This document shows, one piece after another, positions 1 to 29,644 of a stretch of DNA of 29,644 bases; the stretch's first letter is position 1, and each line of letters starts with the position of its first letter. The stretch covers positions 1-29,644 of IMG/VR virus record IMGVR_UViG_3300025132_000199; one strand, written 5' to 3'. The notes under the pieces are model-generated. The model saw nothing but the letters and a program-made list of their open reading frames with translations. It was not told where the DNA came from and made no database searches. The stretch comes from a virus. Made by a program: the position numbers and the translations under genes.

Positions 1-652
1 TCAGCACCTTCACTTTGTTCTGGTGGACAATGTCATAGAAGGCGTTGCCAGAACCTTTGGGTGTCGAGATAAACCAGCGCGCGTTGGTTGCGTCAGCGGT
101 AGCGGCCAAGACTGCCTCGCCGTTTTCTACGGACGCAAATTCGTCGAGCGCAATGCAGGTCTTACGGTCGCCCCGCGCAACGTCGCCGGTCGTTGATTCG
201 CCAGTGATTGCGCTGCCGTTGTCATCATTCGTCAGACGAAGTTTGGTTCGGGTCAGATTAGGAATCATCCAGCCCGGCAAGTGCTGTAAGAAGAAGTCAA
301 TCTTGCTGAACAGGCTTGCAGAGTTGCCGGGGGAATCCACCAAGCCTTCTTTACGGCTAACCAGCAACAGTGACTTGAGCGACTTGAAGTGCCAGTACCA
401 AGCGAAAACTGTGGTGGTCAGCCACGATGCGCCCATGTCCCGTGACTTGACCATTGCCAAATCGTGGCCGGTGTCAATGCTGTCGCACATTGCAGCAATG
501 GCTGTCTCCTGAAATGGATACAAGACAAACGGGCGTGCGGCAGGGTCAAGGCGGGGGTCAAGCGTGTAGCCGAATGCGTTGATGTAGAACAAGATGTCCC
601 TGCTGCACATCTTCCACAGTTCTGATTGTGTTTGTGGGCTAGACGCTGCCAT
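1..652 (-). CDS. terL: Terminase large subunit, N-terminal ATPase part (cut by window edge)
   Basis: This is the packaging motor ATPase that pumps DNA into the prohead; about 217 codons are visible and the C-terminal nuclease domain lies outside the window. Reading the minus strand from the ATG at 652 gives a typical TerL opening (LWKMCSRDILFYINAF), then a Walker A-like segment KSRDMGAS near residues 69-76. A Walker B with catalytic glutamate (IALDEFA) lies near residue 170, followed by a motif III-like STPKG further on. The start overlaps the end of the upstream HNH gene by 14 nt, which suggests translational coupling, and no strong ribosome site precedes it. It is the last visible gene of a leftward block. 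The frame is open to base 1. The TerL assignment is firm; the subfamily (cos, pac or headful) cannot be decided here. Confidence 0.93.
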   Translation of the reverse strand, partial: MAASSPQTQSELWKMCSRDILFYINAFGYTLDPRLDPAARPFVLYPFQETAIAAMCDSIDTGHDLAMVKSRDMGASWLTTTVFAWYWHFKSLKSLLLVSRKEGLVDSPGNSASLFSKIDFFLQHLPGWMIPNLTRTKLRLTNDDNGSAITGESTTGDVARGDRKTCIALDEFASVENGEAVLAATADATNARWFISTPKGSGNAFYDIVHQNKVKVL

Positions 653-1109
653 CGTCAACAGCGCCCGGCGCTGGCGTAGGTTTTCTCCAGCGTCCTTCGG
701 GATCAAGTTGTTGTATTGGCCTATGCCCATCTAGGTAATCCCCGCCTCTTCTCATCATGTCGGGGCTGTCTTTGAAAAAGCCCAGCGCCCTATTAATCTT
801 TGGTTCGAGTAAGCCGCGCACTACGCCCGTCTTATGGCAATGGTCTACGTGGCAAGTTTCAGGGTCTAAATCTTGAAGTGATATCGGGTCTTTGCCGTCC
901 TGCGCTTGGAAGATTGCCCACCAATCCTCTTCCGTTATCCCATACTTTTCTTCTATCTTGACCCACCTCTGGCATCTGATGCAGTTGGGTTTTGTCTCGG
1001 CCTTGCGGCGGCCCTTCTTTTTGCAAATGTAAAAATCTGACAAAGGCAGTTCTTTCCTGCATCTGTTACAGAACTTTACCTCCATCTGTTTGCGTTTGCG
1101 TCTCGGCAA
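639..1109 (-). CDS. Endonuclease VII-like HNH nuclease
   Basis: A 156-residue basic protein of the phage recombination endonuclease VII type, which cleaves branched DNA. CxxC pairs (CNRC near residues 14-17 and CIRC near 43-46) form a probable zinc site. The HNH core is CHVDHCHKTG, followed by VRGLLEPKINRALGFFKDS, the usual signature of the family. The start is set at TTG 1109 because GGAGG lies six bases upstream; the ATG at 1085 has no such site. It overlaps the candidate small terminase upstream by 44 nt and TerL downstream by 14 nt. HNH proteins beside terminases can assist packaging cleavage, so it may trim branched concatemers before packaging; that role is inferred from position. Confidence 0.85.
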   Translation of the reverse strand: MPRRKRKQMEVKFCNRCRKELPLSDFYICKKKGRRKAETKPNCIRCQRWVKIEEKYGITEEDWWAIFQAQDGKDPISLQDLDPETCHVDHCHKTGVVRGLLEPKINRALGFFKDSPDMMRRGGDYLDGHRPIQQLDPEGRWRKPTPAPGAVDDGSV

Positions 1110-1611
1110 GGCTGGCCTCCAACCGCGAGATGATTTCTAGTTCACTACTACCATCATCGGAAAAGCGGGCTTCGGCATCGAGTTGAGACTTGGTCGGCAT
1201 CAGTTTCGACCATATTCCAGAATAGAAAGTCGCAGCGTTTGATGGTGAAGAATGAACCCACTTGAGTAGACCAACTGCACCTTTACTAGGTACAGCCTCT
1301 TCAGGAATCTTCTCGACCGGCACCGCCGCGTACTCGAAAACAAACGAGGCCGCTTCGCGCTCACTGCATGCGCCCGCCGGGGCAGAAGCAGCCAGTTCTG
1401 CGTACGAGGTAGTCTTGTCTTCGGCTTTGGTCTTCGGTGCGGCGGGTGCCGGGGCGGCTGGGGTGTTTCCGGATGTGACATCTAGGTATGCCTGTTCTGC
1501 CGCTTTGCTCGGCGCTACGCCTTGTTCTTTGAGGTCATCTCTTAGCCGCAAGTAATCCTGCCACAATCCGAGGTTAGTAAGTTCTGATTTGACCTCTGCC
1601 TTGGTTGCCAC
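1066..1611 (-). CDS. Candidate terminase small subunit
   Basis: A 181-residue protein one gene upstream of the HNH/TerL pair, the usual place of TerS. The N-terminal 50 residues are helical and charged (SELTNLGLWQDYLRLRDDL). They are followed by an Ala/Pro-rich linker (about residues 50-65) and a C-terminal helical segment ending in a Gln/Thr-rich tail. No helix-turn-helix could be confidently identified, so the TerS call rests on size and order. Translation probably starts at GTG 1611, whose first base overlaps the TAG stop of the preceding gene, with GGAG nine bases upstream. It could instead be a virion accessory protein. Confidence 0.45.
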   Translation of the reverse strand: MATKAEVKSELTNLGLWQDYLRLRDDLKEQGVAPSKAAEQAYLDVTSGNTPAAPAPAAPKTKAEDKTTSYAELAASAPAGACSEREAASFVFEYAAVPVEKIPEEAVPSKGAVGLLKWVHSSPSNAATFYSGIWSKLMPTKSQLDAEARFSDDGSSELEIISRLEASLAETQTQTDGGKVL

Positions 1612-2093
1612 TATTTGCGTCTCCGTGGGCGTATCGCTGTCAAGCCGAATAACAGCAGCGCCCCTGATTCTGGAACAAAAGAATTGCTATCGCCAGTGTA
1701 CAGGTCTAAATCAAATACCTTGTCGCTCGCTTGATATCCGGGCATGGTCAATGCTGGCGTCAAAGCAGGCAGGTCGGGAAACAATACTTCGTATGAAGAT
1801 AGGTCTAGTTCTGGCGCTTTCGGCTCAGGCTTTTCCGGTGAACTCTGAGCCACAACTACCGGGCCACTTTCTGCAAAGGGGGGAGGGGCTGAGGTTGCGG
1901 CGGCTACAGGGCTAAGGGTAGTCGATAGACCTAGCGCAAAATCAAGCGACTCTTTCCCGACCAACGTGCCAACGACAGCCAAAGCCAGAGAGAGTTTCTG
2001 GTTCTTGGCTGCCATCTCTTTGCAACGGCCCTCGCAATCAGAGAGTTGCCGCTGCTCTTGAGCCTGTCTTTTCTCGCATGCCGGACAACTCAT
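1611..2093 (-). CDS. Small protein with one hydrophobic segment and a PEP-CTERM-like tail
   Basis: A 160-residue protein not assigned to a known phage family. The N-terminus has CPAC plus two further cysteines in a charged helical stretch, then a hydrophobic segment (LSLALAVVGTLVG, about residues 34-47). A long Pro/Ala-rich low-complexity region follows. The last 21 residues read VPES, a hydrophobic stretch (GALLLFGLTAI), then RPRRRK to the stop. That order (V-P-E, short hydrophobic helix, terminal Arg cluster) is the layout of PEP-CTERM sorting signals processed by exosortase in Gram-negative bacteria. The hydrophobic part is shorter than usual. The start codon overlaps the upstream stop as ATGA. 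Sorting to the host surface is inference; a chance resemblance is possible. Confidence 0.6.
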   Translation of the reverse strand: MSCPACEKRQAQEQRQLSDCEGRCKEMAAKNQKLSLALAVVGTLVGKESLDFALGLSTTLSPVAAATSAPPPFAESGPVVVAQSSPEKPEPKAPELDLSSYEVLFPDLPALTPALTMPGYQASDKVFDLDLYTGDSNSFVPESGALLLFGLTAIRPRRRK

Positions 2094-2338
2094 CGCCGCC
2101 TACTTACTGCCTTCTTCTTTGCCTTGTTCCAAGAGATGCGGGCAGGCCCAGTCTTCTTGCGCTTTGACGCATTGCACTGGGCCATGGTGGGGCGGCAGGC
2201 AGGGTAGGGGCGCTTAGACTTACCCTTTGCAGACTTGCGCCCGCAAGGCTTTCCAGTCTTGCAATCGACCCAGCCTTTGCCTTTGTTCTGGGCAAACCAC
2301 TGCTTCAGACCGCCGCCTGTATTAGCCATGCGTGCCAT
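2090..2338 (-). CDS. DUF5872-like small basic protein
   Basis: An 82-residue, strongly basic protein. The core W...KGWVDCKTGKPCGR followed by YPACRPTMAQCN matches the conserved phage family I know as DUF5872 (W-VD-x-PCGR-x-YPxCRP). Its function is unknown; the paired cysteines and lysine richness suggest a nucleic-acid-contacting or virion-packaged protein. A longer reading frame goes back to 2392. The start is placed at ATG 2338 because it overlaps the upstream TGA as TGATG, like its neighbours. It sits in the leftward run of tiny basic genes ahead of the terminase genes. Confidence 0.7.
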   Translation of the reverse strand: MARMANTGGGLKQWFAQNKGKGWVDCKTGKPCGRKSAKGKSKRPYPACRPTMAQCNASKRKKTGPARISWNKAKKKAVSRRR

Positions 2339-2487
2339 CAGCCAGACTTCTTCCAGCCGCCGCCACGCTTTTTGTACCACTGCACCGCCCACCCATTTGC
2401 ATAGGCAGACGGATACACCTTGAACTTGCGACGCGCTGCTGCTTTTGCCCTAGCCCACAAACTGGGATTGGTGGGCTTGTTAGCCAC
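2338..2487 (-). CDS. 49-residue conserved phage protein (KPTNPSLW type)
   Basis: A very short gene, easily missed. GTG 2487 starts a 49-residue protein: KPTNPSLWARAKAAARRKF, then KVYPSAYANGWAVQWYKKRG and a Lys/Gly-rich end. I recognise this pattern as a widespread small phage and prophage protein of unknown function, often near DUF5872-like and other tiny basic proteins. The GTG lies inside the last codons of the upstream gene (8-nt overlap), and its TGA overlaps the ATG of the next gene. The match in composition and the coupling on both sides make it a real gene despite its length. Confidence 0.75.
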   Translation of the reverse strand: MANKPTNPSLWARAKAAARRKFKVYPSAYANGWAVQWYKKRGGGWKKSG

Positions 2488-2770
2488 GCTCTGCTTGCCT
2501 GCGCTTCACCCGCATCATGCTGCTCTTTTTGCGCTTTGCTTCGACAGCGGCTGCTGCGATTGAGTTGGCTTTTCTGCGCGACTTCAACTTTTCAAGCAAT
2601 GCGACACGCGGAGACAAAACCTTGCCCAAACGAGCAATAAGACCGGGACGCTTCTTGCCGCTCTTCTTGCCTTTCTTCTGGCCGTACTTTGTGGCAGCAG
2701 CACCGCCAAGTGCCTTCATTCGCTGGACACGTTCATGGGCTGTTTCCTTAGAACGGATAATGTTTTTCAT
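2480..2770 (-). CDS. Lysine/arginine-rich small protein
   Basis: A 96-residue, extremely basic protein (repeated KKGKKSGKKR, then KSRRKANS and RVKRRQ) with Ala-rich helical patches. It belongs to no family I can name. The composition suggests DNA or RNA binding, or a structural role in the condensed virion genome, but this is inferred from charge only. ATG 2770 overlaps the upstream TGA as ATGA, and its own 3' end overlaps the next GTG start. It is the second gene of the leftward block. Confidence 0.6.
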   Translation of the reverse strand: MKNIIRSKETAHERVQRMKALGGAAATKYGQKKGKKSGKKRPGLIARLGKVLSPRVALLEKLKSRRKANSIAAAAVEAKRKKSSMMRVKRRQAERG

Positions 2771-2889
2771 TTGCCGCCCTTCTTCATGCGTTTCTTCATC
2801 TTGTCTCTGAGCATCTTGAGGCGCTCCATTGCGGCAGCCTTCCTGCCCTTTTTGTCGTACGAAAAAGATTTACCTTTAACCATTGGCAT
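2767..2889 (-). CDS. 40-residue basic peptide, first gene of the leftward block
   Basis: ATG 2889 opens a 40-residue peptide beginning MPMVKGKSFSYDKKGRKAA and ending in alternating Met/Lys/Arg. AGGAG sits eight bases upstream, the best ribosome site of this block. The stop overlaps the next start as ATGA. Similar short MPMV-x-K-x-F-x-Y peptides occur in phage genomes next to small basic genes; the function is unknown. A second in-frame ATG at 2883 is possible. Its position marks the beginning of the leftward packaging cluster, so a minus-strand promoter should lie just to its right. Confidence 0.65.
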   Translation of the reverse strand: MPMVKGKSFSYDKKGRKAAAMERLKMLRDKMKKRMKKGGK

Positions 2890-3089
2890 GGGGAGTTCTC
2901 CTGTACCCACATCATCGGAAGATGCAGGGGCTTTGCTATCTTTGCACCCGAAATACGCCGTGTATTTTTTGGGGCTATGTAATAGATGACCGGGGCAGGG
3001 GGGTGGTTCCAGTATACGGCAACCCCGGTCAAAGACAGCGCAAACCCCACTCTACGGCCCAGTTTTGGCGTTGTTCAAGCGAACGGTTG

Positions 3090-3124
3090 CACCAGACTGT
3101 GTCTGGTGATCGCGTGCGCACGCG
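3090..3124. repeat. Two adjacent perfect dyads
   Basis: CACCAGAC-TGT-GTCTGGTG (3090-3108) is an 8-bp inverted repeat with a 3-base centre. Two bases later CGCGTGCGCACGCG (3111-3124) is a perfect 14-bp palindrome. The latter runs into CAGG, as the four downstream palindromes do. Protein-binding sites are likely; the binding partner is unknown. Confidence 0.5.
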
Positions 3125-3218
3125 CAGGACAGTCTTTGCGCAGGAGAATCGTAGATTCAGCGCCAAGACCAGCATCAGGATTTGCGCTGCGCCATGCCCT
3201 ACTGCATGCCAGTCGTAG

Positions 3219-3459
3219 GCATTATGCGCAGGACTGGTCACAATGGTAGTGTCGGAAGAGTACAAGGTAGGCCCGCCAGACCCTTGCACTACGGTGCGCA
3301 TAATGCGCAGGGTAGCCCATGGTCTTGACCTGCATGCAGCGCCGTACTGTACGCATAATGCGCAGGGTACTGCACATCAATTGGAGGGGATTTGCGCCAT
3401 TTGCTCGATTTGCGGTGGTCCCTCGTGTACGCGCCAAGACCGTACGCATAATGCGCAGG
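3219..3459. repeat. Array of four GCATAATGC palindromic sites (candidate operators)
   Basis: Four sites share GCAT(A/T)ATGCGCAGG, at 3219-3232, 3298-3311, 3353-3366 and 3446-3459. The third and fourth are identical over 18 bp (GTACGCATAATGCGCAGG). The second is a perfect 13-bp dyad, GCGCATAATGCGC (3296-3308). All four carry the trailing GCGCAGG in the same orientation, and the first has T instead of A at the centre. The last site ends 12 bp before the -35 box of the promoter at 3472. Repressor or activator binding at this promoter is the simplest reading; replication iterons are the alternative. Confidence 0.75.
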
Positions 3460-3471
3460 AGTCTTAGGGGG

Positions 3472-3499
3472 TTGACAAATATATCAAAGTTGGTATAAT
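3472..3499 (+). promoter_or_regulatory. Strong sigma70 promoter P1
   Basis: TTGACA (3472-3477), 16-bp spacer, TATAAT (3494-3499), with an extended -10 TG at 3491-3492. Both hexamers match the consensus perfectly. Transcription would start near 3506 and run rightward through the structured leader into the early genes. The site array ends just upstream, so P1 is probably regulated. Confidence 0.9.
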
Positions 3500-3505
3500 T
3501 TGGCC

Positions 3506-4030
3506 TCGTCGCTGAACGGCGGCAACAACTTTGAACATGTCCGGCAGTTGAGGCTGAGGGGCACCCCGAGTGGCAGGCAGCGCACCTAAGCAGTGCCCCC
3601 AGCCAGCAAGGTGGTAACAGGTGGCGCATCCACCATGATCCTGACTCGCTCATGTAGCCGGAATCCTGCACGAATTAACGTGCTAGGCTCTCCGTGGCGA
3701 ATAGGCTCTCCACTCCCCGAGTGTACCCGAAAGCGCCCCCGGAACGCATCAGGCCAGTCCACCTTTGGTGGATGGATGGCCCAGCGAGCGGAGAGACGGA
3801 TTCAGAATCACCAGCGAAGCGGCGCATGCGTAGCGCTGCCAGCCGGTGACGATGCTTGGCGGCGTAGTGAATGCGCAGTATGAAACCGAAGGTTTCGCGG
3901 CACCAGCCATGCGTTCCGGCAACAGCCACCGCCAGCCTCACAGAGGACATGTACCCAAGATCTACGAATGGAATGCACCGGAGGGTGTGCTAGGAGTCGA
4001 TGCCTAGCCGTGGATTCAAACTGAAAGGAG
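3506..4030 (+). ncRNA. Hairpin-rich leader or candidate large structured RNA
   Basis: About 525 bases between promoter P1 and the first good ribosome site (AAAGGAGG before 4038). Stems visible by eye: GGCTG/CAGCC plus GGGGCAC/GTGCCCC with a single bulged A (3552-3564 with 3593-3604, 12 bp); GGTGG/CCACC (3620-3634); GCACG/CGTGC (3668-3683); CACTC/GAGTG (3711-3723); GGCCA/TGGCC enclosing TCCACC-TTT-GGTGGA (3752-3781); GAAACC-GAA-GGTTTC (3882-3896); CTAGG/CCTAG (3990-4007). The direct repeat TAGGCTCTCC occurs at 3684 and 3702. A 96-codon frame (3593-3883, GTG start) crosses these stems without a ribosome site or protein-like composition. It matches no RNA class that I can identify. It may be a free RNA or a long regulatory 5' leader. 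Confidence 0.5.
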
Positions 4031-4037
4031 GGCGCAA

Positions 4038-4313
4038 ATGCCCAAACCAGTCCCATTGTCCAAGGAACCCGAAGCCGAGTTCCTTGCTACGCAAATCGAG
4101 AATCACACCTACTCGCTGGAGTATGTGTACCGACTCATGGAGTCGGCGCTTGAGAAATTGGAATCCGGCAACACTGAGAAGGCCCAGTGGGCCTTGGAGG
4201 ACGCCATGAGCAACACTTCCCATTGCTTCGAGAATATCGAAATGCTTCAGGTGCGCAAAATGCGCCTCGAAGGTACCCACAAGCACTACCCCACGATCAA
4301 GGTAGGTGAGTGA
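4038..4313 (+). CDS. Early small helical protein, unknown
   Basis: A 91-residue acidic, mostly helical protein and the first gene after promoter P1. The start is ATG 4038, preceded by the very strong site AAAGGAGG. It has no cysteine motif, membrane segment or known domain. The middle (SLEYVYRLMESALEKLESG) looks like an amphipathic helix followed by a second helix containing WALEDAM. The stop at 4311-4313 lies one base before the next ATG, so the two are co-translated. Function is unknown; its place suggests an early host-interaction protein, an inference only. Confidence 0.65.
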   Translation: MPKPVPLSKEPEAEFLATQIENHTYSLEYVYRLMESALEKLESGNTEKAQWALEDAMSNTSHCFENIEMLQVRKMRLEGTHKHYPTIKVGE

Positions 4314-4314
4314 C

Positions 4315-4554
4315 ATGACAGAACGTGAAAAGTTCATCGTTGATCTTTACACCAAGGTTGGAGTGTTGCAAAACACTCTGATGGAACTGCAAAATGATCT
4401 GGATTACTCCAACGATCCAGCCAAGGCTGAGGTCGAGGATCTTCTTGATTCAGTCTGGACTGAAACAGACAAGATGGAACGACTTGCCATCAAGATGGAT
4501 TCGACCGACGTCTTGGTTGAATGCATCGTAGCGCGTCTGGAAGGGGGTGGGTGA
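4315..4554 (+). CDS. Early acidic helical protein, unknown
   Basis: A 79-residue acidic protein starting at ATG 4315, with AGGTAGGTGAG just upstream; a GTG at 4306 is the alternative start. The sequence is nearly all helix (FIVDLYTKVGVLQNTLMEL, then DKMERLAIKMD). It resembles a short coiled-coil adaptor more than an enzyme. It ends in Gly-Gly-Gly, and the next start is one base beyond the stop. No family recognised. Confidence 0.6.
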   Translation: MTEREKFIVDLYTKVGVLQNTLMELQNDLDYSNDPAKAEVEDLLDSVWTETDKMERLAIKMDSTDVLVECIVARLEGGG

Positions 4555-4555
4555 C

Positions 4556-4753
4556 ATGTGTATGCCCCCCGAACCCAAGCCTTGCCCATGTGGCAGTGGC
4601 AAATTGTCGTGGTGGATGTACGACTGCTACGGCATCGAACTCGACCGTGTATGCGAGTCCTGCGAGGACAAAAAGCGCAAACGGTATACCCCTGAAACCT
4701 TCACGGGATACCGCCACTTAACCGATGAACCCATTGAGCCGGAGGACTATTGA
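4556..4753 (+). CDS. Small zinc-ribbon protein
   Basis: A 65-residue protein with two cysteine pairs, CPCGSGK near residues 8-14 and CESCEDKK near 31-38, separated by WWMYDCYGIELDRV. This is the layout of a small treble-clef or zinc-ribbon protein seen repeatedly in phages and prophages (PCPCGSGKxxWW...VCExCE). The function is not established; Zn-dependent DNA binding or inhibition of a host protein are both plausible. The start is ATG 4556, preceded by a G-rich ribosome site. The stop overlaps the next ATG by one base. Confidence 0.7.
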   Translation: MCMPPEPKPCPCGSGKLSWWMYDCYGIELDRVCESCEDKKRKRYTPETFTGYRHLTDEPIEPEDY

Positions 4754-5070
4754 TGATCCAACACGTTACAGAGCATGACTTTCACAAAGCGTTTGAGGCT
4801 TTGCGCCCTGAGAACTTTTCGTTCCTTGGGCGTAGAGCGCTGTTCGAACACTTCGAGCAGATCGAGCAGGACATAGGCGAACCAATCACGCTGGACGTAA
4901 TCGCCACCTGCTGCGACTACACGGAGTACGAATCGATCGAGGAGTACAACGGCGTCTACGGCACGGTGTTCTGCGACTGGGAACATTGCAGCGACAGCGG
5001 CGTGAGCGTCATCATGATGCAGCCTGCGTCACTTGTGGATGCGCAGCCTGCCATCGTCCAAATCCACTGA
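4753..5070 (+). CDS. Conserved phage protein of unknown function
   Basis: A 105-residue acidic protein with the pattern FSFLGRRALFEHFEQIEQDIG, then TLDVIATCCDYTEYESIEEYN. I recognise this as a common small phage protein, usually in early regions, with no assigned role. ATG 4753 shares its A with the upstream TGA and follows GGAGG. It is the last gene of the P1 unit before a hairpin at 5084 and a new promoter. The C-terminal 35 residues vary in such proteins and here contain no motif. Confidence 0.7.
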   Translation: MIQHVTEHDFHKAFEALRPENFSFLGRRALFEHFEQIEQDIGEPITLDVIATCCDYTEYESIEEYNGVYGTVFCDWEHCSDSGVSVIMMQPASLVDAQPAIVQIH

Positions 5071-5083
5071 ACCCCTGCACCTG

Positions 5084-5110
5084 CTCCCCTACCGGGGAGT
5101 TTGGTGTATT
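5084..5110 (+). terminator. Weak intrinsic terminator-like hairpin
   Basis: CTCCCC-TACC-GGGGAG (5084-5099) is a perfect 6-bp stem with a tetraloop, followed by a T-rich but interrupted stretch (TTTGGTGTATTT). It closes the P1 unit just before promoter P2. Incomplete termination or read-through is likely. Confidence 0.45.
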
Positions 5111-5122
5111 TGCAGATTTTGC

Positions 5123-5150
5123 TTGACATATTTGCTCAGGCTTGTATAAT
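5123..5150 (+). promoter_or_regulatory. Sigma70 promoter P2
   Basis: TTGACA (5123-5128), 16-bp spacer, TATAAT (5145-5150); both hexamers are perfect. The spacer ends in AGGCTTG, also found just before the -10 box of P3. It drives the ATPase gene at 5195. The leader contains a GCCGA/TCGGC hairpin (5166-5181) just before the AAGGGA ribosome site. Confidence 0.88.
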
Positions 5151-5194
5151 TTGCTCCAACGGAACGCCGACCGACTTCGGCAAGGGATATCGTT

Positions 5195-6412
5195 ATGACT
5201 CGCAAAGCATTGGGCCAAGCCCGTCAACGTATCGCAGCACTTTGCGCTGCTTCAGGACACAAGTCCAGCCTCTACCCGTCACTCCGCATGTCGGAGTGCA
5301 AAGATCTGGAGGCGAAACACTACGGAGCGCTAGCCAACGTCGGCGGCCTCATGGTGGAGTACTTCATCGCCATGCGGCGACAGACAACCGAGTACCCGCC
5401 TCGCATGGTGGCTCGCTTGTACCAAGAGTTCGATGGCGACGTCATTGCCTACATGGAGTCCCTCACCAATGAGATGGGGGATTGGGTCCGCGACAAAACA
5501 CCGCCACCTCCGCCGCCGCCACCACCGCCGCCTCCGCCTCCTCCGCCACCACCCCCAGCGCCAGCCAAGCGCAGTGGTTCGACCGTGTTTGACAGAGCGC
5601 AAACCATGATCGACGAGGCGCTTACTGGCGGCATCATTGACAATCCCCACAACCAATTGCGGGAGGCACTGGCCTGTGTGCTTGCGTTTGGCAGGTGCTA
5701 CATGGCTGGTCCGTCGGGCACTGGCAAGACTCATGCTGCTACGCAAATCGCAACCATACTGGGCCGAGACTTCCAGTTTGCACCATGCGATGGTGACGCC
5801 AGCAAGTTTGACCTGCTCGGCATGACGACTGCGACTGGTGCATGGGAGGACAAACCCGTGGGCCGAGCGTGGCGTGAGGGTCATGTGTGTCTGCTTGACG
5901 AACTCGACAAGGCACCGGCTCATGCGACTTGCTCACTCAATGCCATCGTCAACTTCGACAAGCGGGTTGCGCTTGGCGACGCCATGGTTGACCGGCATGA
6001 CGGCTTTGCGCTGATCGCTACGGGCAACTCATCCATGGAAGGCCCGACTGGTGCGTACGCTACGGAGCGCCAGTCCGCTGACTTCGTGGCACGTTGGGAG
6101 CAACTCGGGGTGATGGTTCACTTCGACTACTGCCCGACTGTGGAGCGCAACATGCTTGGCGAATGGGCCAGCGAGCATGACCTGCTTGCCAAGGCACGTG
6201 AGAATCTCAAGGCTGAGCAAATCGACAGCCGTCGCACGATCCAATGCCGCACCATGGAGGGGTGGAGCATGTGGCGGAGCAGCGGGCTGAGCGTGGGCGA
6301 GACGGTCGGACGACTGTGCCGACTGTGGCAAGAGACTGAGGTACGCAAAGTGTGGCAGCACCTGCCTGCTTCTGAATTGAAGAAGGCAACAAGCATGCTC
6401 GGGTCGTGGTGA
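5195..6412 (+). CDS. MoxR/CobS-like AAA+ ATPase with polyproline linker
   Basis: A 405-residue protein in two parts. Residues 1-102 form a helical N-domain of unknown type. P103-P121 is an uninterrupted run of 19 prolines, then a short APAK spacer. Residues 125-405 are an AAA+ ATPase with Walker A GPSGTGKT (172-179), Walker B LLDELDK (Asp235-Glu236) and a sensor-1-like ATGNSS. The order and the DELDKAP box fit the MoxR/CobS type, which acts as a chaperone or remodelling motor with VWA-type partners. The next gene is a candidate partner. ATG 5195 follows AAGGGA and has its own promoter. The proline run should stall ribosomes without EF-P. Its substrate in the phage cycle is unknown. Confidence 0.85.
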   Translation: MTRKALGQARQRIAALCAASGHKSSLYPSLRMSECKDLEAKHYGALANVGGLMVEYFIAMRRQTTEYPPRMVARLYQEFDGDVIAYMESLTNEMGDWVRDKTPPPPPPPPPPPPPPPPPPPAPAKRSGSTVFDRAQTMIDEALTGGIIDNPHNQLREALACVLAFGRCYMAGPSGTGKTHAATQIATILGRDFQFAPCDGDASKFDLLGMTTATGAWEDKPVGRAWREGHVCLLDELDKAPAHATCSLNAIVNFDKRVALGDAMVDRHDGFALIATGNSSMEGPTGAYATERQSADFVARWEQLGVMVHFDYCPTVERNMLGEWASEHDLLAKARENLKAEQIDSRRTIQCRTMEGWSMWRSSGLSVGETVGRLCRLWQETEVRKVWQHLPASELKKATSMLGSW

Positions 6413-6437
6413 TCTGAGCGCAAACGGAGGGTATGAC

Positions 6438-7349
6438 ATGTACAAACACACACAGCAAGCGGGCCACTGCCAGTGGCATCGACACTTCGATAGCGTCAAC
6501 GATGCGATCAACGCATTCTCGGAGGGCATGGACGCAAACATGCACCGCACACAAGACCCTGACGGATCAGCGGTTGAGCGTGCCAAGAAGGTGCATGATG
6601 GCGAGGTGTTTGCCAGTCGGTTTGTCTTCGGTCCCGACGTCAACAGCGACGACGCATTCGACGCACTGCTGACTGGCCGGGCCAACAAAGATGCGCAAGA
6701 CGCATTCGAGGAGGCTTACCAAGAGCAGCGCAAACACCTCACCAACATTGACTGTGACGTCGTCGCATCATCCAACCTTGGCGAGCGGCGCAAGCAGTAT
6801 GTTCGTGGTGGTGGGCAGGTGCATGTTGGCCGGTACTTGGCTGGCATGGACGACCACTTTGCGCGGCGTCGTCGTACGTCGTTCCGCCCCACGTTCAAAC
6901 TTGGCGTCAGTCTTAGCGTGTCGTGTGGCGTGGACGCCATCGAGTTGTCACGCACCATGGGCAAGGCGCTGGCCGTGGCTGAACATGTCGAGTCGTGCGG
7001 CTTCGCTGTTGAGATTGAGGCATCGTTCCAGTCGAAACAATCACCCGTGCTGAATCGCAAGCGCAAGAAAATCCAACACTCGCAAACCATCACGATCAAG
7101 CATGCAGGCAAGCCGCTCGACCGGCAGGCCATGCTCTCGGCAGGCAACCCCGCGCTGTTCCGACTCATCATGTTTGCGCTTTGGACAGACACACGCAGCA
7201 CCGTATGCGTTGATGCAAATACTGGGTTGGGCTACCCCGACTCCATCAAGCGGCATCACCCCGACCGCTACGACATCATCATGCCTACCGAGTGCGGTGC
7301 ATGGCAAGCGGATGGGTTGACAGAAATGCTTACAGAGAAAGCGATTTAA
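6438..7349 (+). CDS. Probable VWA-like partner of the MoxR ATPase (DUF7192-like)
   Basis: A 303-residue protein 25 bases after the ATPase gene, with GGAGG seven bases before ATG 6438. The middle contains GGGQVHVGRYLAGMDDHFAR, then a beta-alpha unit with SLSVSCGVDAIELSRTMGKA and CGFAVEIEA. In my memory this GxxVxVGxYLAG plus SxSxGV-x-ELxxR pattern is a phage family (DUF7192) with a von Willebrand A-like fold. No classical MIDAS DxSxS is clear, so the fold is inferred. Pairing of a MoxR ATPase with a VWA protein is a known arrangement, which supports a joint remodelling role. The N-terminal 90 residues are unassigned. Confidence 0.6.
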   Translation: MYKHTQQAGHCQWHRHFDSVNDAINAFSEGMDANMHRTQDPDGSAVERAKKVHDGEVFASRFVFGPDVNSDDAFDALLTGRANKDAQDAFEEAYQEQRKHLTNIDCDVVASSNLGERRKQYVRGGGQVHVGRYLAGMDDHFARRRRTSFRPTFKLGVSLSVSCGVDAIELSRTMGKALAVAEHVESCGFAVEIEASFQSKQSPVLNRKRKKIQHSQTITIKHAGKPLDRQAMLSAGNPALFRLIMFALWTDTRSTVCVDANTGLGYPDSIKRHHPDRYDIIMPTECGAWQADGLTEMLTEKAI

Positions 7350-7359
7350 GGAGCGCAAC

Positions 7360-7821
7360 ATGGTTGAACAAAGACTAAACCTCAGTGACGGATTGCTGGT
7401 GGATGTGTACCGCAACCTGCACAAGCACTGCTGGTCAGTGCGTGCAGCGTGCGGCTCGCACCGAGGGCGTGTGATCGGACATGCCCAGTCCGTGCTGCTG
7501 CGACACTGCACGTTCCACATCAGCGATAGCGGCAGGCTGCGGGCCGTGCGAGAGGGGCGCAAGAATGTACATGCTCATGTGCGTGGCAGGCTTTTGCGCT
7601 ACGACTTGGAGCATCTGGATCGCTCCTACTTTGCCCGCGATTCAGTGCGTGCTTCGTACAACATACACATGCCACACTTCATGACCAGCGAATGCAAGCC
7701 GGTCGTGAAGGCAGCGCATGTACTTGCTGCTGAGTCTGGTCGGCTGCTGTTCAAGCCCACCAACCAATGTCTATTAGACATTGAAAAGAAACATAAAGAA
7801 ATCCGTAAACTTTTCTCTTGA
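7360..7821 (+). CDS. Conserved hypothetical protein (RKNVHAHVRG type)
   Basis: A 153-residue basic protein. The central pattern (NLHKHCWSVRA, then GRVIGHAQSVLL, GRLRAVREGRKNVHAHVRG) belongs to a conserved protein known from phages and bacterial genomes, without an assigned function. The many His, Arg and Cys residues suggest nucleic-acid or metal contact. TAAGGAGCGCAAC precedes ATG 7360, giving a good ribosome site shared with the previous gene's stop. Its last codons contain the -35 box of promoter P3, so the stop codon and the promoter overlap. Confidence 0.65.
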   Translation: MVEQRLNLSDGLLVDVYRNLHKHCWSVRAACGSHRGRVIGHAQSVLLRHCTFHISDSGRLRAVREGRKNVHAHVRGRLLRYDLEHLDRSYFARDSVRASYNIHMPHFMTSECKPVVKAAHVLAAESGRLLFKPTNQCLLDIEKKHKEIRKLFS

Positions 7822-7845
7822 CAAGTTAGTTAGGCTTGTTATAAT
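7818..7845 (+). promoter_or_regulatory. Sigma70 promoter P3
   Basis: TTGACA (7818-7823), 16-bp spacer, TATAAT (7840-7845), with an extended -10 TG at 7837-7838. It is embedded in the end of the upstream gene. The spacer shares AGGCTTG with P2. The leader contains AGGAGG inside a short CGCC/GGCG pairing, which might modulate translation of the 7879 gene. Confidence 0.88.
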
Positions 7846-7878
7846 TGATAACGAATCGCCATTAGGAGGGCGAAAATT

Positions 7879-8442
7879 ATGAGCGAGATTCGCAACATTA
7901 CTGTGTCCACTGTTCAGGACGTAACCTTCTCATCCAACATGATCTCGGATGCCGACATCCGTGCTGAGTACGAGCGCCGCTTCGGCAGCAGCACTGGGCT
8001 GTGCATGGAGGCCAAGCAGATCATCCGTGGTATCAAGCAATCCTTGTACCTCATGAAGGAGGAGGCGGACAGCCTGTACACCGACATCGAGAGTGCGCAG
8101 TCCAAGATCTGCGAAAACGACGGGTACAGGGACAGCGTCCACGAAGCAGTCAGCAACCTGCCCAGCACACCAGTGCAAGACATCGAAGACTCGGTTAGTG
8201 GGATCCTCAACGATCTTGACTACATCGAGACGGACGTTGACTTGGATGACCGGCATGCCTCCGACCTGTACGAGAAGGCGGTCGAGGCTGATCGTGCCAT
8301 CATCCGACTCGAGGAACTGCTCGGGTTGGAGGGTGACTACACCCGTGACGAAGACGAGGGCCACGACCCAAGCGATGATCGTGAACCTGCCCTTGAGAAC
8401 ATGACTGAATCGTTTGACCCGGGCTACACGGAACTTGCATAA
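7879..8442 (+). CDS. Acidic helical/coiled-coil protein, unknown
   Basis: A 187-residue acidic protein, first gene after promoter P3, starting at ATG 7879 behind AGGAGG. It is largely helical, with heptad-like stretches (IIRGIKQSLYLMKEEADSLYTDIESAQSKI broken into two helices; later AIIRLEELLGLEG). The C-terminal 45 residues are acidic and probably disordered. No enzyme motif is visible. Strong expression signals and acidity are common among early phage proteins that bind host factors, but no target can be named. Confidence 0.6.
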   Translation: MSEIRNITVSTVQDVTFSSNMISDADIRAEYERRFGSSTGLCMEAKQIIRGIKQSLYLMKEEADSLYTDIESAQSKICENDGYRDSVHEAVSNLPSTPVQDIEDSVSGILNDLDYIETDVDLDDRHASDLYEKAVEADRAIIRLEELLGLEGDYTRDEDEGHDPSDDREPALENMTESFDPGYTELA

Positions 8443-8452
8443 GGAGCAACCA

Positions 8453-8950
8453 ATGCAACCATCAACATCAGAACTATTTTCAATCATGCCGGACGAAGAT
8501 CGTGCCGGTTCGTGGAAGGACGTATGCGGAGCGCTCATGCTCACGGGGCTTATGCCCCCTCCGTCCCCCGATGCGGACTACGAACACCATGACCTGCTCG
8601 CCAAACTCTTCGACTCGAAGGGGGACGAGCGGATATCAGCCATGTTCCTGTGCCTCATGAAGGCGCTGTCCGACAGACATGATGTCCAAGCACACATGGC
8701 GCAAACCATGGCTGACATCCTGACCCGCATCCATGCAGGTGACGAAGTGCCAGACAGTTGCGCTTCTGATTTCAAACGATTCAGTGCGGAGCAAAGCGAC
8801 CTAGTCGATCTGCTCAACACAGCAATCAATGCTTGTGCTGATGACCGCAAGCGTGACATGCGTGATGCCATCTCTGAACGTCACTCGCAGTCCAACGCAA
8901 ACATGAAGCGTTGGGGCAAGCGGAATGACACGGAAGGGGGTGCGTCATGA
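8453..8950 (+). CDS. Helical hypothetical protein
   Basis: A 165-residue protein starting at ATG 8453, chosen because AAGGAGC lies just upstream and the start falls ten bases after the previous stop; the frame extends back to 8414. It is predicted mostly helical (LLAKLFDSKGDERISAMFL and a DLVDLLNTAINAC segment), with a charged C-terminus. No motif recognised. The stop overlaps the next ATG as ATGA. Confidence 0.6.
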   Translation: MQPSTSELFSIMPDEDRAGSWKDVCGALMLTGLMPPPSPDADYEHHDLLAKLFDSKGDERISAMFLCLMKALSDRHDVQAHMAQTMADILTRIHAGDEVPDSCASDFKRFSAEQSDLVDLLNTAINACADDRKRDMRDAISERHSQSNANMKRWGKRNDTEGGAS

Positions 8951-9159
8951 TGGTCGAGTGCTGGGAAGACGTACAAGACATGGACTCAAGCGTCCTGATT
9001 CACGTGTGCTGCCTTGCAGAGTTGGAAGGCTTCAACATACGCACCGATGACTGGCGAGCGCTGGCGACCTACGCCGCAGGCTATGAGGTCGAGCCGCCAG
9101 CATTCATGTGCAAAGAACTATACGAGTTTGCCAAAAATAAGGAGGGCATTTTCTCATGA
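8947..9159 (+). CDS. Small hypothetical protein
   Basis: A 70-residue protein with three cysteines and aromatic residues (VLIHVCCLAELEGFNIRTDDW). Start and stop are both coupled to neighbours by ATGA overlaps (8947-8950 and 9156-9159). The family is unknown. The overlap pattern and matching composition support a real gene. Confidence 0.55.
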   Translation: MMVECWEDVQDMDSSVLIHVCCLAELEGFNIRTDDWRALATYAAGYEVEPPAFMCKELYEFAKNKEGIFS

Positions 9160-9329
9160 GTTGTACCACACATGCACAAGCAGTCGAGAACATGGTTGAG
9201 ACGTTGGGCGCAATGATCTTCAATGACATGGTTGATTGGAAAAACCAAGAGTTGGTGGAAGCCGTCCGGCAACTGGCACTCGTACTTGAGGATGTCGTCG
9301 GACTCACCGAAGAGGAGGATGAGGCATGA
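9156..9329 (+). CDS. 57-residue acidic peptide
   Basis: A short gene between two ATGA overlaps (9156-9159 and 9326-9329). The peptide is a single amphipathic helix pattern (NQELVEAVRQLALVLEDVVG) ending in a Glu/Asp tail. GGAGGGCATTTTCTC before the ATG gives a ribosome site. No function can be assigned. Confidence 0.6.
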   Translation: MSCTTHAQAVENMVETLGAMIFNDMVDWKNQELVEAVRQLALVLEDVVGLTEEEDEA

Positions 9330-9721
9330 ACATCGCAACACTTATCACATCGTTGGCCGCAAACTTTGCGGTCGTGGACCCGCCATACGAGCATGCGTTG
9401 GAGCGTGCCATCCACATGGTGGAGACGAGCGGACGTACTGGCCCCATCATCGGTGATGGTGGGGCTAGTCGTGGCCCGCTGCAAGTCAGCCGTGCTGCGT
9501 GGTGCGATTGCAACATGCCCGGCAAGTACGAAGACGTTGACGATTTGCACTACAGCCTGCGTGTGTTCCGCAAGTACATGGCTAGGTATGCAACCGAGCA
9601 AAGGCTTGGACGCAAACCTACCCTCGAAGACAAAGCCCGCATCTGGAATGGTGGCCCGAACGGGTACAAGAAACAAGCCACCGAAATTTACTGGCGCAAA
9701 GTATTGGAGGCGCTGAAATGA
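9326..9721 (+). CDS. Lysozyme-like muramidase (i-type/destabilase-like)
   Basis: A 131-residue protein. IHMVETSGRTG, IGDGGASRGPLQVSRAAW and the C-terminal ARIWNGGPNG followed by TEIYWRKV match a lysozyme-superfamily pattern. In this pattern a catalytic Glu (here E33) is followed by GDGGxSxGPLQ, and RIxNGGPxG closes the fold, as in invertebrate-type lysozymes and small bacterial or phage relatives. The likely role is peptidoglycan cleavage during lysis or entry. It has no signal peptide or transmembrane anchor, so it would need a holin; none is seen nearby. It sits inside a chain of early-type genes (ATGA overlap on both sides), an unusual place for an endolysin. Asp44 may be the second catalytic residue. 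Confidence 0.65.
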   Translation: MNIATLITSLAANFAVVDPPYEHALERAIHMVETSGRTGPIIGDGGASRGPLQVSRAAWCDCNMPGKYEDVDDLHYSLRVFRKYMARYATEQRLGRKPTLEDKARIWNGGPNGYKKQATEIYWRKVLEALK

Positions 9722-10113
9722 GTGATATGAAACCAGTTAAAGGTGTGCTGCTCAAGACTGACGGCACACGTGAAGACGTAACGGTGTCCGGTTGGAAGGA
9801 CATCGTAAAGCATCTCGGGTGCGACTACATGACGGTCGTACCCACGCCAAGCCAAGGCGTGTCAGCGTACGTCGATGACGAAGGGCTGCTCAAAGAAGGC
9901 ACGCCCGTCAACATATGGAGCATGTGGTTTGCCGGGTGGGCAGGCTACAACGCTCCGCTCGTGGGCAACATCCTGCTCACTGGACCCACCGATGACGAGG
10001 GCGCAGACACTGACCTGCCCACTGACATCATCGACCAGATCCCACCCACTTTGCGCCCCGATGCGCGTCTCGAATTTATCTTTTCCCAAGACAAGGATAC
10101 TCCCAATGGCTAA
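9718..10113 (+). CDS. DUF3846-like protein
   Basis: A 131-residue protein. The segment VSAYVDDEGLLKEGTPVN followed by a GY-x-LVGNILLTG strand fits DUF3846, a small domain common in phages and mobile elements with no proven function. It begins with an ATGA overlap with the lysozyme-like gene and ends 8 nt inside the next gene. The C-terminal 35 residues are acidic. Confidence 0.65.
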   Translation: MSDMKPVKGVLLKTDGTREDVTVSGWKDIVKHLGCDYMTVVPTPSQGVSAYVDDEGLLKEGTPVNIWSMWFAGWAGYNAPLVGNILLTGPTDDEGADTDLPTDIIDQIPPTLRPDARLEFIFSQDKDTPNG

Positions 10114-10432
10114 GAAAGCCCAACGTCGTGGCCGCCCAAATGGCGGCGGCATTTCCATCACCACTCGCATCCCTGAAATCGCAAGGCTCAGGGACCAGAA
10201 CAAAAGCGCAGCGCAAATCACAAAGGCTACTGGCATCAATGCCGCAAGCCTTAACCAAAGGGTCATCCCTGCGTTGAACATCTTGCACCAAGTCACCAAG
10301 ATTATTGCGCTGCACAATTGTCAGGCTGACTTCACCGATCCGCAAATCGCTGCCATCATGGATGTCGATGAGTCGTTCGTACAACTGGTACTCAACGACT
10401 ACCAAGGCAACATTGAAAAATGGATTGCGTGA
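10106..10432 (+). CDS. Small protein with two helix-turn-helix segments
   Basis: A 108-residue protein starting at ATG 10106, inside the last codons of the preceding gene (8-nt overlap). A basic Gly/Arg N-terminus (KKAQRRGRPNGGG) is followed by two HTH-like segments: KSAAQITKATGINAASLNQR and later FTDPQIAAIMDVDESFVQLV. This suggests a DNA-binding regulator. It is a candidate ligand for the palindromic sites near 3219-3459, but only by default. Its end overlaps the serine recombinase start by 13 nt, so the two are co-translated, which may mean it helps or controls the recombinase. No named family could be fixed. Confidence 0.6.
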   Translation: MAKKAQRRGRPNGGGISITTRIPEIARLRDQNKSAAQITKATGINAASLNQRVIPALNILHQVTKIIALHNCQADFTDPQIAAIMDVDESFVQLVLNDYQGNIEKWIA

Positions 10433-11106
10433 TCTACGCAAGGTTCTCTCCCCGCCCGGACGACAAGTCCGACTCCATCCAGACGCAACTGGAGGAGTGC
10501 CGCTCGTTTGCTAAGGCGAACGGGTGGCGGGTGGTGGGGGAGCATCACGACGAGCGCATGTCAGGTGCCGATCCGGATAGGCCCGGCCTGTGGGATGCCA
10601 TGGATGCCACCCCCAAAGGTGGCGTCCTGCTCGTCTGGAAGATGGACAGACTTGCGCGCAACTTGTATCTGGCTGAGGCGCTGCACCGCAAGGCGCGTGC
10701 GTCTGGCTTCACCATCCAAGCGTGCCGGGAAGGGATCGTGGATGACACGCCCGAAGGTACGCTCATCCGTCAGGTACTGGCGGCTGCCGCTGAGTACGAG
10801 CGCAGGCTTGTGCAGGTACGCACCAGCGTAGCCATGCGCAAGTACCAGCGTGACGGCAGGCGCATGTCACGCCACGCTCCGTACGGCTTTGAGATTGATG
10901 GCGCAAACCTCATCGAGAATCCACATGAGCAACGTGCCATCGACAAGTTCGTGGCATGGCGCGAGGCTGGCTACGGCTGGCGCAACATTGCCAACTTGGC
11001 TGAACAGCACGGGTTACCACGCCGGGGCAAAGAACACCAGCCCTCTACGATTCGGAAGATTGTTTTGCGAGAGCAGCAACGAAGGCAGGACAGTCAGCAA
11101 CCCTGA
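10420..11106 (+). CDS. Compact serine recombinase (resolvase/invertase superfamily)
   Basis: A 228-residue protein with a complete catalytic domain. Features visible are Y-A-R-F-S with nucleophile Ser10, ERMSGADPDRPGL, the helix KMDRLARN with conserved Arg, and GTLIRQVLAAAAEYER leading into the long dimer helix. After about residue 150 comes HAPYGFEIDGANLIENPHEQ, which starts the 'recombinase' domain of larger enzymes. The zinc-ribbon and coiled coil of true large serine integrases are absent, and the protein ends soon after an HTH-like segment (TIRKIVLRE). Its role could be inversion, resolution or integration; no flanking inverted repeats were found. The 3' end overlaps the convergent nuclease gene by 62 bp. 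Confidence 0.85.
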   Translation: MDCVIYARFSPRPDDKSDSIQTQLEECRSFAKANGWRVVGEHHDERMSGADPDRPGLWDAMDATPKGGVLLVWKMDRLARNLYLAEALHRKARASGFTIQACREGIVDDTPEGTLIRQVLAAAAEYERRLVQVRTSVAMRKYQRDGRRMSRHAPYGFEIDGANLIENPHEQRAIDKFVAWREAGYGWRNIANLAEQHGLPRRGKEHQPSTIRKIVLREQQRRQDSQQP

Positions 11107-11380
11107 CGCAAACGATCCACTCGCCTGCATCCTCACGCATAACTACGACCGGCAGCGTGTCCGGCTTCGCATCTGAGACTGACTGGTCCATGAACCGGCA
11201 GGCTGCAATGGACTTGCGCCTCTTCACCTCAAGCCACAACGGCTCGCATCCGGCTACGTCTGGGTCAACCGCACCATCGGACTGGCGGGCGCGCCGGGCT
11301 TCGGCAAACCCCCAGTCCTTCATGATGGCTACGACCTCTCGTTCTCCCCGCTTGCCTTTGTCACGTTGCGCTTTGCTCAC
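11045..11380 (-). CDS. PDDEXK Holliday-junction-resolvase-like nuclease
   Basis: A 111-residue protein with the archaeal-Hjc-like layout: KGKRGEREV (Glu13), an Asp in DPDV (Asp41), then WLEVKRRK (Glu51-x-Lys53). These residues make a PD-(D/E)xK active site for cleavage of branched DNA. Small nucleases of this type are common in phage replication modules. The start is GTG 11380, which overlaps the upstream stop as GTGA and has GAGG seven bases upstream. The C-terminus is antisense to the last 62 bp of the serine recombinase gene. It is the last gene of the leftward replication cluster. Confidence 0.8.
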   Translation of the reverse strand: MSKAQRDKGKRGEREVVAIMKDWGFAEARRARQSDGAVDPDVAGCEPLWLEVKRRKSIAACRFMDQSVSDAKPDTLPVVVMREDAGEWIVCVRVADCPAFVAALAKQSSES

Positions 11381-11553
11381 AGATCATCCTCGTCTTCGTC
11401 GTCTTCTTCGGGCTTGTCATGCTCGTACCAAATCTCATTGGCTACGCATTGCAGCACGCCAACTGTCTCGTACAAAGTCATGTCAAACTCAAGTGCGTAC
11501 GTCACGGACAAGGCTTTGATTTGCTCGTGTAGTTTTTCGCTTGGGCCTTTCAT
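11377..11553 (-). CDS. 58-residue acidic peptide
   Basis: The gene lies between primase and resolvase-like nuclease, with ATGA (11550-11553) and GTGA (11377-11380) overlaps at its ends. The N-terminal 45 residues are helical; the last 13 are almost entirely Asp and Glu. Such tails can mimic DNA or bind basic partners. The frame extends upstream to 11592, but the coupled ATG 11553 is preferred. No family recognised. Confidence 0.6.
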   Translation of the reverse strand: MKGPSEKLHEQIKALSVTYALEFDMTLYETVGVLQCVANEIWYEHDKPEEDDEDEDDL

Positions 11554-12377
11554 CTGGTGTCCTTCCATTCGCTGGCCTGATCCGCCACGCAATTGACAAC
11601 GTCTGCTGTTGCGCCATCCGCAACCCAGTCACACGCATCAGATCCACGAAGCGGTTCGATTACTTTGATTGTCCTGCAAGTTCGCTTGAGAGTTGCCGCA
11701 ATTTTATTTGCACCGTCCCTGCCGGGTCCGTCGCAGTCAGCAATGATTACAACCTTTGCGCCATAGCCAAGCAGTTGGCTGAGCGCTGCGCCGCCAGAGT
11801 TGCACGACGGCCTGCCCACTGCCTGCAAGCCAAGCCCCAGTATCGCTGCGGTATCGGTCGGGCCTTCAGTCACGAACACCCTGCCTTTCGGGTCGAACGA
11901 ACGGCAAAAGAACAAGCCGTTGCGCGAGGTCTTTACACTGGACTTGCTCCCGTTGGGGTAGCGCAGGCGTATGCCTATGACCCTGCCCTTGATGTCTCGC
12001 ATCGGGAATGTGTATGCATTCTTCTTTGCGCTCCAACCTGTTTCGAGCATCGCCAGTCCTTCGCGTTTGCACTTGGTCTGGTTGACTAGGTGTTCCCATT
12101 GGTACCCCTGCATTTCTTTGTGGCAGTCTTGCGCACGCATCGACCACCACTTGTCGGGTTCATATTCTTCAGGTTGTACCGGCAGTGGTGGGGGGGCCGA
12201 CACCTCCCCAAACATATCGCCCAACCGATGAAGCCAGCCAGCGTCGCCAACACTTTTTTCACTGGGAGTCCTCGGGCATATCGCCGCTGTCCCGTCCGCA
12301 CTCACCAGACACCAGTCCGGCTTCCCGCAAATCGGACACCTGTTGCTCCGACTCACACGCACCCAATCCGTAGTCAC
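11550..12377 (-). CDS. DNA primase with zinc ribbon and TOPRIM domain
   Basis: A 275-residue protein that would make RNA primers for replication. The N-terminal zinc site has CPIC at residues 14-17 and a further Cys near 34 (AAICPR). The TOPRIM core has VFVTEGPTD (Glu171) and VIIADCDGPG (Asp214, Asp216). There is no fused helicase domain, so priming and unwinding are separate. The start is GTG 12377, preceded by GGAGGA eight bases upstream, which lies inside the upstream HTH gene; the coding regions overlap by 119 bp in different frames. The downstream gene overlaps by ATGA. Confidence 0.88.
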   Translation of the reverse strand: MTTDWVRVSRSNRCPICGKPDWCLVSADGTAAICPRTPSEKSVGDAGWLHRLGDMFGEVSAPPPLPVQPEEYEPDKWWSMRAQDCHKEMQGYQWEHLVNQTKCKREGLAMLETGWSAKKNAYTFPMRDIKGRVIGIRLRYPNGSKSSVKTSRNGLFFCRSFDPKGRVFVTEGPTDTAAILGLGLQAVGRPSCNSGGAALSQLLGYGAKVVIIADCDGPGRDGANKIAATLKRTCRTIKVIEPLRGSDACDWVADGATADVVNCVADQASEWKDTR

Positions 12378-12555
12378 GATCCAATTCCTCCGTGTTCATG
12401 CCAAGGTTTGACATCCATACCCGTACGTCCTTGGCATCAACGCGACGGTGATTGCTGCCCGGTATACAGAAACCTTTGAGCAAATCATTATTGATCTGAC
12501 GAATGACAGTTGCTTGAGACATGCCGATGTACTGGGCAACCTCACCAGTTGTCAT
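12259..12555 (-). CDS. Excisionase/MerR-type helix-turn-helix protein
   Basis: A 98-residue protein. FMTTGEVAQYIGMSQATVIR followed by a basic wing (CIPGSNHRRVDAKDVRVW) is the winged HTH_17 pattern of excisionases and small MerR-like regulators. The start at ATG 12555 is chosen because it overlaps the upstream TGA as ATGA; the frame extends to 12591. The C-terminal 40 residues are acidic and are encoded over the first 119 bp of the primase gene in another frame. It could be a transcription regulator or a recombination directionality factor for the serine recombinase; the data do not decide. Confidence 0.75.
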   Translation of the reverse strand: MTTGEVAQYIGMSQATVIRQINNDLLKGFCIPGSNHRRVDAKDVRVWMSNLGMNTEELDRDYGLGACESEQQVSDLREAGLVSGECGRDSGDMPEDSQ

Positions 12556-12887
12556 AAATCGTGGTCGAGTCTGTTTTCTAACTGAACCCATACATTCTTT
12601 CCATCAATGCGGCGGCGCACGGCTCCGTGCAAACGCCTGTATTTGTACTGAACATCCTGAACAACAATCCGTGTGAGGAACCTGCTCAGGCTACCTTTGC
12701 TTGGATCAAACCTTTTGTCCACTGCTGGCTTCGCTATCAGGTACGTCTCGCTCACCACTTCGTCCACGCTCCATGTCCTGAAGTACCCCTTCTGCTTGTG
12801 AAGTTTCGCCAGATAAAACAGGAGCGCTAGGTTCTCGTCCAGCAAATGTGCTGGGGTCGGGCCATCCTGCTCGGGCGATTTGGTCAA
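12552..12887 (-). CDS. Sigma70 region 2-like protein
   Basis: A 111-residue protein resembling a lone sigma factor region 2. A helical N-part is followed by WSVDEVVSETYLIAKPAV, DKRFDPSKGSLSRFLTRIVV and QDVQYKYRR, close to the pattern D-D-x-x-Q-E-x-F-x...F(D/N)xxKGxFxxWL of core-binding and -10-binding helices. Region 4 is absent. It may redirect host RNA polymerase, or be a derived DNA-binding protein. The start is probably TTG 12887 behind AAGG; an alternative TTG lies 15 codons in. The gene overlaps the helicase 3' end by 182 bp in another frame, and its stop overlaps the HTH gene by ATGA. Confidence 0.55.
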   Translation of the reverse strand: MTKSPEQDGPTPAHLLDENLALLFYLAKLHKQKGYFRTWSVDEVVSETYLIAKPAVDKRFDPSKGSLSRFLTRIVVQDVQYKYRRLHGAVRRRIDGKNVWVQLENRLDHDL

Positions 12888-14487
12888 TGTGTGCCTTTGC
12901 TTGTATTGCTGTTTGCGCTACTAGATCATACCTGTCTAAGATTGCCTGCTGCTTCAGGCTTGGAAACCCACGCTTCTTACGGTACATGATATCAACAATA
13001 ATCCGCGCTGCTTGTTTGCGCGTGAGGCCAGTGCCATCGACCCCGTTGTACGCCAGCATGTTGAATTGCTTTTGCGTCACCACATCACGCGGGTCCGTCG
13101 GGTGGGTGGGGGTCATGTCAAATCTGGAGAAGGGATCAACGTCTTTCGACGAGTAGGTGGCCTTGAGTTTCAGGGCCGCCCTTCTACTGGACTCTTGCAG
13201 TCGGGCCGCCTGCGCTTCTTTGCGCATCTCCTCTTCAGTCTCAGCCTGCTTCACTGCTTCAAGAGGGTCAACCTCGTCACCTGCCTCAGCAATAATTTCC
13301 TTTGCTCGCTCAGTGATTGGGCCGGGGTCTTGCCCACTCAGCACATCGACTGCACCAATCAACTTGTGTTTGCCACTGTTGCCTTTGAAGTCAATGATTA
13401 TGCAGTGTGGCTTGTCACTCGATTCGATGATTGCCTTGCGCTCCGCCGCCGTCGTCGTCTGCGAAAGATCCACGTTCGGCCTCGTCGCTCGGCCCACGCA
13501 CTGGACGTACTTCGCCCTCACTTTGGTGGCCGTCATCATCACGACTGCGTGACACCCCGGCGCGTCGAAGCCCTCGGTTAGCACTCCAACATTCGTCACA
13601 AACTGAACCGACCCATCCGCAAATCCCGCAAGGATCTGCCTCCGGTTGGTTGATTCGGTCGAACCAGTAACACATTCTGCTGCTCCTAATCTATGCCTGT
13701 TAATGATTTGCGCTACCAGTTCTGCTTGCCTTACGCTGGCGCAGAAGATGATGGCTTGCTTATCTCCAAGTAGTTCTAGTGTGGGGTGGACCATGCCGTG
13801 CAGATTCTTTTCTTCCTCAAGAACCTCGTGCAAGTCTTTGCCGCAAAGGTCGCCCATCCGAGTCCGGATAGTTGAGTAATCGAGAGAGCCAACCGTCACG
13901 TACCTCTGCTTGATAGGCACGAGCCACCCGTCATCCACCGCATCATTGATCTCGTACCTGAATGGGCAGTCTTCAAACACGGCACGCAAACCAATCTCAT
14001 CACCACGGTCAGGCGTTGCGGTCACGCCGAGAAGGCGCAGGCTGGGGTTCCCGTCTTGCATGTACTTGATGAACCTGCGGTACGAAGACGCAACAGCATG
14101 GTGCGCCTCGTCAATGATGACGATGTCGTAGTCGCTGGGGCGGATGCGCTCCATGCGCATGATCCCCATCCAGCCTGCGTTGAGAGTTTGAATGCTGGAC
14201 ACAACAACAGGTGGAGAGTTGTCGAAGTCTGCATAGTTCTCAGCCTTCTCGATCTGTGGGGGGATGCCTGTGTAGCCCTCAATTTTCAGGGCCGCTTGAC
14301 GAATGAGTTCTTCCCGGTGCGCAATGACAATCGTCCGCTTGCCCTTGACTAGTGCCTGACGAATGATGTCACTGATGACCACCGTCTTGCCTGTACCAGT
14401 TGCTGCAACCAGCAACACTGACTTGTGCTTCGCAAACGAATCGCGCGCAGAGTCAACAGCCCTCACTTGGTACGGACGCAAATTCAT
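12706..14487 (-). CDS. Superfamily 2 DEAH-box helicase
   Basis: A 593-residue DNA helicase. Motifs from ATG 14487: an LRPYQ Q-type opening (3-7), Walker A AATGTGKT (28-35), DEAH in DIVIIDEAHH, motif III GVTATPDR, and motif VI QCVGRATRP. The arrangement is that of the UvsW/type III restriction 'Res' class, which remodels branched DNA and R-loops, fitting recombination-dependent replication. The start is placed at ATG 14487 because it overlaps the upstream stop as ATGA; the frame continues to 14514. The last 180 bp also encode the sigma-like protein. The C-terminal 130 residues are unassigned. Confidence 0.9.
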   Translation of the reverse strand: MNLRPYQVRAVDSARDSFAKHKSVLLVAATGTGKTVVISDIIRQALVKGKRTIVIAHREELIRQAALKIEGYTGIPPQIEKAENYADFDNSPPVVVSSIQTLNAGWMGIMRMERIRPSDYDIVIIDEAHHAVASSYRRFIKYMQDGNPSLRLLGVTATPDRGDEIGLRAVFEDCPFRYEINDAVDDGWLVPIKQRYVTVGSLDYSTIRTRMGDLCGKDLHEVLEEEKNLHGMVHPTLELLGDKQAIIFCASVRQAELVAQIINRHRLGAAECVTGSTESTNRRQILAGFADGSVQFVTNVGVLTEGFDAPGCHAVVMMTATKVRAKYVQCVGRATRPNVDLSQTTTAAERKAIIESSDKPHCIIIDFKGNSGKHKLIGAVDVLSGQDPGPITERAKEIIAEAGDEVDPLEAVKQAETEEEMRKEAQAARLQESSRRAALKLKATYSSKDVDPFSRFDMTPTHPTDPRDVVTQKQFNMLAYNGVDGTGLTRKQAARIIVDIMYRKKRGFPSLKQQAILDRYDLVAQTAIQAKAHIDQIARAGWPDPSTFAGREPSAPVLSGETSQAEGVLQDMERGRSGERDVPDSEASSGQKV

Positions 14488-14762
14488 TTCAGATCTTTCG
14501 GGGCCATCTTCCAAACGCTCTCGGATACAAAGCCAGTGCCTTTACAGGCTTCGCAGCCTCTGCCTCCACAGTATGGGCATGACCTGTCAAGCCTCGCAAG
14601 TTTTGCAACCTGCTCCATTTGCAGCCACGCCTGCTTCATGGTTGCCCGATCAAAGTGCGGGTTATCCTGCATGGACACAGTCAGAAACTTCTGGATCTCA
14701 GCCAGTTTGGTGAGAAACATTTCGATGTCCCGGTTCAGATCTTTTGCTAGTTGGGTATCCAT
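14484..14762 (-). CDS. Small protein with a DnaJ-type zinc motif
   Basis: A 92-residue protein and the first gene of the leftward replication cluster. A helical N-half (about 60 residues) is followed by CPYCGGRGCEACKGTGF, a single pair of CxxCxGxG-like motifs as in the DnaJ zinc centre. It may be a protein-protein adaptor or DNA contact. The frame begins at 14789, but that ATG lies upstream of the -10 box at 14770-14775. A transcript starting about 7 bp after the box would begin at or just before ATG 14762, so the mRNA would be leaderless or nearly so. A further in-frame ATG lies 14 codons in. The gene's end overlaps the helicase start by ATGA. Confidence 0.65.
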   Translation of the reverse strand: MDTQLAKDLNRDIEMFLTKLAEIQKFLTVSMQDNPHFDRATMKQAWLQMEQVAKLARLDRSCPYCGGRGCEACKGTGFVSESVWKMAPKDLK

Positions 14763-14769
14763 GCTTCGC

Positions 14770-14798
14770 ATTATACCTAGCCTTGCCATCTTGGCAAG
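14770..14798 (-). promoter_or_regulatory. Leftward sigma70 promoter with overlapping 17-bp dyad
   Basis: On the minus strand: TTGCCA (14797-14792), 16-bp spacer, TATAAT (14775-14770). The -35 box and part of the spacer form the perfect dyad CTTGCCA-TCT-TGGCAAG (14782-14798). A protein bound there would block the promoter. It drives the helicase/primase cluster. Confidence 0.75.
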
Positions 14799-14831
14799 TC
14801 AACATCCAACAAAAATTCTTGGAGATTTTTC

Positions 14832-14905
14832 TTGACACCGATACCACGTTTTTGGTACAACCCCTTTCAACCCCGGTTTGAACTGGGTACAATTAGAACT
14901 ACAAT
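14832..14905 (+). promoter_or_regulatory. Rightward promoter region for the RecE-like gene
   Basis: Two candidate promoters lie in tandem: TTGACA (14832-14837) with an 18-bp spacer to TACAAC (14856-14861, TG-extended), and TTGAAC (14878-14883) with a 16-bp spacer to TACAAT (14900-14905). Between them TTCAA-CCCCGGT-TTGAA (14866-14882) is a dyad overlapping the second -35 box. GGTACAA recurs at 14854 and 14886, 32 bp apart. Divergent control with the leftward promoter is likely. Confidence 0.55.
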
Positions 14906-14922
14906 TAGTACAGGAGTAGGTG

Positions 14923-15747
14923 ATGCCGTTAACTAACATCGACGAGCAAATGTACCGTGACTTGCCGCTGATGAATCAATCAGCAATCAAGCATGGTTTA
15001 AAATCCATGGCCCACATGAAGGCGTACATGGATGGCAAGATCAAATTCACATCCGATGCCCTGAGCCTTGGCTCACTGGTGCATGCCGTGGTGCTGGAGG
15101 AGGACATACTCCACGACCTGTATGCGGTCATGCCCAAGATTGACCGGCGTACCAAGGCTGGCAAGCAGGAGTACGCAGAGTTCTTGCAGATCAATGCTGA
15201 CAAAACTGTTTGCACGCAAGACGATTGGGATACGGCCATGGCTATGCGTGAGTCCGTCTGGTCCCACCCGGCATCCAAGTCTCTGCTCAAGCGCAAAGGC
15301 AAGACAGAGCAATCCCTGACATGGCATCACCCTTCTGGTGTGGACTGCAAGGGGCGCATTGATCTGCTGCTTGACGGCAAGGGCAGGCAGAAGCCGATGA
15401 TCGTTGACCTGAAGACTACGATCGACGCAAGCCCCGCTGGCTTCGCCCGCTCAGTAGCCAAGTACGGCTACCACTTACAGGCTGCGTTCTACAAAGACGG
15501 CATGCAACACGGAGAGAATCGCAACTGTGCGTTTGCAATTATTGCTGTCGAAAAAGTTGAGCCATATGCGGTTGGCGTGTATGTGCTTGACGATGCTGCG
15601 ATTAGCCAAGGAAGAAAAGATTACGAAAAGGTCTTGACTTCTTGGAAAAGCGCGTTACAATCTGGGATCTACCCGTCGTACTCTGATGCGCCGGAGACTC
15701 TTTCTTTACCTGAATGGGCAGTGACGCCCGAAACCCTAACTGTTTAA
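14923..15747 (+). CDS. RecE-like PDDEXK exonuclease
   Basis: A 274-residue nuclease of the exonuclease VIII/RecE-like PDDEXK class (DUF3799-type), expected to resect double-strand ends to give 3' tails for annealing. Key positions: LGSLVHAVVLE near 54 with the conserved His, GRIDLLL with Asp147, VDLKTT with Asp162 and Lys164, and YGYHLQAAFY as the helix with conserved Gln. The length fits a lone C-terminal RecE domain. The start is ATG 14923 with AGGAG upstream. It is followed 11 bases later by an SSB-like gene, a logical partner for single-strand annealing; no RecT/Beta annealing protein is seen in the window. Confidence 0.85.
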   Translation: MPLTNIDEQMYRDLPLMNQSAIKHGLKSMAHMKAYMDGKIKFTSDALSLGSLVHAVVLEEDILHDLYAVMPKIDRRTKAGKQEYAEFLQINADKTVCTQDDWDTAMAMRESVWSHPASKSLLKRKGKTEQSLTWHHPSGVDCKGRIDLLLDGKGRQKPMIVDLKTTIDASPAGFARSVAKYGYHLQAAFYKDGMQHGENRNCAFAIIAVEKVEPYAVGVYVLDDAAISQGRKDYEKVLTSWKSALQSGIYPSYSDAPETLSLPEWAVTPETLTV

Positions 15748-15758
15748 GGACACTCACA

Positions 15759-16115
15759 TTGAATATCAATGACGCTTTCCCCGGTAAATACTTCAAGGCT
15801 TCTGACGTAGCCGAACCCAAGACCATGACCATCACTAACGTGGGCATGGAACAACTGCAAGACGGCACGCAAAAGCCAGCCGTCTACTTCAGCGAATCTC
15901 AACAGGCATTTGTCTTGAACAAGACCAACGCCAACTTCATGTCTCAGGCTTTCGGTGCGCAAACCGAAGGTTGGACTGGCAAGCAGGTCATCCTCTACAA
16001 GGATCAGGCTGCATTCCAAGGTCGCATGGTTGACTGCGTCCGTGTCAAGGCGGCGGGTGGATCTGCTGCTCCGGCTGCGCCAGCCCCAGCCAACACCGAC
16101 GACGTTCCTTTCTGA
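15759..16115 (+). CDS. SSB-like conserved phage protein
   Basis: A 118-residue protein probably started by TTG 15759, with AAGGA eight bases upstream; no ATG fits. The pattern INDAFPGKYFKASDV, VYFSESQQAFVLNKTNANFM and WTGKQVILYKDQAAFQGRMV is a frequent phage replication-module protein with a beta-rich, OB-like look. The Ala/Pro linker and the extreme C-terminus DDVPF resemble the acidic tip of bacterial SSB that recruits partners. Single-strand DNA binding next to the RecE-like nuclease is the likely role, although the family's function is not proven to my knowledge. Confidence 0.65.
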   Translation: MNINDAFPGKYFKASDVAEPKTMTITNVGMEQLQDGTQKPAVYFSESQQAFVLNKTNANFMSQAFGAQTEGWTGKQVILYKDQAAFQGRMVDCVRVKAAGGSAAPAAPAPANTDDVPF

Positions 16116-16126
16116 GCAACGTGCCG

Positions 16127-16161
16127 CCCACTGCCGCTGCTCCTTGCGGCAGTGGGTCTTT
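16127..16161 (+). terminator. Hairpin with short T-run after the SSB-like gene
   Basis: CCCACTGCCGC (16127-16137) pairs perfectly with GCGGCAGTGGG (16146-16156); the loop is 8 bases and TCTTT follows. It begins 12 bases after the stop codon. It can act as an intrinsic terminator or attenuator, and it is also the first unit of the RNA array described next. Confidence 0.5.
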
Positions 16162-16411
16162 GCCTTCGGGCGACAAATCCTAATTTGACCGGAGCGGTTC
16201 TGCCGCTCCACATCTCTCCGCTCTGTCTGCTGCAAGTCAGGCAGAGCATTAGCCCTCCGGCGACAACCCCTTTCGGCCTGCTACTTTTTACGAAATTTGG
16301 GTAGCGGGCCATTAGCCTTCGGGCGACAAATCCTTGGCTTTGCATTGGCCTTGGGACTTTGAACCTACCTCTTGCTGTAACCAAGGGGTAGGATTAGCCT
16401 TCGGGCGACAA
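16127..16411 (+). ncRNA. Tandem array of a two-hairpin RNA motif (four units)
   Basis: Each unit is a 10-11-bp stem with its own sequence, a short linker, GCC-loop-GGC (UUCG loop in three copies), then GACAA. Stems: 16127-16137/16146-16156; 16220-16229/16238-16247; 16275-16284/16301-16310; 16364-16374/16382-16392. Shared segments (ATTA)GCCTTCGGGCGACAA start at 16162, 16248, 16311 and 16393. In units 2-4 the shared segment abuts the stem exactly and begins ATTA; unit 1 has TCTTT instead. The stems share shape but not sequence. Unit 2 changes only two bases of the small loop. An extra hairpin GGAGCGG/CCGCTCC lies at 16191-16209. The region is non-coding, between the SSB-like gene and a zinc-ribbon gene, inside a transcript ended at 16685. 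It is no RNA class I know. Confidence 0.7.
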
Positions 16412-16414
16412 CCT

Positions 16415-16627
16415 ATGCCTAGATTACTTACCGACGAAGTCCTTCGACATGTCACCATCTCTCCCATGTGTGAGTTGTGCGGCTGCGAGGATCTGACCTA
16501 CCTCGGGTCTTACTGGTATACTCCGAAAGACCAGCCAAAGACCTACGCAAAGTACATGTCGTGTCCTGAGTGCGGACACTTCGCCAAGTACAATGACGAG
16601 CCGGACAGTCCACGCACGCTGGCATAA
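16415..16627 (+). CDS. Small zinc-ribbon protein
   Basis: A 70-residue protein from ATG 16415. CELCGCED (near 19-26) and CPECGHF (near 50-56) form a four-cysteine zinc ribbon around WYTPKDQPKTYAKYM. The function is unknown; DNA or RNA binding is likely. There is no Shine-Dalgarno sequence: the start codon is three bases after the last repeat unit (GACAA), so translation may depend on that structure or begin at the internal ATG 16466. It is followed by a strong terminator, so it ends the rightward transcript. Confidence 0.6.
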   Translation: MPRLLTDEVLRHVTISPMCELCGCEDLTYLGSYWYTPKDQPKTYAKYMSCPECGHFAKYNDEPDSPRTLA

Positions 16628-16640
16628 GCACACCCTCCGT

Positions 16641-16685
16641 CCCCCCAGCCGTTCCAACTCCCTTGGCTGGGGGGATTTTTTATTT
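16641..16685 (+). terminator. Strong intrinsic terminator
   Basis: CCCCCCAGCC (16641-16650) pairs perfectly with GGCTGGGGGG (16665-16674), with a 14-base loop, followed by ATTTTTTATTT. It ends the rightward unit. The T-run contains the stop codon of the convergent giant gene (16680-16682). The opposite strand lacks a U-tract, so it is one-directional. Confidence 0.9.
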
Positions 16686-19600
16686 GGTTGCCTGCTGCGC
16701 GCGGCGCAACACTTCAAGTCTGCGGCGTACCTCGCTTGCTTTGCTGAGTGGTGCGTCCGGGGTCTGCACCACGCTGCGCGCAAACTGCCGGTCCAAGTAG
16801 TTGGCGTCAATTTGCACAGGCACATGCTTGCCACTGATGAGAGCAGGGATACTCTTCTTGCTGACGTTGGCCTGTCTCAAGATGGCGGCCACCTCACGGG
16901 GCTTGACACCCAGCGCAACGAGCGCATTGATCTGACGCTGGAACCCATCCATATTTTGTTGGCGATTGCGATTCACCATGGCGTAGGTTGATTCAAGTTC
17001 TCGCTCGCTCACCGTACCCCGACGCCCAGCAATCTTGCGCAAGTAGCCAGTCAGCGAAGACTCGTTGCGCGCAAACGTTGCTGCTCTGAACGAGAACGCC
17101 TGACGCGGGTCAATCGTCTCGATCTTCAGGCCAGTGGTTTGCTGGAACAAATGGTACGGCAGGCTGTAGGTCTTACCGTAATCATTGGTGTATCCCATGA
17201 CCGCTCGGTATGGAGTGCGGATGAACTGATCCACCAGTCCCGGCTCGATTGCGCCAAGGATGTACTTGCTTCCTTCCAACACACGCTGCGTCAGCGGGGC
17301 CGCGTCCAAGTAAACCTTGGAGCCAGTGCGCTTCTTGTTGCGCGCAACATCCAAGATGCGACCAAACAAAATCTCTTCACCAAAGAATGGATCAGTGATC
17401 TCGTTGACTGCTGACACCAATGCTTTCTTCAGGCCAATGTCATCAGCACGGAACATCGCAAGGATTGGCTTGGTGAAGTATGAGTGTGGGTCCACGTACC
17501 CAAGGTCAATGAAGCGCACCTTGCCTTCCTCGCCGGGCAGCAAAACCATCGGGCTGTTCTCGTTCCACGGTGCAGCCAGTTGCCGCACTGCTTCCAGTTC
17601 CTCGTCATCGAATCCGAGGATTGCCGCCGCAACTTCTTGCAGGACGTACGCACCCATGATCGCAGACAGTTGCCCGACCGCACGTTGCATACCAATCTTG
17701 CGGATCTCCGGGTTGTCACTGCGCAACTCTTTGTGCGTGAGCAAGATGCGGTTCACCGCAGTGCGGCCCACTTCCCACGGGAACGAAGTGAACGTACCCA
17801 TGAACGGAACTTGGCGCAAACCCTTGATGAACTTAGGAACGTTGTCGTAGTTCGGGTAGGTGTTCTGGATGATCTTGGCTACGTCTTGCTTGAGCGCATC
17901 AGGCACAGGCTGGCCGCTCTTTGCGTACGCATTGGAGTACCGCTTGAGTTCAGTCTCGTACGCGAAGATCTTCCAGATGTCATCTTCAGCCATGTACGCT
18001 TTGTTCATGAACTCGACTGTGCCTTGCGCTGCCTTGGCAGTCTTGGACGCAGCAGCGCGAGCGCCGCCACGTTCAGCCCAGCGGTTGGCCCACTCTTCTA
18101 CGCTCAGTCCACCTGCTTCTTGCACCGCATCAAACACTTCGCGGAACGAACCAGACTGCACAACCCCAAGCCGTACGTACTCTTCGTACTTCTTTTGCGC
18201 CGCTTCTGAACGCTGACCAAACAAGCCTGTAACGCCAACCAAGTCCTTCATCTTGATAGAGCCATTCGGGATATGCCCGTTGGCTACAGCAAACCCGAGG
18301 TTGCCCACCAAGTTACGCAGGTGAGTGAGTGGAGAACCAATGGTCTTGCTCCACTTCACACCTGAGTTGAACTTCATGTAGTTGCGCAACCACCACTGGT
18401 CAATGTGCGTGTTGGCTGCTGCTTCTTCAAACGCCTGCTTCAGTTCAGGTGTAGTACGCAAACCATTCAGTGGCGCAAACGCCATGCTTGACTTGGTTGC
18501 AAACTCAGCAACGTGGGTTGGGTCTACCTCGTCAGACTGAAGATCAGAGAACAAGCCCTCAGCCAAACCAAACTCTCGCACCGAGGACAGGAACTTGTGG
18601 TTCGCAGCGAGCGCAGCAATCTTGCCGATCGACTTGGTGTAGTTGATGTAAGGATCATCGTACTCACCCCACAAAGCCATCAGCCAATCAGGAATATTTT
18701 TGCGCCCCATCAAGATGCTCAGATCTTTGCCGCCGATCTTGGTGGTCGATGCAAGGATAGCCATGGGTGACTCGGCAGCCTTGCCGCTGTACAGCAACTC
18801 ACCAATCATTTGCTCGATCTGATCTTCGCTGGACTCAGGGAACTGCTCGCGCAACTTGGCCTTGGCATTGTTGCGCACTTCCTCTGGTACTTTGCTCGCC
18901 CACTTCGGATCATCGAACACACGGTACGAACGGTGCAGGTAGGTGTCACCGTTCTTGTCAATGCGCGCAGCCAACTTGCCCTCGACCACACCCTCATCAA
19001 TCAATCGCTTGCTCATCTTCTTGATGTGCGCACGCATAGACTGACCAGCCTTCACCAGTTCAGGGAAAGACTCCAGTGCGGAGAAGTCATTGGTAGTCAG
19101 AGCCTCGTTCACCGCTGCAAGTTTGGGCCGCTTCTCAGCAGGGATTGCATTGATTGCTTTCTTCAGTTCAGCATTGTTGTATCGCGCACGCTCCAGATCC
19201 GCACGGATCTCTGCGTCCTTGCGCAACTTCATGTCGAAGATTTCTTCTGGCAGGTTGCCTTCTTTATGGAAGTGCGACTTGACAAACCTACCCGCAAAGT
19301 CACGGGTGGACCTGACCGAATCCATGCTCAGCGAGTATTCAAAGTCAAGGTCAACCTCGCCAGCCTTACTCATCTCTGCCAACGTCGCTCTGATTTGCGC
19401 TGTCGGGAACGGAGTCACCCGGCTGCCTGCATCATACAAAGCAAACTCTTTGTCTGAATCGGAGGGATTACTCATCGCCGACAACATTTGTGCTGCTTGA
19501 GGACGCGCGGCTTTGCCCAACTCTCGTCTAGTTGCGGCATAAAATGGGTGAACAGTTATGTCTTTGAAGGCCGCTCTCAGTTTGGGATCAAGACCTACGA

Positions 19601-22600
19601 CTATTGGAGGAAGTTGTGCAGGTCTATTGCCTCGCTTTGCTTGCGCAGCAAAGTCCGACATGTACTGTTTGAAGTTGAAGTTTTCAGACCCCACCGGCAA
19701 CACTGATCCGCCAATTGCTGCAATAGCCTCTGATATAGTAGTCACAGAGCCATCCAATGGGTAGAGTCCCGCCATGCCAGACACGCCTATCAAGTCTCCG
19801 TCTGCGTCTAACTCCGGTCTTTCAACAACACCCCTGACAACATAGGGAACGCCGTGCTTTTTAGAAAGCCTTTCTGCCATGCGGGTGAACATGGGGATGT
19901 AGTTGGCTCGTCCTTTGGGTCCACCAAAAGTTGCAAGCAGTTTGGTATCAGTTGCCTTTCTGCCGCTTAGTACTGTTTGCGCCCAAGACGGAACAATCCT
20001 GCCAAAGATAGCCAGCCCAAGGCGAGCGTACTCGGGATAGCCAGTATCTAGCGCGACCTGTTTCCAGTCTACCGCTTCGTATCCGCCAAGCCCTTCAGCC
20101 TTGAAAGAGATCGATCTCCCAACAGTTACTACAAGTTCAAAGTCGGGCATCTGCTGCTTGCCCGGTTTCTTAGGCAAGCCTTTGTGAGTGAGCATCAGCG
20201 TCCCGTCGCCCGGATTGAACTTGACAGTGTCGAACATGTCGAACACACGCGCTGCTGACTCAGGTGTGAGTGAGTATTCAAACTCGTCATCAAAGTCAGG
20301 TTCTTCCATGCCCAGTGCTGCGAACGGGGATTGATCGGCCTCTTCCTCAGCATCTTTTTGCTTTTGCACCTTCACCGCGTGCAGGAAGTTGTCAACGTCA
20401 GTCGAGTCCATACCATCCGTGCGCCCGGCGAGATGCTCAAACACAACAGACTTTTGCGGTTCAAGCGTTTGCTCTTCCGGGTTGACAATAGTCATCTGAA
20501 AGACATCGGTACCACCGTAGCCGTCTGGCCTTTGTATGTTGTTATCCGTGAAGTCTCCCTTGAATACATCCCTGTAATCAAACTCAGCCAGAGCATCCGG
20601 CCTGTTTGCTGGAATGACATACATCCGACCATCTACATCTCCGTCTTGGTCAACTGCTGCCTCCACAACAACTGCGTGCGGGATTCCTGTTTTGTATGCC
20701 ATGTGCTTTGCGGCACGAGTCAAGAATTTTTGGTAGACAAGTCTTTGCGCGTTACCTTCTTCTTGGACAATTGAAAGGGTGAGAGTGTCAAAACTTACGC
20801 CTCCAGATTCACCCCTAGCGATGCGATCCTCCACCATCCGAGCCATGAGTTTGGGTATTGTAAGAGCCATGCGACGCTCGTACGCATCGTTGTGATCCCA
20901 CTCCATAAGAGAAGCATCTTCATTTACAAAGAACGAAAGGTTATGCTCAAAGAGATCGCCGCCCGACAAGCCTTCAATTTCTTGAGACGTTATGGCGGTT
21001 GTAATTTTATGGCCCTTTTCAGTGGTATAGACGTACGCTTCGGAGCGCGAGTCATACATGGTATCGACTTCAAATTCGATTGACCTAATCGACGTTGGCA
21101 GTTGACCAAGCGAATAATCAAAGTCCTCTGCGATAAAATCAACAGTTGAGTTTGGATCAGACAAAGACTCCATCAACTCAACGGCTGACCCCGCAACGTT
21201 GAAGCCGCTGCCGTGCGCGTAAGCAACTCTTTCTGTATCAATGTTGCGCCCGCGCAGGTTTTCAATATCTTGCCTGATGGCGACACCTTCGGTTCTTGAC
21301 CTTGGGGTAGAAGGTCTTGCGCTATCACCAGCACGGGTCGCCAGATTGTCTGCAATTCTGCTAAGGCCACGGGGCATGTTGCTTCGGTCAACCTTTTGAG
21401 TTGCAACCATGTCCAGATACTGGAGCAAATTAGAATCGCTGTAGAGCAAATCCATCAACAGGAATGGACCAGTATCAATAGCAGCCTTGCGGTTCATCAA
21501 CAAGCGGCGGGCGCGGTCGATTGAATCCTGCATGTTGCCTTCGTATCCGATGCGGAACCCCTTGCTTGCGTTCCACATAGCAACGTGTCCGGGCGTGATT
21601 GGCTGGTAACTCCTGTCCGCAGCAACCGCCAAGAACTCAGAACCCGCAAGCGTAAAGTGCAAGTCAGCGCGTCTGATTTGCTTGCCGCTACCCATGCCGC
21701 GCAAACGATCACGCACGTTCATGGTAGTAAACTCGCCACCACGGCTGACCACCACGGCTTGAAGCGGCTTTACCTCATCACGGCGGACTGCATCAAACTT
21801 GCCCAGTTCACCAACCTCAGTGATGTCAGCCAAAGAAAGTTCGGCAGCGTTTGCAGAAACAAACATCAGTCGTTCATATTGGCCGACCGACATGCCGCGC
21901 CCGATGTTGAATGGGAATGGAACATCAACCGCATCTTGCGTAGCGTTGAGCAAACTCTTGTTGATTCGGTGGTGTTTGTATGCAGCAAGGCCAAGCGCAA
22001 TTGCTTTCGCGTCTACCTCGGTACGAGCGGCAGCAGCAATAAACATCATGACCAAGTCTGGGTTTGCGTCCATTGCTTCAGGCTCAAGAGTCTTGAGAAT
22101 GCGCTCAAGAGAATCCATCTGCTTAGCCACTGGGTCAATCTTGCGGTAGCCGCCATCCATTTGGGCCATGACGCTAAACGTTCGGTTGAGTTCCCGAGCG
22201 CTGCGGTCTGCAATACGGGTAGGTCCAGACACATACTGCTTTGCGAATCGCGCCTTGGCAAACATAGTTGCCAGACCTTGGGCAACGCCAAGAGAATCGT
22301 TTAGGACAATGCTTTCCAGTTGGTCCTCATCGCCTCGGATGACCGCTTGCTCGATGTGTTCTGGGACTCTCCCGCCCGGTCCTTCGAGTGATGCCTCATC
22401 TGCGTTTCGCAAAAAGATATGTAGGTTATCAGTTCCACTGAATCCAATGACCCTATTTCCTTCGCGGTTAGTGGCCCACCGTCCAAAAGCAATTTCGTAC
22501 GCTCGTTCTGCTGTTCGTTTGTCAACGCCAATCCTTTGCTCGCTGCCGCTGCCGCCCATCATTTCGATGGCAGTGCGGCGCATTTTCAAGTTTTGCTTTG

Positions 22601-25600
22601 CCTTGCCAGACATCTTCATGTCCGCAAAGTTCAGCGAGATACCATCGCTAGTAGCCCGGTCGCCAGCAGTTTGCATAGCGTGTAGAGCAATCATCTCGAA
22701 CGAGAATCGCCCCTCGAACCCTGAGTCAGGCACTGTGCTAACCGCGTTGTACCGAATGATGTTTGCGTTCAGGACATCATTGCCCTGCTCAAAAGTCACG
22801 GCATACCCGTAGTTAGTACCGGGGAGCATAAAGAACTCGGCATCTTTCGGGATGTCTCGCGTGTTTACCTTGCCACGCAAACCATCAACCACACCTTCAC
22901 GTGCCTCTGCACCAGTAATCCAGTTGCCGCTAATCATGCCACGGTGCGCTTCAATGTTGTTGCGCCCATATGCGGTGAGCATTCGGTTTTCAATACCGAC
23001 TGGGTTTGTTGGCGACGCAAGCGAGAAGTCAAATTCTTCGGGGTCCATCTCGCGGCGTGGGTCGTAGTCCCCAAACCGCTCGAATCCGTTGTAGAACTCC
23101 TGTTCTTCTGGCGTCAGGTCTGGGTCTTCCGAAGCCTGCCGCTCAATTGCATCGCTGCCTTCAGACAAACCAGCAACGCGCTGCGTGAGTTCGTCCGCCA
23201 TGTTGGACAAATCGTTTTGCAGTTTTTCGTCTGTTGCTTGCGCCTCAAGAAGTTGCACCATTTCAAGTGCGCTGCTCAGGTCAGCGTCGTCAGCCGTTGG
23301 ATCGTTCAGTGTTTCTCTTACTGTCAGCAGGAGTCCGCTGACCCTGCGCTCAGTTTCTGTTTGCGGCTGGCTCTGCTTTGCAGGATCAGGAACGTCGACG
23401 TTGACCTCTGCCCCCTGCACCGGCAACTGCTTGTTTGACTCTTGACTAATCCTGCGCCGTGCCTCTGCACCACGCAAGATGTTGCGCCGCCTGCCGCCAG
23501 CCTTCTTGGATTCTGGTGTTTGCTCAGCAGGCCGCACATCGGCTGCCCTTGCTGCGGATGCGCTGACGGTCAGTTCAACAAACTGTTCGACGGTGAGGGT
23601 TTTAACAGTTGGCTCTGGCGTTTGCAGTTCATCTTCTGACATTGGTGAAGAGTTAGCCGCTGCTGTTGCCAGTGCAATTGCGTTGAGGGCGTCAACCACT
23701 GGGGTTTCTTCACGCAGATTGATGTCATCAAACGTGGTGCTTGCCGCGCTCAAGCCAAGTTCAACCGCTGGCTCAATTGTCGAATCAAACCCTGTGCTTG
23801 CCTTGGCTCCGGGTTTTGCGCCACGTGTTGTGCGCAGAGTAGCGCCAACTTCCTCGGCCACATTGAACAAGACGGCCAACTCACCTGCACCGGACACCCC
23901 CGCAGCAGACAAAACAGAATCTTTAAGTAGTCTGAGCCTGTCGGCAACGGTTTTTTTGCCTCCAGAAATACGTCGCAACACGGTGGCAAGTTCACCTTTC
24001 GATCTGCGGGTTGCCAAGTTTTCTACTGAGTAAGCAAGAACTTCCCGCAACAGCGTAGGGTTTTGCAAAAGCGCAGCAGCAGCCTGCTTTGAGTCGGCTC
24101 CCTCGGGTATCAAACCATTCTTGACCATTGCTGTGACTGCGCCCTCTTCGAGGATCGTTGGGTCGAGTGCCGTAATTGCATCTACAATTCCCTGCACTTT
24201 GCCCGTTGCTTCAGTCTGAATAACGTGCGTACCTTCGTGGAGCAAAAGAGCAGTCGCTACATAATCGGCCTCTTTGCCGTTCTTGACTGCTTCTTGGTAT
24301 TGAGGGTTGCTTGAGTTAATAAATACTGTGCCTGTTTCAGCGTTGTAACCTGCCGCCACCCCGCTTTTTTCTTCCGGCGAGGTAACAATTACAACTTGCC
24401 TGCCTGCTTTTGCCAGATCTGTGAGCAATTTCCTAAAGGTTTCGCTTAGTCCTGCTGGTGAAGCAATGTTGAAGCCGTCAACCAATTTGCCATTGACCAA
24501 GGTTGGCCTGCCCAAGATGGCAGAAACCTTTTCAAGCACTGTCTTTTGCGCTGGGGAGCCATCTTTCCCTGCTAACGCTGCCTCGGCAATGACTTCTTGC
24601 TCTGAACTAGGGAGCGTAGGTTGCGCACGGTCGATGTCCAGAAGCGCCTGCGGAGTGAGCGCTTGTACTGATGTGACTTGCCCAATGAGTCTCCTTTGCT
24701 GCTCGGACATTTGCGAAACACTTTGTGTCACCGCTCCGACGAACTGCTCAACAGTTGCGTTGCCACCCATAGCCCGATTGAATAGGTCTGCCGTCTCTTC
24801 GCTTACCTGCCCAGAAAGCAACTCGGCTCTTTTTTCTGCCGCAAGTTCTTGCGCCTCTGCCTCTGAGTACCCAAGGTTCTGGTAGTAATCAGACAAAGAT
24901 TCAGCCATCATGTCCGCAGTAGCAATTGCCTGCTCTGGAGACAAGCCTGCTTGAACCTGACCCTCTGTTGGCAAAGCACCTTCAGCGACGCGGTCTTGTG
25001 CAGCCGCAATTCTGTCCTGCTGCCTATTGATACGGACAGCCTGCCTGCCCACGCTTTCTCTGGCCTCAGCCATCAGTTCAGATCTTTGCTGATCTGTCAA
25101 GCCTTCGCTCATCCAGCCCAGTCCAGCAGCCTCCCAGTCTGATTGCTTGTTGGACTCGGGCGTGCTGTACTTAGTTGCGCTTCTGTCTGAATCTCCTGAA
25201 TCACTTGGGTTTTCTTCACCTGCCAAGGCGTATGCGGCGTCAGGCATGGTTTCAGCCATTTCAACGCGCCGATGTGTAGTGCCATCCTCTGCTTCAAAAG
25301 TTTCATCAGGGTTGCCAAAAGCGTGCAGCCTGTTCTCCGCAACGCTTTGTCCAATACCAGATATGCGTTGCCAAAGAGATCGTTCTCTTTCTTGCGAACG
25401 GATGCGGGGCAAGCCGTCTACGCCAAACCCGTTCTGGTACATGAACATTTTTTGCGCTGTGTCTTCGCGCCATCTCTGCTCGACCTCTGATTGGTTTTCC
25501 GCTGTAACTTGTCCAAGCGGGTTGCCATCAGCATCAACCATTGTTCTGCCATCAATGTGCGTGGCAGGCTGCCCAATTGCAAACCTTGGCTTTTTGGCTG

Positions 25601-27188
25601 CATCGCCGTAAGTCATACGCCCGAGGTGCGAGGCTTCTAAAGAGTTGATCCGGTTGGTCAGACTCATGTTTCCGAGGGACGCTCCGGCAGCAGAACCCAA
25701 AATACCGCCGACCAAGAAGTCCTGAAGTTTGTCTTTGAAGTACCCATCGTAGAAGATGTCGTCTTCTGATCTTTCAAGTTGCCCCTTCAGCATCGCTTGA
25801 ACGCCATCGAACATAATGCCTTCAAGATATTCTTGAGAACCTTCTTCGATGAATCCGTTTACACCATCAGCAAGCAGGCGCGTAGCCCCTCGACGCGATG
25901 CCGCAGCCATTGCTCGACGCCCAAGCCCGCTTTTGAACAGCATGCTTTGCCCGCCAGCAATGAACCGAGTTGAAAGCGCAGCCATGGTTCCTGCTGTAAA
26001 ACTGTCGATCAGAGCGTTTGCCCCAGCAAGTTGCGCACTCATGCCCTGCTGCTGGTAAAACCGCAAGCGGTCATTGTTGGTTTGCGCTGCTGCAATAGCA
26101 AAACTAGACGCAAGGAATCTTGGAGATCTGAACAAAGCGCCAAACGTAGAAGGCGCAGCGGAGGCACCGCCGGTCGCAACACCCGCAGCGATCTGTGCAA
26201 TAAACGATGGCGCGGCCTCTGCCACTTGCCCAAGTGTCTCATACCCAGCCAAGTCAGTTACCACTGGCTGTGTGCCAAAGCCAAACTCTTCTTGGAACAA
26301 CTCATCCACGCTGCCGTAGTCACGACTGGTGTTGAGGTCGAGCCTTGCTTCGGTTGCGCCGCGTCGCTTTCCGAGCGTGCGGTTGTACCAGTCGCTCATA
26401 GCAACTGAGTTTTGAAGCGCAGTCTCGTACAAAGATGTTGGCATCTCATAGAACAACTTGGCTGTGCCGCGCGCAAACCCACCAATCATCCGCTCGTTGA
26501 GAAGAACATTTGCTTTCTCAAACACATCCATGTCTTCAGAAAGCAGTAGACGGGTTTGTGCAAGTTGTGAACCACGCCGAGCAATATCGTTGGTGGTTTT
26601 GTTTGCTTCAACAAACCTCATTAGTTCGGTTGGCGACGCGCCCGCTTCAAATGCAGCCAGCCTTGCCCCGTCCTTCGCCAATCGGTTTTCCGCGAACAAA
26701 GCGTTTGCTTGACTGCGGGTCATTGCGCCTTGATCTAAACGAGGTGGCAAGTAGTTGTGATGAACCTTCATCAAACCATGCAGTGATCCGTCATCGTTGC
26801 GCACTTCAACGTCAACAAACTCTTCAGGCGCAAACATGTGCTGCTTGGCAACATCGTCAAGCGTAAACTTAGACCCATCTCGTTTCAAATACCCATTGCG
26901 GTCCCTGCCTCGCACCATCTCTCTGGCAGCGTGGGCAAGAGTTGCGTCTGCCGCCGTCCTTCTGGCGCGCTGCTGGGCTTGCCGCGTCGCAACAATTTGT
27001 TTTCCTCGCTCCGACCCGCTTCGCAACAAGGCTTCATCAGGTAGCGCCTCTTCTTGACGCGCAGCCTGATCGGTCTTTGCAAGCACAGCGCCAGCGCTAG
27101 CAACACTGTCAACGCGAGGAGGCTGGTTACTGGGCTGCACCAAGTCAACGTTGCGTGCCAGATCAATCGGGTCTTGTGCTTGTGTCAT
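16680..27188 (-). CDS. Giant modular polyvalent virion protein (3,502 residues)
   Basis: The frame is uninterrupted over 10.5 kb. N-terminal helices are followed by Gly/Ala-rich hydrophobic stretches (about 325-370 and 395-505), as in phage internal or ejection proteins. HEGTH at 984-988 is an HExxH zinc-protease motif. F(D/E)(F/Y)SL recurs at 1386, 2023, 2303 and 2616, between domains. The modules after 2023 and 2303 look duplicated (G2168-IPHAVVV versus G2446-VPYVVRG, at offsets 145 and 143). The C-terminal 900 residues contain IGSPLTHLRNLVGN, typical of large polyvalent phage proteins, and a hydrophobic helix near 3170-3190. The expected role is an internal virion protein injected with DNA to breach the envelope and condition the cell. 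It follows the coiled-coil gene with no gap (TAAATG). Confidence 0.75.
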   Translation of the reverse strand: MTQAQDPIDLARNVDLVQPSNQPPRVDSVASAGAVLAKTDQAARQEEALPDEALLRSGSERGKQIVATRQAQQRARRTAADATLAHAAREMVRGRDRNGYLKRDGSKFTLDDVAKQHMFAPEEFVDVEVRNDDGSLHGLMKVHHNYLPPRLDQGAMTRSQANALFAENRLAKDGARLAAFEAGASPTELMRFVEANKTTNDIARRGSQLAQTRLLLSEDMDVFEKANVLLNERMIGGFARGTAKLFYEMPTSLYETALQNSVAMSDWYNRTLGKRRGATEARLDLNTSRDYGSVDELFQEEFGFGTQPVVTDLAGYETLGQVAEAAPSFIAQIAAGVATGGASAAPSTFGALFRSPRFLASSFAIAAAQTNNDRLRFYQQQGMSAQLAGANALIDSFTAGTMAALSTRFIAGGQSMLFKSGLGRRAMAAASRRGATRLLADGVNGFIEEGSQEYLEGIMFDGVQAMLKGQLERSEDDIFYDGYFKDKLQDFLVGGILGSAAGASLGNMSLTNRINSLEASHLGRMTYGDAAKKPRFAIGQPATHIDGRTMVDADGNPLGQVTAENQSEVEQRWREDTAQKMFMYQNGFGVDGLPRIRSQERERSLWQRISGIGQSVAENRLHAFGNPDETFEAEDGTTHRRVEMAETMPDAAYALAGEENPSDSGDSDRSATKYSTPESNKQSDWEAAGLGWMSEGLTDQQRSELMAEARESVGRQAVRINRQQDRIAAAQDRVAEGALPTEGQVQAGLSPEQAIATADMMAESLSDYYQNLGYSEAEAQELAAEKRAELLSGQVSEETADLFNRAMGGNATVEQFVGAVTQSVSQMSEQQRRLIGQVTSVQALTPQALLDIDRAQPTLPSSEQEVIAEAALAGKDGSPAQKTVLEKVSAILGRPTLVNGKLVDGFNIASPAGLSETFRKLLTDLAKAGRQVVIVTSPEEKSGVAAGYNAETGTVFINSSNPQYQEAVKNGKEADYVATALLLHEGTHVIQTEATGKVQGIVDAITALDPTILEEGAVTAMVKNGLIPEGADSKQAAAALLQNPTLLREVLAYSVENLATRRSKGELATVLRRISGGKKTVADRLRLLKDSVLSAAGVSGAGELAVLFNVAEEVGATLRTTRGAKPGAKASTGFDSTIEPAVELGLSAASTTFDDINLREETPVVDALNAIALATAAANSSPMSEDELQTPEPTVKTLTVEQFVELTVSASAARAADVRPAEQTPESKKAGGRRRNILRGAEARRRISQESNKQLPVQGAEVNVDVPDPAKQSQPQTETERRVSGLLLTVRETLNDPTADDADLSSALEMVQLLEAQATDEKLQNDLSNMADELTQRVAGLSEGSDAIERQASEDPDLTPEEQEFYNGFERFGDYDPRREMDPEEFDFSLASPTNPVGIENRMLTAYGRNNIEAHRGMISGNWITGAEAREGVVDGLRGKVNTRDIPKDAEFFMLPGTNYGYAVTFEQGNDVLNANIIRYNAVSTVPDSGFEGRFSFEMIALHAMQTAGDRATSDGISLNFADMKMSGKAKQNLKMRRTAIEMMGGSGSEQRIGVDKRTAERAYEIAFGRWATNREGNRVIGFSGTDNLHIFLRNADEASLEGPGGRVPEHIEQAVIRGDEDQLESIVLNDSLGVAQGLATMFAKARFAKQYVSGPTRIADRSARELNRTFSVMAQMDGGYRKIDPVAKQMDSLERILKTLEPEAMDANPDLVMMFIAAAARTEVDAKAIALGLAAYKHHRINKSLLNATQDAVDVPFPFNIGRGMSVGQYERLMFVSANAAELSLADITEVGELGKFDAVRRDEVKPLQAVVVSRGGEFTTMNVRDRLRGMGSGKQIRRADLHFTLAGSEFLAVAADRSYQPITPGHVAMWNASKGFRIGYEGNMQDSIDRARRLLMNRKAAIDTGPFLLMDLLYSDSNLLQYLDMVATQKVDRSNMPRGLSRIADNLATRAGDSARPSTPRSRTEGVAIRQDIENLRGRNIDTERVAYAHGSGFNVAGSAVELMESLSDPNSTVDFIAEDFDYSLGQLPTSIRSIEFEVDTMYDSRSEAYVYTTEKGHKITTAITSQEIEGLSGGDLFEHNLSFFVNEDASLMEWDHNDAYERRMALTIPKLMARMVEDRIARGESGGVSFDTLTLSIVQEEGNAQRLVYQKFLTRAAKHMAYKTGIPHAVVVEAAVDQDGDVDGRMYVIPANRPDALAEFDYRDVFKGDFTDNNIQRPDGYGGTDVFQMTIVNPEEQTLEPQKSVVFEHLAGRTDGMDSTDVDNFLHAVKVQKQKDAEEEADQSPFAALGMEEPDFDDEFEYSLTPESAARVFDMFDTVKFNPGDGTLMLTHKGLPKKPGKQQMPDFELVVTVGRSISFKAEGLGGYEAVDWKQVALDTGYPEYARLGLAIFGRIVPSWAQTVLSGRKATDTKLLATFGGPKGRANYIPMFTRMAERLSKKHGVPYVVRGVVERPELDADGDLIGVSGMAGLYPLDGSVTTISEAIAAIGGSVLPVGSENFNFKQYMSDFAAQAKRGNRPAQLPPIVVGLDPKLRAAFKDITVHPFYAATRRELGKAARPQAAQMLSAMSNPSDSDKEFALYDAGSRVTPFPTAQIRATLAEMSKAGEVDLDFEYSLSMDSVRSTRDFAGRFVKSHFHKEGNLPEEIFDMKLRKDAEIRADLERARYNNAELKKAINAIPAEKRPKLAAVNEALTTNDFSALESFPELVKAGQSMRAHIKKMSKRLIDEGVVEGKLAARIDKNGDTYLHRSYRVFDDPKWASKVPEEVRNNAKAKLREQFPESSEDQIEQMIGELLYSGKAAESPMAILASTTKIGGKDLSILMGRKNIPDWLMALWGEYDDPYINYTKSIGKIAALAANHKFLSSVREFGLAEGLFSDLQSDEVDPTHVAEFATKSSMAFAPLNGLRTTPELKQAFEEAAANTHIDQWWLRNYMKFNSGVKWSKTIGSPLTHLRNLVGNLGFAVANGHIPNGSIKMKDLVGVTGLFGQRSEAAQKKYEEYVRLGVVQSGSFREVFDAVQEAGGLSVEEWANRWAERGGARAAASKTAKAAQGTVEFMNKAYMAEDDIWKIFAYETELKRYSNAYAKSGQPVPDALKQDVAKIIQNTYPNYDNVPKFIKGLRQVPFMGTFTSFPWEVGRTAVNRILLTHKELRSDNPEIRKIGMQRAVGQLSAIMGAYVLQEVAAAILGFDDEELEAVRQLAAPWNENSPMVLLPGEEGKVRFIDLGYVDPHSYFTKPILAMFRADDIGLKKALVSAVNEITDPFFGEEILFGRILDVARNKKRTGSKVYLDAAPLTQRVLEGSKYILGAIEPGLVDQFIRTPYRAVMGYTNDYGKTYSLPYHLFQQTTGLKIETIDPRQAFSFRAATFARNESSLTGYLRKIAGRRGTVSERELESTYAMVNRNRQQNMDGFQRQINALVALGVKPREVAAILRQANVSKKSIPALISGKHVPVQIDANYLDRQFARSVVQTPDAPLSKASEVRRRLEVLRRAQQATK

Positions 27189-29162
27189 TTATTTGCTCTT
27201 GTACTTGCGTTCCTCGGCGGCCCGTCTGACTTCGCCTATGCGCTCTGCTTGATCTCGATCTCTTGCTGAGTCATCAGCCTTTTCAAGAAGAAGAGACTTC
27301 TGTATGTCAAGTCTAATCAAGTTGGAGGCTTCGTTTAGGACTCCCGAAGGCACTGGGCCTCGACCGCTGTACCCTGCCTTGGTTAGTGCCTCGTCCAAAA
27401 GAGGAATGATTGGATTGTAATCGTTTGCAAAATTACTTTTTGCAATAGCGCGATTCCCAGCAAGATTTTGTGGGGCTGCTTTGTAAAGGAACAATGCTTC
27501 GCGCACGGCAGACTCTACTTGGTCAGAAGCAAACGTGCCATCGCCCCCCTCACGAATAGTTTTGCGCATCCGTTTGATAGAAGAAGTCAGTGCAAAGTCT
27601 CCGCCGCCCACGCTTTGAGCGGTGCCTCTGCCCAAAGTGTTGAACGTGCCGCCATCTATGTCTGTCAGAGCGGTGATGCTGCGGACGTTAAGGCCAAACT
27701 CTGCCCGTCGATCAAGTCCGGCAGTCCTTTCATTGAAACTTGCTCTTGCGTTTATGGCTTGAAGCCCTTGCAAGAAGTCTTCACGCTTCTGATCGATGGT
27801 GCGAATGCGCAGATTGATAAGGTTTTTTCTGTTGTCAATGCGCTCGCGTTCTTGTGCAGCGATCCCAAGTGCTTCAACCATAGGAACCCCCTGTCTTTCA
27901 AGGCGGTTGCGGAACTGGTTGAGATCGTCGTACTCTTCGTCAAGTACAGCAACCTCGCTTTGCAAACTAATGATCTCGTCATCGAATGAGCGCAACTGTC
28001 GAATGTGCATTCGATCTTCGCTGTGCTGACGCAAGCGATTTGTCCTGAACTCCTCAAAAGTTGGGACAGGCTGCGGATTCATGCCATCTGCATTTTGCGA
28101 TTGGATTGCGCTAACCATGCTGGCGTAATCTGATTGCATGCTGGTGTACAAAGCAGAGTCAGAATTAACATCGTCTTGCCTGCGCCTTTCTGTTTCGACG
28201 CGACGAGTTTCCCGCATTTCACGACGAATGAGTGCGACTTTGTCGGCTTGCGCTTCTACCGCCTGCGCCTGTTCAATTCTGGCCTGCTCCTGTTGATTCA
28301 TGTTTTCGGCGGCAACCAAATCCCTGCGGTAGCCAGCCGTCATGCCATAGGTGTCACCAATCTCATCGCTCAAAGATTGCAGTGCAGCCTGACGCTCCTG
28401 CGGTCGCAGGTTCGGGTCGCGCATAATCTCAAGTTGACGCGACTGAAAGTCACTAAACATGTCAGCAAACCGCGCGTCTGTCTGGCCAAGTTTGCGCAAC
28501 TCTGTGAGTTGGTTGCGCGTAAAGTCTTCGGTGTCAAACGCTCCAGCCTTCGGCTGTTCAGGCAGGCCGAACTGGTCAGAGATTGGATCGAACGCTACGT
28601 CGGTAAGTCCGCCAGTCTCGGTGTTGTACTTCTTGAATGTGCCTTGTGGAGTGCGAACAATTGTGTTGTCCTCAAGACCACTGGTGTCAATCTTTCCAGA
28701 TGCGTCATACGCTGCATCAACAATTTGCGTTTTAGAAGCCTCTTTGGCTTTGGCGTCAGCACGCTCTTGCGAACGCTGCCGAATATCTGCCGCCTGAGAT
28801 ATAGCCTCTTGCAGTGACACAGGTCGTTTGCGCATGCCTCCACTTCTTTTCATTTCCCTTTGACGCCGCCTGTAGTCCCGATGCGCCTGACGATCCTCAA
28901 ACGCTTTTTTGGCTTCTTTTTGTTTGGCCTCCTGCGCAGCCTTAGTCTCAGCCAGCCTTTGCGCTTTGGCTTGCGGAGTGTTGCGTTTCCGCTTGGCATC
29001 TTTCGCAGCCCAGTCCGCAGCGGCCTCAGCCTCAAGGCGCGCCTTTTCAGAGGCACGGAAAGCAGCATCTTCCTCTGACTGCTTGGCTGCTTTAAACGCG
29101 GCCTCTGTGCGCTTACGGTTTTCTTCTAAGGCTTTGCGCCCTGCGTCTGTACGCTTTGACAT
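27189..29162 (-). CDS. Coiled-coil virion-type protein
   Basis: A 657-residue, highly charged protein. Residues 1-110 are almost pure Lys/Glu/Ala/Arg helix (KALEENRKRTEAAFKAAKQ and similar heptads). A linker with TPQGTFKKYNTETGG follows, then long helices (for example RIEQAQAVEAQADKVALIRR and a 340-450 coiled coil), and a mixed C-terminal domain. There are no enzyme motifs. Composition, length and position directly before the giant gene suggest an internal core or tail-tube-associated protein that assembles with it; this is inference. AGAGG precedes ATG 29162, which shares its first base with the upstream TAA. Confidence 0.65.
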   Translation of the reverse strand: MSKRTDAGRKALEENRKRTEAAFKAAKQSEEDAAFRASEKARLEAEAAADWAAKDAKRKRNTPQAKAQRLAETKAAQEAKQKEAKKAFEDRQAHRDYRRRQREMKRSGGMRKRPVSLQEAISQAADIRQRSQERADAKAKEASKTQIVDAAYDASGKIDTSGLEDNTIVRTPQGTFKKYNTETGGLTDVAFDPISDQFGLPEQPKAGAFDTEDFTRNQLTELRKLGQTDARFADMFSDFQSRQLEIMRDPNLRPQERQAALQSLSDEIGDTYGMTAGYRRDLVAAENMNQQEQARIEQAQAVEAQADKVALIRREMRETRRVETERRRQDDVNSDSALYTSMQSDYASMVSAIQSQNADGMNPQPVPTFEEFRTNRLRQHSEDRMHIRQLRSFDDEIISLQSEVAVLDEEYDDLNQFRNRLERQGVPMVEALGIAAQERERIDNRKNLINLRIRTIDQKREDFLQGLQAINARASFNERTAGLDRRAEFGLNVRSITALTDIDGGTFNTLGRGTAQSVGGGDFALTSSIKRMRKTIREGGDGTFASDQVESAVREALFLYKAAPQNLAGNRAIAKSNFANDYNPIIPLLDEALTKAGYSGRGPVPSGVLNEASNLIRLDIQKSLLLEKADDSARDRDQAERIGEVRRAAEERKYKSK

Positions 29163-29644
29163 TACGACCTCTTGGCTGCGTTAGCCATTGCAGATGCAGG
29201 TTGGACAACCGTACCGCCGGACTTGGCAAGCGAAGTAAACTGCACCAAGTTGCCGTCAGCAGACAGGTCAAGTGTTCCGCCAAGAATTTTGGCAACGCCA
29301 ACCGACAAAAACTCTCCGCCCGTGTTTGCAGAAACTCTGCTCATGTCTACACGCCCTCCGTAAACTGCCAGCCTTGTGCCGCCGCCAGTAAAATCAGCAT
29401 CGCTTTCGTGCCTGTACAGTCCGCCAAGAACTGTGATCGCTGCGGGAGTTACTGACAGGCTGTTCGCGTGGACTTTGCCGCTGGCTTTTGTAACGAACTC
29501 GCCGCTACCTGAAAGAAGCAGGCTGCTCTTGGCAGACTTAGTCACAGCAGATAGTTCTGCAATGCCGCTGTCCTGAACGATGTGTCCAGTTTCTGTAGCA
29601 GTATCAGGAATTACAACTCGCAAAGCAGGACTGACATTTGTGAT
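29162..29644 (-). CDS. Beta-solenoid-like structural protein (5' end outside window)
   Basis: 161 codons are open to the right edge; the start lies beyond it. The sequence is Gly/Ser/Thr/Val-rich with short repeating rungs (ITVLGGLYRHESDADFTGG, LAVYGGRVDMSR, ILGGTLDLSADG, LAKSGGTVVQ), typical of a parallel beta-helix as in tail spikes, fibres or head-decoration proteins. The last dozen residues (ASAMANAAKRS) leave the repeat. It is linked to the coiled-coil gene by a one-base stop/start overlap. The exact virion location cannot be told from the C-terminal part alone. Confidence 0.65.
   Translation of the reverse strand: MTNVSPALRVVIPDTATETGHIVQDSGIAELSAVTKSAKSSLLLSGSGEFVTKASGKVHANSLSVTPAAITVLGGLYRHESDADFTGGGTRLAVYGGRVDMSRVSANTGGEFLSVGVAKILGGTLDLSADGNLVQFTSLAKSGGTVVQPASAMANAAKRS

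Follow-up and report, generated by a model that had tools for sequence, protein, structure and literature searches.

The described RNA closest to the element reported here is STAXI (RF01728), whose units carry UUCG loops and stand in tandem near SSB genes (PMC2864571). As read from two STAXI loci (L358 and L359), its hairpin 1 has a stem of ~5 bp and a loop of 12 nt, which base-pairs with the tail that follows the UUCG hairpin. The put RNAs of HK022 are phage RNAs of ~70 nt that form two stem-loops downstream of early promoters (PMC9378689); they contain bulges, non-canonical pairs and a triplex, there is one copy per early operon, and they suppress terminators lying downstream by way of the zinc-binding domain of RNAP β′. 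The phage and marine structured RNA manA (RF01745; PMC2864571) has a different fold of ~190 nt with a pseudoknot.

The window, that is, the whole stretch of DNA analysed, is a complete IMG/VR virus record of 29,644 bases, and its array of two-hairpin units belongs to a real new RNA family, absent from Rfam 15 and supported by covariation. At gathering score Rfam 15 gave no match in the window, a permissive Rfam scan of the region returned chance-level matches only, and ten relatives searched at gathering score gave only two hammerhead ribozymes, elsewhere in contig L127; permissive thresholds yielded no family that matches the units in relatives either. The preliminary description knew of no class with this plan; Rfam agrees, but STAXI is a close analogue, having tandem structured units, UUCG tetraloops, two hairpin elements per unit and a position by SSB or DNA-handling genes. 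Here, likewise, one to four tandem copies lie near SSB, RecE or ERF genes, and the string GCCTTCGGGTGAC occurs both in STAXI locus L358 and in our relative L067. The element is nevertheless not STAXI, since the STAXI model gives no match (0 of 21 records at E≤0.1, none in the window region at E≤5), the loop–tail pseudoknot is absent (pairing of 3.45 nt against 3.47 nt when permuted, P 0.59, 20 units) and our covariance model R1 gives no match to STAXI. The STAXI model itself works, with matches in 15 of 79 Enterobacteriaceae genomes. Moreover, hairpin 1 has 9–13 bp here, in contrast to ~5 bp in STAXI, and is followed by a 4-nt linker. The element may still work like STAXI. The L358 repeats (STAXI locus of G449, around 1501–1657) contain in GCCTTCGGGTGAC nearly the L067 block, by convergence or very distant relation.

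With put the family shares the form of a phage RNA of two stem-loops, often just past a promoter; the layout of two hairpins and a 4-nt linker is present, with a promoter-like site upstream of only some arrays. Unlike put, it has a short GCC/GGC second hairpin, a GACAW tail and one to four copies, sometimes with no downstream gene: in L067, L068 and L124, where only a convergent gene follows, genes dependent on put-type readthrough are absent. HK022 put is at most a functional analogue. The two-hairpin units do not match the manA covariance model (RF01745), although one manA-type copy lies inside the L112 array. CRISPR or TIGR guide arrays were rejected because the variable parts here are self-complementary hairpins at irregular spacing, and retron msr and integron attC were dropped because their defining parts are lacking.

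Phage noncoding RNAs associated with recombination and SSB genes are few, and this family is a further one. Seen beside STAXI, it suggests that tandem UUCG-capped RNAs arose in unrelated phage groups next to the same genes; the idea of a partner common to both, SSB or a recombination protein, can thereby be tested.

Architecture of the array in the window

The array belongs to a short plus-strand operon, in which it is preceded by a RecE/exonuclease VIII-like gene of the PD-(D/E)XK type (DUF3799; 14920–15747; Pfam PF12684, 1.4e-38; phrog_412 exonuclease VIII, 4e-75) and, directly upstream, by an SSB-like gene (15759–16115; phrog_21613, 3e-9) with a C-terminal DDVPF tail read from the sequence. 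Relatives of the latter, found by tblastn, flank the element in L001, L067, L068 and L124. Its product is a putative SSB by virtue of the acidic PF tail and the position, phrog_21613 being a PHROG to which no function is assigned. Behind the array an ORF encodes a 70-aa zinc-ribbon-like protein (16415–16627, plus strand; weak matches to phrog_6422 and phrog_17723, no Pfam match). Its ATG at 16415 does stand three bases (CCT) after unit 4, as had been noted, and this gap holds no Shine–Dalgarno sequence. An intrinsic terminator-like hairpin (CCCCCCAGCC...GGCTGGGGGG-A-TTTTTT; 16641–16682, plus strand) then closes the operon, facing a giant gene of 3502 aa (16680–27188, minus strand) that is convergent with it. 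The C-terminal part of the giant gene product is distantly related to Pseudoalteromonas, Cellulophaga and Pelagibacter phage proteins, some annotated as structural. Elsewhere in the window, an AAA ATPase gene (AAA_5; 5195–6412, plus strand) has a run of ~20 prolines preceding the ATPase domain.

Between the SSB-like and zinc-ribbon-like genes stand four tandem units on the plus strand, each with a 10–11-bp stem, a 4-nt linker, GCC-tetraloop-GGC and a GACAA tail; all these parts can be read from the sequence where the preliminary description placed them. Unit 1 (16126–16176), also recovered by the descriptor scan, comprises a long hairpin (16126–16157) of 11 Watson–Crick pairs plus a closing G·U with the 8-nt loop TGCTCCTT, the linker CTTT (16158–16161), GCC-TTCG-GGC (16162–16171) and GACAA (16172–16176). 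Unit 2 (16220–16266) has a 10-bp hairpin (16220–16247) with loop CTGCAAGT, then ATTA, GCC-CTCC-GGC and GACAA ending at 16266. Unit 3 (16275–16329) is made up of a 10-bp hairpin (16275–16310), ATTA (16311–16314), GCC-TTCG-GGC (16315–16324) and GACAA (16325–16329), and unit 4 (16364–16411) of an 11-bp hairpin (16364–16392), ATTA (16393–16396), GCC-TTCG-GGC (16397–16406) and GACAA (16407–16411). In units 2–4 the shared block begins on the very base after the stem (16248, 16311 and 16393), again as first described. The spacings of 90, 63 and 82 reported for unit starts are correct from block to block; the hairpin starts are 94, 55 and 89 apart. An extra 7-bp hairpin without the block, GGAGCGG-TTCTG-CCGCTCC (16191–16209, plus strand), is also kept ahead of unit 2 in the relative L001.

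The pattern GCCNNNNGGCGACAA has four matches in the whole record, all on the plus strand and all within the array, and its reversed control has none in this record. The array region folds at −137.9 kcal/mol against −102.6±5.2 kcal/mol for dinucleotide shuffles (z −6.79, 0 of 100). Model R1 was built from eight units, window unit 1 included (63.8 bits for that unit, which is in the model-building set), and recovers the three window units outside this set at 24–33 bits (unit 2, 24.4; unit 3, 33.4; unit 4, 32.3).

Relatives and conservation of structure

Relatives were obtained from IMG/VR by three routes: block patterns, a pattern for the long small hairpin, and homology to the SSB-like and RecE-like proteins. 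A unit descriptor, requiring a stem of 8 bp or more, a short linker of A/T, a small stem beginning with G, and GACA, had 45 matches over both strands of 2.5 Mb; with other tetramers in place of GACA it had 3–13. This gives at least 14 independent loci, the window and 13 further phage loci, with one to four copies per array: L001 (=L051), L002 (=L010), L014, L067, L068, L090, L096 (=L128), L097 (with L110), L106 (with L121), L111 (the weakest), L112 (with L127), L124 and L130 (=L143). Having served as a search pattern, the block owes part of its apparent conservation to the search. L067 and L068, though, came from SSB homology ahead of any pattern match, so that the block was tested there free of pattern selection; L067 retains ATTA-GCC-TTCG-GGT-GACA, and L068 has TTT-GCCCC[21 nt]GGGGC-GACA, in which the small hairpin is longer. 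Further units were found as neighbours and not by their block (L014 unit a, L096 units b and c, L111 unit a, L112 unit b). The AUAAGG long-form pattern led to L130/L143 besides L014, and the pattern TTTGCCNNNNGGCGACAA in viral contigs gave no new member among the matches listed.

The window region had no blastn match in INPHARED and no isolate with the element was found; every relative is a metagenomic contig. Genome contigs scanned by pattern, and 399 (pattern) and 300 (model) Burkholderiales genomes, contained no qualifying unit, although the model search of bacterial genomes scored few candidates per genome and could have missed copies. The family is probably larger than the loci listed. 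Single-block matches at stop codons in L083 and L084 were left out of the count, as they have no hairpin 1: ATTAGCCTTCGGGCGACAT stands exactly at the stop codon (TGATTAGCC...) in L083 (3101–3120) and L084 (3347–3366) with no preceding long hairpin, and is an isolated block or chance.

When 25 units are aligned, pairing holds in 98.8% of all cells and in 98.5% of those of the long stem, where 12 of 12 pairs show two-sided compensatory changes. Covariation scores 0.673, compared with 0.166 in shuffles and no more than 0.138 when partners are slid; because the alignment had been fitted to the model, such figures lean towards structure, yet the slid controls are still far lower. Hand-written stems contain 28 G·U and two A·C pairs (p 9e-7), both A·C pairs being due to a bulge in L014; this comparison is possibly biased, since the stem search admitted G·U pairs, although it tolerated one mismatch too. 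The G·U over A·C asymmetry points to one functional strand, the same in every array as that of the flanking genes. The small hairpin is capped by RNA-type tetraloops (UUCG, CUCG or YUCG generally, GAAA), CUCC, or other loops on a longer stem. The long form reads GCYCC..AUAAGG.CCGNN..NNCGG..GGRGC, and the longer stems covary (e.g. GCCCC..GGGGC and GCTCC..GGAGC).

Stem covariation, wobbles that are almost all G·U and not A·C, and RNA-type tetraloops show that the element acts as RNA, and the array is a structured RNA kept for shape while its sequence drifts. Structural selection on tandem two-hairpin units, as originally proposed, is thus borne out: the covariance search found relatives, their stems keep pairing and the array is not coding. 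A coding reading was rejected, the block lying in different frames across units (FAFGRQ and LPSGDN in L106) without a conserved ORF.

Genomic setting and candidate roles

Within a virus record the clear units are confined to a single locus, 40-kb contigs included, and SSB, ERF or RecE adjoins most arrays. In the window, L001, L067, L068 and L124 the array is directly 3′ of an SSB-like gene, with a giant convergent gene close by; in L130 and L097 it follows SSB/ERF; and in L096, L106/L121 and L112/L127 it forms an untranslated RecE leader. Behind 8 of the 14 arrays (0.89 expected) there is a terminator-like hairpin, mostly 11–17 nt past the last block. Sigma70-like promoter sites just upstream score high in L067 (TTGACA-17-TAAACT), L106, L112 and L096, and the combined p for upstream promoter-like sites over the 14 arrays is 5e-4; no outstanding site precedes the array in the window, L001, L068 or L124. 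L067 reads as a free-standing promoter–module–terminator with only the convergent gene beyond, a layout to which L002 and L090 are similar, with weaker promoters.

A partner-binding RNA would fit all contexts with one mechanism, from arrays lacking a downstream gene to those that form RecE leaders, and is therefore preferred to antitermination or to control of the next gene's translation; the preference is tentative and not a demonstration. Specifically, we suggest that the array is quite possibly a noncoding RNA of the phage recombination (RecE/ERF–SSB) module, whose tandem modules would bind a partner as decoy or regulatory tether. The RNA may be made as a short transcript (from its own promoter to the terminator) or within the RecE or SSB mRNA. 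The constant block (NUUW, small hairpin, GACAW) would be a docking site for a phage or host protein, insulated and presented by the long hairpin, with tandem copies raising avidity; once bound, the RNA could act as a decoy, or as a tether regulating recombination genes. The first candidate partner, by proximity only, would be a protein of the recombination module such as SSB. Against a decoy or tether, the RecE leaders of L096, L106/L121 and L112/L127 look cis-regulatory. Translation control of the next gene, raised in the preliminary description beside sponge and small-RNA roles, fails as a general role, because in most relatives that gene is far away, has its own Shine–Dalgarno sequence, lies beyond a terminator or is convergent.

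A post-transcriptional role in cis, in which the array, lying between cistrons or in the 3′ UTR, protects or processes the messages of RecE, SSB and their neighbours or paces their translation, would suit strong hairpins with a terminator behind them, right after SSB/ERF stop codons or ahead of RecE. We think it unlikely, however, given that a generic stabilizer could do without a conserved NUUW/GACAW block and would be seen at the ends of other genes too, whereas each record has a single locus. Slightly more doubtful is transcription control in cis by the nascent RNA, in which modules would make RNA polymerase pass or stop at terminators before the next gene, as in put- or nut-like antitermination or attenuation. 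The two-hairpin unit recalls put (PMC9378689), also in its place downstream of promoters, for a sigma70-like promoter precedes several arrays and a terminator lies just downstream of eight. Yet L067, L068 and L124 have no co-directional gene before the convergent giant gene, which makes put-like antitermination less likely; there is no terminator after the array in L096, L106 or L112; most long hairpins lack sequence conservation, whereas put RNAs resemble one another in sequence; and copy number varies from one to four.

A DNA-level element, forming single-strand hairpins for replication, recombination or an operator, was also proposed for STAXI (PMC2864571) and would account for the adjoining recombination genes. 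This is very unlikely here in view of the G·U to A·C asymmetry, which indicates one functional strand, the RNA-type tetraloops, the constant use of the flanking genes' strand and the manA-type RNA module within one array. Hardly conceivable, finally, is the antitoxin RNA of a type III toxin–antitoxin system (ToxIN type), which combines tandem RNA repeats and a terminator with a toxin gene: L001 does have tandem structured repeats, then a terminator and a small gene, but no toxin gene was found (downstream genes are RecE, the zinc-ribbon-like gene, integrase or none, with no ToxN-type domain by Pfam in the window neighbours and those of other loci judged by reading), the repeats are not identical, and arrays can be free-standing, three having no downstream gene on their strand.

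Module types and turnover

The stems had been described as unrelated in sequence, which holds for most of them and not for unit 2: its hairpin belongs to a sequence-conserved type, GCYCTGTCTGYTGCAAGTCAGGCAGRGC, present nearly unchanged in six other IMG/VR contigs (L001, L051, L096, L112, L127 and L128). The loop is 8 nt long in roughly half of the long hairpins, and the frequent loop AUCCACC(C) is found in L001, L067, L068, L096 and L106, with near-forms in L097, L124 and L014. Since the GCYCTGTCTGYTGCAAGTCAGGCAGRGC type and frequent loops recur, the stems are not all unrelated, and some types are common to several phages. AUCCACC as a general terminator loop was rejected, strong hairpins with this loop occurring in these contigs almost only within units. 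In L002 a true intrinsic terminator (10513–10550; 7 T) adjoins the unit, and its loop shares AUCCACCC with hairpin 1 of other units.

L112 differs from its close relative L127 by a ~190-nt insertion between copies of GCCTTCGGGCGACAACTT. The insert is a manA-type RNA (RF01745; 829–997, minus strand; E 4e-10 to 7e-10) at 43.3 bits, below the gathering score of 55.2; it lies in the RecE leader with two block copies flanking it and holds the conserved GUGACUGAAUAA and GUAAGGU segments. No manA RNA was found in any other record of the family. Further, L124 resembles L001 minus the second unit, the sequence past the last block being alike. Copies come and go at the shared block, and homologous recombination between direct repeats would be a source of unit gain and loss. 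The L112/L127 pair, one manA-type module apart, indicates that such arrays trade RNA modules. It is a doubtful extension of this that the whole is an RNA cassette array, in which gene-less structured modules (plain hairpin, sequence-conserved hairpin, aptamer-like manA RNA) are set between constant N-UU-W/small hairpin/GACAW joints, gained and lost unit by unit between related phages, and expressed with recombination genes as one modular noncoding RNA.

The ~300 nt past the unit in L097, L110, L130 and L143 (L097, 1480–1830; L130, 6050–6400, minus strand) are conserved and apparently noncoding, with 18 two-sided pairs from only two distinct sequences; a covarying GCCCGTYT..ARACGGGC stem marks a candidate larger RNA. 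The two type II hammerhead ribozymes of L127 (RF02276; 814–877 and 1283–1345, plus strand), both above gathering score, are separated by ~470 nt on the same strand and precede the array by ~4 kb.
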